From contig JAJDDQ010000067.1 in the NCBI GenBank assembly GCA_029260215.1, positions 1 to 64,000 on the forward strand: 64,000 nucleotides of DNA. The letters are read 5' to 3'. Shown here piece after piece: positions 1 to 64,000 of the stretch. The stretch comes from Phycisphaerae bacterium (GTDB lineage: Bacteria; Planctomycetota; Phycisphaerae; UBA1845). The notes under the pieces are model-generated. The model was not told the origin of the DNA. It did not search any database and saw only the letters and a list, made by a program, of their open reading frames with translations. Within the stretch, counting starts at the first letter, position 1, and every line of letters starts with the position of its first letter. The translations under genes and the position numbers were made by a program.

Positions 1-2
1 AG

Positions 3-128
3 ATGGAACGTATGAAAAACTTCGCCCTGCTGATCGATTTTACCGCGCATCGTGAATCCTCCTTGAGTCAACACGATGCATTGTACGGATTGTTAAGTTT
101 GGCGATATCCCAAAAGGGAGTTATTTAG
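3..128 (+). CDS. possible 3' end of a gene entering from the left
   Basis: The frame is open from the window edge to a TAG at 126-128, giving at most 41 residues. An ATG lies at 3 but no ribosome binding site can be judged. It may be the tail of a gene outside the window or a chance frame. I do not recognise it. The following stretch, 129-256, shows nothing else. Confidence 0.2.
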   Translation: MERMKNFALLIDFTAHRESSLSQHDALYGLLSLAISQKGVI

Positions 129-270
129 CGACCTGCTAGGACGCGACGACACCCAGCTAGCGTATCGGCGAATTGATCTATGCGATCCAATTATCGGATA
201 TGCGATTGGTGCAGATACGCCATATTGTAGGCTTGTGGGTGAACCTGTCCGACACGAAAGGAGGCGGTGT

Positions 271-657
271 GTGAAGCGTCCGAAAATACTTGTAGCAGAT
301 GACGATTGTCACATTCGATCGGCCCTGAAGACGAGATTGGATGCTTGGGGATACCGAATTGTCGAGGCTCACGACGGCCTTGGAGTAATCGCCCTTGCGT
401 CGCGCGAGAATGTGGCTGCCATGATTCTCGACCACGAAATGCCGAACGGCAACGGGCGAACCGTCGTGAATATGATCCGAAAGGAATGCGACGCGCCCAT
501 AATCTTCCTGTCAGGCCACGACCGCGAATCGTTTGGCCGAATCACGTTCGCGCTTCCGGACATCTACTACATGCGCAAACCTCTCGATGCCGCTCATCTC
601 CAAAATTTGCTATTTGACTTGCTCGGAACAATCGAAATCGAACGCGCCTGTGCCTGA
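271..657 (+). CDS. single-domain response regulator (CheY-like receiver)
   Basis: A stand-alone receiver domain of 128 residues with no output domain. The acidic pocket is D10-D12, the likely phospho-acceptor is D54 in ILDHEMP, the conserved Ser/Thr is S81 in FLSG, and the conserved lysine is K103 in MRKPLD. The start is GTG at 271, preceded at six bases by AAAGGAGG (257-264). A longer frame opens at 235 but lacks such a site. The product probably relays phosphate from an unlinked histidine kinase to a partner protein, since it has no DNA-binding or enzymatic module. The next gene, 35 bases downstream, is another single receiver, so the two likely form an operon. The partner kinase is not in the window. 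Confidence 0.85.
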   Translation: MKRPKILVADDDCHIRSALKTRLDAWGYRIVEAHDGLGVIALASRENVAAMILDHEMPNGNGRTVVNMIRKECDAPIIFLSGHDRESFGRITFALPDIYYMRKPLDAAHLQNLLFDLLGTIEIERACA

Positions 658-692
658 GTCCCGGCGTGAGATTAGATGGGAAGACAGCGTCA

Positions 693-1082
693 ATGCCCAG
701 GATACTCGTAGTGGACGATGATCAGGACTTAACCAATGCTCTGTCGCTGCGCCTCCGAGCCGCCGGATTCGAGACGTTTACCGCCGACTGTTCTGACGAG
801 GCGTCAAGAATCGCGCTCCGCGAACGTCCGAACGTGATCATCCTGGATGTGGACATGCCGGCCTGTCCCGGATTGGAATTCCAAGAGTGCCTGAAATTCG
901 CCGAGCGAGGTCGCAACATTCCCATAGTTTTCCTCAGCGGCCAGGACAGCCAGGCCAACAGGCTGACAGCCTTTCAACAAGGCGCGTCGGCCTTCATCAC
1001 CAAGCCCTTCGAATGGACATCGCTCCTCAGCACCCTCCGATCCGTCATCGCGGGCGGTTGCAAGACCGATGCGCGCCAGTGA
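693..1082 (+). CDS. single-domain response regulator (CheY-like receiver)
   Basis: A 129-residue receiver domain starting MPRILVVDDD. Acidic residues are D8-D10, the phospho-acceptor is D52 in ILDVDMP, the Thr/Ser position is S82 in FLSG, and the lysine is K104 in ITKPF. All canonical residues are present, so it should be phosphorylatable. The ATG at 693 matches the usual start of the fold; a GTG at 666 in the same frame would add nine residues but has no clear ribosome binding site. It follows the receiver gene at 271-657 closely. The FLSGxD segment is shared by both, which suggests a tandem duplication. No output domain is present. Confidence 0.85.
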   Translation: MPRILVVDDDQDLTNALSLRLRAAGFETFTADCSDEASRIALRERPNVIILDVDMPACPGLEFQECLKFAERGRNIPIVFLSGQDSQANRLTAFQQGASAFITKPFEWTSLLSTLRSVIAGGCKTDARQ

Positions 1083-1256
1083 TCCGCGCTGCCCTTTCTT
1101 ACGCCCAAGTCCACGCTCACTGACCTGTCGCCGTTTCAAATATCAGAGGCCATGAGAGTCGGTGTATGGGTCTCCGTTGGGCGTGTGATCACGAACGAAG
1201 AATCTGATCGAACAGAATCAACCGCAAGAACAAGTACTTGCGGGCCGAGAATTGAA

Positions 1257-1330
1257 TCGGGGCGACAGGATTCGAACCTGCGACTTCCTGCTCCCAAAGC
1301 AGGCGCGCTACCAAGCTGCGCCACGCCCCG
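1257..1330 (-). tRNA. tRNA-Pro (anticodon TGG)
   Basis: Read on the minus strand, the acceptor arm CGGGGCG (1330-1324) pairs perfectly with CGCCCCG (1264-1258), followed by discriminator A. The D-arm contains GCAGCTTGGTAGCGC, the anticodon stem is CCTGC/GCAGG with loop TTTGGGA (anticodon TGG, proline), and the T-arm has GGTTCGAATCC. The 3' CCA is not encoded, so it must be added by nucleotidyltransferase. A TACAAT box at 1353-1348, 17 bases before the mature 5' end, is a plausible -10 element, but its -35 is weak. The stretch 1083-1256 holds no gene that I can support. Confidence 0.95.
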
Positions 1331-1405
1331 TGGCCTCGGACCATCGTATTGTAGGCAGCCGGAATTGCAACAAGCGCGGTTAAGAGTTGAAACTCAATAG
1401 CAAGC

Positions 1406-1431
1406 GAGCCGCGAACTTCAGTTCGCGCGGA
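1406..1431 (+). repeat. family A dispersed hairpin, copy A1
   Basis: Arms GCGAACT and AGTTCGC around a TC centre, with flanks GAGCC and GCGGA. It is one of nine copies in the window. This one uses the A-T version of the variable base pair. It lies between the tRNA gene and the end of the FG-GAP gene. Confidence 0.85.
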
Positions 1432-1480
1432 TTCTCAAGTAGCCACAACCGCAAACCGCCACGCGTGCGCTGAATTCGAC

Positions 1481-1516
1481 GGGTGGCATGCCCGCATTGA
1501 TGGCGGGCATGTTGCG
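1481..1516 (+). repeat. family E dispersed hairpin, copy E1
   Basis: Arms CATGCCCGC and GCGGGCATG (9 bp, perfect) around ATTGATG, preceded by GGGTGG and followed by TTGCG. The same flanks and arms recur at 31780-31815 with a different loop. It may double as a terminator-like structure after the minus-strand FG-GAP gene, but there is no T-run. Confidence 0.8.
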
Positions 1517-1609
1517 TCAACAATGCATTCATAACTGCGCTGCGCCCAGCCATGCCGCCCGACTCATCAATTGAGGCGTGTCGGAACGCCAGACGATGAG
1601 ACTGGCCCG

Positions 1610-4600
1610 TTAATTGAAACCATAGATGAGATACGATTCACCCGCATCGGTTCTGCCGTTGGGGTCTGCCAGAATCGCCCCCATGAGCAGATCAGCCCGA
1701 CCGTCGCCGTCAACGTCCCCAGCCGAACCAACACCGAACGACCGCTTGTCGCGTTTGGTCTCGCGTCCGCCACCGAGCGCGTCGCGTTCCTGCCGGCCGA
1801 CAAAGACAACCCCGCGAAAATCGCTCGTGCCCAGCTCGGAAATATCGACTGTGCGATCAGCCCGATCCGCGACAATGTCAGCCAGATTGTTGGAATCGGG
1901 TGTGGCACCGAAAATCAGATAAACCTCACCCGCATCCGTCAGAAGATCATCAGCAGCTCCCGCAATGTCGTCCGCGGCACCGTCGCCGAAAGGACTTTCG
2001 GGGTCGAGAATATTCACCACATCGATGCCCGCTGTATCAAGCACGCCGTCGTCGTCGGAATCGAACATGGGCGACGCACCGGGTGCCGCGACGAGAAAAT
2101 CATTCACCGAATCGCCATTGAAATCGCCAACGACTGCCACATTGAATCCGAATTGATCGCCGGCTGCGCGACCTGCGATGCGCACCGCCCGCGGATTTCC
2201 GTCCGCATCGTTGGCCGTCAACAGATCGGTCAGCGAGATACCGCCGAACGGCGAAATAAACTCGTCAGTCGCGAAGATCACGATGACTTCACCGATACCG
2301 CCGTTCGCGTTCGGATTGCCGATGATAATGTCGTCGAAACCATCGCCGTTCAGGTCTACCGTGCGATTGCTCAACGAACCGTCCGTGTTGATGACGTTCA
2401 ATGGACTTGCAAGAACCTCACCGAATCGCTCATCAGCGCCGGACCGACCATTAACGCGCAGGCCAGCCAACCGCTCAGGATCCAGGGGATCCAGTGACGT
2501 CTTGCCCAGAATGTAGTCGCCCTCAACGTTGAAATCGCGACGGTACGAGATATACACCACACCATCGTCCGTCGATTCCGTCGGCGCGCCAATGATGAAG
2601 TCTTCGCGATCGTCAAGGTTGAAATCCGGCGCTCCCTGAACGAATTCAATCTGTTGATTAAGCTCACCCATTACGCGGAACGCGGGGTCCAGCAATTGCG
2701 ACCGCCCGCATTGGGTGGGCACGTCTATGCCCGTCGCGTTGACCTGCCCCATCTGGTACTGGTAAGGAGTCGGCGGATTACCGTCCAAGGTCGCCGGCCA
2801 AAGGTTGTTCAAATTGAACAGGTAGACCAGCCCGTTGCCGCCAAGGTCCGCTGCTTCCGCGCCACTGACCTCACCAAGAACGGGTGTGCGATTCGGTGCG
2901 CTGATCAGGAGGAATTGCCCGCTCACCGCGATCGCCGAACCATATTTGTCCGCCGTTGTGTCTTCCATGCCCACCGTTCCGATCGACCCGCCGATGATGC
3001 GTGCCCCGAACGGCTCCAAGGGCATGTTGTCCATCACCGCATAGAAATCGCTGCCCGTCAATGCGCTCGCGTCGTTCTCGATTGGTGCAATCCCATTCGT
3101 CGGAACCGTAATATCGGCAGAAGCGATGTCGCCACCAATACTCATCGCAGCGATACAATCTCGCAGCTCGAACGGAATCAGTGACGCGTGATCATTGTTG
3201 CCCGTCGCACTGTTGTTGGCCGGGTTGAACATCGGATCGTTCGTATCGAACTGCATATCCCGAGCGTCGAAACACGTGCAGTCAGCGCCCGTACCCGCGT
3301 TCTGCGGAGCAGTCGGCTCTGAAAACGGAAAACACTGCGATGCGACGCCCCCCGACAAATCGCGGTTGAATCCGATCCCCGGAGGACGATACGTCTCCGG
3401 ACACCCGTCGCCCTCACCGGCCAGCTGAGCGCGAACACAACGCCGAGATTCAACATTACCGGCGCCGTCCTGCTCGATTTCAAGATCCCACAAATCGACC
3501 CAGTGGCCGGAGCAATCCGGGAACGTATTCGTGAAATTCTGCCCAACCAGGTCAAGGTAAATAACCGGCTGAAGCTCCAACGGTGCATCCGGGTCCGACG
3601 CAAACTCCGCTGGCGGACTCGAAAGCTTCGTATTCGTGCTGCCCACAAACACCACGCCGCCACGCTGGAACTGTCGCTCCTGCTCCAAAGTCGCAGACGA
3701 GAATGGGTCATCGTCCACAATCAACGTCTTCGAATGACCGCGCGAATCGATGAACGGAAATCCAAACGCCAACTCTGGAAGACTGTCGCCATCCTGATCC
3801 GGAACCAGTTGCACCGAACTCAAACCGTCGGTCGATGTCGCCGCACTCGCCCGAGTCCGCGGCCCGGGAAACGAAACACCGTTCAGCTCCGCAAGCGCCA
3901 CCTTGTTCAGATTCTGCGTCTCGTTTTGCCGCGCCCCCCCGAAGATCAAATAGGCTTCGCCAATGCCCACGCCGCTCGGGTTCTGGAAGAACGGCTTCCC
4001 AAATCGAGATCCGAGGATGAAATCGTCGCGCCCGTCGCTATTGATGTCGCCGGCAGTACCGACGAATGTCCCATTATTGTCCTGAAAATTCACACCCTGA
4101 TAAATTTCACCCGACCTCGGCGAATCAACCCCCTGCCCAATCTGCCCCAGCCAGAACTGCGGCGCAGTCAGTGAGACGCGAATGGTTCCTGGCGCGGATT
4201 CCAAAACAGTGTCCGTCTGCAATGGATCCGTAATGGCCAATTCAACAAGAATTACATAAAGGCCACGCTCATTGGTCGTGGTCCATGTCGCACTCGATAC
4301 GTTCGTGTCGGCATTATTGAGAATCGCAACCTCGGTCCCCGGAACGCCCATAGGCTGGTCCACCGAAACGAACTGACGCGCGAACACATCGACATTGCCC
4401 CGACCAGGCGGCACGTCCGTCGTCCACTGAATGCTCACCGTGTCACCCTGCGCGATACGCATACTCTGCCCCGGTGCCGAGACCGTCAGAGACGTGTCCT
4501 CAACCTGTACCACATTGATCTGAACGCGCCCCGGAACGGGAACCTCAACCACGGGGTTCCGGCCATCGGAAATGTTCGCACCGATCGCATACAAGCCGCT

Positions 4601-5653
4601 GGTCAAGCCAGCCGTGCTGAACGGAACAGATGCAACCGTGCGATCCGTAATCGTCGCGATTGTCGTGCTCTGCCCCCCAAATACGCTGAATATCGTAACC
4701 ACATAATCATCACCCTCGAACGTCTCACCATTGAAATCGATCGTGACCGTCTCCCCACCGAACGCGGTCTGCGACGGCGTCAGGAGATCGATCGTCGGAG
4801 GCAAAGCCGCTCCGGGCGGCCGCGCGACGGTGACCGTCGGGAGACTGTACGCGGAGCGAATGGTTTCGGCTCTGCCCGCCGCCACGGTGGCCGCAATCGT
4901 CAAACCAATATCGGTCGCGGACAGCCCGAGGCGATAGGTTCCGAACTCAACGTTACGCGTTTCCCACATCACGTTGACTTCATTGCCCTGGCCTTCCGTG
5001 ATGCGCGTACCGAGCAGTTGCCCGCTGACATCGACGCCCTGTTCGAGCTGCGGCGCGTCGGGATCCTGGAAGAACAGTCGCCAGTCAGCCATGTTCTGCG
5101 GATCACCCACGTCAGCCAGAATCGCAACCCGCACACCTTGCTCCACCACAAGGTCGTCGGACGGCGACAGGAACAGAGGCGAGGGCGGTCCCTGGATTTC
5201 CATCGTTCCGCGACTGGTGAACGTGGCATCGTCGGCCCGAACACCAATCTGATAAAACCCCGGACGAAGCTCTGCCGTATCGATTACGAAAGACTGATCC
5301 CGGCCCGCCACCAGATTCGTGGCAATGATCTGCTCAGGGCCAATCGCCGTTCCACCGGCGTCAGCCGGACCGTTCAGCAACTGGAGATACCCCACCACGG
5401 TTTCCGCATCGGATGGCACTGAATAAAGCACGGTCAAAACGATCTCGTCCGAAAACGAGAGGTTGGCCATGAAATTCAGGACGCCGAACGTTGGCGTTCC
5501 GCCCGAATTGTCGTTGACGTTGTCATTGCGATTGTTGTTGCCCATGATCGGGTCGCCCGTGCCCGGGCAGCCCGCGAGGGTCACCAACATCAGCCCAAAA
5601 ACTGCCGCAACAACGGCCAACGAATCCGCCGCACGTCGTTTGAATCGATTCAT
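1610..5653 (-). CDS. large FG-GAP repeat lipoprotein
   Basis: A predicted surface lipoprotein of 1347 residues. A signal segment ends in LVTLAGC (Cys about residue 29), a lipobox that predicts lipid anchoring. The first third looks like a chain of beta-sandwich, Ig-like modules. From about residue 530 onward come FG-GAP (integrin alpha-like) repeats, recognisable by calcium loops such as GDINSDGRDDF, PDFNLDDREDF, DLNGDGFDDI, GDFNGDSVNDF and GDVDGDGRADL, each followed by GAP-like turns. Such repeats form a beta-propeller used in adhesion or ligand binding. The ATG at 5653 has AGGAG eight bases upstream; the longest frame starts at 5680. It stands alone on the minus strand. A role in cell-surface interaction is inferred only. 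Confidence 0.85.
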   Translation of the reverse strand: MNRFKRRAADSLAVVAAVFGLMLVTLAGCPGTGDPIMGNNNRNDNVNDNSGGTPTFGVLNFMANLSFSDEIVLTVLYSVPSDAETVVGYLQLLNGPADAGGTAIGPEQIIATNLVAGRDQSFVIDTAELRPGFYQIGVRADDATFTSRGTMEIQGPPSPLFLSPSDDLVVEQGVRVAILADVGDPQNMADWRLFFQDPDAPQLEQGVDVSGQLLGTRITEGQGNEVNVMWETRNVEFGTYRLGLSATDIGLTIAATVAAGRAETIRSAYSLPTVTVARPPGAALPPTIDLLTPSQTAFGGETVTIDFNGETFEGDDYVVTIFSVFGGQSTTIATITDRTVASVPFSTAGLTSGLYAIGANISDGRNPVVEVPVPGRVQINVVQVEDTSLTVSAPGQSMRIAQGDTVSIQWTTDVPPGRGNVDVFARQFVSVDQPMGVPGTEVAILNNADTNVSSATWTTTNERGLYVILVELAITDPLQTDTVLESAPGTIRVSLTAPQFWLGQIGQGVDSPRSGEIYQGVNFQDNNGTFVGTAGDINSDGRDDFILGSRFGKPFFQNPSGVGIGEAYLIFGGARQNETQNLNKVALAELNGVSFPGPRTRASAATSTDGLSSVQLVPDQDGDSLPELAFGFPFIDSRGHSKTLIVDDDPFSSATLEQERQFQRGGVVFVGSTNTKLSSPPAEFASDPDAPLELQPVIYLDLVGQNFTNTFPDCSGHWVDLWDLEIEQDGAGNVESRRCVRAQLAGEGDGCPETYRPPGIGFNRDLSGGVASQCFPFSEPTAPQNAGTGADCTCFDARDMQFDTNDPMFNPANNSATGNNDHASLIPFELRDCIAAMSIGGDIASADITVPTNGIAPIENDASALTGSDFYAVMDNMPLEPFGARIIGGSIGTVGMEDTTADKYGSAIAVSGQFLLISAPNRTPVLGEVSGAEAADLGGNGLVYLFNLNNLWPATLDGNPPTPYQYQMGQVNATGIDVPTQCGRSQLLDPAFRVMGELNQQIEFVQGAPDFNLDDREDFIIGAPTESTDDGVVYISYRRDFNVEGDYILGKTSLDPLDPERLAGLRVNGRSGADERFGEVLASPLNVINTDGSLSNRTVDLNGDGFDDIIIGNPNANGGIGEVIVIFATDEFISPFGGISLTDLLTANDADGNPRAVRIAGRAAGDQFGFNVAVVGDFNGDSVNDFLVAAPGASPMFDSDDDGVLDTAGIDVVNILDPESPFGDGAADDIAGAADDLLTDAGEVYLIFGATPDSNNLADIVADRADRTVDISELGTSDFRGVVFVGRQERDALGGGRETKRDKRSFGVGSAGDVDGDGRADLLMGAILADPNGRTDAGESYLIYGFN

Positions 5654-5910
5654 CAAGAAAACTCCTGCCCGCATTCGCACCCGAAACGGAACATGACCTC
5701 AGATTCCGCAGCCGACAACCCCGGCTCACGCGCCACGATCATGGCCAGCCGCCCAAGCATTTAGGCGTCCGCCAAGGTTCCTGTCAACGCGGAATTCACA
5801 CAAACTACTTAGAACAATATGGTTACGAGAAAATCAGCACCCCGCAACCCGTCGTTCCCAATTCTCGCGGGAACGACCTCCAATGCACTGTCACAACTCA
5901 ATTGACGGGT

Positions 5911-5993
5911 GGGTGCCCCACGGCTTTAGCCGTGGGGAAGTCGAATCCGGAGAACTATTCGCCTCCCCCACCTCTGAAGAGGTGGGGGACCCA
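5911..5993 (+). repeat. family C hairpin pair in inverted orientation, copy C1
   Basis: Two hairpins head to head. The first is CCCCACGGC-TTTA-GCCGTGGGG (9 bp) followed by AAGTCGAAT. The second, on the other strand, has arms CCCCCACCTC and GAGGTGGGGG around TTCA. The pair resembles a BIME made of two REPs. The preceding TGTCACAACTCAATTGAC (about 5890-5907) is found again near 62065, so the repeat unit is longer than the hairpins. The rest of the gap 5654-6089 holds no gene. Confidence 0.85.
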
Positions 5994-6089
5994 TCCGTTG
6001 TTTTGGGCCTGACAAAGCACCAGTCTATCTTACGTCTCCGTTTCCACCGATTTCTGACACGGAAAACGGAAAAAATAAAAATTTCGTGA

Positions 6090-7511
6090 TTATTCTAACA
6101 AGAATCGGGCTTCACGCTCGATGCGCATCCCCGCAACCTGCTTTTGACTCAACGATCCGGCGTCCAGAGCGTAGCCTGGGCTGATTTCAATCTCGCAATC
6201 CGGCTCGCCGTCAGGCCGACGCGGAACGCCGACCCCGCACCGCTCCAACCAAGCCGCCGCCCGCCGGACCATGTCTCGCTTCGCGGTGGCGATACTGTCC
6301 ACGCCCTCCGCATTTTTGACCGGGCTGAACCGCTCGCGACGCTCCGTGTACAGGAGCATGGGCTTTTGCGCCAGCGGCAAAGCATCGAACACGAACATCT
6401 CCGCCTTCAGCGCGTTCGGTTTCCTTGGCCGCAGCTTGCGACCTGTCTTGAGATCGACACACGCGACCGCTTTCTTAGCCCCGTGGAACGGCAGCGAAAA
6501 CCCCGCCCCGCCGCGCAGAATCCGTTCGATGAACGAGCGATCGAACATGTGGATGGCGATGTTGGCCTGATCAAACTTTCGCGTTCCGTCGGAAGCACGC
6601 AAACGCGCGACCTCGGGAGAGATGGCTGTATATTCCACGACGCGAAGCGTGCCGTCCACCGTAACGAACAAGCCGACCTTTTCATCGTCCGACGCTTTGC
6701 CCACCGTCAGGCTGGACATCTCGGATCGCTCCAAAGCGTGCAGGCCGACAAAGAGCGGATCGACCGGCAAAACAAGAGGATTATCCACCTGGAAATAGCT
6801 GACATAGTCCACGCCGCGGTCGGCCAGGTCCTGCAACATGCCGGTTTCTGCGAGCGCGGTCAGACTGCCGCCGTGGCCGTTGGGCGACAATGCCACGCGG
6901 TGTTGCTCAGCCAGCAGAATCTTCCCCGCTTCGTCGGTCACGGGCATCATGCCCTGCTGGAAGAAACGAACACTCTCCGGCTTCAATCCGAAGTAGCTGT
7001 GCTCCTCGAAATAGGACCGGGTGTCGTTGTGATTGGCCGACGACGTCATGATGTACCAGGGGACCGTACCGCCAAAGCGATCGTTGACCGCGCGGATGCT
7101 TTCGGCGAACAGTTGGAACAGGCTTTTGCCCGAAATCGGGGCGATCGCAAAGACGCCTTTTGGCGCATCGATTCCCAATCGCGTAGCCTGCCCCCCCGCC
7201 ACCGTCATCGCCGCCACACGATTGCCGCGCAACGACTGCTCGCCCAGCTCGCGCGCACGCGTGTAGGTGGCTTCAAAGTCAACTGAGGGGCTAGCCGGGA
7301 AGGCGTTGGGCGTCTCAAAGGTCTCCGGATCGAACGCATCTTCGGTTTTTCCAAACGCAGGCCAAACGCGGGCGAACAGCGCGAAGTCGATCCTGCCGAT
7401 GTCCGCTGCCAGCTCAGCCCGTTGGCCTTCGTCCAGTTTGTCCCAGAATGTCAGCAGGTGCTCCTGCCCGTATTTCGAGAGCAGGTCGCTCAACCTGGAT
7501 TTATCTGTCAT
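6090..7511 (-). CDS. UDP-N-acetylglucosamine pyrophosphorylase-like nucleotidyltransferase (UDPGP family)
   Basis: A 473-residue protein of the eukaryote-type UDPGP/UAP family, which makes UDP-sugars from UTP and a sugar 1-phosphate in the cytoplasm. Diagnostic motifs are AGGQATRLG (about 105-113) with APKG (116-119) for nucleotide binding, NGHGG (211-215), matching the GNGG loop of UAP1, and QVDNPL (241-246), matching VDN. These favour N-acetylhexosamine 1-phosphate over glucose 1-phosphate as substrate, but substrate choice cannot be settled by eye. The ATG at 7511 is chosen; the frame could extend to 7592 with no better site. It is transcribed divergently from the DUF362 gene, so 7512-7604 must hold both promoters. 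Confidence 0.8.
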   Translation of the reverse strand: MTDKSRLSDLLSKYGQEHLLTFWDKLDEGQRAELAADIGRIDFALFARVWPAFGKTEDAFDPETFETPNAFPASPSVDFEATYTRARELGEQSLRGNRVAAMTVAGGQATRLGIDAPKGVFAIAPISGKSLFQLFAESIRAVNDRFGGTVPWYIMTSSANHNDTRSYFEEHSYFGLKPESVRFFQQGMMPVTDEAGKILLAEQHRVALSPNGHGGSLTALAETGMLQDLADRGVDYVSYFQVDNPLVLPVDPLFVGLHALERSEMSSLTVGKASDDEKVGLFVTVDGTLRVVEYTAISPEVARLRASDGTRKFDQANIAIHMFDRSFIERILRGGAGFSLPFHGAKKAVACVDLKTGRKLRPRKPNALKAEMFVFDALPLAQKPMLLYTERRERFSPVKNAEGVDSIATAKRDMVRRAAAWLERCGVGVPRRPDGEPDCEIEISPGYALDAGSLSQKQVAGMRIEREARFLLE

Positions 7512-7604
7512 GGGTTTCAGTTCCCGCTTTACACACGTTGAAAAGTCAACCCGTCTCCGCGTCGGGCCGATATATAGGACCACCGTCCTCATGGGTCAAC
7601 TTGC

Positions 7605-8564
7605 ATGCGCGACACACAACCTACCCGACGCGATTTTTTGCACGTAGCCGCAGGTTTGACCGCCGCCGGTGCGATCGCCCCGCTGGAGTCCGCAGGCCAG
7701 ACCCGCCCGCCTCAAATGAACCGCTCGACCGTCGTGCGCGTAGCCTCCGAACACGTCGTACGCGGCCGATACGTCCATGACAATATATGCAGGGAAATGC
7801 TGGACGCCGCCATGCGCCGGGTCGCGAAAACCGACTCGATTTCAGATGCGTGGAAAAAACTGCTCAAACCCGACGATGTCGTGGCGTTGAAATTCAACAG
7901 CTCCGCCGCCGCTGCGTTGGCCACCAACGGTGAATTCGGGGCAGCCGTGGTCGAATCGCTTCAGGAAGCGGGGTTCAAGCTGGAGCAAATCGTGGCCATC
8001 GAAGCGCCACAGGGGCTTTACGACTCATTCGACGTGCGGCGGCCGACCGCTGGCTGGAGCGAACGGGAGCACGATTTCGGCAGCGGTTCCGATCGCTTGG
8101 CCGCCGTTTTGGACGAAGTTACCGCCATCGTGAACATTCCGTTCCTGAAAACCCACAACATTGCGGGCGTGACCTGCTGCCTGAAAAATCTGTCGCACGC
8201 CTTGGTCAAGCACCCCGCTCGCTACCACGACAACCATTGCTCGCCGTACATTGCGGATATCGTTAATCTGCCCCCGATCCGGGACAAGCTGCGTCTGAAC
8301 CTGGTGAACGCCCTGCGCATCGTGTTCGACAAGGGGCCTGAGGCGTACCATGAAGCGATTTGGGACGCTGGCATCATCCTCGCCGGGACCGATCCCGTCG
8401 CGACAGATACAGTGGGACTGTCCATAATCAACATGCAACGCGAAATACTCGGTTTGGCCTCGATCAGCGAGGAAAGCGACGCGATCTACCTGGCAGCGGG
8501 CGAGCGAATCGGGCTTGGCGTGCGCGAGATGCGCCGCATCGATCAAATCAAAATGCGCCTGTAG
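7605..8564 (+). CDS. DUF362 domain protein with Tat signal
   Basis: A 319-residue protein beginning with TRRDFLHVAAGLTAAG, a twin-arginine signal followed by a hydrophobic stretch, so it is probably exported folded. The body matches the DUF362 pattern: an early KFN segment, FLKTHNIAGVTCCLKNLSHALV in the middle (KTH and two adjacent cysteines), and a late GTDPVATD. DUF362 proteins are often linked to iron-sulfur or cofactor chemistry, but the function is undefined. The Tat signal agrees with a cofactor-loaded cargo. The ATG at 7605 overlaps the divergent promoter region of the pyrophosphorylase gene. No partner gene is adjacent. Confidence 0.8.
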   Translation: MRDTQPTRRDFLHVAAGLTAAGAIAPLESAGQTRPPQMNRSTVVRVASEHVVRGRYVHDNICREMLDAAMRRVAKTDSISDAWKKLLKPDDVVALKFNSSAAAALATNGEFGAAVVESLQEAGFKLEQIVAIEAPQGLYDSFDVRRPTAGWSEREHDFGSGSDRLAAVLDEVTAIVNIPFLKTHNIAGVTCCLKNLSHALVKHPARYHDNHCSPYIADIVNLPPIRDKLRLNLVNALRIVFDKGPEAYHEAIWDAGIILAGTDPVATDTVGLSIINMQREILGLASISEESDAIYLAAGERIGLGVREMRRIDQIKMRL

Positions 8565-8682
8565 GCTGCGGCTGGCGACACCCCCTGTTAAGCTGGGCAA
8601 TCTGCGTCGTCGATCGGAGGTTTGGATTGAGGTAAACATGCGTGTTTCGCCTCAATTGAGCGTCAAATTGAGAATGATTTTA

Positions 8683-8711
8683 TTGACACCTTCTTACACA
8701 GCCGATACGAT
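8683..8711 (+). promoter_or_regulatory. near-consensus sigma-70 type promoter
   Basis: TTGACA at 8683-8688, a 17-base spacer, and TACGAT at 8706-8711. It lies in a 780-base gene-free stretch and points toward the pseudopilin gene, 630 bases away. Transcription would begin near 8718. Confidence 0.6.
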
Positions 8712-8717
8712 TTGATA

Positions 8718-9088
8718 CGGATGGACTGGCGAGCGTTTGCCGCGCGCGCGGGCTTATTTTTGAACGCTATCATCCAATAAACGTTTTTTTTCCGCGCGAT
8801 TCGGTTTTTCGATTACGCATACCTATTTCGTCATTCCCGCTTTGTCCGTCCGTGGAGCGCATGCGCGCTCGTAGTTTCGTTGTCGCGCCATGACCGGCGG
8901 CGTTGGCCGGTTTGAGTTGCGTTGGAGGGGTCTCGTTTTCGTAGACTCCTGCGGCGGTTCCCGGTGCGGTGGAATGGACAGGTTTTTCTTCCATCAAGCT
9001 TGCGACAATCAGTCGGTTCATTAGTATGTCCAGCTTCCAGGGGACGGTCCTCTGGGGCTTGTCTGACGATTTTCGTCAGGAGTTTTTT
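8718..9088 (+). ncRNA. candidate non-coding RNA or long leader, about 370 nt
   Basis: The stretch runs from the predicted start of the promoter at 8683-8711 to the terminator at 9063-9088. It has no convincing reading frame. A long-range pairing AGCGTT (8733) with AACGCT (8763) encloses a GC-rich segment. I looked for tmRNA, RNase P and 6S RNA signatures and saw none. The alternative is a long 5' leader of the pseudopilin gene with an attenuator. The rest of the gap, 9089-9331, shows nothing. Confidence 0.35.
9063..9088 (+). terminator. intrinsic terminator
   Basis: Stem CTGACGA/TCGTCAG (7 bp) with a TTT loop, then GAG and six T. It would end a transcript begun at the 8683-8711 promoter before it reaches the pseudopilin gene at 9345. 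Confidence 0.55.
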
Positions 9089-9344
9089 GTTATCGGAGTG
9101 AGCAACGCCCGCGTTCGGCCTGCTGGTCGTGCAAGTGCGGGTGGCTGGCGTCTCGAAGAGCAATGGGTCGGATCCGGCGGCAAACAACCCACGTTCCAAT
9201 TTGATATGGGCGTGTGGTGAACGGATTCATAACTATTTGGTCGTCTCGTTTTCGCGTTCGCCGCGATGCGTTCCGTTTTTCGAGTCGATGGTCGCACTGC
9301 TCCGGTACGGAATTTGGTGTCCGCAGGACACAGGAGGTGTTCGC

Positions 9345-10283
9345 ATGATGCGAGCTAAATGGCGTGGGTTCACGCTCATCGAATTGCTGGTCGTGGTCGC
9401 GATTATCGCATTGCTGATCTCGATCCTTCTCCCGAGTCTCTCTCGCGCCCGCGAGTTGAGCAAACGTGTGGTGTGTGCATCCAACGCCCGCGCCATCGGA
9501 AACGCGTGCAAGATCTACGCGGCTGAGCCTTGGCACAATGACAATTGGCCGACGCCCCCGTTCGACCGGACCGCGCTGTCCCAAAACACGCAGATCATTT
9601 ATTCGAGTATCAACCAATTGACCGCGGACACCGACACACCGATGCGGTGGCAGGAGTCGACCATCACGCCGGACTTCGGTTTGAATGTCTCCACGACGCG
9701 CGCATTCTGGATGCTGATTCGCGCTGGCGAGACGATTCCGAAGGGCTACATCTGCCCGAGCAGTGGCGACCAGGTCGACGACACCGAGGAAATCAATCGC
9801 TACTATGACTTCACGGGGTTGGGCAATGTTTCGTACGGTTATCAGGTTCCGTTCGGACCGTTCGACACCCGTCCCAGCGAGAACGTGGATACACGCATGG
9901 GCATGATCGCCGACAAGGGGCCGGCCGCCGCCGGGCCACCAACCAACGCCCCGTTAGACACCACGATGACCTTGGCTTCGCCGATTCGAGAATGGCGACA
10001 ATTCAACTCGTCCAATCACGGTGGTCGCGGTGCCGGTGAAGGTCAGAACGTCTATTTTGGTGACGGCCACGTCGACTTCGAACAGACGCCTGTCGTCGGT
10101 GTGGACCACGACAACATCTACTCGTTGATGACGGACTTTGCGACCACGAACGGTCGGCTTAGCGGTCAGTGGCCGCAGACCGGCACGGTCATTGCTGATC
10201 CTTACCCCGGCCAAGGTACGTTCGGTGGCAGCCCCAATGATCAGCAGCAGCGTGCAACGACCGACTCGCTGATCTGGCCGTAG
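9345..10283 (+). CDS. pseudopilin-like protein (prepilin N-terminus, H-X9-DG C-terminus)
   Basis: A 312-residue planctomycete-type pseudopilin. The N-terminus MMRAKWRG is followed by FTLIELL and a 20-residue hydrophobic helix; cleavage by prepilin peptidase is expected after G8, with methylation of F9. The C-terminal region contains NHGG...NVYFGDGHVDF, the H-X9-DG signature of the large planctomycete families. Such proteins are presumed to be assembled through a type II secretion or type IV pilus-like machine, though their role is unknown. The ATG at 9345 follows AGGAGGT by six bases. A strong terminator follows at 10304, so it is monocistronic. None of the pilus machinery is in the window. 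Confidence 0.9.
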   Translation: MMRAKWRGFTLIELLVVVAIIALLISILLPSLSRARELSKRVVCASNARAIGNACKIYAAEPWHNDNWPTPPFDRTALSQNTQIIYSSINQLTADTDTPMRWQESTITPDFGLNVSTTRAFWMLIRAGETIPKGYICPSSGDQVDDTEEINRYYDFTGLGNVSYGYQVPFGPFDTRPSENVDTRMGMIADKGPAAAGPPTNAPLDTTMTLASPIREWRQFNSSNHGGRGAGEGQNVYFGDGHVDFEQTPVVGVDHDNIYSLMTDFATTNGRLSGQWPQTGTVIADPYPGQGTFGGSPNDQQQRATTDSLIWP

Positions 10284-10303
10284 ACTGTTTATTGAGCGAA
10301 TAC

Positions 10304-10340
10304 AAAGGCCGGCGATACATCGCGTATCGTCGGCCTTTTT
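10304..10340 (+). terminator. intrinsic terminator of the pseudopilin gene
   Basis: A 15-bp stem from AAAGGCCGGCGATAC to GTATCGTCGGCCTTT with one G-U pair and a five-base loop, ending in a run of T. It begins 20 bases after the stop codon. Confidence 0.9.
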
Positions 10341-10480
10341 CATTGGATTCCAGCCATTGTGCTCGTGTCGCGTGCGTCGCAGCTCGCGGATGGTGGTATG
10401 TTGCGATTTTGCAGGAGCGAGTGGTGTGTCGCAAATGAATTGACGCGTAATCCGCATCGTCACGGAAAAGGAAGGCGAGA

Positions 10481-10533
10481 GCGTAATCTACGACGATCGC
10501 GGTCCACCGCTTCCTCACGGGCGCGGCTCTGTT
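10481..10533 (-). repeat. family D repeat, copy D1
   Basis: Read on the minus strand it begins AACAGAGCCGCGCCCG and continues through GAAGCGGTGGAC to CGTAGATTACGC. The copy at 19058-19110 matches it over about 50 bases, much longer than the 25-base core of the other copies. The remainder of the gap 10341-10700 shows nothing else. Confidence 0.75.
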
Positions 10534-10700
10534 CACCCGCTTGCGCCGAACGGCGGGGAAAAATCGCCAGGGTTATGCGCTAGCTTGAACAAGGGGCTAC
10601 GCGGTCACCTGTTCTATTCGGATTTCTCAGACAGAGAATCCTGGATCGTCTCCGTTGGCGCTTGGTTGAAAGCCGTTCGGTGTGCCCATACGATCCGGCT

Positions 10701-11915
10701 ATGATTCGTGACGTTGATGAGCAAATCCGCGTGCTCTCGCGAGGGTGCGAGCACATTTATTCCGAGGACGAACTGCGCAAACGCATCGAGCGGGCCATTG
10801 AAACCGGGCAACCCATGCGGGCCAAACTGGGCATGGACCCGACGGCTCCCGATCTCACGCTGGGCCATACCGTGGTGCTGGGCAAGTTGCGAGATTTCCA
10901 GGACATGGGGCACAAGGCTGTCCTGATTATCGGGGACTACACCGCCCGGATCGGCGACCCGACGGGTAAGTCCAAGACTAGGCCTGTGCTGTCGGAGGCT
11001 GACGTCGACGCGAACGCGAAGACTTATCTCGATCAGGCTGGGAAGGTCATCGACCTGTCTCCGGAGAAGCTGGAGATTCGGCGCAACAGCGAATGGCTGG
11101 CACCGATGACTTTCGCGGATGTAATTCGCCTCGCGGGACAAACAACGGTCGCGCGCATGATGGAGCGCGACACGTTCGCGAATCGCCAGGCGGCGGGCGT
11201 GGAAATTCACCTGCACGAGCTGTTCTACCCAATGATGCAGGCCCACGATTCGGTGTGCATCAATGCGGATGTCGAGCTTGGCGGGAACGATCAAACGTTC
11301 AACAACCTGCTGGGCAGGGAGTTTCAGCGCAACGCATCCCAGCGGCCGCAGATCGTGGTCATCATGCCCTTGCTTGTCGGTATAGACGGCCACGAGAAGA
11401 TGAGTAAATCGCTGGGGAACTACATCGCCGTTACGGACGCGCCAAGCGACATGTTCGGCAAGACGATGAGCATCCCGGATACGCTGATGCGCAACTACTT
11501 CGAGCTTCTGACGCGCATGCCTGACGGGGAGATCGGATCGCTCGTCGACGGCGGCAGTACGCATCCGCGCGACGCCAAGGTCGCGTTGGCCAAGGCGGTT
11601 GTCGCACGTTTTTACGACGCGGCCACCGCTGATTCAGCCGCGGAGGAATTCGCCCGGATTCATCGTGCAGGCCAGGGTGGTCTGCCCGACGACATTCCCG
11701 AACTGCCTGTTTCATCGAAAGTCGGCGCGATCGAATTGACGCGGCAGGCAGGCTTCGCTGCGTCCAACGGCGAAGCGCGGCGGCTGATCGCGGAAAAAGG
11801 CGTGCGTCTCAACGGCGAGCCGCTGCTGGACGCGAACGCCGAAATCGTGGTGCATTCCGGCGACATTCTCCAACGCGGCAAGCGGCGGTTCGTAAAGCTG
11901 ATCACGCCCGAATGA
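10701..11915 (+). CDS. tyrS: tyrosyl-tRNA synthetase
   Basis: A class I aminoacyl-tRNA synthetase of 404 residues that charges tRNA-Tyr in the cytoplasm. The HIGH-type signature is LTLGH (about 52-56) after GMDPTAPD, and the second signature is KMSKS (233-237). The segments GDYTARIGDPTGKS and NADVELGGNDQTFN belong to the tyrosine-binding core of the TyrS2 (TyrZ-like) branch. The last 60 residues, beginning SNGEARRLIAEKG, form an S4 RNA-binding domain. The ATG at 10701 fits the family N-terminus; the frame is open to a TTG at 10662 but nothing there supports an earlier start. The next gene begins 63 bases downstream on the same strand. Confidence 0.95.
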   Translation: MIRDVDEQIRVLSRGCEHIYSEDELRKRIERAIETGQPMRAKLGMDPTAPDLTLGHTVVLGKLRDFQDMGHKAVLIIGDYTARIGDPTGKSKTRPVLSEADVDANAKTYLDQAGKVIDLSPEKLEIRRNSEWLAPMTFADVIRLAGQTTVARMMERDTFANRQAAGVEIHLHELFYPMMQAHDSVCINADVELGGNDQTFNNLLGREFQRNASQRPQIVVIMPLLVGIDGHEKMSKSLGNYIAVTDAPSDMFGKTMSIPDTLMRNYFELLTRMPDGEIGSLVDGGSTHPRDAKVALAKAVVARFYDAATADSAAEEFARIHRAGQGGLPDDIPELPVSSKVGAIELTRQAGFAASNGEARRLIAEKGVRLNGEPLLDANAEIVVHSGDILQRGKRRFVKLITPE

Positions 11916-11978
11916 AGCGGCTGCGGACCGCGTGACGGGCCTCGATAACACGCCCGCGCGCGTGTACAATCACCCCCG

Positions 11979-12566
11979 ATGATTATTCCCACGCTATCTT
12001 CGCCGCACGATTACGTCGGCTTGTATGTATTTGATTTCGGCGGCCACGTTGCGGTCGGGTACACGGCTGAGGAAATCGGTGTGTTGCAACGAGCGCCGGC
12101 CTACGGCGAGTGCAACGCTTATCAGATTCACTCAGTGGATGAACAGGGTCGCATCGCGTTGAAAGGTGTGGGCGATCTCGATCTCAGTTCCGACCACGCA
12201 ATCATCTTCGCCCACCGAACACCGCAAGACGCCGACAGCACGTACGACGGATTAACGGATTCGGCAGACGCGGAACCGGTTGGCGCGGTCGTGCGCATGG
12301 AGCGTGCCTACCATGAGCGTTGCTCGCCTGAGCACGTCGTCGTCTTGAGTTACAAAGCCCACACCATGTTCGCGGTGAGCGACTGGTTGCGACGCATCGA
12401 CTTCAACGGCGGCAGCCATGTGCTGGCTGGTACGGAAGAGCTTGAGCTGTACCGGGAGACCGTGGCGAAACCCGAAAAATCAACCTATCTGCGCACCTGT
12501 GTCGATGTCACCTCGCGCACAGCCGACGCGGTCCTGGCGTCCGTGGATCAGCGGGTCCAGCGCTGA
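11979..12566 (+). CDS. hypothetical protein downstream of tyrS
   Basis: A 195-residue soluble protein without signal peptide or membrane segment. I do not recognise the family. It is acidic and rich in beta-type sequence near the start (VGLYVFDFGGHVAVGYTAEE), has a central acidic stretch around residues 80-100, and a mixed C-terminus. The ATG at 11979 is preceded by CACCCCCG, a poor ribosome binding site. It could be co-transcribed with tyrS, 63 bases upstream. The gap after it holds only family A repeats. Confidence 0.6.
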   Translation: MIIPTLSSPHDYVGLYVFDFGGHVAVGYTAEEIGVLQRAPAYGECNAYQIHSVDEQGRIALKGVGDLDLSSDHAIIFAHRTPQDADSTYDGLTDSADAEPVGAVVRMERAYHERCSPEHVVVLSYKAHTMFAVSDWLRRIDFNGGSHVLAGTEELELYRETVAKPEKSTYLRTCVDVTSRTADAVLASVDQRVQR

Positions 12567-12620
12567 ACGTTCGTATTGGAAGAAGTTCATTTTCCAGAAC
12601 GGTTTCAATCCAAACGCAGC

Positions 12621-12665
12621 GAGCCGCGAACTTCAGTTCGCGCGGATTCGAGTTCGCGCGGATTT
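12621..12665 (+). repeat. family A hairpin copy A2 plus a partial second copy
   Basis: A full copy occupies 12621-12646 (arms GCGAACT/AGTTCGC). It is followed at 12650-12665 by the right half alone, GAGTTCGCGCGGATTT. The half copy suggests slippage or imperfect tandem duplication. Confidence 0.8.
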
Positions 12666-12747
12666 CCAAAGTGTCTCAATCGCCGATCGCTGCGCGCATG
12701 GTGAATCCGCTCGCATGCGCACCGCCGACGCGTTTTGGACGCTCGAC

Positions 12748-12775
12748 GTCCGCGCCGGCTGAAGCCGGCGGCTCG
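12748..12775 (-). repeat. family A hairpin copy A3
   Basis: Opposite orientation to A2. Arms GCCGGCT and AGCCGGC around TC. The inner two base pairs differ from the other copies but remain complementary, which is a compensated change. Confidence 0.8.
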
Positions 12776-12796
12776 CAGGAGGCGCTTACCGACGAA

Positions 12797-13936
12797 TCAA
12801 CCATTGAGTGCGTACTCGATATCCGCAATTAAGTCGTCCGCGTCCTCGATGCCGACGCTGAGGCGTACGAGGCTGTCGGTTATGCCGCGGGCTTCGCGTA
12901 CTTCTGCGGGAATGGAGGCGTGCGTCATGCGCGCGGGGTGACACAACAGCGATTCGACACCGCCGAGCGATTCCGCCAGCGAGAAGAGCTTGGTCCGCTT
13001 GCAGAACTTGAAGCAATCGTCGGCGTTGCCCTTGATGACCATCGTCACCATGCCGCCCGGGCCTACCATTTGCCGCTCGGCGAGGGCGTGGTCCGGATGA
13101 CTCTTGAGGCCGGGGTAATACAGGGAGGCCACCTTCGCGTGCTTTTCGAAATGCTGTGCGATGCGCTGTGCGTTTTGAACGTGACGCTCCATGCGAATGT
13201 GCAGCGTCTTAACACCGCGATGAGCCAGGTAGGAGTCGAAAGGCCCCGGCACGCCGCCAGCTGCGTTTTGATGATATCGGACCGCCTCCATGTCGGCTTC
13301 GTCGGCGACGATGAGCGCTCCGCCGATGACGTCGGAATGCCCACCGATGTACTTGGTCGTACTGTGAACGACGTAGTCCGCACCCAGGGCGATCGGCTGC
13401 TGAAGGGCGGGCGTGGCGAAGGTGTTGTCCACCGCGAGCTTCGCGCCGCGGGCGTGCGCGACATCGGCGATGGCTTTGATATCGAGACAGCGGAGGAGCG
13501 GATTGGTGGGCGTTTCGAGCCAGACGATTTTGGTTTTTTCGGTCATGATGCGGTCGAATGCGTCGGGCGATGTATCTTCCGTAAAGGATGCATCCAGGCC
13601 CCACGGCTTCATGACCTGATCGAGGAGCCTGAACGTCCCGCCGTAAACGTCGGCGTATGCCACGACGTGATCGCCGGGGCGTAGTGTGTTGAACAGCGTG
13701 TTGGTGGCTGCCAATCCCGACGCGAACGCGGCGCAGGCCGGCCCACCTTCGAGGGCTGCGAGGACAGCCTCAAAATTGTCGCGTGTCGGATTGCCGGACC
13801 GGGAGTATTCGTATCCCTTGTGCTCAGCCGGGGCGGATTGCGTGTACGTTGTCGTTACGTGGATCGGTGGTACGGTGGCACCGGTGGCTGGGTCGGGATC
13901 CTGTCCAACGTGGAGCGCTTTGGTGGCAAACTTCAT
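12797..13936 (-). CDS. cystathionine gamma-synthase/gamma-lyase family enzyme
   Basis: A PLP-dependent trans-sulfuration enzyme of 379 residues, acting on cystathionine, O-acyl-homoserine or methionine in cytoplasmic sulfur amino acid metabolism. The N-terminus MKFATKALHVGQDPDPATGATVPPI and the segment YEYSRSGNPTRD (active-site loop) are typical. The PLP lysine is K195 in HSTTKYIGGHSD, and the LAVDNTFATP and SLGGVESLLCHPA blocks are intact. The E-H-x-G-Y pattern near residue 38-42 is seen in both synthases and lyases, so the reaction direction is not decided. The ATG at 13936 is chosen against a frame reaching 14344. It is divergent from the RidA gene; no SAM riboswitch was found upstream. 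Confidence 0.88.
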   Translation of the reverse strand: MKFATKALHVGQDPDPATGATVPPIHVTTTYTQSAPAEHKGYEYSRSGNPTRDNFEAVLAALEGGPACAAFASGLAATNTLFNTLRPGDHVVAYADVYGGTFRLLDQVMKPWGLDASFTEDTSPDAFDRIMTEKTKIVWLETPTNPLLRCLDIKAIADVAHARGAKLAVDNTFATPALQQPIALGADYVVHSTTKYIGGHSDVIGGALIVADEADMEAVRYHQNAAGGVPGPFDSYLAHRGVKTLHIRMERHVQNAQRIAQHFEKHAKVASLYYPGLKSHPDHALAERQMVGPGGMVTMVIKGNADDCFKFCKRTKLFSLAESLGGVESLLCHPARMTHASIPAEVREARGITDSLVRLSVGIEDADDLIADIEYALNG

Positions 13937-14103
13937 GGGTCGCAGATTTCCTTGGCAATAGGCCTGTGATGTCAATATCGTAGGCGGGGATTGTGAGGCT
14001 GATCGAGCGATCCGTAAAGGCCTCCGAACGGTAGCATGAATCGGATCGAGGGTTGCGTGGAAACATCGGCTGGACAGGCCGATAACAAGAGGAGGTTTGT
14101 GAC

Positions 14104-14580
14104 ATGGAAAACAGCACGAGAAGAGCGTTTGTCGGTGCGGCTGCCGCCGGTGTGGTGGGCGGAGCGACTTTATCGAGCGTTGCGGGCGAACCTCGGGCCA
14201 AGCGGTCCGGGCGGCGGGTTGTCGCGGGTAGCCCGTATCCGACGTTTTCGCGGGCCGTCGCGTTGAATCGGTTTGTGTTTGTAGCGGGTGTGGTCGGACA
14301 GAAACCGGGTTCTCGTGCAGTCGTCTCGCCCGAATTCGCGCCACAGTGTCGCCAGGCGATGGAAAACCTGAATGCGTCCGTCGAGGCGTCCGGCTCCAGC
14401 ATGGACCAGGTGCTCAAATGCGGTGTGTTCCTGACGGACGCAGCCGACTTCGCGGCATTCAACAAAATCTACGTCGAGTATTTTCCGCAGGAACCGCCCG
14501 CACGCTCGACGGTTATCGTCAAAGAACTCGTCGTGCCGGGTGCCAAGCTCGAAATCGACTGCGTCACGAGCATCAGTTAG
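14104..14580 (+). CDS. exported RidA/YjgF family protein with Tat signal
   Basis: A 158-residue protein made of a twin-arginine signal (STRRAFVGAAAAGVVGG, residues 4-20) and a complete RidA domain. RidA proteins hydrolyse reactive enamine or imine intermediates, usually in the cytoplasm. The catalytic arginine is R134 in PPARSTVIVKEL. Also typical are NRFVFVAGVVG near residue 55-65 and CGVFLTDAADFAAFNKIY. The ATG at 14104 has AGAGGAGG about eight bases upstream. Export of a RidA domain is uncommon; the substrate outside the cytoplasm is unknown. It is divergent from the PLP enzyme at 12797-13936, a functional pairing that makes sense since PLP enzymes release enamines. Confidence 0.88.
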   Translation: MENSTRRAFVGAAAAGVVGGATLSSVAGEPRAKRSGRRVVAGSPYPTFSRAVALNRFVFVAGVVGQKPGSRAVVSPEFAPQCRQAMENLNASVEASGSSMDQVLKCGVFLTDAADFAAFNKIYVEYFPQEPPARSTVIVKELVVPGAKLEIDCVTSIS

Positions 14581-14603
14581 CACGGGTTCAGTCTTGCGCC
14601 CAC

Positions 14604-14629
14604 GAGCCGCGGACTTCTGTCCGCGCGGA
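14604..14629 (+). repeat. family A hairpin copy A4
   Basis: Arms GCGGAC and GTCCGC with loop TTCT in place of TTCA. It fills the short gap between the convergent ends of the RidA gene and the kinase gene. Confidence 0.8.
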
Positions 14630-14647
14630 CGCGACTGACATCAGGCA

Positions 14648-17347
14648 TCAGTAGTACCAGGATTCGCCCACGGAAGAAGGCAGAGCGCCATCGGAGTCAG
14701 CCGGCCAGTCGAGGAAGACGCGATAAGTCGACGCCCGCCCCGGCTTTTCCCACGCGATGTAGAGTTGGACAATACGTTCGAGCGATTCGCGCATGCGACC
14801 ATCTCGCTTGTCGGGGGCGTAGGCGAGGTAAGGATGGCTTTCAATCAGCAGAGGTTCAGCCTCTTCGAAGCGACCGAGCGAAGTCATACAGCTCCCGAGG
14901 ATGCTCTCCACATCGGCGATAAACCAATGCGTCGGATTGAGGTACTTGCGCGCGTTGCGCAGGCAGTAGGCCAACAGGTCCGCACCGGCTGCCGGATTCG
15001 TGTGTTGCAAGACATCGCCGAGATCATGCATGCCCCGAAAGTTTTCGGACTCACCCCAACTGCTGAGATCGTCAAAGGCCTGAAACGCTTTTCGGTACGT
15101 AGTCCCTCTCTCGGAATCATCTTCAACCAGCAGCAGTTTTTCAATGCGCTGGAGCTTGTCGCGCTTGTCAGGGAATTCTCGCGCAAGCCAACGGCAGCGG
15201 ACAGCCAATGATTCTCGATAGCATTTTTCAGCCTGGTGCCACTCCGCATGGTGATGATGCAGCGCTCCAAGATGCCAACTCGCATCACAGACGTGTACTT
15301 CGGCGATGCCCTCAGGGGTCAGATCGATGGATTCGCGAAGCATATCGGCTGCTTCATTCAGCCGGCCCATGCGTTGAAGAAGCGTGGAGAAGTCGTTCAT
15401 GGCGCGAACCATATCAACGTTCTTGATGCCGCTGGCTTCGTGCTCCGCGCGGTAGATGCGCAGCGCTTCGCTGTAGCTGGCCTCCGCCTCTTCGAGCCGG
15501 TCTTGTTCGGCGTACATCGCCCCCAAACCGCTCGTGAATCTCGCGACCAGCGCCTGCTGTTGCGGCGCGTGTTTTTCCAGAATTTTCAGCGCTTTGACGT
15601 AGTTGAGTTCCGCAAGATTCCACTGTTTGACGCTCGAAGACGCCCACTGAGCGAAGGCGAGATTTCCGAGGCTTTCCGCTACAAGTGGGTCATTCGCCCC
15701 GTAAAGTTCACGCCGAATGCCCAATGCTCGTTTTTGATCGAATATCGCGTTGTTGTCCCGTTGATACGTGCGTGCCAAACCGAGTAATGAGAGACAATCC
15801 GCAACCGTCGCGTGCCGTTCGCCGTGAATTCCGCGATAGAGCTTCAAGGCTTGCTTGAGATTGGGAACCGCGTCATTCCAAAGCCACATTCCCGCGTGGG
15901 TCTGTGCGATGGTGAATCGGACACCCGCCTCCGCCTCCGGCTGCCCCCCCAGCTCCGCGTGGACACGCTCCGTCGCATCGTCGAGCATCTCCAGAACGCT
16001 GACGTTGCGACCCGTCCGGTATGGGCTGGCCGACGCGATCATGTCCTGAAGGAATGCGGTAACGCGCTCGGCTCCGTCGCGTGCCTTGGCTTCGCCGCCA
16101 GCGGCTCGAATCGCTCGCAAACCGAAAGTCGTGCTGACCCCGGTCGCAACGACCAAAGCCATCACCGCGAACGCGCCTCCGATCACAGCGGCTCGATTAC
16201 GGCGCGCGAACAGCCGGAGTGCATGCATCATTCCGGGCGGCTTGGCTTGCACCGGCTGGTTGTACAAATATCGCCGGATGTCAGCCGCGAGGTCCGCAGC
16301 CGACTGATAGCGTCGGTCGCGATCCTTCTCCAACGCTGTAAGAATGATCGTCTCGACATCGCCGCGAAACGCTTGCTCGACACACGTCGGTCGCCTGGGC
16401 GGAGATTCCTGAATCGTGCGGGCAGCGTCGGCGATAGCCTTGTTGCGCACGTCGTAAGGCAGTCGCCCGCAGAGCATTTCATACATCACCACGCCTAGCG
16501 AGTAGACGTCGGACCGCGTGTCAATGCCGTACGGATCAGCCGCACATTGCTCCGGACTCATGTAGACCAGCGTGCCGATCAGTTGCCCCACGTTGGTCTG
16601 AATCGTCGTGACGGCCATGTCCGAATCGGTGGCGCGCGCGACGCCGAAATCAATTACCTTGGGTTGGCCTGAGGCGTCGACAAGCACGTTGGCCGGCTTC
16701 AGATCGCGATGAATAATGCCGTGCTGATGCCCGTGATGGACGGCGTCGCAGACCTTGGCCATCAGTTCGAGCCGCTGCCGAACGTTGAGCTTCAGGTCGG
16801 TCGCGTATTCGACGACCGTGCGCGCGTTTTGAATGTACTCCATCGCGAAGTACGGGAGCAGTTTGGACCCGTCGCGATACGTGCCCGCGTCGTAAATCTG
16901 GGCGATGCCCGGATGTCGAAGTCGCCCGAGAACGTGCGACTCATGATTGAACCGCCGCAGCGCCGCGTTGCTCGCATGCCCGAAGCGCATGACCTTCAAC
17001 GCCACCGTTCTTCGGGGATGTTGCTGGACAGCTTCGTAGACCTGCCCCATCCCGCCGGACGCGATAACGCGAATAATTTCGAACGAACCAATCGTTTCGG
17101 GAATGTCTTCAACACCCGGCGACCTGGGGAGGTTCGCTGCGAGCGCAGCATCGGGCGGGTTGATAAAAGGATCGGAGTCGTCGTGGTGGACGAGCAGGTG
17201 GCTGACTTCGTCGATCAATTCGGAATCGACGCCGCATTTTTGGAAAAGGAACCCGGCGCGCTCCGCAGGCGCGATTTGCAATGCCTCGTGAAAAACGTTT
17301 TCAACGAGTCGCCACCGTTCAGGACTTGTCCGCGGCTTATAGACCAA
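14648..17347 (-). CDS. membrane Ser/Thr protein kinase with TPR repeats
   Basis: An 899-residue PknB-type kinase. The glycine loop is VIASGGMGQVYEA (from about 95), the ATP lysine K118 in VALKVM, the catalytic loop HRDLKPAN (213-220), and the magnesium loop DFG (233-235). All catalytic residues are present. One transmembrane helix lies at roughly 393-415 (VIGGAFAVMALVVATGV). The rest is a long run of tetratricopeptide-like helices, probably outside the cytoplasm, which may sense ligands or partners. The start is TTG at 17347 with GGAGG eight bases upstream. The gene follows the ECF sigma factor gene by 36 bases, so the two are almost certainly co-transcribed and may act in one signalling pathway. 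Confidence 0.9.
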   Translation of the reverse strand: MVYKPRTSPERWRLVENVFHEALQIAPAERAGFLFQKCGVDSELIDEVSHLLVHHDDSDPFINPPDAALAANLPRSPGVEDIPETIGSFEIIRVIASGGMGQVYEAVQQHPRRTVALKVMRFGHASNAALRRFNHESHVLGRLRHPGIAQIYDAGTYRDGSKLLPYFAMEYIQNARTVVEYATDLKLNVRQRLELMAKVCDAVHHGHQHGIIHRDLKPANVLVDASGQPKVIDFGVARATDSDMAVTTIQTNVGQLIGTLVYMSPEQCAADPYGIDTRSDVYSLGVVMYEMLCGRLPYDVRNKAIADAARTIQESPPRRPTCVEQAFRGDVETIILTALEKDRDRRYQSAADLAADIRRYLYNQPVQAKPPGMMHALRLFARRNRAAVIGGAFAVMALVVATGVSTTFGLRAIRAAGGEAKARDGAERVTAFLQDMIASASPYRTGRNVSVLEMLDDATERVHAELGGQPEAEAGVRFTIAQTHAGMWLWNDAVPNLKQALKLYRGIHGERHATVADCLSLLGLARTYQRDNNAIFDQKRALGIRRELYGANDPLVAESLGNLAFAQWASSSVKQWNLAELNYVKALKILEKHAPQQQALVARFTSGLGAMYAEQDRLEEAEASYSEALRIYRAEHEASGIKNVDMVRAMNDFSTLLQRMGRLNEAADMLRESIDLTPEGIAEVHVCDASWHLGALHHHHAEWHQAEKCYRESLAVRCRWLAREFPDKRDKLQRIEKLLLVEDDSERGTTYRKAFQAFDDLSSWGESENFRGMHDLGDVLQHTNPAAGADLLAYCLRNARKYLNPTHWFIADVESILGSCMTSLGRFEEAEPLLIESHPYLAYAPDKRDGRMRESLERIVQLYIAWEKPGRASTYRVFLDWPADSDGALPSSVGESWYY

Positions 17348-17383
17348 GAAACGAGCCTCCAGACCATACCGCGAAAAATGAAA

Positions 17384-18007
17384 CTAACTCTTGCCAATCT
17401 CCGCCCGAAGCCAGGCCTTGGCCAATGTCCAATCTCGCTCGATCGTACGCAGGGAAACCTTCAAAATGTCGGCGGTTTCTTCGAGGCTGAGGCCGCCGAA
17501 AAACCGCAGCTCCACCACCCGCGACTTGCGTTCGTCCATCTGGGACAGCCTTTTGAGGGCGTCGTCAAGGGCTACGAGGTCGATGGCCCGCTCCTCAAAA
17601 CTGACCAGCGCCTCGTCCAGAGAAGACGCCGGCTTGCCACCGCCGCGCTTCGCCGCACGCCGCCCTCGGGCATGGTCCACAAGAATGCGCCGCATGACCT
17701 TGGCTGCCACGGCGAAAAACTGCGACTGATTCTTCCAGCCTGCGGTTCTCTGCTTGATGAGCCGAACGTAGGCTTCGTGGACCAGCGCGGTCGCATCGAG
17801 CGTGTGGTCGCGTCGCTCCGCCAGCAAAAAGTCACCTGCCAATCGACGCAGCTCGGAATACACCGCAGGCCAAAGCTCATGCACGGACTCCTTACTGTCC
17901 ACGCCGAGCGTACGCACCAGTTCGCCGACCTCGGTATCGGACGGGAATTGAGTCTCCGTCACTTCCTGAATTTCTTCGTTAGTCTTGTGGCCGTTCACGT
18001 GGTCCAT
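17384..18007 (-). CDS. ECF-type RNA polymerase sigma factor (Sig-70_X6-like)
   Basis: A 207-residue sigma factor. Region 2 contains LDATALVHEAYVRLI and FFAVAAKVMRRILVDHARGRRAAKRGG, hallmarks of the sigma group often adjacent to Ser/Thr kinases in planctomycetes and acidobacteria. Region 4 is LSQMDERKSRVVELRFFGGLSLEETADILKVSLRTIERDW, a helix-turn-helix that reads the -35 element. There is no anti-sigma gene nearby; the neighbouring kinase may control it. The ATG at 18007 has GGGAAAG upstream; a longer frame reaches 18034. The segment 18008-18308 upstream is the divergent promoter region shared with the HAD gene; no clear boxes were seen. Confidence 0.9.
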   Translation of the reverse strand: MDHVNGHKTNEEIQEVTETQFPSDTEVGELVRTLGVDSKESVHELWPAVYSELRRLAGDFLLAERRDHTLDATALVHEAYVRLIKQRTAGWKNQSQFFAVAAKVMRRILVDHARGRRAAKRGGGKPASSLDEALVSFEERAIDLVALDDALKRLSQMDERKSRVVELRFFGGLSLEETADILKVSLRTIERDWTLAKAWLRAEIGKS

Positions 18008-18308
18008 TCTCGCGACTTTCCCAAAGCGAAACAAGAATCATCTTGGGTTAGCAGTCGATGCGCGAAGCCATCCACACCGCACACCGCGCCCAACAGACCG
18101 GTAATGATTGAATTTCTCGGCCAATACGACTCTTCGTAAGCCCGAATGTAATTCGTTGTCGATGTTTATCCGCAATTGCGGACGCTCAATTGATAGATTC
18201 CGCGCGCCCCGATCGGACGGAACCCCACCGCCGGTTGCATGGGCAGGGCGGAGCAGGAGCGTTATACTCCCCGCCGCAGACGCAACGGCTTCAGAGAAAG
18301 GACGGTTG

Positions 18309-18974
18309 ATGTCGCGCGAATTGGCTGCGGTGATCTTTGATGTTGACGGAGTTTTGACCGATTCCGCCAACGAACATTTCGAAAGCTGGCGACGCCTCGC
18401 CGCGGACCTCGGCCAGGAGCTTACCGTCGAGCGGTTTCGTGCAACGTTCGGTCGGCAAAACCGGGCAGCCATTCCCGAGCTTTTCGATATCCACGACCCC
18501 GATCGCGTGGAAGAACTGAGCGAAGCCAAAGAACGATACTACGGCCAAATCATCTTTGAGCACGTCACGGAAGTCCCTGGTGCTGCGACGCTCGTTCGCC
18601 AATGCGCAGCCGCAGGCTGGAAGTGCGCCGTTGGCTCGTCAGGCCATCCCGACAACCTCCGCATCGTGCTCAAGCACCTCGGAATCTCCGATTTCTTTGA
18701 CGGAATCGTCAGCGGCCACGACGTCCCGGTGGGCAAGCCCGACCCAGCAGTATTCCTCCGTGCGGCTGAAATAATCGACATTCGACCTGAGCAGTGCGCG
18801 GTAATCGAGGACGCACCTGCCGGAATCGACGCTGCGTTGGCTGCCGGCATGACCGCCATCGGCATCACCACGGAGCATCCGCGCGAAAAGCTGTCCCACG
18901 CACACCTCGTGGTCGATGCACTCTCCGAGCTAACGCCAGCCCGCCTTCGCGAAACAACCTCCCAACGCCCATAA
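18309..18974 (+). CDS. HAD superfamily phosphatase/phosphomutase (beta-phosphoglucomutase-like)
   Basis: A 221-residue HAD-IA hydrolase. Motif I is FDVDGVLTDSA with nucleophile D11 and acid/base D13, motif II is in AVGSSGHPDN, motif III is the lysine of GKPDP, and motif IV is the acidic pair in IEDAPAGIDAA. The cap between residues 18 and 85 is the helical C1 type. Both phosphatase and beta-phosphoglucomutase-like functions are possible; substrate unknown. The ATG at 18309 follows AAAGGA by eight bases; the frame could extend to 18108 without support. It is a single gene; downstream is a repeat-bearing gap. Confidence 0.85.
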   Translation: MSRELAAVIFDVDGVLTDSANEHFESWRRLAADLGQELTVERFRATFGRQNRAAIPELFDIHDPDRVEELSEAKERYYGQIIFEHVTEVPGAATLVRQCAAAGWKCAVGSSGHPDNLRIVLKHLGISDFFDGIVSGHDVPVGKPDPAVFLRAAEIIDIRPEQCAVIEDAPAGIDAALAAGMTAIGITTEHPREKLSHAHLVVDALSELTPARLRETTSQRP

Positions 18975-19057
18975 AAACGCCGCCGCCGCGCCAACACATC
19001 ACCCCCGATTCAACAAAACCTCGCGTTCCGCCAACCATTGTTTTGTGTGAACAAACA

Positions 19058-19110
19058 AACAGAGTCGCGCCCGTAAGGAAGCGGTGGACTACAGCAGTCG
19101 TAGATTACGC
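19058..19110 (+). repeat. family D repeat, copy D2
   Basis: Begins AACAGAGTCGCGCCCGTAAG and ends CGTAGATTACGC. It matches D1 (10481-10533, opposite strand) across the full 53 bases with few changes. Nothing else was found in the gap 18975-19326. Confidence 0.75.
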
Positions 19111-19326
19111 CCACCCCTTTCCTCCCGCCACAGCCCCAATTACGCACAGTTCCAAACGTGAAGCATCATTAGCGAAACGCCCCCCTTCCCCAAAACCCCG
19201 CCCGCCACCAACCGAAGCCGGCCCAATGTCGAAAACTTTCTAACCACGCGTTCGCATCGTTGTCTCACCCGGCAGCGGACACTCTTTGGGTACACGACAG
19301 AATTCCAAAACGAAGGAGTAGTCACA

Positions 19327-19560
19327 ATGAAGTGGATCAATATCGCCCTGTTCCCGGCGATCGCTCTCACCATCGGCAGCGGCTGCATCGCAGCCACCAG
19401 CGTCAAGAGCACGCGCATGTACAGCCAGGACTCGGTCGTAGCCGTCGATGGCCGCGTCTACGTAATCGACAACCGATCCGGCAAGGCCTGGGAAGTAGAC
19501 GTCTCGGTCGCCCAACCGATCGAACAACGCCCCACAAGCCTCAAACGAAGCGGGGACTGA
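19327..19560 (+). CDS. small lipoprotein
   Basis: A 77-residue protein with a signal peptide ending in IGSGC (Cys at 20), a lipobox. The mature part is about 58 residues and predicts short beta strands (VVAVDGRVYVIDNRSGKAWEVDV). The ATG at 19327 is preceded by AAGGAG at a good distance, which supports real translation. I do not recognise the family. It stands alone between the HAD gene and a decayed dockerin-like gene. Confidence 0.7.
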   Translation: MKWINIALFPAIALTIGSGCIAATSVKSTRMYSQDSVVAVDGRVYVIDNRSGKAWEVDVSVAQPIEQRPTSLKRSGD

Positions 19561-19685
19561 AATCGAAAACCGCATTCGCAGGAAATCGCCGGAACGTCCT
19601 TCAAAGCGAGCGGCCGGGAGCCCAAGCAGCCCACCCGGCCGCCGGTTACATCGAGCCTGAAATCACGGTTACCAACGAATAATGC

Positions 19686-20045
19686 CTATGAGCAGGGATC
19701 GCTGCACGTAGCCGTCGTCAGCGCCGTTGGGTCGCTCCAATTTGTGTTGTATTGATCGCGATCGTCGTCGTCGATGCGGCCGTCGCAATTCCAGTCGACC
19801 AGGATGTCGTAGTCGGTGTCGCCGATTCAGGTACAGAACGCGTCGTTGAAACGGCGTGTATCGCTGCCAGCTTGATCGGGTTCGTCGCCGTCACCGTCGC
19901 TGTTGAAATCGCCGTATTGAACGTGGGCGTGAAGGGGCGACCAAGCCACGAGCATGCCACACGCCTTTTCGCCCATTCTGGCACGAGGTTTCCAGCTGCG
20001 CCAATGCTGTCGCGTACTTGGGAATGGGTTGCGCCGTTTGCCCAA
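19686..20045 (-). pseudogene. decayed dockerin-like secreted protein with an in-frame TGA
   Basis: Read on the minus strand, the frame gives a calcium loop DFNSDGDGDEPD, then ...FNDAFCT, then a TGA at 19829-19827. Without any frame change it continues IGDTDYDILVDWNCDGRIDDDDRDQY to a TAG at 19688-19686. The two loops have the DxNxDGxxDxxD spacing of dockerin type I or EF-hand repeats, which in planctomycetes usually form the C-terminus of large secreted proteins. The stop between the two loops and the lack of any recognisable N-terminal part indicate a remnant of such a gene. Sequencing error is the alternative. The 5' boundary is uncertain. Confidence 0.55.
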
Positions 20046-20145
20046 GAAACTCGCTTTTCATAAGATGCGCTCACCGGTGGCAATCAGGAAATACAACACA
20101 CGCTAGGAATGGATTTTGACCTGCTCTGCTACGGAGTCATGGTGA

Positions 20146-20967
20146 ATGAATCGCGCGGTCCGACAGATTCGATTGCTCAGGTGGGTGTTGCCAGCGGGAT
20201 GCATGCTGGTCTTGGTCACATGGGCCGTTTCACTGCGCTGGGGTGTTGGTTACTTTGGGCCAAACGGTTTTTGGGGCTTCAATGACGGCTATGCGGGTTT
20301 TGGTTGGTACGGTGGGCATACTGGGATTCCGGAATTCTGGCATGCTCAGGAGGCTGGCGGACACTTTGGTTTCATTCTGCCAAGCATCGATCGCTTCGCC
20401 GGTGGCGGACCTGCCGTCATAATTCCTTTCTGGTTACTGTTTCTTGCATTCGCACTCCCCACAGCTTGCCTTCGCAGAACGAATCCTCGTTCTGAAGCCG
20501 AAATTCATAGCACCAACAAAGGCTTGTTGATCGTTTCACTTCTCGCAGTGATTTTCATCAAGGTTTCCCTTGGTCGCGGGAATCAAACCACCGACTGGAC
20601 GTTGTGGGATTTGGCTGCAATGTTGTGGCTCCCCCTCACATCATTCCTTGCTGCGAGAGGCCAGCCCTTCAAGCCGTTGCATTTCGCATTCGGCAGTCTT
20701 GGCGCATTGATTATCGTGGTCAGATACAAAGCCTTGGTACAAGTCGGAGTCGCTTCCGCCGGGGCTGGTGTGTGCGTTGTTGCCGCCGCTTGGCTCATCT
20801 CCAGCATCGTCATGGGTTGTGTCTGCCGATTTACAGCGTCAATTGGTACGCGACCCAAACGTCATCCCCAATTCTCTTGTACGTGCGGCTACAGCTTGAT
20901 GGGAAATGTTTCGGGTGTCTGTCCCGAGTGTGGAAGGTCGGTAGGCGACGAGAACCCCGCATCGTGA
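20146..20967 (+). CDS. integral membrane protein with C-terminal zinc ribbon
   Basis: A 273-residue protein with several hydrophobic helices (about 13-30, 93-112, 128-143, 150-170, 178-193 and 198-222). It ends with CTCGYSLMGNVSGVCPECG (about 249-267), a four-cysteine ribbon in the form common at the end of Phycisphaerae membrane proteins. The loop between helices 1 and 2 is rich in Gly, Trp and Phe. The ATG at 20146 has GGAG about ten bases upstream. The function is unknown; the ribbon may be a shared protein-interaction or metal module. It is a single gene. Confidence 0.75.
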   Translation: MNRAVRQIRLLRWVLPAGCMLVLVTWAVSLRWGVGYFGPNGFWGFNDGYAGFGWYGGHTGIPEFWHAQEAGGHFGFILPSIDRFAGGGPAVIIPFWLLFLAFALPTACLRRTNPRSEAEIHSTNKGLLIVSLLAVIFIKVSLGRGNQTTDWTLWDLAAMLWLPLTSFLAARGQPFKPLHFAFGSLGALIIVVRYKALVQVGVASAGAGVCVVAAAWLISSIVMGCVCRFTASIGTRPKRHPQFSCTCGYSLMGNVSGVCPECGRSVGDENPAS

Positions 20968-21022
20968 CGTGTCTCGCGCCACCGCTTTCTTGTTACCGCC
21001 TATGGTCGCCGACCCGATGAGC

Positions 21023-21048
21023 TCCGCGCGGGCTGAAGCCCGCGGCTC
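21023..21048 (-). repeat. family A hairpin copy A5
   Basis: On the minus strand the arms are GCGGGCT and AGCCCGC around TC. A third version of the variable base pair, again compensated. It lies just beyond the end of the dockerin remnant. Confidence 0.8.
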
Positions 21049-21069
21049 GTTGAGTTGGGCTTGAATCCG

Positions 21070-21214
21070 TCAGTTGCCGCCGGTGAAGAAGCGCTGAAAC
21101 GCGCCCAGGTCGTGGAAGTTCACGTCGCTGTCCGGTTCCGTGTCGAAAGTTTGGCACTCCGGTTCGACGCGCCTGCACTGCCAACGCAAATGACACAGTG
21201 TCCGCAGTGGAATG
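21070..21214 (-). pseudogene. dockerin-like C-terminal remnant cut off by the chimera
   Basis: The minus strand from 21214 to the TGA at 21072-21070 encodes CRRVEPECQTFDTEPDSDVNFHDLGAFQRFFTGGN in one frame, a typical end of a planctomycete dockerin-like protein (one calcium loop, then a short helix). It lies directly behind the stop codon of the chimeric gene 21215-21679, in a different frame. The simplest reading is that both are parts of one ancestral secreted gene separated by the foreign ATPase-derived segment. Confidence 0.55.
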
Positions 21215-21324
21215 TTACATGACTGCGAAGTAATTTCCGCAAGCAGCATCGAATGACTCGGGATCGGCGATCGGGGTTTTGCCTGCGTACGCGGAGAAGT
21301 TGCGGATTTGCAGCAGCAGGTCGC
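21215..21324 (-). repeat. 110-bp copy of the AAA+ ATPase gene 3' end
   Basis: It matches 24748-24857 in 105 of 110 positions. Weaker similarity continues past the stop codon for about 27 bases (to about 21188, versus 24721). The match stops abruptly at 21324. Confidence 0.9.
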
Positions 21325-21679
21325 CGCTCGATCCGTCTTGCAGCAGCAACTTGAACTGAGTCGAAGCCGACCCCTTGAGAATCCCGCCGACGTCGAGTGT
21401 ATTCCCGGCATCGATGCGCATGAATCGGTCCGTCGGGCTGCCGCCGTCACCCTCGAACGACAGGCACGAGCCGGTCGCCACGTTCATCTGAATGTCGCTC
21501 AGCGAACTGGTGTGCTTGGCGTCGCTGAAGAACGTCGGGATACTCGGATCCCAATTATCCAATGTACTCCATTTGGCGTCGCCACCCCCATCTGTCCAAG
21601 TCGTGGTCACGGCGGCGTTTGCCATCGCCACGGCCATGAAAATGACGAAGGCGATTGTTGCAGTATTTTTTCTAAGCAT
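21215..21679 (-). CDS. chimeric secreted protein: signal peptide fused to the tail of an AAA+ ATPase
   Basis: 154 residues. The first 23 form a signal peptide (FVIFMAVAMANA) followed by TTTWTDGGGDAKWSTLDNW, a start common to secreted beta-helix proteins of planctomycetes. The last 35 residues, from DLLLQIRNF to the end, are identical to the C-terminus of the AAA+ ATPase at 24748-26121. At DNA level 105 of 110 bases match, and all five differences are silent. LLLQ occurs on both sides of the join, so short homology may have guided recombination. The ATG at 21679 has AGGAG upstream. It is probably a non-functional fusion, though it is an intact frame. Confidence 0.6.
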   Translation of the reverse strand: MLRKNTATIAFVIFMAVAMANAAVTTTWTDGGGDAKWSTLDNWDPSIPTFFSDAKHTSSLSDIQMNVATGSCLSFEGDGGSPTDRFMRIDAGNTLDVGGILKGSASTQFKLLLQDGSSGDLLLQIRNFSAYAGKTPIADPESFDAACGNYFAVM

Positions 21680-21852
21680 GAACCTTACTCCTGAACTTTC
21701 GCCGGTACTCTCGGCGGATATATCCCGGCCGCGCAATTGGGTGTGCAACCCAAGCAGGGCCTCTTGCCTGAATCAATTCCGATAATGTTTGCTCGGCCTT
21801 GAGGCCTGCTCCTGTTGGTTCCTTTCGTGGTTCAATTAAGTGAAAACAGGGC

Positions 21853-23067
21853 CTATTGACAATTGGGCGTGATGGTCCCCGGTCCAGCTATAGTGGCGAG
21901 AAAGGCTTCAAAGTCATCCAAATCGACATCCTGGTCGCCGTCGCCATCCCCTCGCGTGCAATCGCCCAGGAGTTGCCCCTCGGGGTCTCGATTGACGCAA
22001 ATCTGCATCGCGCGCATGTCGCGCATGTCCACGCGACAATCACCATCGAAATCGAATCGATTGCCGACACGCCGCAAGAGCATAATGTCAGAGGAGGAAC
22101 CGTCCTGAGCAAACACTTGCCACGCTACCTCGCCAAAACTGTTGATATTTGAACGACTGCTTCGGAGATTCTCGTCCGCCATTGCGAATATGGTTCCATC
22201 CTTGAGAATGAACGGATCGGGCGTCCGATCAGTACTGTTGAATTCTACGAAGAAGAGGTGCCCGTCGTTGTTAATCCGCGGTGCCCGCCCGCTCTGGATG
22301 ACGACTTCGGTACGACCCTTGCTCCAGCGCGCAATCGACTCGCCCTCTTGCCAAACGACTACGCCCTCATCGTTCAGGTGGGGGCCCTGCCGTTGTCCAA
22401 CCCCCTGCGTCAGATTCGTCAACACGCCATGATCATCCATGAGGATTCGTGATTGCCACGGATTCTTGCTGAAATCGAGCGTGGTCCAGACGATCACGCC
22501 CGCATTGTTGATTTTAGGTTCTTGGCTTGACAGTCCTTCGGAACTCACCTGCCGCCACGCGCCTGTCGTTCGCGTGAATTCAAATATTTCGCAAACGTTG
22601 GAATTGTCCTTGAGGGTCGTGTCCCAAACCAATTGGCCCACATCGTTGTCCTTAGGCCAACTCAACGGCGAAGCGCCGGTGAACACGACAGCATCCCAAT
22701 CGGCGATGTAAAGGTCGTTGGCCGTCGGGCGCGTCGGGCCTCGTCGCCAAGCCATCCGTCCTTCGTTATCCAGCGTGGAGCCGTCCTCGTAGAGCGTGCC
22801 GTCGGTAACGCGCGTCACCACGCCGTCCCGATAGACGTACACGCTGGATTCAAACGGCGGAGTGAAGTGCGCCCAGGTCACCTCGCCGCGATCGTTGATG
22901 TCCGGGATCGACGAGAAAACCTGAAACCCGCCGTTAGTCAGCCGAACCACCTCAAACCCCGGCGGCGGGCCTTCGACGACCGGAAACTCACCACCTCGCG
23001 CGGTCGCAACGAACGCGACAATCAAGATGGTTGAAAGTCGTAGATTGTCACCGTTCGATCTTGGCAT
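21853..23067 (-). CDS. secreted beta-propeller-like protein with dockerin-like end, paralog 1
   Basis: 404 residues. A signal peptide (ILIVAFVATARG) precedes GEFPVVEGPPPGFEVVRLTN and a run of repeated blocks of about 45 residues with INNAG, LNDEG and INNDG turns, suggesting a propeller of the WD40 or TolB-like kind. The C-terminus carries DFDGDCRVDMRDMRAMQICVN and GDGDGDQDVDLDDFEAFL, two calcium loops of dockerin type. The ATG at 23067 is preceded by AAGGAG. It overlaps the end of the upstream paralog (23048-24346) by 20 bases, so translation is probably coupled. The first 250 residues are nearly identical to the paralog, a recent tandem duplication. Confidence 0.8.
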   Translation of the reverse strand: MPRSNGDNLRLSTILIVAFVATARGGEFPVVEGPPPGFEVVRLTNGGFQVFSSIPDINDRGEVTWAHFTPPFESSVYVYRDGVVTRVTDGTLYEDGSTLDNEGRMAWRRGPTRPTANDLYIADWDAVVFTGASPLSWPKDNDVGQLVWDTTLKDNSNVCEIFEFTRTTGAWRQVSSEGLSSQEPKINNAGVIVWTTLDFSKNPWQSRILMDDHGVLTNLTQGVGQRQGPHLNDEGVVVWQEGESIARWSKGRTEVVIQSGRAPRINNDGHLFFVEFNSTDRTPDPFILKDGTIFAMADENLRSSRSNINSFGEVAWQVFAQDGSSSDIMLLRRVGNRFDFDGDCRVDMRDMRAMQICVNRDPEGQLLGDCTRGDGDGDQDVDLDDFEAFLATIAGPGTITPNCQ

Positions 23068-24346
23068 AACTGTTTTCTCCTTCGCAGTCAGAAATCGCAA
23101 CCGAGGGTCCATTCATGGCTGCACGGAAGATTTCCACATCGAACAGGTCTACGTCGCCGTCATCGTCACCGTCACCGCGTGCGCAATCGGCGAGTAACAT
23201 CCCGGCAGGGTCGCGATTCACGCAAATTTGCATGGCACGCAGATCGCGCAGATCGATCCGGCAATCGCCGTCAAAATCGAAAAGCGAGCCTGCGCGCCGA
23301 AGAAGTATCACATCCGAAAAGGATCCGTCGTTCGCAAAGATCAGCCAGGCGATCTCCCCGAGATTGTTGATCGTGCAACGGCTGCTCCTAAGTCCCTCGT
23401 CCGGCAATTTGTAGAAGACACCATTCATAAACACATGGGCATCGGGAGATATTGTTACGGCATCCTCGAAGCTGAAGTAGACGTGCCCCTGGTTGTTGAT
23501 GCGTGGGAGCCTGCCTTCGGAAAAAAGAAGCCTAGTCTCACCACTTTCCATGATATGTACCCCCTCCGAGTCCATCCAAACGACCACACCATCATCGTTG
23601 ATATCCGGGGATTGCCGCTGGCCGATACCAGGAGTAAGACTCGTCGTTACACCGTGATCGTCCATCAGAATGCGGGATTGCCACGGACTCACGTTGAAAT
23701 CGAAGGCCGCCCAAACGATCACGCCCGCGTTGTTGATCTGCGCTCCTTGGCTTGACAACCCCTCGAAGCTCACCTGCCGCCACGCGCCCGTCGCCCGTGT
23801 GAACTCGAAGATTTCGCACACGTTGGAGTTGTCCTTGAGCGTTGTGTCCCAAACCAATTGGCCCACATCGTTGTCCCTGGGCCAACTCAACGGCGTCGGA
23901 CCGGTGAACACCACCGCGTCCCAATCGGCGATGTACAGGTCGTTGGCCGTCGGGCGTGTGGGGCCTCGTCGCCAGGCCATGCGCCCCTCGTTATCCAGCG
24001 TGGATCCGTCCTCGTAGAGCGTGCCGTCTGTGACGCGTGTCACCACGCCATCACGATAGACGTACACACTGGATTCAAACGGCGGTGTGAAGTGTGCCCA
24101 AGTCACCTCGCCACAATCGTTGATGTCCGGGATCGACGAACCGACACCGGAACCGACGTTGGTCAGTCTCACCACCTCAAACCCCGGCGGCGGGCCTTCG
24201 ACGACCGGAAACTCCCCCGCACCGGCCGATCCACCCACAACGCCGATCAATAATGCGAACACAAGCCGAACAAATCGCCGGTTCGCACAGGTCTGCCGCC
24301 TCCCATCACCCCGCGATACACGACCTAACGCAGCATTTCCGACCAT
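23048..24346 (-). CDS. secreted beta-propeller-like protein with dockerin-like end, paralog 2
   Basis: 432 residues, first of the tandem pair. A long signal region (RFVRLVFALLIGVVGGSAGA) is followed by the same EFPVVEGPPPGFEVVRLTN start and repeated INDxG blocks, then DFDGDCRIDLRDLRAMQICVN and GDGDDDGDVDLFDVEIF as calcium loops. It differs from paralog 1 mainly in residues 270-340 and at the end. The ATG at 24346 follows GGAGG by seven bases. The frame runs on to 24460 through a seven-base tandem repeat that would add SSFIIHH units; this is not likely to be translated. Function unknown; the dockerin-like end suggests attachment to or assembly with other exported proteins. Confidence 0.8.
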   Translation of the reverse strand: MVGNAALGRVSRGDGRRQTCANRRFVRLVFALLIGVVGGSAGAGEFPVVEGPPPGFEVVRLTNVGSGVGSSIPDINDCGEVTWAHFTPPFESSVYVYRDGVVTRVTDGTLYEDGSTLDNEGRMAWRRGPTRPTANDLYIADWDAVVFTGPTPLSWPRDNDVGQLVWDTTLKDNSNVCEIFEFTRATGAWRQVSFEGLSSQGAQINNAGVIVWAAFDFNVSPWQSRILMDDHGVTTSLTPGIGQRQSPDINDDGVVVWMDSEGVHIMESGETRLLFSEGRLPRINNQGHVYFSFEDAVTISPDAHVFMNGVFYKLPDEGLRSSRCTINNLGEIAWLIFANDGSFSDVILLRRAGSLFDFDGDCRIDLRDLRAMQICVNRDPAGMLLADCARGDGDDDGDVDLFDVEIFRAAMNGPSVAISDCEGENSYAKIER

Positions 24347-24380
24347 GACTGGCCCTCCGGTATGTTTCATCGCATCCGCT

Positions 24381-24427
<47 letters not shown>

Positions 24428-24747
24428 CCCCCCGGCTCTACCAAGGACATTATACGCCAACGATCCAATCGTATCAAACGATTTATTCGCTACAATCGCG
24501 TTTCTTTCTTAAGTACGCTGGACGCCGGAAGTTACGAACCGGTTATTTTTTCATCACAATGGGGATGTGTACAGGCTGGAAGGGATCGAATCAATGCAAC
24601 GCTTCGGCTTACAAAAGGAACAACTCCCCGGCCCCCTCTTTCATAAGGTGGGAGACGTCTATCTCAGATACATTGCAAATACCACAGCGTCTATTCGCAA
24701 GTCCGTCGCATTGTCACTATGAATGATACAGTTCCCGCAAGAAATCC

Positions 24748-26121
24748 TTACATGACTGCGAAGTAATTCCCACAAGCAGCGTCGAATGACTCGGGGTCGG
24801 CGATTGGGGTTTTGCCTGCGTACGCGGAGAAGTTGCGGATTTGCAGCAGCAGGTCGCGCGGCTGACAGCAGCGGAACGGGCGATCGACGGCTTTGTAGTG
24901 TTTTTCGATGACGTGATCGACGCCGACCTGCGTGACCTGCACGTCCACAACCGACCCCATAATGTCGAACAGCTTGCGGAACTCCTCTTCAGTGGGGTCA
25001 ATGACATTGATCTTGTAGGGAATACGTCGCAGGAAGGCTTCGTCCACGAGGTCTTTGGGCTCGAGGTTGGTTGAGAAGATAATAAGCTGGTCGAATGGCA
25101 CTTTGATTTTCTTGCCGCTGGCCAGGTTCAGAAAATCGTAGCGTTTTTCCAATGGAACGATCCAGCGATTGAGCAGTTCGATCGGTCGCATACGCTGTCG
25201 GCCAAAGTCGTCTATGACCAGTGTGCCGGTATTGCTCTTCAGTTGAAGCGACGGCTCGGTGATTTTGGTCTGGTGGTTGTAGCACAGATCGAGCGCTTCC
25301 ATTGTCAGTTCGCCACCCGCCACGATCGTCGGCCTCTTGATCTTCACCCAGCGTGCATCGATCGATTGATCCTTGACCAGATTCGGCACATCGTCGTCAG
25401 CCGGGTCGTGGCACTGCGCATCGAAGAATGTGACGATCTCACCGCCAGCGTGGATGGCGTAGGGAATCCAGATGTCATCTCCGAAGCAGGAGGTGATGCG
25501 CTCGGCGATACTTGTCTTCCCGTTGCCCGGATAGCCGTACAGGAACAAACCACGCCCGGAGTTAATAGCTGGCCCGAGTCGTGCAAACATGTCTTCGTTG
25601 ATGAGCAGGTCGGAAAACGCGCGTTTCAGATCCTCTGCCTGCGGCTGCACCTTGGTAATGCTCTGAGCTTCGACAGACTTGATGTACGCCTCAAGCGTCA
25701 CCGGTGCAGGCCCGACGTAGGAGGATTCCTCGATATAGCTCAGAGCGCGCTGCCGCCCGGCGTCGGTGAGGGCGTATTCAAAATCCCCCATAGCCGTGCT
25801 GTCTTTGTAGTGAACAAACTGACGCGACTTGAGTTGAGCGAGCATGTCGATAATCGGCTTGGCGGGCATGCCCACGGTGGTGGCCAGCGCCCGCCCGGTC
25901 ATCGCACCCTCGGCGTGGAGGGACTTGAACACCAGCGATTCGATCAGGCTTTCCGCCAGACCAGTGGACTTGATATTCTTGACCGGCGGCGGTGTGAAAC
26001 GCGCAGGCGAAGACTCCTCCTCAAAGGCAGGGACATCGACGATGGACTCCGCAGCCGGCGGAGGCGTGTCCGCTTCGGCACGTCGTTTGAGCGTGGCCAG
26101 CGTTGGTTTCTTCGCGATCAT
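24748..26121 (-). CDS. AAA+ ATPase with winged-helix-like N-terminal region
   Basis: 457 residues. Residues 50-130 resemble a winged-helix domain that may bind DNA or protein (AMTGRALATTVGMPAKPIIDMLAQLKSRQF). The ATPase part has Walker A GYPGNGKTS (196-204), Walker B LVIDDFG (301-307), sensor 1 IIFSTN (347-352) and the likely arginine finger in RRIPYK (365-370). The C-terminus RPFRCCQPRDLLLQIRNF...NYFAVM is characteristic of a planctomycete ATPase group often found near pilus or secretion genes. Its exact role is not known. The ATG at 26121 has AGGAG 12 bases upstream; the frame reaches 26241. It is divergent from the H1-like gene at 26358. Its 3' end has been copied into 21215-21324. Confidence 0.85.
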   Translation of the reverse strand: MIAKKPTLATLKRRAEADTPPPAAESIVDVPAFEEESSPARFTPPPVKNIKSTGLAESLIESLVFKSLHAEGAMTGRALATTVGMPAKPIIDMLAQLKSRQFVHYKDSTAMGDFEYALTDAGRQRALSYIEESSYVGPAPVTLEAYIKSVEAQSITKVQPQAEDLKRAFSDLLINEDMFARLGPAINSGRGLFLYGYPGNGKTSIAERITSCFGDDIWIPYAIHAGGEIVTFFDAQCHDPADDDVPNLVKDQSIDARWVKIKRPTIVAGGELTMEALDLCYNHQTKITEPSLQLKSNTGTLVIDDFGRQRMRPIELLNRWIVPLEKRYDFLNLASGKKIKVPFDQLIIFSTNLEPKDLVDEAFLRRIPYKINVIDPTEEEFRKLFDIMGSVVDVQVTQVGVDHVIEKHYKAVDRPFRCCQPRDLLLQIRNFSAYAGKTPIADPESFDAACGNYFAVM

Positions 26122-26357
26122 CGGGCGTTCAACTCCTGTTTTCGGACGACCGTGCGCCCGTGGGTTCGGCGATGTGACTCGTATCGGCAGGATCGGGCGG
26201 CGGATTCGCCCGCACGGTGCGGATCGAGGCCCGATTCCCATACTCGCGGGTTATGGGGCTGAGTCGCTTGTCTCACGCGGGCATCCATGCTAGAAACCAA
26301 GCCCGTTTCGGGAACAATGGCCCGACGGAAGACGACGCAGCTTGAGACGAAACGGCG

Positions 26358-27014
26358 ATGGTCAAGGAAAAAACAGATACCGCGAAAAAAGAAGAACCGG
26401 CCACCGCTCCGGTGAAAAGCGAAGCGGCGGGGGCTGAAAAACCCAAAACCGACGGCCGGCGATCCGCGATCAAGGAAATCATTCCGATGGCGTGGAAGCT
26501 CGTCGGCAACAGTGCGGGCACGCCGGTCACGCTCCTGAAAAGCATCGAGCGGGAAGAAGCTGAATCTCAGCTCGCAAGGCTGAAACAGGAAGGGTACTAC
26601 TCGAACCTCCAGATTTACGCGATCGGCAAGGAAACTCCCCTGTCGTCCACCCATGAAAAGACGCGCAAGCGCGTCATCGCCGAGGCGTTGAGCAACACCG
26701 AACGCTCCAAGAGCGAAGTTCGCGCTGCCGCAGCAGCCAAGAAGTCGGCCGACAACGGCGCTGCCGACGAGAAAAAGGCGAAATCGACGCGGACTAAAAC
26801 CGTCAAGAAAACGGAAGTGGCGGTGAAGAAAGCCGCGCCCCCAAAGGCCAAAACGGTCGCCAAAAAGACGGTGACAGCCAAAAAAACGGCGACACCCAAG
26901 AAAAAAACGACGGCCCCAAAAACCGCCAAGGCAGCGAAGAAAAGCACTCCTGCATCCAAAAAGAAAGCAGCCAAACCGGCAGCTAAGCGCAAGACGGCAC
27001 AAAAGAAGAAATAG
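26358..27014 (+). CDS. histone H1-like basic protein
   Basis: 218 residues. The first 130 are mixed, with a predicted helical region (KEIIPMAWKLVGNSAGTPVTLL, EREEAESQLARLKQEGYYSNL). The last 90 are almost only Lys, Ala, Thr and Pro in KKxA-type repeats, like the tail of eukaryotic H1 and the chlamydial Hc1/Hc2 proteins. Such tails bind DNA without sequence preference, so a role in nucleoid compaction is likely. The ATG at 26358 lacks a strong ribosome binding site. It is followed 45 bases later by the peptidase gene. The upstream gap 26122-26357 is a divergent promoter region. Confidence 0.8.
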   Translation: MVKEKTDTAKKEEPATAPVKSEAAGAEKPKTDGRRSAIKEIIPMAWKLVGNSAGTPVTLLKSIEREEAESQLARLKQEGYYSNLQIYAIGKETPLSSTHEKTRKRVIAEALSNTERSKSEVRAAAAAKKSADNGAADEKKAKSTRTKTVKKTEVAVKKAAPPKAKTVAKKTVTAKKTATPKKKTTAPKTAKAAKKSTPASKKKAAKPAAKRKTAQKKK

Positions 27015-27059
27015 CAATCCAGCAATTCAGCCACCGCTGAACGTTGATTCGATTTCCCC

Positions 27060-28166
27060 ATGGCGCGCAAAAAATCAAACATTCCGGACTGGATCGCGGA
27101 GCGTCTGCGGACCATCCGTTGCGAAATGAGCGACCGCTCGATATCCGCGTACCTTCTGACGCAGCGTGCGGACCATTACCACGCGACAGGATTCACCGGT
27201 GAGGACTCAGCCGTACTTATCACCGCGCGAAACGTACACGTCATCAGTGATGGCCGATTCAGCGAATCGATCGACGAAGAAACGCCTTGGGCAAAAAAAC
27301 ACCTGCGTAAGGGGCAACTCGTCGCCGAAATCCGCAAAGTCTGCACCAAGCTAGGCCTCGAAAAACTGGCTGTGCAACACGACGGCATGACCGTCGCGAC
27401 GTTTTCCGCCCTTCGCAAAGCGGTCAAGCCGACGCGCCTGGTCAAAGCGCCGGACATCGTCAACCGCATCCGCGCGACAAAAGACGCCGTCGAATTACGC
27501 ATCATGGGCAAAGCCATCGACGTCGCCCAAGAGGCGTTTCGCGCACTCCGCCGTACGGTGCGCGTCGGCCAAACCGAACGCGAGCTGGCTGCCCGGCTCG
27601 AATATGAAATGAGCAAGCGAGGCTCGACCGAGCCGGCTTTCGGAACGATCGTCGCCTGCGATGCGAACGCCTCCCGCCCGCACGCCCACGCGGGATCGCG
27701 CAAGGTCAAAAAAGGCGGTTTGATCCTGATAGACTGGGGTGCGACGATCGACTTCTACCGCAGCGACTTGACCCGCTGCTTATTCGTCGATAAGATTCCG
27801 GCCAAACTGGGTGAGGTCTACAGAATCGTTTTGGACGCCCAGTTAGCGGCCATCGAGGCTGTTCGACCGGGTGCTAGAATGTGCGATGTTGACGCGGTCG
27901 CGCGGAAAATCATCGCCAAAGCCGGTTACCAAAAACAGTTTTCGCACGGGCTTGGTCATGGGCTTGGGATTGACGTGCATGAGCCGCCCTCGTTGAGTTG
28001 GCGGTCTGAAGCGGAGTTGGAACCCGGCATGGTCGTAACCGTCGAACCCGGCGTTTATCTGCCGGGCGTTGGCGGAATTCGTATCGAAGACGACGTTCTG
28101 GTCACACAGACCGGTCACAACATGTTGAGTCATCTTGAAAAGGATTTGCAGAGCGCGTTGATTTAG
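27060..28166 (+). CDS. Xaa-Pro aminopeptidase, M24 family
   Basis: A cytoplasmic metallopeptidase of 368 residues that removes N-terminal residues next to proline. The creatinase-like N-terminal domain (1-130) is followed by the pita-bread catalytic domain. Metal ligands are visible in ILIDWGATIDFYRSDLTR (two Asp), HGLGHGLGIDVHE (His), VTVEPGVY (Glu) and GGIRIEDDVLV (Glu). In many bacteria this gene precedes efp and accB-accC; here efp is missing and accB follows after 50 bases. The ATG at 27060 is the only good start. It probably heads the operon pepP-accB-accC-trpG. Confidence 0.9.
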   Translation: MARKKSNIPDWIAERLRTIRCEMSDRSISAYLLTQRADHYHATGFTGEDSAVLITARNVHVISDGRFSESIDEETPWAKKHLRKGQLVAEIRKVCTKLGLEKLAVQHDGMTVATFSALRKAVKPTRLVKAPDIVNRIRATKDAVELRIMGKAIDVAQEAFRALRRTVRVGQTERELAARLEYEMSKRGSTEPAFGTIVACDANASRPHAHAGSRKVKKGGLILIDWGATIDFYRSDLTRCLFVDKIPAKLGEVYRIVLDAQLAAIEAVRPGARMCDVDAVARKIIAKAGYQKQFSHGLGHGLGIDVHEPPSLSWRSEAELEPGMVVTVEPGVYLPGVGGIRIEDDVLVTQTGHNMLSHLEKDLQSALI

Positions 28167-28216
28167 ACACCGTTGGCGCGGGGACTTGAATCGTCGGCCT
28201 CTGCTTGCAATAGATC

Positions 28217-28687
28217 GTGGAAATCGAACAAGTCAAAGAACTCGTGCAGCTCATGGTGGACAACAAGTTGTCCAGCATCTCCCTGCGAAACGGCACCGAG
28301 ACAATCGTCCTGCGCAGACCCAGCGAGAACGGCGTCGCCCACGCACCGGCGGAGGCAGCCCCTCAGGAAATCGCTGCCCCCCTGCCGCAGCCCGTTCACG
28401 CCATCCAGCAGGCCGACGACGCTGCCGCAATCGCTGTCGACGAAAAGCTCATCACCATCACCTCGCCGATGGTCGGCACGTTCTACTCGTCGTCGACTCC
28501 GGAAGCACCGCCGTTCATGGAAGTCGGGTCGCAGGTGGCGGCCAACAGCGTCGTGTGCATCATCGAAGCCATGAAGGTCTTCAACGAGATTCGAGCTGAA
28601 ATCACGGGGACCATCGAAAAAATTCTCGTGCCCAACGAATCCGCGGTAGAATATGGCCAACCCTTGTTCCTGGTAAATGCCGGCTGA
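28217..28687 (+). CDS. accB: biotin carboxyl carrier protein of acetyl-CoA carboxylase
   Basis: 156 residues. The N-terminal helix ([21 protein letters not shown]) docks to biotin carboxylase; then comes a flexible Ala/Pro linker (about 38-75) and a biotinyl domain with the acceptor K120 in [10 protein letters not shown]. The thumb segment [13 protein letters not shown] is present. The protein carries CO2 on biotin during malonyl-CoA synthesis for fatty acids. The start is GTG at 28217, with no ATG available that keeps the N-terminal helix. It is followed by accC, whose first ATG is 25 bases after this stop. Confidence 0.95.
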
Positions 28688-28712
28688 CCCCAGCCGCGGT
28701 GGACCCCCCCAA

Positions 28713-30083
28713 ATGTTTAAGCGTGTTTTGGTTGCCAACCGCGGGGAGGTCGCTCTCCGCATTCTTCGCGCATGCCACGAGATGGACATCGCGACAATAT
28801 GCGTGTTCTCTGAGGAGGACCGAGGATCGACCTATCTCGACCTCGCCGATCACGCGGTGTGCGTCGGCCCCGGCCCGGCCCGCGAGAGCTACCTCAAAAG
28901 TGATCGCATCATCGCCGCTGCCGAGATCGGCAATGCCGACGCGATCCACCCCGGCTACGGATTCTTGGCTGAGGACGCGACGTTCGCGGAAAAATGTCGC
29001 GAATCCGGTATCGAATTCATAGGCCCAACCGCCGAAGCGATGCGCACACTCGGCAACAAAGCCGCAGCAAGAGCGCTCGCCAAAAAAGCCAAAGTGCCCA
29101 CCATCCCCGGCACGGAATCCGTCATCGAGAACATGGAGGAAGCACTGTCCGTCGCCAAAGAGATCGAGATGCCGGTCATGATCAAAGCCGTCGCAGGCGG
29201 CGGTGGTCGCGGCATGCGCATCGCCCACACGTTCGATGAACTCGAAGAGGCCATCACCCAGGCACAGGTTGAAGCCAAGGCTGCGTTCAACGACGGCGGC
29301 GTGTACATCGAAAAATACGTCGAAAAACCCCGACACATCGAAGTGCAACTTCTGGCCGACCACCACGGACACGTGGTACATCTGTTCGAGCGAGACTGCT
29401 CGGTCCAGCGGCGATTCCAAAAACTGATCGAAGAATCACCTTCGCCCGGAATCGACCAGCGCATGCGCGACGCTCTATGCAAAGCGGCCATCCGCCTCTG
29501 CAAGGCAGCCAAGTACACCAACGCGGGCACGTTCGAATTTCTCGTCGAGGGGAAAAAATTCTACTTCATCGAAGCCAACACACGCATTCAGGTCGAACAC
29601 CCGGTGTCCGAAATGATTACCGGCATTGACCTTATCAAAGCGCAGATTCGCGTCGCCGCCGGCGAGCCGCTCGGGTTCAAGCAAAGCGATATCAAACGCA
29701 ACGGCTCTGCCATCGAGTGTCGCATCAACGCCGAAGACCCGGACCACAACTTCCGACCCTGTGCAGGCCTGATCCGTCATCTGCATCTGCCGGGTGGGTT
29801 CGGTGTCCGCGTGGACACCCACGTCCACGATGGCTACCGCATCTCGCCGAGATACGATTCGATGATCGGAAAAATCATCGTCCACCAGCCGACGCGCGAA
29901 GAAGCCATCCGATGCATGCTTCGCTGCCTGGCTGAGTTCCAGATCGACCCGATCAAGACCACCGTACCGCTGTTTCAGAGAATCCTGAAACTCGATGCGT
30001 TCGCAAACGGCGATGTCGACACCGGCTACATCGACCGTACGTTCAACACCGTTCCAGCAGCCGCAGAAGCCGTCGCGTCTTGA
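28713..30083 (+). CDS. accC: biotin carboxylase of acetyl-CoA carboxylase
   Basis: 456 residues. It carboxylates the biotin on AccB using ATP and bicarbonate. Family blocks are intact: MFKRVLVANRGEVALRI at the start, HPGYGFLAED, the ATP-grasp glycine loop KAVAGGGGRGMR, FERDCSVQRRFQKLIEE and NTRIQVEHPVSE for metal and bicarbonate binding. The ATG at 28713 gives the standard N-terminus; the frame opens earlier at 28677, overlapping accB. Its TGA (30081-30083) overlaps the TTG start of the amidotransferase gene by four bases, indicating coupled translation. The carboxyltransferase subunits accA and accD are not in the window. Confidence 0.96.
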   Translation: MFKRVLVANRGEVALRILRACHEMDIATICVFSEEDRGSTYLDLADHAVCVGPGPARESYLKSDRIIAAAEIGNADAIHPGYGFLAEDATFAEKCRESGIEFIGPTAEAMRTLGNKAAARALAKKAKVPTIPGTESVIENMEEALSVAKEIEMPVMIKAVAGGGGRGMRIAHTFDELEEAITQAQVEAKAAFNDGGVYIEKYVEKPRHIEVQLLADHHGHVVHLFERDCSVQRRFQKLIEESPSPGIDQRMRDALCKAAIRLCKAAKYTNAGTFEFLVEGKKFYFIEANTRIQVEHPVSEMITGIDLIKAQIRVAAGEPLGFKQSDIKRNGSAIECRINAEDPDHNFRPCAGLIRHLHLPGGFGVRVDTHVHDGYRISPRYDSMIGKIIVHQPTREEAIRCMLRCLAEFQIDPIKTTVPLFQRILKLDAFANGDVDTGYIDRTFNTVPAAAEAVAS

Positions 30084-30682
30084 TCCTCGTTCTCGATAAC
30101 TTCGACTCTTTTACTTACAACCTAGTCCAGTGCATCGGAACGATCGCTCCGCACTCCACCATCGAAGTCGTGCGCAACGACGCCCTCACCCTGGAACAGT
30201 TGCTCGCGCTGCCCATCGCCCATCTGATCGTATCCGCTGGACCCGGCACGCCCGCAAACGCGGGCCTGAGCGTGCCCGGAATTCGCGCACTGGCCAACAA
30301 GATACCAATTCTCGGTGTGTGCCTCGGACACCAATGTATCGCAGCCGCCTACGGCGCCCGAATCGTCTCAGCCCAACAACTGATGCACGGCAAGACGAGT
30401 CGCATCCGTCACGACGGACGCACCATCTTCGCGTCCCTGCCCAACCCAATCGTCGCGACGCGCTACCATTCACTAATTGTCGAAGAAACCACCCTGCATC
30501 CCGACTTCGAAGTCTCCGCAAGAACCGAAGACGGCGAAGTCATGGGCATCCGCCATCGCAATCGGCCCATAGAGGGCGTGCAGTTTCATCCCGAGAGCTT
30601 CCTCAGCGAGACAGGCCCTGCCATCCTGGCGAATTTTTTCCGATTGCGACCCGCCGGACAGCCAGCATCCGCAAAAACCTGA
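30080..30682 (+). CDS. trpG: glutamine amidotransferase of anthranilate/aminodeoxychorismate synthase
   Basis: A class I glutamine amidotransferase of 200 residues that feeds ammonia to the TrpE or PabB subunit, for tryptophan or folate synthesis. The triad is C81 in GVCLGHQC, H170 and E172 in VQFHPESF. The N-terminal LVLDNFDSFTYNLVQ is diagnostic of the TrpG/PabA group; the two cannot be separated by eye, and one protein may serve both. The start is TTG within the TTGA overlap with accC. No trpE or pabB lies nearby. It is convergent with the cobalamin-domain gene, with a gap of 25 bases. Confidence 0.9.
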   Translation: MILVLDNFDSFTYNLVQCIGTIAPHSTIEVVRNDALTLEQLLALPIAHLIVSAGPGTPANAGLSVPGIRALANKIPILGVCLGHQCIAAAYGARIVSAQQLMHGKTSRIRHDGRTIFASLPNPIVATRYHSLIVEETTLHPDFEVSARTEDGEVMGIRHRNRPIEGVQFHPESFLSETGPAILANFFRLRPAGQPASAKT

Positions 30683-30707
30683 CCGGCAACGCTTCCGATG
30701 CCCGACG

Positions 30708-31430
30708 CTACACAGCCCCCGCCAGTTCCGGCGTCTGGCGGCGACGACGACGCTTGCGCACGCCGCCGCTGTGTCGCGTATCCGGCGACCTCGGCTCAGC
30801 CAGATTGGCGATATCAATCGCTTTCTTCGCATCCGGAGCGAACAGGTCAGCGTTGATCTCCTCCCAAAGCCCGTCGGCCCGGTTGTACACACCCCCCGAC
30901 ACCATGATGTTCATCGTAGGATTGCTGTTCACTTCGCGGATCAAATCGACCAGCGCACGAATACCCGGCACGCCCTGCGGCTTCGTTCCGAATACCAGCA
31001 GCATGTTCAGACGCAACTGCCCGCAAAGCCCCAGAATCTCGTCGTTGGGAGCGCCGCCGCCCAGGAAGTAAACTTCCCAGCCGTCAGCCTCGAACAGGTC
31101 CGCGCACATTTGGGCACCGAGTTCTTCGGACTCACCCTCCGCACACATAATGAGAATGCGCTTACCCTTCGACGCGACGGTCTTCAACGCTAACTGGGCT
31201 TGATCCGCCATCGAGCGGTTGATACGCGTCGCCATCTGCTCGGTCACAATGTTGATACGGTCAGCCCGGAACAGTTTTTCGACCTGCTGCATCGCCGGCC
31301 AGAGAATCTGCTCGAAGATGGCTTTTCCGGGTGCCTTGGCTTTGATTTCCTTTTGAATGATTTCACGGCAGGCGGCTCGGTTACCACTCAACAGGGTATC
31401 CATATATTGGTCAATCAGGCGAGAACGCAT
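30708..31430 (-). CDS. B12-binding domain protein lacking the axial histidine
   Basis: 240 residues with the two-part cobalamin module: a helical cap (about 1-85, LLSGNRAACREIIQKEI...ILWPAMQQVEKLFRADRIN) and a Rossmann-like B12 domain (about 90-200, RILIMCAEGESEELG, VYFLGGGAPNDEI, MVSGGVYN). The usual loop is DxHxxG, or GERHELG in CarH photoreceptors. Here it reads GESEELG, with Glu (residue 102) in place of the cobalt-ligating His. A basic C-terminal tail (GGVRKRRRRRQ) might contact nucleic acid. It may be a B12 or light sensor that binds base-off, or a domain that has lost B12. The ATG at 31430 has GAGGAG upstream; the frame runs to 31808. Confidence 0.8.
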   Translation of the reverse strand: MRSRLIDQYMDTLLSGNRAACREIIQKEIKAKAPGKAIFEQILWPAMQQVEKLFRADRINIVTEQMATRINRSMADQAQLALKTVASKGKRILIMCAEGESEELGAQMCADLFEADGWEVYFLGGGAPNDEILGLCGQLRLNMLLVFGTKPQGVPGIRALVDLIREVNSNPTMNIMVSGGVYNRADGLWEEINADLFAPDAKKAIDIANLAEPRSPDTRHSGGVRKRRRRRQTPELAGAV

Positions 31431-31779
31431 TGGGCGGCTCCTCACGGCGAGGGAGAGTGCCGTCAACGTCGGGCTTCCAGCCTGACGCGAACGTGCTCCT
31501 TCGCGGATAGCTTGCGATTCGTGCCTGGACTCCGCCGGGCGGTGGGTTTCAGAACTGGCTGATCGTCGTTCGCCGCCGGCTGATCCGAACCGTAAATCAC
31601 GTGCCAAATCGATCGGCGACAGGCCTTGTATCGGTCGCGCTCCCGCAAAACCTTGAGACCGGAACCAACTGAAGGAAAGACCCGATTCCAAAGGCACATC
31701 CGACCGTGGCTTACAGTACTGGGCGGCGATGAAGCCGTGATTATCGGTACTTGATTCACCTCGCAACGCGCGCGCCACG

Positions 31780-31815
31780 GGTGGCATGCCCGCCTCGAAG
31801 GCGGGCATGTTGCGA
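31780..31815 (+). repeat. family E dispersed hairpin, copy E2
   Basis: Arms CATGCCCGCC and GGCGGGCATG, a perfect 10-bp stem, loop TCGAA, with the same flanks GGGTGG and TTGCG as E1 (1481-1516). The two copies differ only in the centre. Nothing else was seen in the gap 31431-31840. Confidence 0.8.
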
Positions 31816-31840
31816 CGGCAGCGTTATCATGGCCCACGCC

Positions 31841-32431
31841 CTAATCGCGCTGATCCATTTCAAGACGAATAAGCTGACCAAGATGCCTCCGAAAAACGAC
31901 GTGCGGCGGGAGATGAACATCCCGGTAAATCCCCGGCGGAGCGTCCATCGTCATCACATATGCCTCTTCCCCACCGATGCGCGCTCGACACACCACAAAC
32001 GTCTCATCCGCCACACGAAACGCAGCCGCCGGCTGAACGTTCGTCACAGCAGCCTGCGGCGCCACCGATCGAACAAACGCCCGCACGCAATCAACAAGTT
32101 CCGGCGCCAATTGCTCCATCGGCACGCTGCTCACCTCCATCACCAGCATGAACCGCGTACCCAGATGAAGATCGTAAACCTGCTCCGGCGTCAGACCCCA
32201 CGACGGATAGTGATTCGCCGCCGTTTCACCGGCCACAACATAATACTCCGCCTCCGGCTCACCGCCGCGCGACGCGGAAAACGCAAAGACAGACATCTCC
32301 CCCTCGCCCTCAAGCGGCTCACCCGCAAACGACGCCACGTGACGCAGCGACGCCGGCGCATCCTCGCGAAAGTGCTCCAATAGATGCACCATCGCCAACC
32401 GCTCATGCCCCTCTTTCCCACGCTCGTCCAT
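31841..32431 (-). CDS. hypothetical protein
   Basis: 196 residues from the ATG at 32431 (a frame to 32458 adds nine). No signal peptide or membrane segment. The sequence contains MVHLLEHFREDAPASLRHVASFAGEPL and AEYYVVAGETAANHYPSWGLTPEQVYDLHLGTRFML, which suggests a compact alpha/beta fold. I do not recognise the family. It is flanked by an E repeat and by a tandem G repeat, and no neighbour suggests its role. Confidence 0.6.
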   Translation of the reverse strand: MDERGKEGHERLAMVHLLEHFREDAPASLRHVASFAGEPLEGEGEMSVFAFSASRGGEPEAEYYVVAGETAANHYPSWGLTPEQVYDLHLGTRFMLVMEVSSVPMEQLAPELVDCVRAFVRSVAPQAAVTNVQPAAAFRVADETFVVCRARIGGEEAYVMTMDAPPGIYRDVHLPPHVVFRRHLGQLIRLEMDQRD

Positions 32432-32468
32432 CACCAACCATCCCAACGCACGTCTCACGTCACCAAGA

Positions 32469-32566
32469 CCCGCTTAGCCATGTGGCGTGCGACACGAATC
32501 GTCATCATCACGTCCCTCAAGCCCGCTTAGCCGTGTCGCGTGCGACACGAACCGTCATCATCACGT
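32469..32566 (+). repeat. tandem pair of a 45-base unit with internal palindrome (family G)
   Basis: Two units, 32469-32513 and 32522-32566, starting CCCGCTTAGCC and ending CATCATCACGT, offset by 53 bases. The second contains a perfect hairpin CGTGTCGC-GT-GCGACACG. A partial third copy of the palindrome follows (GTGTCGCGCGTGCAACACG, about 32565-32583). It lies in the gcvT upstream region. Confidence 0.8.
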
Positions 32567-32704
32567 GTCGCGCGTGCAACACGCCCCGTCATCCTAACGG
32601 ATCGCGCACAAATCAGCTCTCCCAAACACAACATTGACACCCGCGCGCGCCGCGCCTACCGTACCACCCGAATCGATTTTTCGTCCATCAAGAGCATCCA
32701 AGCC

Positions 32705-33799
32705 GTGCATAAATCTCCGCTTCACGACATACACATCGAGCAGGGCGCGAAGCTCATCGACTTCGCCGGCTGGCACATGCCCGTCCACTATCGCGGAATC
32801 AACGAGGAGCACGTCCACACACGAACCAAGTGCTCAATCTTCGACGTCTCCCACATGGGCCGAATCCGCATCCAGGGCACAGGCGCTCAGCCATTCCTGC
32901 AACACATCTGCACCCGCGACCTCGACGACACACAGGTAGGACAAAACAAATATTCACACATTTGCAATGAGCAAGGCGGCGTCATCGACGACGTGATCGT
33001 CGGGCGATACAAGAAGCACTGGTACGTCGTCTGCAACGCCTCCAACCGCGAGTCCGTACTCGAATGGATGAATCGCCACTGCGAAAGCCACGCAGTCAAA
33101 ATCGTCGATGAAACCTTCGAGACAGCCATGCTCGCAATCCAAGGCCCAAAGGCGATCGGCTTCGTCGAGGACGCTTTCGGCCTGGATATCAAGAGCCTGA
33201 AACGCTACTGGGCGTTGACCGGCAGTTACTTCGGCATGCAATACACCATCGCACGCAGCGGGTACACCGGCGAAGACGGCGTGGAGGCCATCGTACCAGC
33301 CTCTGCCGTCGGTCTTCTCGTACCCCTGCTGCTCGGCGGTGCGGATCGCGAAGACAACGTGTGCATGCTCGCCGGGCTAGCCGCCCGCGACACGCTGCGT
33401 CTCGAAGCGGGCATGCCACTGTACGGGCACGAACTATCGCTCGAATGGGATTCTCTAACCGCCGGGCAAGGCTGGTGCGTTGACCTGTCCAAGGATTTCA
33501 TCGGGGCAGCCGCCCTGCGCGAAATCAAAGCAGGTCAGCCAACACAAAAACTCGTCGGCCTGGAACTCGACGGCAAACGCATCGCACGCGAGGGCTACCC
33601 GATCCTCAAGGACAGCCGACCCGCAGGCAAAATCACCAGCGGTACGATGAGCCCGACGCTGGGCAAGAGTATCGCAATGGGATTCGTCGAAACCGAATTT
33701 TCAGAGCCAGGAACAGAGCTTGAAATCGACCTGGGCCGCAAGACCAATCCCGCCCGCGTCGTCCCGCTGCCGTTCTACAAGAGGCCGAAGTCGAATTGA
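32705..33799 (+). CDS. gcvT: aminomethyltransferase, T protein of the glycine cleavage system
   Basis: 364 residues. It moves the methylene group from the lipoyl arm of H protein to tetrahydrofolate, releasing ammonia. The N-terminus HKSPLHDIHIEQGAKLIDFAGWHMPV, the core SGYTGEDGVEA and the C-terminal GKITSGTMSPTLGKSIAMGFV are classic. The start GTG at 32705 gives the family N-terminus; the frame is open back to 32540. No glycine riboswitch was seen upstream. gcvH follows after 22 bases. The P protein is not in the window. Confidence 0.93.
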   Translation: MHKSPLHDIHIEQGAKLIDFAGWHMPVHYRGINEEHVHTRTKCSIFDVSHMGRIRIQGTGAQPFLQHICTRDLDDTQVGQNKYSHICNEQGGVIDDVIVGRYKKHWYVVCNASNRESVLEWMNRHCESHAVKIVDETFETAMLAIQGPKAIGFVEDAFGLDIKSLKRYWALTGSYFGMQYTIARSGYTGEDGVEAIVPASAVGLLVPLLLGGADREDNVCMLAGLAARDTLRLEAGMPLYGHELSLEWDSLTAGQGWCVDLSKDFIGAAALREIKAGQPTQKLVGLELDGKRIAREGYPILKDSRPAGKITSGTMSPTLGKSIAMGFVETEFSEPGTELEIDLGRKTNPARVVPLPFYKRPKSN

Positions 33800-33821
33800 C
33801 CACCTTTACCGGAACCGAAAA

Positions 33822-34208
33822 ATGAGCGTACCCAACGATCGCAAATACGCAGATTCGCACGAATGGTTCAAACTCGAAGGCGACGTCGTCACCATCGGCA
33901 TCACGCAATTCGCCGCCGACGAGCTGACCGACATCACCTACGTCGATCTGCCCACCGTCGGAGGCAAAGTCGACGCCGGCAAAGAGTTGGGCGAAATCGA
34001 ATCGGTCAAAGCCACCTCCGAACTCTACACAGTCGTCGCGGGCGAAGTGGTCGAAATCAACGAAGAACTCGGCGACGCCCCGGAACTCGTCAACGACGAT
34101 CCGTTCAGCCGAGGTTGGATGGTCAAGCTGAAAACATCCGACGTCAGCCCCTTCGATAAACTCATGGACGCCGCCACATACGAAAAACACTGCGCAACTC
34201 AGACGTAG
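33822..34208 (+). CDS. gcvH: glycine cleavage system H protein
   Basis: 128 residues. The lipoyl carrier that shuttles the aminomethyl group between P, T and L proteins. The lipoylated lysine is K63 in ESVKATSELY. The typical blocks YADSHEW, ITQFAADELTDITYVDLP and NDDPFSRGWMVKLK are intact. The ATG at 33822 fits the family N-terminus. It is cotranscribed with gcvT. A family A and a family C hairpin follow directly. Confidence 0.96.
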   Translation: MSVPNDRKYADSHEWFKLEGDVVTIGITQFAADELTDITYVDLPTVGGKVDAGKELGEIESVKATSELYTVVAGEVVEINEELGDAPELVNDDPFSRGWMVKLKTSDVSPFDKLMDAATYEKHCATQT

Positions 34209-34236
34209 AAACACCGCCCCACCGCCCAAACACAAC

Positions 34237-34262
34237 GAGCCGCGAACTTCAGTTCGCGCGGA
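34237..34262 (+). repeat. family A hairpin copy A6
   Basis: Arms GCGAACT/AGTTCGC, identical in core to A1 and A2. It lies 28 bases after the gcvH stop. Confidence 0.85.
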
Positions 34263-34282
34263 TGTAAATTCGCACGACGGCT

Positions 34283-34318
34283 GGGTGCCCCACCTTTTCA
34301 GAAGTGGGAAAGTCAATC
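34283..34318 (+). repeat. family C hairpin copy C2
   Basis: GGGTG, then CCCCACCTT and its partner AGAAGTGGG, followed by AAAGTCAAT. The stem is imperfect and the tail resembles the AAGTCGAAT tail of other C copies. It follows A6 by 20 bases. Confidence 0.75.
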
Positions 34319-34401
34319 CGTTAATCGAGTCATGACGATACAATTGAGGTATTGCCCACAAGGGAATGCGCTCCCTCAGAGGCTTGCAAAATCTCCGCCC
34401 G

Positions 34402-34905
34402 CTAACAATCCGCCCGGAGCACATTGCCCGCCCGGACGCTGCAAACGCTCAACAGCCGAGCGAAACTCAAGGCATGCGTCACCAGCAGCACCGGCACCCA
34501 AAACGTCGGGATGTACCAGGCAGCCCCCAGGTGCTGAATCGCATGCGCCTGGCGCAACGCGTTGAAAAGATCGATCGTACCGACTATGTTGAAAACCCAA
34601 ACCAGCATCAAAGCCCCAGACCAGCGACTCCGAAGTGCGACGAGCGCAAGCATCGCCAGCACCCCGGCAGCCAAATCACCGTACGCGGCCGAAAATGCGA
34701 ACGAACCCGGTATCGATGGCGAAACAATTCCCGGGACAAGGAAAACCATACCAACGTGGCGCGTTGCATGCGGCAATGTCAGCCAGAAAAGAGCCTCAGA
34801 CTGCTTTTTCTCCTTCAACCAGGGCGTCAGGAACCACATCGCAAGCAAACCGCAAAAAACGAGACTCAAGAAAAACTGAAGTCCGAAAACCGCAACCATA
34901 TTCAT
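34402..34905 (-). CDS. small integral membrane protein under MarR control
   Basis: 167 residues with four or five hydrophobic helices (about 3-22, 47-62, 70-98, 102-115, 133-152). The family is not recognised. The ATG at 34905 has GAGGG upstream. It lies 59 bases after the MarR gene on the same strand, and a 16-bp palindrome GGTTGTATATACAACC (34928-34943) sits just upstream of it, nearly the same as the operator of the MarR gene. It is thus the probable main target of that regulator; membrane proteins in such pairs often handle small molecules or stress. Confidence 0.7.
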   Translation of the reverse strand: MNMVAVFGLQFFLSLVFCGLLAMWFLTPWLKEKKQSEALFWLTLPHATRHVGMVFLVPGIVSPSIPGSFAFSAAYGDLAAGVLAMLALVALRSRWSGALMLVWVFNIVGTIDLFNALRQAHAIQHLGAAWYIPTFWVPVLLVTHALSFARLLSVCSVRAGNVLRADC

Positions 34906-34927
34906 CGTAAACCCTCTCCCGTATCCT

Positions 34928-34943
34928 GGTTGTATATACAACC
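34928..34943. promoter_or_regulatory. palindromic operator, probable MarR site 2
   Basis: A perfect 16-bp palindrome with core TTGTATATACAA, found 22 bases before the start of the membrane protein gene. The same core occurs in the longer palindrome upstream of the MarR gene. Confidence 0.7.
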
Positions 34944-34964
34944 TTTTGTACCAAAAAAAAGACG

Positions 34965-35420
34965 CTATTCCCGCCCAAGCCGGGCCCAAACGGTGCCCGC
35001 CATGCGGTGAATGGATTGTGTACCGCGCTGCTCCAGCATGGACTCGGTTCGCGCTTGGGCTTTCTCCCAAAAAGGCATCGCCTTCTCAATCAACCGGCGC
35101 CCTGCCGGGGCGATTTCCAAAATCTGCTTCCGACCCGATTCGCCTTCCAACACCCTAAGCCAATCGCGAACCCGCATGCGCTCGACGTTTCGACTCAACG
35201 TCGATTTCTCCATATTCAACCGACGGGCTACATCGCCGGGCGAAACGGGACCAAGCTTGGCCACCACCACCAACACATTGAGCTGGCTCACCCTCACCTC
35301 AAGCGGGCGCAAGGCCTCATCGAAGATGTTGGTCACCGTCCGGTTCAAGAGGCGAATCCGCACAGCCAGGCACTCGCTTGCGATCGTCTCCACCGTGCTC
35401 GTCAATGTGTCACGCTTCAT
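34965..35420 (-). CDS. MarR family transcriptional regulator
   Basis: 151 residues from the ATG at 35420 (or 154 from 35429). The winged helix is SPGDVARRLNMEKSTLSRNVERMRVRDWLRVLEGESGRKQILEIAPAGRR, with recognition helix KSTLSRNVERM and wing GESGRKQ. Flanking helices provide the dimer interface. MarR proteins bind palindromes and release them on ligand binding or oxidation; the single cysteine near the start (ASECLAVR) might allow redox sensing, but this is a guess. A perfect 20-bp palindrome lies immediately upstream, so it probably represses itself. Confidence 0.88.
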   Translation of the reverse strand: MKRDTLTSTVETIASECLAVRIRLLNRTVTNIFDEALRPLEVRVSQLNVLVVVAKLGPVSPGDVARRLNMEKSTLSRNVERMRVRDWLRVLEGESGRKQILEIAPAGRRLIEKAMPFWEKAQARTESMLEQRGTQSIHRMAGTVWARLGRE

Positions 35421-35432
35421 CAGAATCACTCA

Positions 35433-35452
35433 TATGTTGTATATACAACATA
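35433..35452. promoter_or_regulatory. palindromic operator, probable MarR site 1
   Basis: TATGTTGTATATACAACATA, a perfect 20-bp palindrome starting 12 bases before the MarR start codon. It shares the 14-bp core GTTGTATATACAAC with the site at 34928-34943. Binding here should block ribosome access or the promoter. Confidence 0.8.
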
Positions 35453-35565
35453 CTGGCCCCCTGTCAAGCACGTGTTCGGATTATTCTTCTTCGCGAGACC
35501 CGATCGGACAGCCGCAGCCTCACGCGAAATAGAAATATTCGGTCAAAGTCCGCCGGATGTTGGAC

Positions 35566-35919
35566 TTAGGATCGCTTCGATTGGACAAGATAATCACGAA
35601 GCGCAACCGCGTTATTCCGTTCCTCATCCTTGGCGGCGAAGAGCATCGTTATCTTCGATCGAGATGCTGCCTCCAAAATGGATCGGGCTGCGACACTCTC
35701 GCCAAGCTCTGAAAAGTAGCGACGCCTGAACTCGTCCCATTTCGCAGGCTCATGATTGAACCAGCGGCGCAGCTCACTGGAAGGAGCCACATCCCGCACC
35801 CAAAGATCGACCTTGGCATGGTCCTTAGACAAACCCCGAGGCCAAAGCCTGTCAACGAGGATCCGCACACCATCGTCCTCTGATGCGGCTTCGTAGATTC
35901 GTTTCAGGTTGATCCGCAT
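35566..35919 (-). CDS. DUF488 family protein
   Basis: 117 residues. The sequence LKRIYEAASEDDGVRILVDRLWPRGLSKDHAKVDLW with WFNHEPAKWDEFRRRYFSEL is the signature of the YeaO-like DUF488 family, of unknown biochemical function. The ATG at 35919 has GGGAG upstream; the frame could begin at 35937. It lies 41 bases downstream of the flavin-binding protein gene on the same strand and may be co-transcribed with it. Confidence 0.85.
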   Translation of the reverse strand: MRINLKRIYEAASEDDGVRILVDRLWPRGLSKDHAKVDLWVRDVAPSSELRRWFNHEPAKWDEFRRRYFSELGESVAARSILEAASRSKITMLFAAKDEERNNAVALRDYLVQSKRS

Positions 35920-35960
35920 CAACGGAATTGCTCCCAACGAGGCGTGTGAAACGTGCCTCG

Positions 35961-36563
35961 CTAAGGCCCACAGCTACGAACCGCCGCCTCCAACTGTGCG
36001 ATCCGATCTCGAAGCGCTTGGATAGACTCTCCTACTTCCTCTTCGGTGAAGCGCGGCTTAATGTGCTGCGGGCAGTTTACATCCCACGCGTCGACGTGGA
36101 ACAGAAACATCCGCTCTGGCTCGCTTCCGTAATCAGAGTCGTGCAGCTTCCTTCGAAGCTCATCGTTGTTCTCAACAACCTCCGCTCGACCCCATATTTT
36201 GATACGCCGCCGGTTCGCGAAATCCATCAAAAAAATAAAGGCCTTGGGGTTGTCATCGAGATTGCCTACCGAAATATACTGCCGGTTTCCGCTGAAGTCT
36301 GCGAACCCAAGCGTGTGCTCGTCCAACACCTTCAGGAAGCCCGGCGGCCCGCCGCGATGCTGGATGTAAGGATGGCCGTCGGAATTAACGGTCGCGATGA
36401 ACATCGTGTCCCGCTCCCCAAGGAACGCTGCCAGCTCCGGCGTAACGACATCCTTCCACCCTCCGCGTTGCTCCATAGAAGCGTAGCCAATGCGTGAACC
36501 AAGTCGCTCCTGCACGGCTTTGACGGACGGGGTAAACGCGATGTCACTGACAGGTGTTTTCAT
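35961..36563 (-). CDS. pyridoxamine 5'-phosphate oxidase-like FMN-binding protein
   Basis: 200 residues with a split-barrel flavin-binding fold. Key segments are FLGERDTMFIATVNSDGHPYIQHRGGPPGFLKVLDE and FADFSGNRQYISVGNLDDNPKAFIFLMDFANRRRIKIWGRAEVV. The C-terminal 30 residues are helical (EEEVGESIQALRDRIAQLEAAV) and may form a coiled coil. Members reduce or protect small molecules with FMN or F420; the substrate is unknown. The ATG at 36563 has GGAG at seven bases; the frame reaches 36683. The upstream gap 36564-36834 holds no gene. Confidence 0.85.
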   Translation of the reverse strand: MKTPVSDIAFTPSVKAVQERLGSRIGYASMEQRGGWKDVVTPELAAFLGERDTMFIATVNSDGHPYIQHRGGPPGFLKVLDEHTLGFADFSGNRQYISVGNLDDNPKAFIFLMDFANRRRIKIWGRAEVVENNDELRRKLHDSDYGSEPERMFLFHVDAWDVNCPQHIKPRFTEEEVGESIQALRDRIAQLEAAVRSCGP

Positions 36564-36834
36564 CTTGGGGTCTCCGCTGTCGCCAGCCGCGTGTCCTGCT
36601 GCGGAAAACGACAGATTTTCCGTCCACGCAAAATTGCATGATCGCCGACGCCGAGTCATTCGCCGCAGACTGAACCACCACACTCTTCATCCCCGCTTTG
36701 TTGGGGACAAAGGACTGTTCCCCACCGCACGGGGGGCGCCAGTTAACAGCCTTACAATTCACAAGGCCGATGTATTACGATTCACGCCGAGGGTTTCGCA
36801 AGCGCGCAACGATTACGAGTGTCGTGCTCGGGAA

Positions 36835-39132
36835 TTACCCCGCCAAACGCACCACATCCTGAAACGTCACAAACAGAAACGCAGCCCCGATCAGCACAAT
36901 GCCGATCATCTGCGTCGCCACCTGCACTTTCATGCTCACCGGCGAACCTTTGATCTTCTCAATGATCAGGAACACCATAAGCCCCCCGTCAACAATCGGC
37001 AGCGGCAGAAAGTTAATCACCGCCAGGTTGGCTGATATGATCGCCAGGAAAAACAGCAGCTTCATAAATCCCACACGCGCCACGTCGCTGCCCATCTTCA
37101 CAATGCCCACAGGCCCGGCCAGATGCTCCACGCCCACGCTGCGCGACACAATCATCCGCTGCATCATCGTGTAAACCTGCAACACAAAGTACGACGTCTT
37201 GCGCACGCCGAGCATCAACGCATCCACCGGACCATCCGCCTTGAGCGTCTGCATTTCCGCCTGCATAAACACCGCTGGCAAATACCGAATACGCGCCAGC
37301 CACGGATCGACCATGTCGCTCGTCAACGCGACGCTGCGCTCCAGCACCTCGCCATTGGGAATCTCGGTATACGCCACCGTAACCTTGAGCGGCTCACCCC
37401 CGCTCCGATCCATCAACTGATTCAGGATCGTTCGCAGACCGAACGAGTGACTCACCGCGACGTCTGCCCATCGGCTTGGCAATTCGATCTTGACGGTTTT
37501 CTTCCCGTCGATCGCAATAACATCCGCCAGCGTGGTCAAACCCATCTTTGTCAACAGGGAATGCGGCACGCGAAAATCGCACGTCACACGCTGACCATCC
37601 GCCGACACGTACTCCACCAGTACCGTCGTGCCAGCCGACAAACGAAACGCCTCCACCATCTCAGGCCAATTCTTAACCGCACGACCGTTCACCGTTTCGA
37701 TCAACGCGCCCGCAGGTATACCCGCCTCCGAAGCCGGCGACGGCTTGCCGTTCAGAAGATCACGCACCCCCGCCACGCGCAGCGTGTCCTGAGCAATACC
37801 GTTAATATCGAAACCAACCCGAGGCTTCTCATCCCGATCCTTGGCCTTCGGCGTCAAAACGAGACTGATTTCCTTACCATCGCGCCACACACGCACCGGA
37901 ATGTCCGTCTCCGGGCAATAAGCGAAATAGTCATACAAACGCTCTCGCCAGGACCGCGATTCATCGTCCGGATAACGAGCACTTTCGCCCACCACCTCAA
38001 TAATCTGCCGCCGCGACGGATTCTCAAAAGACCCGAATTGCAAAATAACATCGCCCGGCTTGACACCCGCCAGCTCCGCCCGACCGCCCGCAGCCACGTT
38101 CGTAATCGCCACCAGAGGGATCAGCCCCAGAACATCCTGAACCAGCACATCGTTGAGAGGATCGCTCGGCTCGATCAGCATTTGATTGAATACGGTGACG
38201 TCGTGAATCGTCGTCGGACTATTGGGATCCGTGACATCCGCAAGCCTCTCAACCGTCGCCGTAATCGACGAACCGTCAGCCGTCCGCCAAAGCTGCTCCA
38301 TACCGCCCGGAGGAGCCTCTTCAAGTGGTTCGCCTTCAATCGCAATAACTTTGTCACGCGGTTGCAAGTGTTCGGGGTTGTTCTCGTCAAACCGGGCGTC
38401 CAGCGGAAAAACGACCACGTTCGTCGTGCCGGACAATATGCCGATCTGCAACAAATTCTTCTGCTGCTCAGGCCGAGGCGTTACAAATACATGCTGCGTC
38501 TCTCCGCCCCGCTCGACATCGAATTTCAACGGCTTGTGAGGGTCAGCCAGCATGACCGCAAAGCGAATCTCCTGGTATTCGCGGATGGGGCGATCGTCGA
38601 TCTTGAGAATCTTGTCGCCCGTCCGCAGACCAGCCAGCGCAGCTGGCGACTCCGGAAGCACCTGCCCGATCGTCGTGCTGTTCGTTTCGATCCCGTCCAG
38701 AAACACAAACATAAACACCAGCGCGGCGAACAGAATGTTCATAATCACGCCGGCAGAAACAATGATCGCACGCTGCCCCACCGTCTTGTTGATGAACGAC
38801 CGCGGGTCATCCGTCTGCTTGTATTCCAGCGTCTTGTCGTCAAAATCCTCCTGCCCCAGCATCTTCACATAACCGCCCAGCGGCAGAATATTGAACGAGT
38901 AACGCGTCTCACCGCGCGTGAAACCGACCAGCTCCTTCGCAAAGCCGATCGCGAAACGATCCACGCGAACATCCATCCACTTGGCCGCCATAAAGTGACC
39001 AAGCTCATGCACAAAGATGACAGTGCTGAACCCGGCGAAAATCAAAAAGAATGGCCAAATCGTATCCCACAACCGTATAAACACCGACTGAGCGATCAAA
39101 TCACTGGAAACACTTAGAAGCAACTGTTGCAT
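36835..39132 (-). CDS. rseP: RseP-type site-2 metalloprotease with PDZ domains
   Basis: 765 residues, long for the family (about 450). The zinc motif is HELGH (42-46) in the first membrane helix, and the late membrane part carries NFLPLPIVDGGLMVF, the second metal-binding site, after GPVGIVKMGSDVARVGFMKLLFFLAIISAN. Between them are at least two, probably three PDZ-like domains (AALAGLRTGDKILKID, AELAGVKPGDVILQFG, ASEAGIPAGALIETVNG). Such enzymes cut anti-sigma factors or signal peptides within the membrane. The gene overlaps the end of dxr by 19 bases; the dxr-rseP order is widespread in bacteria. Confidence 0.9.
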   Translation of the reverse strand: MQQLLLSVSSDLIAQSVFIRLWDTIWPFFLIFAGFSTVIFVHELGHFMAAKWMDVRVDRFAIGFAKELVGFTRGETRYSFNILPLGGYVKMLGQEDFDDKTLEYKQTDDPRSFINKTVGQRAIIVSAGVIMNILFAALVFMFVFLDGIETNSTTIGQVLPESPAALAGLRTGDKILKIDDRPIREYQEIRFAVMLADPHKPLKFDVERGGETQHVFVTPRPEQQKNLLQIGILSGTTNVVVFPLDARFDENNPEHLQPRDKVIAIEGEPLEEAPPGGMEQLWRTADGSSITATVERLADVTDPNSPTTIHDVTVFNQMLIEPSDPLNDVLVQDVLGLIPLVAITNVAAGGRAELAGVKPGDVILQFGSFENPSRRQIIEVVGESARYPDDESRSWRERLYDYFAYCPETDIPVRVWRDGKEISLVLTPKAKDRDEKPRVGFDINGIAQDTLRVAGVRDLLNGKPSPASEAGIPAGALIETVNGRAVKNWPEMVEAFRLSAGTTVLVEYVSADGQRVTCDFRVPHSLLTKMGLTTLADVIAIDGKKTVKIELPSRWADVAVSHSFGLRTILNQLMDRSGGEPLKVTVAYTEIPNGEVLERSVALTSDMVDPWLARIRYLPAVFMQAEMQTLKADGPVDALMLGVRKTSYFVLQVYTMMQRMIVSRSVGVEHLAGPVGIVKMGSDVARVGFMKLLFFLAIISANLAVINFLPLPIVDGGLMVFLIIEKIKGSPVSMKVQVATQMIGIVLIGAAFLFVTFQDVVRLAG

Positions 39133-40271
39133 CGAAGAACCTCGTTACGCGCCCACGCATCGGCGCTCATCAGCTCTGAAAAATCAGGGTTCTGCCGGGT
39201 GTCGTGGCGGTTCAACACCTCTTCCACCGTTGTCGAAATCTCGCGAAAACCCAACCCGCCATTCTGAAACAACGCGACAGCCGACTCGTTCGCCGCGTTC
39301 ATCACCGCGCCCGACGTCCCGCCAACACGCGCCACCTCACGACCGATACGCAACGCACCAAAACGCTCCGCGTCCGGCCGGTAAAACGTCATCCTGCCCA
39401 AGTCAGCTAACTCCAGACGCGGCGACGGGCACGCAAGCCGCGCAGGATAAGTCAACGCATACTGAATCGGAGTCCGCATATCCGGCGAACCCAACTGAGC
39501 CACCATCGATCCGTCGGCGAATTCCACCAGCGAATGAACGATCGATTCAGGGTGAATAATCACGTCGATCTGATCGTAGCCAAGACCGAAAAGCCAACGA
39601 GCCTCAACGATCTCAAGCGCCTTATTCATCATGGTGGCCGAGTCAATCGTTATCTTAGGCCCCATATCCCATGTCGGATGTTGTAAGGCATCTTCAAGCG
39701 TCGCTTGAGCGATACGATCCGCCGACCACGTGCGAAAAGGCCCGCCCGAAGCCGTCAAAACCACACGCCGGACATCCTCAGCCCGCCCCGCGTGCATCGC
39801 CTGAAAAACCGCACTGTGCTCGCTGTCCACCGGAACAATCTGCGCGCCGGACGCCTTCGCCTTCTCAGACAACAACGCCCCCGCCACAACCAGCGATTCC
39901 TTGTTCGCAATCGCCACACGCTTGCCCAGCTCAACCGCACGCAGCGTCGCCGGCAATGCAGCCGCCCCCACCACACCCACAATCACGCAGTCGAAATCGA
40001 CACCCTCGATCATCTCTACCAGGGCACCCGATCCCCGAAAAACACGCACGGAATCGCCCATTTCACGAGAAAGATGCCCGCCGCCAGCCTCACAGTCAAT
40101 CGCCACCGCCGACGGCTTCCACGTCACCGCCTGAGACGCCAGTTCCCGCCAGCGAGACCCGCCAGCCAAGCCCACCACCTCAAAATCATCGCGCAGACCC
40201 GCCAGCACCTCGAGGCTGCTGCACCCGATCGAACCCGTGGAACCCAGAATCAATACGCGTTGCTTACCCAT
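39114..40271 (-). CDS. dxr: 1-deoxy-D-xylulose 5-phosphate reductoisomerase
   Basis: 385 residues. It converts DXP to MEP with NADPH, the committed step of the non-mevalonate isoprenoid pathway. NADPH binding is through GSTGSIG (10-16). The blocks ANKESLVVAGALL and PVDSEHSAVFQAM carry metal ligands, TASGGPFR and HPTWDMGPKITIDSATMMNK shape the active site, and ESIVHSLVEFADGS is the late conserved block. The ATG at 40271 is the family start. It leads the dxr-rseP operon. The region upstream holds the family B array. Confidence 0.95.
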   Translation of the reverse strand: MGKQRVLILGSTGSIGCSSLEVLAGLRDDFEVVGLAGGSRWRELASQAVTWKPSAVAIDCEAGGGHLSREMGDSVRVFRGSGALVEMIEGVDFDCVIVGVVGAAALPATLRAVELGKRVAIANKESLVVAGALLSEKAKASGAQIVPVDSEHSAVFQAMHAGRAEDVRRVVLTASGGPFRTWSADRIAQATLEDALQHPTWDMGPKITIDSATMMNKALEIVEARWLFGLGYDQIDVIIHPESIVHSLVEFADGSMVAQLGSPDMRTPIQYALTYPARLACPSPRLELADLGRMTFYRPDAERFGALRIGREVARVGGTSGAVMNAANESAVALFQNGGLGFREISTTVEEVLNRHDTRQNPDFSELMSADAWARNEVLRCNSCF

Positions 40272-40320
40272 CTACCGGCATTCCAGGACGATTTCGTTCA
40301 TGGTGCAGCCAGCCACATAA

Positions 40321-40453
40321 GTGTGGCACCAGCTTGCAACCGATGCAAAAAACGTGTGGCACCAGTATGTAACCGGTGCAAGCAAAACACGTGTGGCACC
40401 GGTTTGTAACCGGTGTGAGCAAAACACGTGTGGCACCGGTTTGCAACCGGTGC
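40321..40453 (+). repeat. family B hairpin array, four copies
   Basis: Four copies of a 26-base unit starting GTGTGGCACC at 40321, 40354, 40391 and 40428. The spacing is 33, 37 and 37 bases; the last two are linked by near-identical 11-base spacers (AAGCAAAACAC type). Each unit forms a hairpin GCACCGGTT-TGC/TGT-AACCGGTGC, progressively more perfect toward the right. It lies between the divergent dxr and rhomboid genes. The rest of the gap, 40454-40801, shows nothing clear. Confidence 0.9.
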
Positions 40454-40801
40454 AAGAACGCCACTCCCGGCGACATCACCCTCCTGACCAGTGAAAACGG
40501 GTTGAAACCCCTGCCACCCTCTATCAATAGGCTAACAGGCGTGTGTCCGATTCATGGAAGCCCGGCATGTTAGCCATCCCAGGCGGATCGGACAACCGTT
40601 TCTGCCGATCAACACGATAGGCGATTTGCTGGGCCACCACACCGATCCTATAATCGACCGGTGAGCTAGATTGAACCCATGAAACAGCCAACAAAAACCA
40701 CCACCGTGGCAGAAACCATGCCCGCAACCGGAATCGGCAGCCCGCAACCGCGACCCGTCGCCGCGCAGGCCCAAAAACCCCTGAAAGGGGAAATATAGAT
40801 C

Positions 40802-41707
40802 ATGGGATGGCAGGATCGCGATTACGCCAACACCAGCAACGCCCACAGCCGAGTCGTGCCGGCCTTTGGCGGATTCCGAAAGACAAAATCCGTCGTCACC
40901 ATTCTCATCTGGGTCAACATCGCCATCTACGTGATCTGCACCCTGGGCGCGAATCGCCAATTCGGAATTCTCAACAGCGGCCTGTTTCAAGCATTCGTCA
41001 TGAACACCGAACTCGTCCTGAAAGGACAGTTCTGGCGCATCGTCACCAGCGATTACCTACACTGGAACGTGATGCACATCTTCATGAACATGCTCGGGCT
41101 GTACTTCCTGGGCAGGCCGCTCGAACAACTCTGGGGCGGCAAAAAGTTCTTCGTCGTCTACTCCGTCGCCGGCATTCTCGGCAGCCTCTTCTACATGCTG
41201 CTGACCATCGCCGGCGTATTGGAGTCAGGCCTCGCCGCAGGCGCTTCCGGATGCGTCCTCGGGCTGCTCGGAGCCGCCGCCGTCCTCTTCCCCCACGCAG
41301 AAGTCTACGTCTACTTCCTCTTCCCCGTAAAAATCCGCGTCGTCGCCGGAGTCTTGGCCGCATACTACATTTTCAACGTCTTTCGCAGCGGCAGCAACGC
41401 CGGCGGAGACGCCTGCCACCTCGCAGGCTTAGCCTTCGGAACCTGGTGGGCCATGCGCGGCGAACAATGGTGGTCAGGCCGGCGACGACAATCCCGAGCC
41501 GTCCCCGCAGCACACGGACGCGCCGCCCCGTTCCGCCGCCACATCAACGACCGAAAACGAGACGCCGTCCTCGTCGACGCCATCCTCGCAAAGGTCCACC
41601 AGCGCGGAATCACAGCTTTATCCGAAACCGAAAAACGAGCGCTGGCAGAAGCCACCGCACGACAACAGGCCGACGAGCGGGAATTCGATAGAGTCGATCG
41701 ACTTTGA
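40802..41707 (+). CDS. rhomboid family intramembrane serine protease
   Basis: 301 residues with about six membrane helices. The catalytic dyad is S149 in AAGASGCVLG and H206 in CHLAGLAFG; the loop after helix 1 includes GQFWRIVTSDYLHWNVMHIFMNM, the WR and HxxxN features of the family. The cytoplasmic tail after residue 225 is basic, then ends with a conserved block DAVLVDAILAKVHQRGI... and TETEKRALAEA-like sequence (about 254-287), which also ends the neighbouring S2P protease. The ATG at 40802 has AGGGGAA upstream. The substrate is unknown. The S2P gene follows after 165 bases with a D repeat between. Confidence 0.9.
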   Translation: MGWQDRDYANTSNAHSRVVPAFGGFRKTKSVVTILIWVNIAIYVICTLGANRQFGILNSGLFQAFVMNTELVLKGQFWRIVTSDYLHWNVMHIFMNMLGLYFLGRPLEQLWGGKKFFVVYSVAGILGSLFYMLLTIAGVLESGLAAGASGCVLGLLGAAAVLFPHAEVYVYFLFPVKIRVVAGVLAAYYIFNVFRSGSNAGGDACHLAGLAFGTWWAMRGEQWWSGRRRQSRAVPAAHGRAAPFRRHINDRKRDAVLVDAILAKVHQRGITALSETEKRALAEATARQQADEREFDRVDRL

Positions 41708-41760
41708 CCCGCCCATTCGGTAGTCTAATGGGGGGCAGTGTTTAGCGCAGATTACCTCTT

Positions 41761-41788
41761 AACAGAGCCGCGCCCGTAAGGAAGCGGG
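41761..41788 (+). repeat. family D repeat, copy D3
   Basis: AACAGAGCCGCGCCCGTAAG followed by GAAGCGGG. Core copy only, without the 3' extension seen in D1 and D2. It lies between the rhomboid and S2P genes. Confidence 0.8.
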
Positions 41789-41872
41789 GGGAACAGAAGC
41801 AACGCCAACAGACATCAGGAAGCCCACTCCGATAAATACCGATCGCCATAACCGTATCCCGGCTGACCAAAC

Positions 41873-42913
41873 ATGAGCCGTTCACTCGACAACCCAATCA
41901 ACTGGTCCGTTCACGCAGGCACAATGTTCGCCATCCGCATCCGCATCCACCTGTTCTTCATCCTCGGTGCCATCTACATCATCTTCCGCGACCTGAGCCA
42001 AACCGGAAGCTGGTCCCAGGTCGGCTACGGAATGGGCACCCTCGGACTGCTATTCGCCATCGTGCTCATGCACGAGTTTGGCCACTGCTTCGGCGCACGC
42101 TACGTCGGCGGCACCGCAGAAGAAATCCTCCTCTGGCCGCTCGGCGGATTAGCCCAGACAAGCCCCCCCCACAAACCACGCGCCCACCTCATCACCGTCC
42201 TCGCAGGCCCCGCAGTCAACGTCGCATTCCTGCTCATCTTCGGAACAGCCCTCGCCGTCTGGAAAGGCTCGCTACTCGCCCTCCCCCTGAACCCGTTCAA
42301 GCCGTTCCTGCCTCTCAGCACGCAATACCTCTACGACTACGGCAGTTTGCATTACTGGCTCAACGACTTCATCACGATCAACTGGATGCTCCTGCTGTTC
42401 AACCTTCTACCCGTCTTCCCCTTCGACGGCGGACGCGTGCTGCAATGCATCCTCTGGTTCCGCAAGGGCTACGGACCCGCCACCATGACCGCCTCAGGCG
42501 TCGGCATGGTCGGTGCCATCGCCATCGGCACCATCGGACTCCTGACCGCCGCGTCCATCCTCATGTTCATCGCCATATTCGGATACGTCACCTGCTGGCA
42601 GCAGAGACAAATGCTCAAAGCCGGCGCATTCGAAGCCCAAAACGAATTCGGCTACGACTTCTCCCAAGGCTACACCTCGCTCAACAAGGATTGGGAAAAT
42701 CCCCAACAAGCCCCACGCCCGTCCTTCTTCCAGCGCTGGCGTAACAAACGCGCCATCGCCCGCGCCGAGCGGGAGCGTAATCGCATCGAGGAACGGCGTG
42801 TGGAGGTCGACCGAATCCTCGAAAAGGTCCACAAGGACGGCCTGCAATCCCTAACCACCAAAGAGCGTCGCCTCCTCCAGGAGGAATCAAAATTCCACGA
42901 GTCCAAAGGCTAA
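41873..42913 (+). CDS. site-2 protease family membrane metalloprotease (M50)
   Basis: 346 residues. Zinc ligands are HEFGH (67-71) and D185 in VFPFDGGR. Four to six membrane helices surround these. The order HEFGHCFGARYVGGTAEEILLWPLGGLA is typical of the compact SREBP/SpoIVFB-like group without PDZ domain. The C-terminal tail after residue 270 is basic and ends in VDRILEKVHKDGLQSLTTKERRLL, closely related to the tail of the rhomboid encoded upstream. The two proteases may therefore be localised or regulated by the same partner. The ATG at 41873 is preceded by no strong ribosome binding site. Confidence 0.9.
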   Translation: MSRSLDNPINWSVHAGTMFAIRIRIHLFFILGAIYIIFRDLSQTGSWSQVGYGMGTLGLLFAIVLMHEFGHCFGARYVGGTAEEILLWPLGGLAQTSPPHKPRAHLITVLAGPAVNVAFLLIFGTALAVWKGSLLALPLNPFKPFLPLSTQYLYDYGSLHYWLNDFITINWMLLLFNLLPVFPFDGGRVLQCILWFRKGYGPATMTASGVGMVGAIAIGTIGLLTAASILMFIAIFGYVTCWQQRQMLKAGAFEAQNEFGYDFSQGYTSLNKDWENPQQAPRPSFFQRWRNKRAIARAERERNRIEERRVEVDRILEKVHKDGLQSLTTKERRLLQEESKFHESKG

Positions 42914-42936
42914 CGCTCGTAGATAGAACGAATGCG

Positions 42937-42972
42937 GGGTGCCCCATCGCTTTAGCGGTGGGGTAGTCGAAT
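42937..42972 (+). repeat. family C hairpin copy C3, upstream of the REP transposase
   Basis: GGGTG, then CCCCATCGC-TTTA-GCGGTGGGG (one T-G pair), then TAGTCGAAT. It ends 15 bases before the transposase start codon and has the same orientation as the copy downstream of the gene. Confidence 0.9.
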
Positions 42973-42987
42973 CGCTATACTAACCCA

Positions 42988-43569
42988 ATGCCCTCCCGTC
43001 TAAAACGTTACGATGAACCAGGCCACATCCACTTCTGGACCATCTCTTGTCATCGCCAACTCGACTTCTTTCATCACGACGACATAAAGCAAATAGTCAT
43101 CGACGCACTGGCCCAACTCAAGACCAAATTCGGAATCTGCCTGATCGGCTACGTGATCATGCCCGATCACGTCCACGTCCTCATGTACCCGCACGCCAAA
43201 GGCTCCGACACGCCAATCGACATTTCGATCCTCTTGCGCGCATTCAAGCAACACGTCGGCTACCACGGCAAATCCTGCCTGCGCGAATACTGGCGAACCC
43301 ACAACCAACTATGGTCACCGTCATTAACAAACTGGGCGACCAACAATGAGCACGGAAAACCCGTCTGGAAAACGCGAGGTTTCGATTTCAACATCCACAA
43401 GTTTTCCATGTTGATTGAAAAGCTGAACTATTGCCACAAGAACCCAATCACCCGAGGCTTGGTAAAGCGTGCAGAAAATTGGCCGTGGAGCAGCTTTCGC
43501 TATTACGAATTCGGCGACCGCTCGATACTGCCAATGGACTGGGATCGAGCTTGGCCAATCATGTGGTAA
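42988..43569 (+). CDS. REP-associated tyrosine transposase (RAYT, Y1 family)
   Basis: 193 residues. A single-strand nuclease of the IS200/IS605 Y1 type without flanking insertion sequence ends. The metal-binding HUH motif is H61-V-H63 in MPDHVHVLM, and the likely catalytic tyrosine is Y148 in KLNYCHKNPITRGLV, followed by the family-typical WPWSSFRYYE. These enzymes cut and join REP hairpins and are thought to spread them. Family C hairpins flank the gene on both sides in the same orientation (42937-42972 and 43584-43618), the standard RAYT context. All catalytic residues are intact, so it may be active. The ATG at 42988 is preceded by AACCCA, a poor ribosome binding site. Confidence 0.92.
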   Translation: MPSRLKRYDEPGHIHFWTISCHRQLDFFHHDDIKQIVIDALAQLKTKFGICLIGYVIMPDHVHVLMYPHAKGSDTPIDISILLRAFKQHVGYHGKSCLREYWRTHNQLWSPSLTNWATNNEHGKPVWKTRGFDFNIHKFSMLIEKLNYCHKNPITRGLVKRAENWPWSSFRYYEFGDRSILPMDWDRAWPIMW

Positions 43570-43583
43570 TCTGGCGGATGCAC

Positions 43584-43618
43584 GGGTGCCCCATCGCTTC
43601 AGCGGTGGGAAAGTCAAA
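43584..43618 (+). repeat. family C hairpin copy C4, downstream of the REP transposase
   Basis: GGGTG, then CCCCATCGC-TTCA-GCGGTGGGA, then AAGTCAAAA. It begins 14 bases after the transposase stop codon. Compared with C3 the loop is TTCA instead of TTTA. Confidence 0.9.
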
Positions 43619-43621
43619 ACC

Positions 43622-44959
43622 CTACCCCTCACCAACCCCCGCCGCCCCCACATTCTCACCACCCAGAAAAATACGGTTCTTCCCATCACGCTTAGCCTTC
43701 AACAACGCCTCATCCGCCCGCGTAATAAGATCAGACACACACCCCGCATCATCCGGATAAGACGCCAACCCCCCGCTGATCGTCAGCTGGGATTCCTCAT
43801 GAACGCGAAACCCCGAAAACTCATAATCGCGAAGCGACTCCCGAAACCGCTCAATGATCGGCAGCACATCAGACGGATGCCGCGAACCCACCTTCCGCGT
43901 GCCGTCCTTATCCCAGAACACCACCGCAAACTCATCACCGCCGTACCGCGTCACCACATCATGATCGCGACAGTTCCGCCGAAACAACTCACCGCAACCC
44001 CGAAGAATCTCGTCCCCCGCATCGTGACCATACGCGTCGTTGTAGCGCTTGAAAAAGTCCACATCGAACATCAACAGCGTCACCGCCGATCCATCACGCT
44101 TCGCCTCTTCAATCTTGCGCCCCAGAAACTCAAGGAGAAAACGACGGTTCGGCAGACCGCTCAATTCATCAACATAAGCAAAATCGTGATAACGACGATG
44201 ATCGCCCGCAGCCGTAACCAAACTGGAAATCAACTTCGCATACTGAACCAACCGGGACCGATGACGCTCCAAATCCACCGCCGCATCAAGCGGAGCACCC
44301 AACGCCACATGCCCGATTTCACCTTCAGCATCTTCCAGCGGCACCGTCATCACAGGGCTAGCCATACCCGAAGGGTCAGTCGAAGGGACCGAACCGCTCG
44401 TCGCCGCCTGACCACGCACCACAACACCCGCACTGCGCACACCGAACGCAGCCCGCACCAGGTCAGCCAGCTTCCCCAGAAACTCCTCCAGCGGCACAGC
44501 GAGACAACGCACCAAATCACCCAAAGCGTCCAGCTCCACCACCGACGCCCCCAGCGGTTCACGCGTCGCACGCGACACCGCCAGCGCATCACGAACCTCA
44601 TCCGGACGCAGCGGGCGAATCAGATAATCGTCCGCACCAGCCGCCAACAGCCGCCGCGCCAACGGCTCACCATCCGCATGACAACACAGCAAAATCGACA
44701 CACCGTCCCCGACAGCCTCACGCAACCCCGAGATCGCCTTATCCAATTCAGTCACAGACGGATCGATATCAGCAAACACCACATCCACAGGACACGCCGA
44801 GATTTCACCGATCGCAGACAGGAACGAATCCGCACGCACCGTCTCCGCATCCGGAGCACAAAGGCGAAGCTCATCGCACAAGCCAGCCTCATCGCCGATC
44901 GCAAGATAGGTCGAAACACCGGCGGCCGGCGCGGCATCAACATCGTTGTGCATTCTCAT
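43622..44959 (-). CDS. diguanylate cyclase with degenerate receiver-like N-terminus
   Basis: 445 residues. The C-terminal GGDEF domain makes cyclic di-GMP from two GTP: active site RYGGDEF (GGDEF at 340-344), metal ligand D299 in FDVDFFKRYND, and an RxxD product-inhibition site, RDHD (331-334), five residues before GGDEF. The N-terminal 130 residues resemble a receiver domain with an aspartate in FADIDPS but Arg in place of the conserved lysine (IRPL), so phosphorylation is doubtful. The middle (150-255) looks like a GAF-type sensor. It starts at 44959 within the ATGA overlap with the upstream gene, so translation is coupled. Confidence 0.9.
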   Translation of the reverse strand: MRMHNDVDAAPAAGVSTYLAIGDEAGLCDELRLCAPDAETVRADSFLSAIGEISACPVDVVFADIDPSVTELDKAISGLREAVGDGVSILLCCHADGEPLARRLLAAGADDYLIRPLRPDEVRDALAVSRATREPLGASVVELDALGDLVRCLAVPLEEFLGKLADLVRAAFGVRSAGVVVRGQAATSGSVPSTDPSGMASPVMTVPLEDAEGEIGHVALGAPLDAAVDLERHRSRLVQYAKLISSLVTAAGDHRRYHDFAYVDELSGLPNRRFLLEFLGRKIEEAKRDGSAVTLLMFDVDFFKRYNDAYGHDAGDEILRGCGELFRRNCRDHDVVTRYGGDEFAVVFWDKDGTRKVGSRHPSDVLPIIERFRESLRDYEFSGFRVHEESQLTISGGLASYPDDAGCVSDLITRADEALLKAKRDGKNRIFLGGENVGAAGVGEG

Positions 44960-45561
44960 CCAGCCGTTCCTTTCCGCTCCGCAGCAGACTCAGCCTCACG
45001 CTCGCCGCCCAGGAGCATCTCGATCTCCGCCTCCGTCAGCAAAGGCGCATCCACCCCAGCCGCATCAGCCTCAACCGTGTCCGCCACCTTAAACATATCA
45101 TTCAACCCGCCCAAACGTCGACTTTCATAAACAAGCGCAGCCGCCGCTTCCACCTCAACCACTTCCGCAGCGCCACCGTCTGACACTCTTGGCCCGTTCG
45201 TAAACGAATCTGCCAGCCGCGCAATCCAACCCAAATCACCCCCGGATTCCGCCTCATCAGCCCCAAACGCCCGCGCCTGCAACAAGCGATCCGAGCGTCC
45301 CAGCGGCGAATACGCCCAAATCTTCCAACCCCGACCAGAAAATGATGCACGTGCGAAAAATTCAAATTCATGCAGCGAAAGACCATCAACATCCACAACG
45401 ACAACCCCAAAGTCCCCCGCGCGCAGCAAACGGGTCAACCCGCGATAGACATCCGCGCAAGCGCACGATTCAATCCCGCCATCGCAAAGCAAAGCGCGCA
45501 AAGCCGACCCAACAGCCCCGTCAGCGTCTTCAGTGATGTGCAACACACGCAAAGTTCGCAC
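44956..45561 (-). CDS. receiver-like protein upstream of the diguanylate cyclase
   Basis: 201 residues from GTG at 45561, which has GAGGGG seven bases upstream; a TTG at 45594 is an alternative start but overlaps a family A repeat. The first 110 residues follow a receiver pattern (VLHITEDADG, FGVVVVDVDGLSL, WAYSPLGR), yet the conserved lysine is missing. The C-terminal half is acidic and low in complexity, ending LLTEAEIEMLLGGEREAES, a short helix also seen in scaffold-type proteins. It overlaps the cyclase gene by four bases and is probably its signalling partner. Confidence 0.65.
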   Translation of the reverse strand: MRTLRVLHITEDADGAVGSALRALLCDGGIESCACADVYRGLTRLLRAGDFGVVVVDVDGLSLHEFEFFARASFSGRGWKIWAYSPLGRSDRLLQARAFGADEAESGGDLGWIARLADSFTNGPRVSDGGAAEVVEVEAAAALVYESRRLGGLNDMFKVADTVEADAAGVDAPLLTEAEIEMLLGGEREAESAAERKGTAG

Positions 45562-45595
45562 CCCAAATCCCCTCAATCCGTCCCCCCAACCCAAC

Positions 45596-45662
45596 GAGCC
45601 GCGGACTTCAGTCCGCGCGGACGCAATTCACTCTCTCAAACCCGCGCCCGTAAAGGAAGCGG
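45596..45662 (+). repeat. composite repeat: family A (A7) followed by family D (D4)
   Basis: A7 is 45596-45621 with arms GCGGACT/AGTCCGC. After ACGCAATTCACTCTCT comes D4 (45636-45662), a core ending GTAAAGGAAGCGG. The same order and linker recur at 46783-46848, so A and D can move or be copied as one unit of about 70 bases. Confidence 0.8.
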
Positions 45663-45714
45663 TATTCTCCTTGAGTACGACATCGCCAAGTCACGCACCG
45701 ATCGCCCCCTGAAG

Positions 45715-45736
45715 CCCACGGATTGCAATCCGTGGG
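45715..45736 (+). repeat. single hairpin, family F
   Basis: CCCACGGATT-GC-AATCCGTGGG, a perfect 10-bp stem preceded by GAAG. The only copy in the window. Nothing else was found in the gap up to 46012 except a run of T at 45925-45932. Confidence 0.7.
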
Positions 45737-46012
45737 ACCGAACCACCGTGCTTCGCACCGGAAGTAGCGTTGTCGTATTAACGATGAACCGCTGTCCCGT
45801 CCCGGTTCAAAAAACCGTCTTCCAACCCACGCCGCAAACCCACCAGAACCAACCCACTTTAGAACTGCCACCCCCCCCACGTCAACAAAAACCCCCCTCA
45901 GACCCTCAGCCAGGGGCGCGCGCTTTTTTTTCCGCCAAACGAATCAGCAACGACGTTCTATTCATAGACAGCGACGAGGGCCATCCCGTCACCGACAAGG
46001 AGAAAATTCGTC

Positions 46013-46504
46013 ATGAAGACCGTTCCGAACAGAACATTCCGCAACGTCCTATTATGCTCCACCAGCGTCGCCGCACTCGCTTCCGGCTGCGCGATACAGG
46101 CCAGGGTCCAGCTCTCCGCCGCCGAGACCCTCGAAGCCCTCGCCACGCAGACCAGCCTCGCCGTCAACGAGTACCACCTCGAAATCCGCGAATCAGATCG
46201 CCAAAGACGCCTCGCCGCCGTCGACGCATTCGTCGCCCGCCTCACCGCCGACCGCGACGACGACATCGCGACCGCCCAACACACGGAAAAACTCAACCAG
46301 GCCCTCGACGCCCTCCGTACTGACGCCGATGTCGAATACGCCCGCCACCGTGCAGCCGAGCAAAACCTGCGCATCATCAGAGAGACCGCCACCGGCCTGC
46401 GCAACCTCGGCCTGCAATCCATGAAAGTCAGCGACACCATGCGTACGTTTTTGACCGACCGCCTCGACCGCGCCGCCCAGGGCGCCGTCCCAACGGGAGA
46501 ATAA
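46013..46504 (+). CDS. lipoprotein, first gene of the phage-like cassette
   Basis: 163 residues with signal peptide and lipobox AALASGC (Cys 26). The mature part is almost entirely helical, with long amphipathic stretches (SAAETLEALATQTSLAVNEY, EYARHRAAEQNLRIIRETA), so it may form a coiled coil in the periplasm. AAGGAG precedes the ATG at 46013. The next gene begins three bases after its stop. In a phage-like setting a helical lipoprotein could act as an outer-membrane spanin, but this is only a guess. I do not recognise the family. Confidence 0.7.
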   Translation: MKTVPNRTFRNVLLCSTSVAALASGCAIQARVQLSAAETLEALATQTSLAVNEYHLEIRESDRQRRLAAVDAFVARLTADRDDDIATAQHTEKLNQALDALRTDADVEYARHRAAEQNLRIIRETATGLRNLGLQSMKVSDTMRTFLTDRLDRAAQGAVPTGE

Positions 46505-46507
46505 CCC

Positions 46508-46765
46508 ATGCCCAAAATGAACGACGAACTCAGCAAACTGCTCGAAACCGTTCAGAAACTTTCCGGAGATGCGCAAGCACCACCGGACGCCATCGACCGC
46601 ATCCTCACATCCCCACGCCGGGAAACACAGGTGCGTTCGCTTTACGACGACCCCGTCGTGCAGCGTTTCCGCGACGACCTGACCAACGGTTTCATCCGCG
46701 TCGACACCGCCAACGCCCTGTTCCAGCTACTGGGCAACACCCTGAACCGCGTGGTGAGCATATGA
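46508..46765 (+). CDS. hypothetical 85-residue protein of the phage-like cassette
   Basis: A small soluble, mainly helical protein (ELSKLLETVQKLSGDAQAP, DAIDRILTSPRRETQ, VQRFRDDLTNGFIRVDTANALFQLLGNTLNRVV). GGGAG precedes the ATG at 46508, three bases after the lipoprotein stop, indicating an operon. A composite A-D repeat lies between it and the next gene. Family not recognised. Confidence 0.65.
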   Translation: MPKMNDELSKLLETVQKLSGDAQAPPDAIDRILTSPRRETQVRSLYDDPVVQRFRDDLTNGFIRVDTANALFQLLGNTLNRVVSI

Positions 46766-46782
46766 ACACCCAACACCCCAAC

Positions 46783-46848
46783 GAGCCGCGGACTTCAGTC
46801 CGCGCGGACGCAACCCACTCTTCCAAACCCACAACTGCAAGGGAGCGG
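46783..46848 (+). repeat. composite repeat: family A (A8) followed by family D (D5), inside the cassette
   Basis: A8 is 46783-46808 (arms GCGGACT/AGTCCGC). The linker ACGCAACCCACTCTTCC is like that of A7-D4. D5 is degenerate (CAACTGCAAGGGAGCGG). It separates two genes of one apparent operon, so a transcript would carry the hairpin. Confidence 0.8.
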
Positions 46849-46901
46849 TCTTCCCCCGTCCGCGCAAACATCAACAAAGCAACTCATCAGGACCACCAAA
46901 C

Positions 46902-47282
46902 ATGAGCAGCGTCATCCAAACCGCCGGCCTCATGGACGCCAACACGCTCGTCGCGATCTTGGCCTCCATCGTCGCGATCCCGCTCGGCGTCATCACCTTC
47001 TACCTGCGCGCCCTGCGCGACCACCTGCTGGCCGCCAGCCGCGATTCAACCCAGCGCATCGAGCAGGTCGACAAGTCGGTACGCCGCGTGGAATCGCGTA
47101 TCAACGATATCGAGAGGGATTACACGGTGAAGGAAGACTGGCTACGCGAAAGCATGCTGGCCCGACGCAACATCCAGCAACTCATCGAAGCCTGTGCCCG
47201 GCTCGACGCCCAAGGCCAACCGGTGAGCAGAACAATCACGAACACAAAACATGATGCCCTTTACGGCGAGGGGAGTGACTAA
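46902..47282 (+). CDS. membrane-anchored coiled-coil protein (phage DUF2730-like by topology)
   Basis: 126 residues. One N-terminal membrane helix (TLVAILASIVAIPLGVITFYL, about 15-36) followed by a coiled coil (RDSTQRIEQVDKSVRRVESRINDIERDY). This topology and length match the small membrane protein that stands ahead of the packaging genes in Mu-like phages (DUF2730). The match is by shape and order, not by sequence search. AGGA precedes the ATG at 46902. Its stop codon overlaps the next start by one base. Confidence 0.65.
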   Translation: MSSVIQTAGLMDANTLVAILASIVAIPLGVITFYLRALRDHLLAASRDSTQRIEQVDKSVRRVESRINDIERDYTVKEDWLRESMLARRNIQQLIEACARLDAQGQPVSRTITNTKHDALYGEGSD

Positions 47283-47599
47283 TGGCCGGTGGACCACAGG
47301 GTGAAAACGTCAAACGGGTGCGCAACGAAATTCTCGTGGCATTGCTCATGATCTATCCAGCCGCGTTGCAGGCCGACCAGCTTCTGCGCAGCCTGCTCGC
47401 GTTGTTCCCGACGCTCGAATGGCAGCAGATCAAACGCGACATCTTCTATCTCGCCGAAAAGGGCTATGTCCAGCGCGTCGTCGCCGACACCGAAGAGGAC
47501 GAGCGACTGACACCCTGGCGGAGACGATGGTTCCGCATCACCCCCACAGGCATGGAAGTGGCGGACCGACTCATCAACGACCCGGCGATCCAACCATGA
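47282..47599 (+). CDS. winged-helix protein of the phage-like cassette
   Basis: 105 residues predicted to form a winged helix: EILVALLMIYPAALQADQLLRSLLALFPTLEWQQIKRDIFYLAEKGYVQRVV then RRWFRITPTGMEVADRLI. The order helix, helix, recognition helix and wing, plus the length near 104 residues, match the wHTH protein placed between DUF2730 and DUF3486 in Mu-like phages. Start and stop overlap both neighbours (TAATG and ATGA), so the three genes are translationally coupled. Confidence 0.65.
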   Translation: MAGGPQGENVKRVRNEILVALLMIYPAALQADQLLRSLLALFPTLEWQQIKRDIFYLAEKGYVQRVVADTEEDERLTPWRRRWFRITPTGMEVADRLINDPAIQP

Positions 47600-48153
47600 A
47601 CAGTCGCCAACGAAAAAAACACAACAAACGCCCGACGACCCAATGCGATGCCCCCGCCCCCACCCCCCAGCGGGAAGACCCACGCACCACCGAGTTTCGC
47701 GAACGCATGCGCAGCGCAGGCCGCATCGTCCGCGAAGCCTTCGGACTGAGCGTAGACGGCAGCCCCGCATGCACCACCGACGACGCCTACCGCGCCGTCA
47801 TCGGGCTGATCATCGAAGCCCTCGTCACCGGCGAGCAACACGTCGCCACCAGCGACCTGGTAGCCATGTCCAAAGCCGTCGCCGAACAGCGCCGCCTCGA
47901 CGTCGCCGACGCAGAGTCCCAACGCAAAAACAACCGGGAAACATTGGACGACGAAACATCACAGGCCGAAGGCTCCAAAGCCGAAGGCCCCCGAGGCAAA
48001 GCAGGCAACCGGAACGGATCACCCAGGACGCCGCCGCCGATCGTCAAGCGCGTCGTGCATCATATTTACGGCACGAATCTCGCACCCGGCGCGCCCGGAG
48101 CAACGCGACCTCCACTTGACGGAAAGGACCGCATCGCGGACAAACGCGCGTGA
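47596..48153 (+). CDS. hypothetical protein of the phage-like cassette (DUF3486/small terminase position)
   Basis: 185 residues. The N-terminal 35 are basic and low in complexity. The core (TEFRERMRSAGRIVREAFGL, DDAYRAVIGLIIEALVTGEQHVATSDLVAMSKAVAEQRRLDVADAESQ) is helical and resembles the middle of small terminase-like DUF3486 proteins, but I cannot confirm homology by eye. The C-terminus is proline-rich and basic. The ATG at 47596 overlaps the preceding stop by four bases. No large terminase or portal gene follows; instead comes mgtC, with which it overlaps. Confidence 0.6.
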   Translation: MNSRQRKKHNKRPTTQCDAPAPTPQREDPRTTEFRERMRSAGRIVREAFGLSVDGSPACTTDDAYRAVIGLIIEALVTGEQHVATSDLVAMSKAVAEQRRLDVADAESQRKNNRETLDDETSQAEGSKAEGPRGKAGNRNGSPRTPPPIVKRVVHHIYGTNLAPGAPGATRPPLDGKDRIADKRA

Positions 48154-48797
48154 TGGAAATTTCAACTCTCGACATGGTAGCTCGATTAGCCGTCTCGATT
48201 GTGCTGGGTAGTTTCGTCGGCATGGAACGCGCCCTGCGCGACAAGCCAGCCGGCTTCCGCACCAACATACTCATCTGCCTCGGCGCCTGCGTGTTCACCA
48301 TCGCCTCGCAAGCCCTTTCAGGCCCCGTCGTGGACGACACGCGCATCGCCGCACAAATCGTGAGCGGCGTCGGTTTTCTCGGTGCCGGCGCCATCCTGCG
48401 CGACGACAAGGGCATCATCGGCCTCACCACCGCCGCAACCATCTGGGCCGTCTCCGCCATCGGAATGGCCGCAGGTTTCGGACAATACATTCTGGCCGTC
48501 GTCGCCACAGTCGGCGTCGTGGTGGTGCTGGTCGGGCTGCCGCTGTTCAGCACGGTGATCGAGCAACGTCGCGACGCGGTTGAATATCGTTTGTGGACCG
48601 CCAAGAGCGCCGAGCAATTCGATCGCGTCAGCGGTTTGTTCACCGAACACAAATTGCGCATCGTGTTGTCGGACTCGTTCGAGGACGACGGCGGAATCGT
48701 CTTCACCATCAAGGCCCTCGGCCCCCGCAACATGCACGAAACCCTCCACCGCAAGCTGATTCTCGACGAAAACGTCAAACTGTGTGAAGCCACCTAA
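48153..48797 (+). CDS. MgtC/SapB family membrane protein
   Basis: 214 residues. Four or five membrane helices in the first 140 with the family blocks LGSFVGMERALRDKPAGFRTNILICLGACVFT, VSGVGFLGAGAILRDDKGIIGLTTAATIW and ILAVVATVGVVVVLVGLPL, followed by a cytoplasmic ACT-like domain (about 145-214). MgtC proteins affect growth at low magnesium and membrane potential; SapB-like members have wider but unclear roles. The ATG at 48153 (or GTG 48150) overlaps the stop of the preceding gene, so it appears coupled to the phage-like cassette, an unexpected partner. Confidence 0.88.
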   Translation: MEISTLDMVARLAVSIVLGSFVGMERALRDKPAGFRTNILICLGACVFTIASQALSGPVVDDTRIAAQIVSGVGFLGAGAILRDDKGIIGLTTAATIWAVSAIGMAAGFGQYILAVVATVGVVVVLVGLPLFSTVIEQRRDAVEYRLWTAKSAEQFDRVSGLFTEHKLRIVLSDSFEDDGGIVFTIKALGPRNMHETLHRKLILDENVKLCEAT

Positions 48798-48820
48798 AAA
48801 CGCCGACCGCCGCCCCAACG

Positions 48821-48856
48821 AAAAAAACGGGCGCCGGGTGTGGTAAGCCGGCGCCC
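48821..48856 (-). terminator. intrinsic terminator on the minus strand
   Basis: On the minus strand a 9-bp stem GGGCGCCGG/CCGGCGCCC with a 10-base loop is followed by G and seven T. It would end transcripts coming from the carbamate kinase gene, though 335 bases after its stop. On the plus strand no T-run follows, so the mgtC transcript would be stopped less efficiently. Confidence 0.7.
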
Positions 48857-49062
48857 TCGTGGAGACGGCGTCACGTTCTCACGCAAACGCCTGGGAGATA
48901 GATTTCCGGTGCGATATCCCGAAATCAGGCCATCGCACACCTACACGTCTCACTTCGCGCGATTTTCTGACACGAAAAATATAAAAAATGCCCCAACGCC
49001 CCTGGCAGACAGTTAAGGAACGCAGATTTTCGGTTCGGTATCGGTCGATGTGGCACCGATTT

Positions 49063-49158
49063 GTGTGGCACCGGTTTTCAACCGGTGCAAACGACAGTGC
49101 CCCAAGCAACACCGAGTTCCCGGCCGATGAAGGCACGGGTTGCAAACCCGTGCCACAC
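49063..49158 (+). repeat. two family B hairpins in opposite orientation
   Basis: The first (49063-49088) has arms GCACCGGTT/AACCGGTGC, preceded by a truncated copy (GTGGCACCGAT, 49050-49060). The second (49132-49158) is inverted, with arms GGCACGGGTT and AACCCGTGCC. The inner base pairs differ (CG versus GG/CC) but are compensated. The rest of the gap 48857-49191 shows nothing. Confidence 0.85.
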
Positions 49159-49191
49159 CTTACTCGGCAGCCGGCCACGGAGGGCGGACGG

Positions 49192-50145
49192 CTATTTTGT
49201 GATGCGCGTGCCGGCGGTGCCAGCCATCGAATCGGCAGCGCGATCCAGGTGGCTGATGATCGCGACGGCGTCGGGCTTGTTGGAGGCGGCCAGGAAGTTG
49301 ATCGCGCCCTGGACCTTCGGCCCCATAGAGCCTGGCGGGAACTGGCCTTGGTCGAGCCATTCCTGAGCCTGCGCAACGGTCATGGTGTCGATTTCGCGTT
49401 GCGTCGGCTTGCCGAAATCGACAGCCACGCGCTCCACGGCGGTCAGGAACATGATGCAGTCCACGTCGAGTTCAACAGCCAGCAACGCGGAAGCGAGGTC
49501 TTTGTCGATCACCGCCGCCAGTCCACTGAGGATATTCTCAGAATCGCGGACGACGGGGATGCCGCCGCCACCGCAGGCCACGATGAGGTCGCCGCCTTCG
49601 ACGGCGCGGCGGATGGCATCAATTTCCATAATGCGCACTGGCGCGGGCGAGGGCACGACGCGCCGATACTGGCCGGGACCGACTTCCTTGGCGAACCAGC
49701 CGCGCTCGTGATGCTTGACCAGCTCGTCGGCGGTCAGCACTCGGCCTACCGGTTTGGCGGGGTCTTCAAAGGCCGGGTCGTCAGCGGAGACAAGTACGGT
49801 GGTGATGAAGGTGTTGACCACGCGCTCGCGGCCTCTGCGGTTGAGTTCGTTGGTCAATGTCAGTGCGATCATGAAGCCCATTCCGCCCTGCACGTGCGCG
49901 ACGGCTACTTCCATATCGAGCGGATAGATCACACCGGCTGCGACTTCATTGCGCAGGAGGAAGTTTCCGATTTGCGGCCCGTTGCCATGCGTGATGACAA
50001 GGTTGTGTCCCTGCTCGGTGAGGTCGGCCAACTGTTTGGCGGTGGTGCGTGAGTTTTCAAACTGTTCGGCCACATTCCCTTCCTGATCGGACCTGGAAAT
50101 GGCATTCCCGCCCAGTGCAACGACGATGAGTTGGTTGTTGGTCAT
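49192..50145 (-). CDS. arcC: carbamate kinase
   Basis: 317 residues of the amino acid kinase fold. It makes ATP and carbamate from carbamoyl phosphate, usually in arginine or purine breakdown. Family blocks are VVALGGNAI at the start, VITHGNGPQIG, GGMGFMIALTL, VVPSPAPVRIMEIDAIRR, VIVACGGGGIPVV-like, VIDKDLASALLA and GSMGPKVQGAINFL. All are intact. No arginine deiminase or ornithine carbamoyltransferase gene is adjacent, so the source of carbamoyl phosphate is unknown. The ATG at 50145 has a poor ribosome binding site but gives the family N-terminus. Confidence 0.95.
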   Translation of the reverse strand: MTNNQLIVVALGGNAISRSDQEGNVAEQFENSRTTAKQLADLTEQGHNLVITHGNGPQIGNFLLRNEVAAGVIYPLDMEVAVAHVQGGMGFMIALTLTNELNRRGRERVVNTFITTVLVSADDPAFEDPAKPVGRVLTADELVKHHERGWFAKEVGPGQYRRVVPSPAPVRIMEIDAIRRAVEGGDLIVACGGGGIPVVRDSENILSGLAAVIDKDLASALLAVELDVDCIMFLTAVERVAVDFGKPTQREIDTMTVAQAQEWLDQGQFPPGSMGPKVQGAINFLAASNKPDAVAIISHLDRAADSMAGTAGTRITK

Positions 50146-50494
50146 GATGTTGAAATCGCAGCAGTCTTTGGCGACAGTATTCTCCTCCGCGTCTTTTCAA
50201 GACGAGGTTGCACGGGGACGTCGGTGTGCGCACCGTGCGCAGCCACGCAACCGCCCCATCCGCCGGCCTCTCGCAAGGCGTGACGGGTATCGACACGATC
50301 TTAGCGAAGATGGGGTTAGATTAGCAAAATGCGGGGTGCGTGGCTATGCGCAAAATTGCGGGGCGTGGGAGCTCGCGGTTAATCGAAACCGGGGGGGCGA
50401 TGGTAATCTGTCTGCTCCCTTCACGCTTCCGCCTTGGGCGCGTTCGGTGTCGCGGTTCAGATGAAGCCTCGGTCGTATTTGGCGCTGTTCATTA

Positions 50495-50525
50495 TCCGGC
50501 CGCTCCATTACTGTCGCGGTTCTGA
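50495..50525 (-). repeat. family D repeat, copy D6
   Basis: On the minus strand AACCGCGACAGTAATGGAGCGG, a degenerate core of the family. Otherwise the gap 50146-50607 upstream of glnS and arcC (divergent) shows no gene. Confidence 0.55.
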
Positions 50526-50607
50526 TGGGTTGGTTTTGCTGATCGGCTTTGCGGGGTGCACGAAGCGTTGATGATACGGGATGGTTTGAAAGCGAAGAAG
50601 TAGATAT

Positions 50608-52371
50608 ATGAGTGAGTCGGAAACGAAGAAGTCTTTGAACTTCATTGAAGAAATTATTGAGGACGATCTGCGTACGGGGAAGTGGGACGGGCGTGTGGTG
50701 ACGCGGTTTCCGCCGGAGCCTAACGGCTACCTGCATATCGGGCATGCCAAGAGCATCTGCCTGAACTTTGGGTTGGCGAATAAATACGGCGGGGTGTGCA
50801 ATCTGCGTTTCGACGACACGAACCCGGCTAAGGAAGAAGATGAGTACGTGCGTTCGATCACGGAGGACATCGGCTGGCTGGGTTTCGGCGATGATCGCGA
50901 TGTGCTGTTCGCGTCGGACTATTTTGAGCAGTTGTACGCATGGGCTGTCCAACTCATCAAGACCGGTCACGCGTATGTTTGCGATCTGTCGCCGGAGGAA
51001 ACGCGCAAGCATCGCGGTACGCTGACCACGCCGGGTGTGAACAGTCCGTTCCGGGACAGGCCTGCGGGTGAGAACCTCGATCTGTTCGAGCGGATGCGCC
51101 GGGGTGAGTTTGCGGACGGTTCGCGCACGCTGCGGGCCAAGATCGATATGGCTTCGCCGAATACGAACCTTCGCGACCCGGTTATGTATCGCATTCTGCA
51201 CGCCGAACATCACCGCACGGGCGATGCGTGGTCGGTCTATCCTATGTACGACTGGGCACACGGGCTGGAGGATTCGATCGAGGGTGTGACGCATTCCATC
51301 TGCACGCTGGAGTTTGAGAATCATCGGCCTTTGTATGACTGGTTCATTGAGGCAATCAATTCGGGGCGTGGTTCCGACGGTTCGTTCGGGGAGAAGATTC
51401 ACCACCCGCAGCAGATCGAGTTCGCGCGGTTGGGTTTGAACTACACACTGATGAGCAAGCGCAAGCTGCTGGAGCTGGTGCGCGATGGGCACGTGACGGG
51501 CTGGGACGATCCGCGGATGCCGACGCTCTCGGGCATGCGGCGGCGCGGGTATACGCCGGAGTCGATTCGGACTTTTTGCGAGCGCGTGGGTGTGGCGAAA
51601 ACGAACAGCACGATCGACATGGCTAAGCAGGAGCACTGCGTGCGTGAGGACTTGAACGCTCGGGCTTCGCGGGTGATGTGTGTGCTGCGGCCTCTGAAGG
51701 TTGTGATTGAGAATTGGAGTGATGGCGGCGATGAGAATCGTGTGGAGATGATGGAGGCGATCAACAACCCGGAGGATGCGTCGGCTGGTGTGCGTGAGGT
51801 GCCGTTTGGCAAGGAACTTTACATTGAGCGCAGCGATTTTATGGAAGAGCCGCCGAGGAAGTTTTTCCGACTGGGGCCTGATCGGGAGGTGCGTCTGCGC
51901 TATGGGTATTGGATCAGATGTGTTGGGTTTGAGAAGAATGAGGCTGGCGCGGTGACGCTTTTGCGCTGCACGTACGACCCGGCGACGCGCGGGGGTGACA
52001 GTCCGCCGGACGGTCGCAAGGTGAAGGGGACATTGCACTGGGTGGCGGCTGACAGTGCGGTGGAGGCTGAGGTGCGTTTGTTTGATCGGTTGTTTGTGGC
52101 GGAGAATCCGGACAAGGCGGCTGATGGCGGCGACTACCACGACAATCTGAATCCCGAGTCACTGGAGAGGCTGAGCGGATGCAAACTGGAGGCCAACTGG
52201 ATGGACAGTGGCGGGCCTGCGTGGTCGGACGGTATTCGCCGGGTGCAGTTTGAGCGGCAGGGTTATTTCTGTCTTGACCGGCGCGACGCGGCGGCGGATC
52301 GGCCGGTATTCAACCGGACGGTGGGACTTCGCGATTCGTGGGCGAAGTTGGCGGCGAGGGGTGGGAAGTAG
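50608..52371 (+). CDS. glnS: glutaminyl-tRNA synthetase
   Basis: 587 residues. A class I synthetase charging tRNA-Gln directly. The signatures are [17 protein letters not shown] (HIGH 43-46) and LMSKRK (MSK 282-284), with [15 protein letters not shown] and [18 protein letters not shown] typical of GlnRS rather than GluRS. The anticodon-binding beta-barrel fills residues 340-580. Many bacteria lack GlnRS and use transamidation; its presence here is notable. The ATG at 50608 is preceded by AGAAGTAGATAT. A partial second copy of its 3' end lies at 54561-54663. Confidence 0.95.
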
Positions 52372-52617
52372 GGGCTTGGATTTGCGGCACTTTCGCACGA
52401 ATTGTTGTTCGGGAATCGTGCGCGTGCTTGCGCGCTGGATGCGGCACTTCGCGCGGCCAATGCACAGTAAGGCTCATCGGAAGCGAGCCGTGGCGAAAAC
52501 AACCCGCCACGCGCCTGGAACTGACCGCATAGCGTCGCACGGATTAATCGCCTGAGAGAAGCCGGACCTGTTCATGCGAGGCAAGCATACTAGCGGCGTA
52601 CCCGTTTCAATCCCCAC

Positions 52618-54102
52618 TTAGCTTGCAAGCCGTCCCACGCGAACGACTGCTTCCTTGAAGGATTTCATGATGGTATTCTCGTCGATCTCCGCGTTCGTGT
52701 AGAGTTGTATCACATGTTTATCTTTGCCGGCCCATAGAAGAGTTTGCTTTCCGATCAGTGTACCGCCTTGCCACAAGCTCCAAACTCGTCGCGAAATAGG
52801 GGTGCTTCCGCTGACTCCACTCAAAGAGTCCTGTTCAATGCGGACGTCGACCAATCCGCCCATAGACATTATCTGACGATTGGCAGCGGCAGCCTTTCGG
52901 ACGAAGCCATTGAATTTCGGTTCATGCTGTGGTGTCGGCAATACGTATGTCACAACGACAAAGAACTCCGGGTTTTTGCCCGGGAATCGCGATAGACATG
53001 CGAACGAGTGAACGTACTCCAGCATCGACTCGACTTCAGCTCGAGATCGCTCGTCTAGCATTTTGAAGAACTGCAGGCCCTCGCTCGGCGGAGCACCGGC
53101 GTTCTTGATTTCAGTCCAGGCTCTCTGCAGCATGGAATCGAGACCGGCGAACACCTGGACGTACTTAGGCCGGCTCCTCGACTGGGCGACTCCGGCTCTG
53201 CTGTTCACCACCCTCAGGGCCTCGGGCGGTGAGCGCAAAGCTTCCCAAAGCCCCTGTTTCCCTTTCGCCTCGAATGCCAATTCCATTACCGTTCGGCCGT
53301 GTTCGTACGAGCCGGTCATGACGCGCGCCACATCTCCCAAGTAACCCTTTGGCATTGAATTGGGCTTACCTCTAATGTGCCCCCCGGGGAGCAACCGCTC
53401 AAGCCGCTCTGCGGCATCGGTCATCTTCATTCGGTCAGCAACCATGTCTTGGACAACTAATGCAAAACCCTCCATCGCTGCCGAGAACGCGCGTAGTCTC
53501 GGAACGTCCTTCGTCTCGGAGAGGCACCTAGCGAGATTAATCTCCTGATCCTGTAGTGCATGGGCCAGTTCATGTGCTATCACTACGCGCATGACATCGT
53601 CAATAGACACTATGTCAATCCCAGCAGCCTTGAACAAATGCGCGGCATTGCCGGCCGGTAGCAGAATCTCCTCCTCAGACAGCGAGTACTTACCGAGCAT
53701 TACAGCGCTAACTTCCTTTGAGGCGAACACAAGTTCTATTGTACGATCCAAGTTTGAGACATCTTGGAAGAACTCATCGCCGGCTATCAACTCCGCATCG
53801 CTTATAATTGCATCTCTGAGTTCGCTCCTGGTCACAACCTTCAAGATCGGGCGCTTGCCGAAGCGACGACCTGTTACTTTTTCGACGTGAGGAATCACGT
53901 CGCTCATCCATACTTGGGCCTGTTCAATTGAAAAGCTCGGCGGCGGTTCGTTAAAGGAGTCAACCGCGCGAAGTTCTTCTTCCTGCGCCACGGCTGTAGG
54001 AACCGCCAGAGTAGCAGACCAGAGCAAAACGCGTACTGCTAGCAGGAGACGCTGAGTTTCTTCAAGCCGCGGTCCAATTGTAAGGCACGCTATTGAATAC
54101 AT
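52618..54102 (-). CDS. putative secreted zinc metallopeptidase
   Basis: 494 residues. A hydrophobic N-terminal segment (LLLAVRVLLWSATLAVPTAVAQ) predicts secretion. The zinc site is HELAH (177-181) in VVIAHELAHALQDQEINL, with a likely third ligand E210 in AAMEGFALVVQDM, the gluzincin pattern. The C-terminal 170 residues appear to be a separate beta-rich domain (FFVVVTYVLPTPQHEPKFNGF, RVWSLWQGGTLIGKQTLLWAGKDKHVIQLYT). The family is not recognised precisely. Its codon usage and base composition are more A/T-rich than neighbouring genes, and it lies in a segment bracketed by two copies of the glnS 3' end. Confidence 0.65.
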   Translation of the reverse strand: MYSIACLTIGPRLEETQRLLLAVRVLLWSATLAVPTAVAQEEELRAVDSFNEPPPSFSIEQAQVWMSDVIPHVEKVTGRRFGKRPILKVVTRSELRDAIISDAELIAGDEFFQDVSNLDRTIELVFASKEVSAVMLGKYSLSEEEILLPAGNAAHLFKAAGIDIVSIDDVMRVVIAHELAHALQDQEINLARCLSETKDVPRLRAFSAAMEGFALVVQDMVADRMKMTDAAERLERLLPGGHIRGKPNSMPKGYLGDVARVMTGSYEHGRTVMELAFEAKGKQGLWEALRSPPEALRVVNSRAGVAQSRSRPKYVQVFAGLDSMLQRAWTEIKNAGAPPSEGLQFFKMLDERSRAEVESMLEYVHSFACLSRFPGKNPEFFVVVTYVLPTPQHEPKFNGFVRKAAAANRQIMSMGGLVDVRIEQDSLSGVSGSTPISRRVWSLWQGGTLIGKQTLLWAGKDKHVIQLYTNAEIDENTIMKSFKEAVVRVGRLAS

Positions 54103-54113
54103 GTTTTAGATTC

Positions 54114-54380
54114 TCACAACATTCGCCCGGAACTAGAATGCACCGTCCGGCGGGGGCCTTTTATTCTCTCAGGCTTGTCAACGTGCACGTAACCAGCCAC
54201 GCCTTCATGTCCACTGTCTTCCCATCCCTCAGCCATCAGTTCGCGCGTGTGGTCTTCCGCGATCTCCTTCGACCCCTCCGAGAAGGCATAAAATGACCCG
54301 GACATCACGGTCAGAAATGGCTCGGAACTATCGGGGTTCCATCCATTCCAGGGCCACACGCATACCCCTATACCCGACAC
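54114..54380 (-). CDS. small hypothetical protein in the bracketed segment
   Basis: 88 residues. It precedes the metallopeptidase gene on the same strand with 11 bases between them. The composition is plausible for a real protein (SFYAFSEGSKEIAEDHTRELMAEGWEDSGHEGVAGYVHVDKPERIKGP), with no signal or membrane segment. No strong ribosome binding site is seen at 54380. I do not recognise it. The gap from 54381 to 54560 holds nothing else. Confidence 0.4.
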   Translation of the reverse strand: MSGIGVCVWPWNGWNPDSSEPFLTVMSGSFYAFSEGSKEIAEDHTRELMAEGWEDSGHEGVAGYVHVDKPERIKGPRRTVHSSSGRML

Positions 54381-54560
54381 TTCCCAGATACCAGACTCCA
54401 GTGGCCATCCTATCCCAAGGGCTCATTCGACTCAACAGAACTCAGCCCCTGACGCCGTGAATCACGCCGGGCTTTTCGGCCCAACGCGCCGATCCTGCCC
54501 CCGACGCCCCCGGAACAACGATTCCGTCCTTCTTCGGCGCAACGTCATTTTTTGACACAC

Positions 54561-54663
54561 TGTCTGGACCGGTGGGACGCGACGGCGGATCGGCATGTGT
54601 TCAACCGGACTGTGGGACTTCGCGATTCGTGGGTGAAGGTGGCGGCGGCGGGTGGGAAGTAGG
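54561..54663 (+). pseudogene. 3'-end fragment of a second glnS
   Basis: The stretch encodes [20 protein letters not shown] then RDSWVKVAAAGGK and a stop, matching the last 34 codons of glnS (52268-52371) at about 88% of bases. Similarity runs on for about 20 bases past the stop. Upstream of 54561 no glnS sequence is found. It marks the far side of a 2.2-kb segment placed behind glnS. Confidence 0.8.
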
Positions 54664-54724
54664 GATTGGGTTCGCGGTGTGGCAGGCCGGGCGGACACTG
54701 ATTGGCTAGCCGTTCAATTGCGGT

Positions 54725-54816
54725 GACGCGGGTTTCCATCCCGTGCCTTGAGGGGTCGAGGACGCTGTGCCACATATTACACCGTCGTTTGCACCGGTTG
54801 AAAACCAGTGCCACAC
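54725..54816 (+). repeat. two family B elements
   Basis: A degenerate copy (GACGCGGGTTTCCATCCCGTGCC, 54725-54747) and a second at 54791-54816 reading GCACCGGTTG then AAAACCAGTGCCACAC. Both are in the inverted orientation relative to the 40321 array or lack one flank. Confidence 0.7.
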
Positions 54817-54934
54817 AGACATCCGGTGTTCGCAGGTTCCAGAACGAGCTGTCAAGGCATTTTCAATCCAAACGGAGCGGATTGCGGTGGTTGGGGAAGA
54901 ACATCCGCGGTTTTCAACAACGATCGTTGGAACG

Positions 54935-54960
54935 TCCGCGCGGACTGAAGTCCGCGGCTC
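54935..54960 (-). repeat. family A hairpin copy A9
   Basis: On the minus strand arms GCGGACT/AGTCCGC with the usual flanks. It lies 40 bases beyond the stop codon of the MBL gene. Confidence 0.85.
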
Positions 54961-54999
54961 GTTTATTGGTGACTGGAACAGCGCGGAGTCGGCGGCGGA

Positions 55000-55878
55000 T
55001 CATTCGAACAGTACGTACCGCTTGTGCGGCGTGGCGAAGCCGGCGAATTCGTCTGGTACGAATGAGAATTCGGGGTCGGTCCAGGAGTCGCCGTAGTGGT
55101 ATAGGACGGTCTTCTTCTTTACCTCGGGCGGGAGTGTGCGCAGATCGCTCAACGGGGTGTGTACCGGAGCGGAGTCGTCGTGGAGCTGGGTGTCGTGGAA
55201 GTTCAGATTGGCTTTGGTCATCATCGGCTCGTACACCTCGTAATCGAAGCGCGTGTCGCCGGAATAGAACGCGGTCTCGCCCGATTCGGTGTCGGTGATG
55301 TACAGGCCATAGGAAGGCCAATCGTATTTGCGCTCGATGCGTATGTGGTCGGTGGGGAAGATTTTGAAATCGTAGCGCTTGAGCATCTGGAACGGCTCGT
55401 AGCCCTGGGCGGTGGAACGCAGTGCGAGGATGAAGAAGTAATCCTGCAGGAGGGCGTATCGGCCTGGGAGGGGACTCATGCCGCCCTTGAGCGAGGTGTC
55501 CCAGAGGTTCACCAGAATGTTCATGGAGCTGATGATCTGCGGCTTGAATGCTTTGTCCGATCCTGATCCGTGGACGAAGACGTTGTTGAAGGCCATCTCT
55601 TCGAGGCCGCCGATGTGGTCGGCGTGCTGGTGGGTGACGAAGACGCGTTTGATCTTGTTGTAGTTGACGATGTTGCCGATGGCGAGGTATTCGAAGCCGG
55701 GCTTGTCCTTGAGGCCATTGATGCCGAGGGGGCCTGTGCCGCCGAAGTCGATGAGGAGGGTGTCGTCGGGTTCGGGCTGTTTTTCGGGTGAGGTTTGCCA
55801 GGCTTCAATGAGGGCGTTGGAATGAAAGTTACGCTTTGCAAAAGCGCTGCCAACCCCGAGAAAGGTCAGTGTGAGCAT
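55000..55878 (-). CDS. MBL-fold metallo-hydrolase
   Basis: 292 residues of the metallo-beta-lactamase fold. It starts directly with the first strand (MLTLTFLGVGSAFAKRNFHSN), as in RNase Z and related members. The metal site is HQHADH (83-88), with further ligands in FYSGDTRFD and LYHYGD. A lid region sits between residues 100 and 170. The order TFLGxGSA and SGDTR suggests a phosphodiesterase or RNase Z-like enzyme, but the exocite arm of RNase Z is not obvious. The ATG at 55878 is the natural start. It is monocistronic. The gap 55879-56096 holds no gene. Confidence 0.85.
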   Translation of the reverse strand: MLTLTFLGVGSAFAKRNFHSNALIEAWQTSPEKQPEPDDTLLIDFGGTGPLGINGLKDKPGFEYLAIGNIVNYNKIKRVFVTHQHADHIGGLEEMAFNNVFVHGSGSDKAFKPQIISSMNILVNLWDTSLKGGMSPLPGRYALLQDYFFILALRSTAQGYEPFQMLKRYDFKIFPTDHIRIERKYDWPSYGLYITDTESGETAFYSGDTRFDYEVYEPMMTKANLNFHDTQLHDDSAPVHTPLSDLRTLPPEVKKKTVLYHYGDSWTDPEFSFVPDEFAGFATPHKRYVLFE

Positions 55879-56096
55879 GCGGTCAGCCTCCGGAAGCCAT
55901 AATAGGCAAAAGTGGTGAGCCTGAGCGCCGCCTCGCGCCGTCCGCCCACAGCCAGCGATTTTGTGCCAGTTTAGCGGATCGGCATAACCCCGCCAACCAT
56001 AAAGTCTGGGGTTCGCGGCTGGGTAGGAATGGATTGCTGTCCGGGCCGGATTTTGGAGTCTAAGTCCGTTCTGGGCAACAGGTTACAAATTTAGTG

Positions 56097-56501
56097 TCAG
56101 GTGCGTTCGGCGATTCGTTTTTTGGCTTTGGCGCGGGAGACTGCGGCGTCTTTTTCGGCTCGGGCGTCGGCATCGGCGGCTGTTTGGGCCTGTGCTTCGC
56201 GCAGCTCGGCGTCTGCGGCGGCGAGGTCGATGTCGGATGATTCGACGGCCTGCTCGGTCAGAATGGTGAGCGTGTTGTCGAACATCTGGGCGAATCCGCC
56301 GTCTACGTAGTACCGCCGGCGGGTGGAGCCGGTGTCGATTTCCAGCGTGCCCACGCCGAGTTTGCACAGGAGCGGTGCGCGACTTTTGAGGAACCCAATG
56401 CTGCCGTCGTGTGCGGGGAGCGAGACGCTGACCGCGTCGCATTCCAGCACGCGATTTTCGGGCGTGATCAGGTCACAGCGAAGCGTGTTTGTGTTGGCCA
56501 T
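56097..56501 (-). CDS. atpC: F1 ATP synthase epsilon subunit
   Basis: 134 residues; the last gene of the atp operon. The N-terminal beta-sandwich (LRCDLITPENRVLECDAVSVSLPAHDGSIGFLKSRAPLL) and the C-terminal helical hairpin (from SSDIDLAAADAELREAQAQ) are present. The subunit couples rotation and inhibits ATP hydrolysis. It follows atpD by 27 bases. Confidence 0.95.
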   Translation of the reverse strand: MANTNTLRCDLITPENRVLECDAVSVSLPAHDGSIGFLKSRAPLLCKLGVGTLEIDTGSTRRRYYVDGGFAQMFDNTLTILTEQAVESSDIDLAAADAELREAQAQTAADADARAEKDAAVSRAKAKKRIAERT

Positions 56502-56528
56502 TGTTCGATGCTCCTCGTCAATCGCAAC

Positions 56529-58007
<1,479 letters not shown>

Positions 58008-58895
58008 CTACTTCAGGGCTTCCACACCGCCCATGATATCCAACAATTCCAATGTAATTTGTGACTGCCTTGCCCGGTTGAACTGGCGACCCAGCGAACT
58101 GGACATATCACCGGCTGCGTCGCTGGCCGACTTCATCGCCACCATTCGGGCGACGTTTTCGCTCACCACCATGTCGTTGAAGAACTGAAACAGCCGCACC
58201 TTCACGGTGACGGGCAGCAACTCGCCGAGCAATTCCGAAGGCTCGGGCGAAAAATCAAACTGCGCCTCGCTGCCTGCGGGTGCTTTTTTCGAATCGTCCG
58301 CCTTGGGCGTGTCGGCCTGAATCGGGAGCAGACGGGCGACCGTCGGTTCCTGCCGGGCGGGAGTGAGAAATTTCATGTACACGATGCGTACGGAGGCGTA
58401 GTCGCCCGCTTCGTAGCAGCGCATGAACTCCGACGCGATCGGCTCGATCTCGCTGAACGCCGGTGCGTCGGGCAAGTCAGGATACGTTTTGTGCATCGGC
58501 TTGCCGACGAATTTGAAGAAATTCATGCCCTTTTTGCCGACGACGTATAAATCCACCTGCGCGCCGGATGAGGCGAGCGTGTTCGCCTCGGCAGACACAG
58601 CGCGAAGCAGGCCTGCGTTGTAACCGCCGCACAAGCCACGGTTTGACGTCAGCAGCAACAGCGCATGCCGCGAGGTGTCCGGATTGTCCTTGAGCAGCGG
58701 ATGATCGATTTCGCCACCTGCGGCGGACACCTGCTCGACCAACTCGGTGATCTTTTCGGTGTACGGCTTGGTTCCGACGGCGCGGTTGAGCGACTTCTGG
58801 AACCGCGCGGTGGCGATGAGTTGCATCGTCCGCGTGATCTTCTTGATGTTGTTGACGGCTTTGCGCCTGACGGCGATTGCCCGTGCCTTGGCCAT
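58008..58895 (-). CDS. atpG: F1 ATP synthase gamma subunit
   Basis: 295 residues; the central rotor shaft. The N-terminal helix (MAKARAIAVRRKAVNNIKKITRTMQLIATARFQKS) and the C-terminal helix (MVAMKSASDAAGDMSSSLGRQFNRARQSQITLELLDIMGG) are typical. The middle contains TSNRGLCGGYNAGLLR. It follows atpA by seven bases. Confidence 0.96.
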   Translation of the reverse strand: MAKARAIAVRRKAVNNIKKITRTMQLIATARFQKSLNRAVGTKPYTEKITELVEQVSAAGGEIDHPLLKDNPDTSRHALLLLTSNRGLCGGYNAGLLRAVSAEANTLASSGAQVDLYVVGKKGMNFFKFVGKPMHKTYPDLPDAPAFSEIEPIASEFMRCYEAGDYASVRIVYMKFLTPARQEPTVARLLPIQADTPKADDSKKAPAGSEAQFDFSPEPSELLGELLPVTVKVRLFQFFNDMVVSENVARMVAMKSASDAAGDMSSSLGRQFNRARQSQITLELLDIMGGVEALK

Positions 58896-58902
58896 TGTCG
58901 CT

Positions 58903-60564
58903 TTATCCCTTGGCCGAATACGTTTGTTTGAAGTTCGTAATCAACGTCTTGATTTTCTCGGCCAACTCGTCGCTCAGTTTTCCGGTCTTGTCCAGTTCTT
59001 CGACGATTTCGGGATGCTCGTTGTTCATGTGTTTGAGCATCGCCTTTTCGAAATCGAGCACCTTGTCGCGCGGGATGCTGTCGAGCAAGCCCTGCGTTCC
59101 AGCGAAGATGCTAAGAATCTGGTCGTTAATGTTGTAGGGCTGGAACTGCGGCTGCTTGAGCAGTTCCACCATGCGGTAGCCGCGATCAAGCTGCTTTTGC
59201 GTGGCGGTGTCGAGGTCCGTCCCCAACTGTGCGAAGGCTTCCAACTCGCGGAAAGCTGCCAAGTCCAAACGCAGCGAGCCGGCGATTTTCTTCATGGCTT
59301 TTCGCTGTGCGTTTCCACCCACGCGCGACACGCTGATGCCGACGTTGACGGCTGGACGCACGCCGGCGAAGAACAGGTTCGGTTCGAGGTAGATCTGGCC
59401 GTCGGTGATCGAAATCACATTCGTCGGAATGTACGCGGAGACTTCACCCTCCAGCGTTTCGATAATCGGCAGCGCGGTCAGCGAGCCGCCGCTGGCCTGG
59501 TCCACGCGCACTTCGTGGGCGTCGGCTCCGATCTTCTTGGCTGCGGCTTCGGATTCGTGGACGCCGGGCACGCCGAGGTAGGACTTGCCATCGACGCCCT
59601 CGTTGGTCGATTCCGGCGCACCTTTTTTGACGATGAATCGGCGTTCAGCCAGCTTACAGGAACGTTCGAGCAATCGGCTGTGCAGGTAGAAAACGTCGCC
59701 CGGATACGCTTCGCGACCCGGCGGACGACGCAACAGCAGCGACATCTGACGGTAGGCGGCGGCCTGTTTGGACAAGTCGTCGTAGACGCACAACGTCGGC
59801 AGGCCGTGCTCGTACATGAAGTATTCCGCCATCGCACAGCCGGCGTAGGGGGCAATGTATTGCAACGGTGCGGGGGTCGAACTGCTGGCGGTCACGACGA
59901 TGGTGTAGTCCATCGCGCCGTGCGCGCGCAGTGTCTCGACGACTGTTGCGACGGTCGATTCCTTCTGACCGATGGCGACATAGACGCAGATCACGTCGCC
60001 GCCCTTTTGGTTGATGATGGTGTCGAGGGCGATGGCTGTCTTGCCTGTCTTGCGGTCGCCGATGATGAGTTCGCGCTGCCCGCGACCGATGGGAATCATG
60101 CTGTCTACAGCCTTGATTCCGGTCTGGAGCGGTTCAGTGACCGGCTGGCGACCGGCGATGCCGGGTGCGATGATTTCCAGCGGGCGCAGATGCGGCGTTT
60201 CGATCACGCCCTGGCCGTCGAGCGGGCGACCCATCGGATCGACCACGCGTCCGATCATGGCTTCGCCGACTGGCACACTGATCTGCCGTCCGGTGCGCTT
60301 GACCTCGTCGCCTTCGCGAATGCCGAGGTAGTCGCCGAGGATGGCTACACCCACCGAGTTTTCCTCGAGGTTGAGCACCTGGCCGAGTTCGCCGTTGGAG
60401 AACTCGACGAGTTCGGCGGCTGCACAATTGCTCAAGCCGTACACGCGGGCGATGCCGTCTCCGACCGCGATGACGCGGCCGACCTCCGCAACGTCCACAC
60501 CACTTTGATATTGCTGGATCTCTTCCTGAATAACGCTGGAGATCTCGTCGACTCTGAACTTCAT
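58903..60564 (-). CDS. atpA: F1 ATP synthase alpha subunit
   Basis: 553 residues; the non-catalytic nucleotide-binding subunit. Walker A is GDRKTGKT (169-176), where most bacteria have GDRQTGKT. The segment [31 protein letters not shown] and the late [17 protein letters not shown] block are intact. It is slightly longer than usual because of an insert around residues 330-360 ([29 protein letters not shown]). The upstream gap to atpH (60565-60786) is filled with a family B array. Confidence 0.97.
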
Positions 60565-60591
60565 GTGTCTACCTTAACAGGCCGCTGAATT

Positions 60592-60737
60592 CACCGGTTG
60601 CAAACCAGTGCCACACAGACTCTATCGAAATCACCGGTTAAGAACCGGTGCCACACTAACACTATCCGAATTCACCGGTTAAGAACCGGTGCCACACTAA
60701 CACTATCCGCATTCACCGGTTGGAAACCGGTGCCACA
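60592..60737 (+). repeat. family B hairpin array, four copies, inside the atp operon
   Basis: Four copies of CACCGGTT-x-AACCGGTGCCACAC at 60592, 60632, 60673 and 60713, a period of 40-41 bases. The 15-16-base spacers are nearly identical (AACACTATCCG type). The first copy has one arm change. The whole atpH-atpA gap consists of this array, so it must be part of the operon transcript unless an internal promoter exists. Confidence 0.93.
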
Positions 60738-60786
60738 CAGGAACCTTATGTCCTTCGACAGGCTGCTCAAACTATGATTCTCAGGC

Positions 60787-61380
60787 CTATTGGACATACT
60801 GTTTCTTGCCGTGAATTTCCTGCGACGCACGCCGCAGAAAACTCTCGCGATATCCGCCAAGCGCCCGCGAAACGCTGAAATCAATTTTTTGATCGTCGAT
60901 GTACACGACCAGCCCGCCGATCAACGAATCGTCCACCCGCTCGGTCAGGATCGGTTCCTGCCCGGTGTACTTGCGCAGCGCTTCCAGGAGCGGCCCGCGC
61001 TGATCGGCTGACAGGGGCACCGCCGTTGCGACCGTGATTTCCGCCTGGTTTTGGGCGACTTCGTTGGCGAGGCGGTATTGCACGTAAACCTGTTCGAGCA
61101 AGCAGAGTCGGCTTTTGGCGTTGAGTGTTTGGACCAGATTCACGAGCAAATCGGACGCTTTGCCGCGCATCGCTTTTTCAATGGTGGCGCGGCGGCGGTC
61201 GCTGTCCACGGTGACGCTGACCAGGAACGATTCAAACTCGGGCGTGCTGTTGACGTAGGCGATCAGCCCGGACAATTCCTCCAGAGTCGGAGCAGTCGTG
61301 CCCGCATCGCTCGCCAGCTTGTAAACAGCTTTGGCGTACACGTCTGCGATGGCGATTCCAATGTCGTCAACCGGATGCAT
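60787..61380 (-). CDS. atpH: F1 ATP synthase delta subunit
   Basis: 197 residues; links F1 to the peripheral stalk. The N-terminal helical bundle (VYAKAVYKLASDAGTTAPTLEELSGLIAYV) and the C-terminal segment DQKIDFSVSRALGGYRESFLRRASQEI with VDDSLIGGLVVYIDD fit OSCP/delta. The ATG at 61380 is chosen; the frame reaches 61440. It follows atpF by seven bases. Confidence 0.93.
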   Translation of the reverse strand: MHPVDDIGIAIADVYAKAVYKLASDAGTTAPTLEELSGLIAYVNSTPEFESFLVSVTVDSDRRRATIEKAMRGKASDLLVNLVQTLNAKSRLCLLEQVYVQYRLANEVAQNQAEITVATAVPLSADQRGPLLEALRKYTGQEPILTERVDDSLIGGLVVYIDDQKIDFSVSRALGGYRESFLRRASQEIHGKKQYVQ

Positions 61381-61387
61381 AACCCGT

Positions 61388-62008
61388 CTACGCTCCCTGC
61401 GTTTCCATGACGCCGAGTGACTTGATCGCCTCGGCGACAAGCTGCTCGTGACCCGCCGCGTCCAGTTCCTTCTTGATGATTCGCCCGGCTACGTCCGTCG
61501 CGAGCGTTGCGCTGAGTGAATACAACTCCTTGACGGCTGTATCCTTGGCCAACGCGATATCGCGGAGGGCGCGTTCGCGGCTTGCGTCCGCATCGGCCCG
61601 GGCCTGCTCATCGATTTTCTGCCGCAGCACTTCCGCATCGCGCCGGCCTTCTTCGACGATGGCGGTCGCTTCATCGCGCGCTGCTTGCAGCTTTGTATCG
61701 TATTCCTTCAGTCGGGCTTCTGCTGCTTCGCGATCCGCCTTGGCTTTTGAAAGCGATTCGAAGATGAACTCTTCACGCTTCTTGAGTGCCAAGAGAATCT
61801 GAGGCCAAACAAATCGGCCGAGGACAAACAAAACCAGCCCGAAGATGACGAGCGTCCAAAGCGCCGTGCCGAAATCGCCGGCGAACGGTGACGAACCACC
61901 GCCGCCGTGCTCTTCGTCCGCCGCCCGGGCCAACCCGGTCATAACCAACACGGGCAACCACCAATGCGGTATGCGTCTCACCATCGTTGAGAAAGCCTTT
62001 CGAATCAT
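61388..62008 (-). CDS. atpF: FO ATP synthase subunit b with signal-like N-terminus
   Basis: 206 residues. The stator stalk helix (EEFIFESLSKAKADREAAEARLKEYDTKLQAARDEATAIVEEGRRDAEVLRQKIDEQARADADASRERALRDIA) follows a membrane helix (ALWTLVIFGLVLFVLGRFVWPQIL). Before it stands an extra segment MVRRIPHWWLPVLVMTGLARA followed by ADEEHGG, which looks like a cleavable signal peptide and is unusual outside planctomycetes and some relatives. Start at 62008, or at the internal ATG 61984, which leaves the signal intact. It is separated from atpE by a gap with a C element. Confidence 0.92.
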   Translation of the reverse strand: MIRKAFSTMVRRIPHWWLPVLVMTGLARAADEEHGGGGSSPFAGDFGTALWTLVIFGLVLFVLGRFVWPQILLALKKREEFIFESLSKAKADREAAEARLKEYDTKLQAARDEATAIVEEGRRDAEVLRQKIDEQARADADASRERALRDIALAKDTAVKELYSLSATLATDVAGRIIKKELDAAGHEQLVAEAIKSLGVMETQGA

Positions 62009-62087
62009 CGAGCCGGTCGGGGCGTATCAATCGCCCCGATCGACCGGGAATACCCTATCGCTTTGTCACAACTCAATTGACCGGTTT

Positions 62088-62147
62088 GGAGAAGTCGAAT
62101 CCGAAAGACTATTCGACTCCCCCACCTCTGAAGAGGTGGGGCACCCA
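62088..62147 (-). repeat. family C element C5 in the atpE-atpF gap
   Basis: GAAGTCGAATCC then an inverted hairpin with arms CCCCACCTC and GAGGTGGGG around TTCA (62118-62140). The preceding sequence TGTCACAACTCAATTGACCGG matches that before C1 (5890-5910), but the first hairpin of the C1 pair is missing. It looks like C1 with an internal deletion. Confidence 0.85.
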
Positions 62148-62192
62148 CAAACCCGTGCCACATTTTTTCAGCGGCCTGCCAAGCCGATACGA

Positions 62193-62549
62193 CTAAAGAA
62201 CCGCGAGCAGACCGACGACGACCGCGAACAACGTCGCGCCTTCGATCATCGCGGCTGTGATAATCATGGCTGTGCTGATATTGCCCGCGACCTCAGGCTG
62301 GCGGGCCATGGATTCCACCGCACTGCCACCGATACGGGCGATGCCGGCAGCGCCGCCCATGACAACCAGACCCGCACCGATCGCACCGCCGAGCTTGCGC
62401 GCACCGTCGGTGGTCAGGAACGTGGCGTGCTCGCCGCCCGCGTCGCCATGATCGCCGTCACCCTGGGCCATCGCAACGTCCGCACCGGCCAACAGGTAGC
62501 CGACCGCGAGGAGGGCCAACATCCACTTGCTTGTTCTCTTGCTGTTCAT
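62193..62549 (-). CDS. atpE: FO ATP synthase subunit c with signal peptide
   Basis: 118 residues, longer than the usual 70-90. An N-terminal signal-like segment (MLALLAVGYLLAGADVAMAQG) and a short acidic linker precede the two-helix hairpin. The loop between helices is RQPE (SMARQPEVAGN). The ion-binding carboxylate is Glu in ITAAMIEGATLFAVVVGLL. After the Glu comes GAT, not the Ser/Thr seen in many sodium-specific rings, so proton use is more likely. The ATG at 62549 has GGAG upstream; the frame reaches 62618. The gaps on both sides contain hairpins. Confidence 0.93.
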   Translation of the reverse strand: MNSKRTSKWMLALLAVGYLLAGADVAMAQGDGDHGDAGGEHATFLTTDGARKLGGAIGAGLVVMGGAAGIARIGGSAVESMARQPEVAGNISTAMIITAAMIEGATLFAVVVGLLAVL

Positions 62550-62690
62550 TTCTGCACAAACTCCAACGCGGCAAACCCGTAGGGGTGGCTCGCCAAATCC
62601 TTTCGCCATCGCAGTCACGCCTTACGACCCAGATGCCCTACAACTTCCCGGGCATGGCGAATCTCTAAAAATTTCGGTTTGTTGAAGAAG

Positions 62691-62716
62691 GTGTGGCACG
62701 GGTTTTCAACCCGTGT
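62691..62716 (+). repeat. family B hairpin in the atpB-atpE gap
   Basis: GTGTGGCACGGGTTTTC then AACCCGTGT, the G-C variant of the variable pair. A partial inverted copy follows (GACCCGGTGCCACATTC, 62730-62746). Confidence 0.85.
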
Positions 62717-62810
62717 CTTGCCGAGTTAAGACCCGGTGCCACATTCAGTCCCTGGCTTCTTCAACAGCTTCCTAACGTATTATCGCTCCTGAATCTGATC
62801 GCTTACTCCG

Positions 62811-62838
62811 TCCGCTCCCTTACGGTCGCGGCTCTGAA
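62811..62838 (-). repeat. family D repeat copy D7 in the atpB-atpE gap
   Basis: On the minus strand TTCAGAGCCGCGACCGTAAG then GGAGCGGA, the core of the family. It lies 25 bases after the atpB stop. No gene was seen in the rest of the gap 62550-62862. Confidence 0.85.
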
Positions 62839-62862
62839 AGAGCGAAACCTTGCGACCCTGCG

Positions 62863-63723
62863 CTAGTGCGTACCCTCCGCGTGCCCGTGGTCGTCGTCGT
62901 GATGGAACACGGTCGACATGCCAATGAACAACGTCGTCAGGAACGTAAAGATGAACGCCTGCAAAAAGGCGACAAATATCTCAAGCATGAAAATGGCAGT
63001 GCTGCCCAAAATCACGGGGACCGCGATCGCAAGCCCCCCGCCCGTGCCCATCGAGGTGCCCGCTGCCAGAATGAAACTCAACAGCACCGCCAGCAAAATG
63101 TGGCCGGCCATCATGTTGGCAAACAAACGCACCGCCAGCGCAAAAATCTTGGCCACAAGCCCGATGAGCTCCACCGGAACAAGCAGCGGAGCCAGCGCGA
63201 TCGGCCCAGGGCAAAAATGGGCGATGTAATGCATCCCGCCCAGCCTCAAACCGTTGACGACCATCATCAGCATAGTGCAAACCGCAAGCGTGCCGGTAAC
63301 CCAAATGTTGGCGGTGGCTGTGCCTCCCACGCCCAGCCCGCCAAGCCACTTGGTGACCGGATCGAGCGGAAGCAGGCCCAGAACGTTGATCGTCAGAATG
63401 AAAAAGAAGACGGACCAAATGTAACCGATGAAGCGATCGGTGTGCTCACCGAGATTCGGTTCCGCAACTTCCTTACGCAGGTACGCGCAGATGGACTCGA
63501 TGAAATTCCCGAAACCCTTCGGGGTCATACTCTCGACATCGCCTGTTCCGCGACGCTTCCGAACCGCGCCGGGAAGAATCAGAATCAGAATCAGCGCAGC
63601 CGCGATCATCATCACGATGTGATTGCTGAGCAGCGTGAACTCGAAACCGCCGACGGTGATCGTGCGGTAGGCATGCTGAACAACGTGGTGCAGAGGATCG
63701 GACGATGCAAGCAAGTGAGTCAT
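62863..63723 (-). CDS. atpB: FO ATP synthase subunit a
   Basis: 286 residues with five to six membrane helices. The essential arginine lies in FALAVRLFANMMAGHILL. Other typical blocks are ESICAYLRKEVAEPNLGEHTDRFIGYIWSVFFFILTINVLGLLP and the C-terminal FLQAFIFTFLTTLFIGMS. The ATG at 63723 gives MTHLLASSDPLHHVVQH; the frame reaches 63846. The start codon overlaps the stop of the preceding gene by four bases (ATGA). Confidence 0.96.
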   Translation of the reverse strand: MTHLLASSDPLHHVVQHAYRTITVGGFEFTLLSNHIVMMIAAALILILILPGAVRKRRGTGDVESMTPKGFGNFIESICAYLRKEVAEPNLGEHTDRFIGYIWSVFFFILTINVLGLLPLDPVTKWLGGLGVGGTATANIWVTGTLAVCTMLMMVVNGLRLGGMHYIAHFCPGPIALAPLLVPVELIGLVAKIFALAVRLFANMMAGHILLAVLLSFILAAGTSMGTGGGLAIAVPVILGSTAIFMLEIFVAFLQAFIFTFLTTLFIGMSTVFHHDDDHGHAEGTH

Positions 63724-64000
63724 CTTTCGACTTGACTCCGCGATGAAGACATATTCAAAATCCGAACCGCATAGGCGGTATCCACGCCAAGGCCGACGAC
63801 GTACGCAATCCCAACCCAGACGAGCAGCGGCCCCTTCTCGAACCACCCGCTCAACGCCATCGACAAGGACAGAATTAGTACCACGAACATGCGCAACGCC
63901 GTTGACATCAGCACGGCGTTCAGTTGCGACGCGGGTTCACGTCGGACAGCCGCACAGATTGGGGCGGCACCGATCAAGGTCGCGATCCACGAAATCCCGC
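63720..64000 (-). CDS. probable AtpI-like ATP synthase assembly protein, cut by the window end
   Basis: At least 92 residues; the frame is open to the window edge. Three hydrophobic segments are seen (ISWIATLIGAAPICAA, MFVVLILSLSMALSG, LLVWVGIAYVVGLGVDTAYAVRIL). Position (directly before atpB, ATGA overlap) and topology fit the AtpI/UncI family, which helps assemble the c-ring, though sequence identity in this family is always weak. The N-terminus is missing. Confidence 0.65.
   Translation of the reverse strand, partial: GISWIATLIGAAPICAAVRREPASQLNAVLMSTALRMFVVLILSLSMALSGWFEKGPLLVWVGIAYVVGLGVDTAYAVRILNMSSSRSQVER

Follow-up and report, generated by a model that had tools for sequence, protein, structure and literature searches.

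The closest described systems pair a REP-associated tyrosine transposase (RAYT) with tagged hairpins, the REPs. In pairs of the Escherichia coli type, the tags stand at the outer ends. In known RAYT systems, the tag precedes the foot of the hairpin at its 5′ side (PMC6006769), and the REPs that flank a RAYT gene are said to be "always" inverted (PMC2817692). The E. coli enzyme TnpAREP (yafM; PDB 4er8; RAYT groups 2–3) cleaves at C|T, either 5′ or 3′ of a REP (PMC8266576), and E. coli REPs form Y/Z heterodimeric BIMEs (PMC8266576, PMC2817692). In S. maltophilia, cleavage is abolished when C replaces the base at tag position 4, which gives GTAC (PMC8266576). The REPINs of Pseudomonas fluorescens SBW25 are inverted REP doublets that fold as one long hairpin, typically with both REPs from one group (PMC3116915). 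In the double palindromes and TIRtrons of Pseudomonas, REPs are joined to unrelated palindromic sequence, in hundreds of copies (PMC3733652). REPs and tyrosine transposases of planctomycetes are already on record: Rhodopirellula baltica, and likewise Opitutus terrae, are PVC hosts with GTAG-tagged REPs, multiple tyrosine transposases and heterodimers, and the tag varies at positions 2–3 (PMC3733652). An initial annotation of the locus studied here had called a planctomycete system little described. This is too broad in view of R. baltica (PMC3733652). As for the clade of the present RAYT, neither it nor a GTGC-tagged REP turned up in searches of an open-licence literature library.

The window, that is, the whole analysed stretch of 64,000 nt, contains an intact RAYT gene between two hairpins, as the initial annotation had claimed, and related hairpins at a distance:

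5880–6023, forward strand: complete long unit, in the order CCAA, left arm, Y hairpin (+), spacer, Z hairpin (−), right arm, CCAG
5911–5946, forward strand: Y hairpin (CACGGC TTTA GCCGTG) and tail, part of the long unit 5880–6023
5953–5994, reverse strand: Z hairpin (CACCTC TTCA GAGGTG) and tail, part of the same unit
34283–34318, forward strand: single Z-like hairpin
42937–42972, forward strand: upstream REP; tag GTGC 42939–42942, stem 42942–42950/42955–42963, loop TTTA, tail TAGTCGAAT 42964–42972
42988–43569, forward strand: RAYT gene; 193 amino acids, HVH 61–63, Y148, K128 at the position of E. coli Q95
43584–43618, forward strand: downstream REP; tag GTGC 43586–43589, stem 43590–43597/43602–43609, loop TTCA, tail AAAGTCAAA
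62107–62148, reverse strand: Z hairpin of a damaged unit, of which the left arm and the Y-side tail remain at about 62060–62102; the Y hairpin is gone

The window protein is a REP_Tyr_transpos member in NCBIfam (85.6 bits, cut-off 80) and barely passes the cut-off of Pfam Y1_Tnp (24.2 vs 23). The columns of H61 and Y148 are invariant among 20 aligned sequences, and that of H63 is nearly so. A PDB sequence search gave 4er8 as the sole clear match (E 3.4e-5; runner-up 0.089). The structure search with an AlphaFold2 model (pLDDT 88.9, from the 20-sequence alignment) also placed 4er8 on top (E 5.5e-10, TM 0.62/0.72), with the transposases of ISDra2 and IS608 ranking below. The HUH motif and the single catalytic tyrosine are located in a predicted Y1 fold, as in E. 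coli TnpAREP, W127 aligns with W94, and both systems have REPs on either side of the gene. The next residue differs. Opposite Q95 stands K128, and the W-Q motif of RAYT/TnpAREP is replaced by W-K here; lysine is found in 17 of 37 clade members. Further differences from the E. coli system are the tag, GTGC instead of GTAG, and the direct instead of inverted orientation of the REPs on either side of the gene. One copy of the clade is present in the source genome, unlike the multi-copy unit as which an IS200/IS605 gene moves. Four weaker RAYT-like matches occur besides, three with other flanks and one as a fragment.

At E ≤ 1e-40, the RAYT was found in 31 of 114 genomes of the order, with 42 matches in total. 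A class-wide sample, with up to eight candidates scored per genome, had it in 26 of 397 genomes, every one in the window's order. At this threshold, the RAYT clade is thus seen in a single order of Phycisphaerae, that of the window. The named relatives with more than 50% identity come from five planctomycete MAGs (55–65%; two are partial matches), and weaker relatives (≤36% identity) are spread over many phyla. Plasmid records yielded four remote matches below 26% identity; the phage records searched had no match. The tree of 37 full-length RAYTs, which omits five partial copies of the 42, has two well-supported clades, I with 17 and II with 20 rows. The closest neighbour of the window RAYT is G041a (99/94), followed by that of genome G055 (94/89). 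One genome has 18 matches in total, with four RAYT-like genes inside 5 kb, three of them equal in score (G053:C1:2614672-2619398).

The two flanking hairpins are 15 nt upstream and 14 nt downstream of the open reading frame, on the strand of the gene. Stable hairpins between genes are commonplace, and the pair could have been ordinary transcription terminators or RNA elements that adjoin the gene by chance. This is highly improbable and was rejected: the stem is not followed by a T run, a search of the window with Rfam at gathering score matched one tRNA alone, and the association with RAYT genes is tight. Within 200 nt, 72 of the 82 gene sides have a hairpin frame, as do 40 of the 42 RAYT loci; among 110 more distant control windows, four contain it. 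This loose pattern, GG[TA]G[GC][CT]CC...[TC]GGG, describes the frame; pairing was judged in a separate hairpin listing. A stricter pattern gave 57 of 82 sides, 35 of 42 loci and 3 of 110 controls. The loose pattern fails at G112a and G014, yet the listing has hairpins at both, on either side of G112a and 126 nt upstream and 216 nt downstream of G014. The family score, the fold match and the frame at nearly all loci bear out the RAYT/REP system proposed in the initial annotation.

The nearest listed hairpin is on the gene's strand upstream in 29 of 32 cases and inverted downstream in 23 of 30. Of 27 two-sided loci, 22 are arranged +−, one −+, three ++ and one −−. The direct pair of the window thus shares its orientation with two other loci and departs from the inverted flanks of known RAYTs. 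Its 5′ feet have GTGC in place of a GT[AG]G tag.

Within the window, a 25-nt frame pattern with up to three mismatches matched four times, compared with none in 100 dinucleotide shuffles. The covariance model R1 matched at 5909+, 5953−, 34281+, 42935+, 43582+ and 62107−; these six matches are no independent test, because all are among its 34 building sequences. Across the source genome, the independent pattern GGGTGCCCCAN{8,18}TGGGRAAGTC occurs 51 times and its reversal not once. The R1 genome scan, which scored 150 of the 2717 candidates from a first look, gave at least 148 matches; in 302,636 bases of genome stretches, R1 matched 152 times at E ≤ 0.01. The hairpin superfamily has about 150 copies in the source genome, so the hairpins elsewhere that the initial annotation had expected are there in number. 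Pairing is retained in 94.5% of the cells of the R1 hairpins; double changes count as few events, because they are mainly the difference between two stem types.

The best 150 of the 152 R1 matches were classed. GTGC is the tag of 134 and GTGG of four; the loop is TTTA in 71 and TTCA in 70. Stems are of two main types, Y (mainly CGGC-TTTA-GCCG) and Z (mainly CCTC-TTCA-GAGG). The classed hairpins form 63 pairs and 24 singles. As in REPINs and BIMEs, 61 of the 63 pairs are inverted with outward tags, and the other two are direct Y-Y pairs. Fifty-eight of the 61 join one Y with one Z stem, like the heterodimeric BIMEs of E. coli (PMC8266576, PMC2817692); the remaining three contain an unclassed hairpin. 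Stems like those of the RAYT flanks (TCGC/GCGG) are rare, with four of the 150 classed hairpins. A whole-genome pattern search with up to one mismatch likewise found this stem four times here, compared with 152 times in G055 and 244 times in G022. This rarity is a point against the explanation preferred below. The "own REP type" of the initial annotation is therefore partly right: flanks and amplified copies have tag, loop and tail in common, and not the stem. By these three elements, the abundant Y/Z copies are linked in sequence to the RAYT flanks.

Most Y/Z pairs are embedded in a palindrome of about 145 bp bounded by CTAG. The typed consensus of this long unit folds as one hairpin (−54 kcal/mol, z −12.8). 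Inverted doublets that fold in this way resemble the REPINs of SBW25, which differ in their typical one-group doublets from the mixed stems and longer CTAG-ended arms found here (PMC3116915). The joining of REPs to unrelated palindromic sequence in many copies resembles Pseudomonas double palindromes and TIRtrons; unlike these, the units have CTAG-bounded arms and a weak 4-bp repeat signal and are not beside the RAYT. The arms are about 27 nt long with CTAG at their ends, and the sequence outside is unrelated between copies. Such sharp ends would suit a MITE. A DDE transposase, perhaps IS5-like given the CTAG/YTAR target, would work on the arms and leave a 4-bp duplication; the REPIN would be cargo and the RAYT a bystander for copy number. 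This is possible but doubtful as an account of the long unit. Terminal inverted arms, as in a MITE moved by a DDE transposase, were recognised at both ends in 41 of 61 units and at one end in 14, and six pairs have no score for either arm. Arm-like ends matched at least 151 times among the genome matches listed, compared with 51 for the reversed pattern; in 12 stretches among these matches, no inverted arm pair encloses a gene (draft genome), and no transposase with such ends came to light there. Hairpins are more similar to the consensus than arms and spacer in the 61 units (0.96 vs 0.77–0.78 and 0.70) and in the 41 two-armed units (0.97 vs 0.84–0.86 and 0.76). They exceed the arms in 61 of 61 units, which counts against the MITE, although hairpin conservation is partly ascertained because the model was built from hairpins.

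The terminal 4-mers of the 37 units (of 61) with readable ends agree at 101 positions, mostly bases 1 and 4, compared with 85.4 in shuffles (p about 0.001). The association of a first-base G between unit ends (p 2.3e-4) was chosen after viewing the rows. Both results favour a duplication; others weaken it. Whole 4-mers are equal in six units, with 3.0 expected (p 0.07), p 0.007 is likewise reached in registers shifted by 3 and 4, and p 0.013 at the base immediately inside the 4-mer. A scan for duplications of 2–12 nt at many offsets had four combinations that beat all 200 shuffles, none at the CTAG edge. A 4-bp duplication at the long-unit ends is suggestive, no more. The signal nevertheless counts against spread by a RAYT only, because HUH insertion is not expected to leave such repeats. 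C|T is also contained in CTAG; the symmetric CTAG ends together with the direct-repeat signal fit a duplication better than C|T cutting. A MITE-type second mover is a live rival, because most pairs lie in a CTAG-bounded palindrome with a weak 4-bp signal.

Similar units occur in genomes where no RAYT matches at E ≤ 1e-40, for example G026 and G092, and in G096, where RAYT remnants are left; this also favours a second mover. Nineteen of 20 stretches from G096 have the Y hairpin. The window-type Y core is located there inside different arms, part of them CTAG-ended, and other copies join Y to a third stem type with a different right flank. These units add little to the duplication test, because the CTAG-armed copies mostly have CTAG at both ends. 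The hairpin pairs of G096 (L285–L304) have, as judged by eye, no fewer than three kinds of outer sequence around them.

Other repeats were observed beside this system. Two further RAYT-like genes of the source genome (235-aa open frame; L003, 1431–2201, and L004, 1209–1981) lie between inverted GAAACGGGGACGCAGCTAGT copies rather than hairpins of the present family, an arrangement that resembles the TIRtrons of PMC3733652. A third (L002, 1208–1984) lies between inverted copies of about AAAGGGGTCGGGAGTCGTTT, and a similar string adjoins a REPIN in L242. A second hairpin family in the window, CCGCGnACTTCAGTnCGCGCGG, has seven listed copies, one of them weak, including 1395–1445, 12610–12660, 34226–34276, 45585–45635 and 46772–46822. 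A third family, CACCGGTTnnnAACCGGTG with GCCACAC, forms clusters at 60586–60748 and 40312–40455.

Hairpin load follows the presence of the RAYT. With both tags summed, the median for the 31 genomes with a RAYT is 46 hairpins; at least 10 are present in 29 of these, and none has zero. Seven genomes with RAYT remnants, chosen by hand, have a median of 38. The 76 genomes without RAYT or remnant have a median of one; 33 have none, 20 have at least 10 and two exceed 100. In these pattern counts, nested matches are doubled in some genomes, for example G072. The load with and without RAYT differs over the order (p 1.6e-11) and in the window's own family (21 vs 24 genomes, p 2.4e-4); these tests, like the tag tests below, take no account of phylogeny, and most of the genomes are drafts. 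The initial annotation had named equal abundance in relatives lacking the transposase as the observation that would speak against it. On average this is not the case, although the 20 hairpin-rich genomes without RAYT go in that direction. G022 (84% complete) has 391 hairpins and G030 (96% complete) 132, both with no RAYT detected, which indicates that a genome can keep or multiply its hairpins when no RAYT is detectable. In G044, a genus-mate of G022, a contig end truncates the RAYT.

The single clade copy in the source genome would also suit a domesticated RAYT, an enzyme with a host role whose REPs are kept by host function after movement has ceased. This is unlikely. The genome has many identical or near-identical hairpin copies, and tags and tails are lineage-specific; together they point to turnover.

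Tag and tail covary with the RAYT. The 3′ tail distance correlates with RAYT distance (Mantel r 0.50, p 2e-4) for 34 of 37 RAYTs, the upstream tail set omitting G112b, G023 and G013b, and also inside clade II (0.54, 19 RAYTs) and clade I (0.56, 15 RAYTs). At 32 loci, tails on the two sides of the same gene differ by a mean of 1.8 edits, compared with 4.5 between genes. At position 4 of the tag, clade I loci and the window have C, and most of clade II has G; GTAG-tagged REPs, with their variable positions 2–3, differ from the window in this position 4 (PMC3733652). Both tags occur at G055, G107 and G111, and the tag differs between sides at G097a, G095a and G112a. The tag of most hairpins in a genome is also that of its RAYT in 20 of 23 cases (GTGC 7/10, GTGG 13/13; p 1.4e-4), with G041, G011, G050 and G097 left out, whose RAYTs carry both tags. 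A wider assignment adds two disagreeing genomes, G055 and G095, and two agreeing ones, G107 and G111, and gives 22 of 27 (GTGC 8/12, GTGG 14/15; p 3.4e-4). The five mismatches are G029, G034, G023, G055 and G095. GACGGA (reverse CCGTC) is the reading of many tails in clade I. It merely resembles CGTC-tagged REPs, for which no dedicated transposase is known (PMC3733652).

K128 is the rule in clade I (16 of 17 proteins); among the 20 of clade II, the window protein alone has it. This distribution over both clades is a lead to perhaps two origins. Judged by eye, all 17 K-bearing RAYTs have flanks with GTGC only; among the 20 others, just G007 does. The initial annotation had proposed AAGTCGAAT as the recognition tetranucleotide region. 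It was set aside as a tag: it covaries with the RAYT, yet a RAYT tag would be expected on the opposite side of the hairpin, and the tag on the side used by known RAYTs is GTGC (PMC6006769). The likely recognition tag, from this analysis, thus precedes the hairpin on its 5′ side and reads GTGC in the window and GTGG for most sister RAYTs; AAGTCGAAT is a co-varying 3′ tail that may matter.

A REPtron of the Phycisphaerae RAYT clade is the best explanation, with a probability of roughly two in three. The HUH enzyme, with Y148, would bind folded single-stranded REPs. It would recognise them by four elements: a 5′ tag, which is GTGC in the window and mostly GTGG in the sister clade; the stem foot CCCA/TGGG; the loop TTYA; and the 3′ tail GTCGAAT. 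The hairpin anatomy fits a RAYT that reads these four and leaves the mid-stem free. The RAYT would nick near REPs and rejoin the strands, and so copy REP pairs (REPINs) in trans. The abundant form would be a heterotypic Y/Z REPIN within the palindromic unit, and another transposase may account for part of the spread of that unit. It is the association of genes and hairpins that suggests movement of REPINs by the cognate RAYT. RAYT-driven copying is the best-supported engine of this REPtron, and a DDE transposase may have a share in the number of CTAG-bounded units. A more specific combination is speculative and distinctly unlikely: the tag would have been re-coded at position 4 (G to C or back) on at least two branches, with K at the Q95 position accompanied by all-GTGC flanks and REPINs following, and two movers would act, an HUH enzyme on single strands and a DDE enzyme on the ends of a CTAG-targeting palindromic element.

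A natural C-tag clade with a residue change at the tag-contacting position and with G-tag sisters is a ready-made test of tag reading. The CTAG-bounded units offer a chance to ask whether ordinary transposons carry REPINs. With a framed hairpin near 40 of 42 RAYT loci, the order makes RAYT–REP co-evolution testable outside Proteobacteria.
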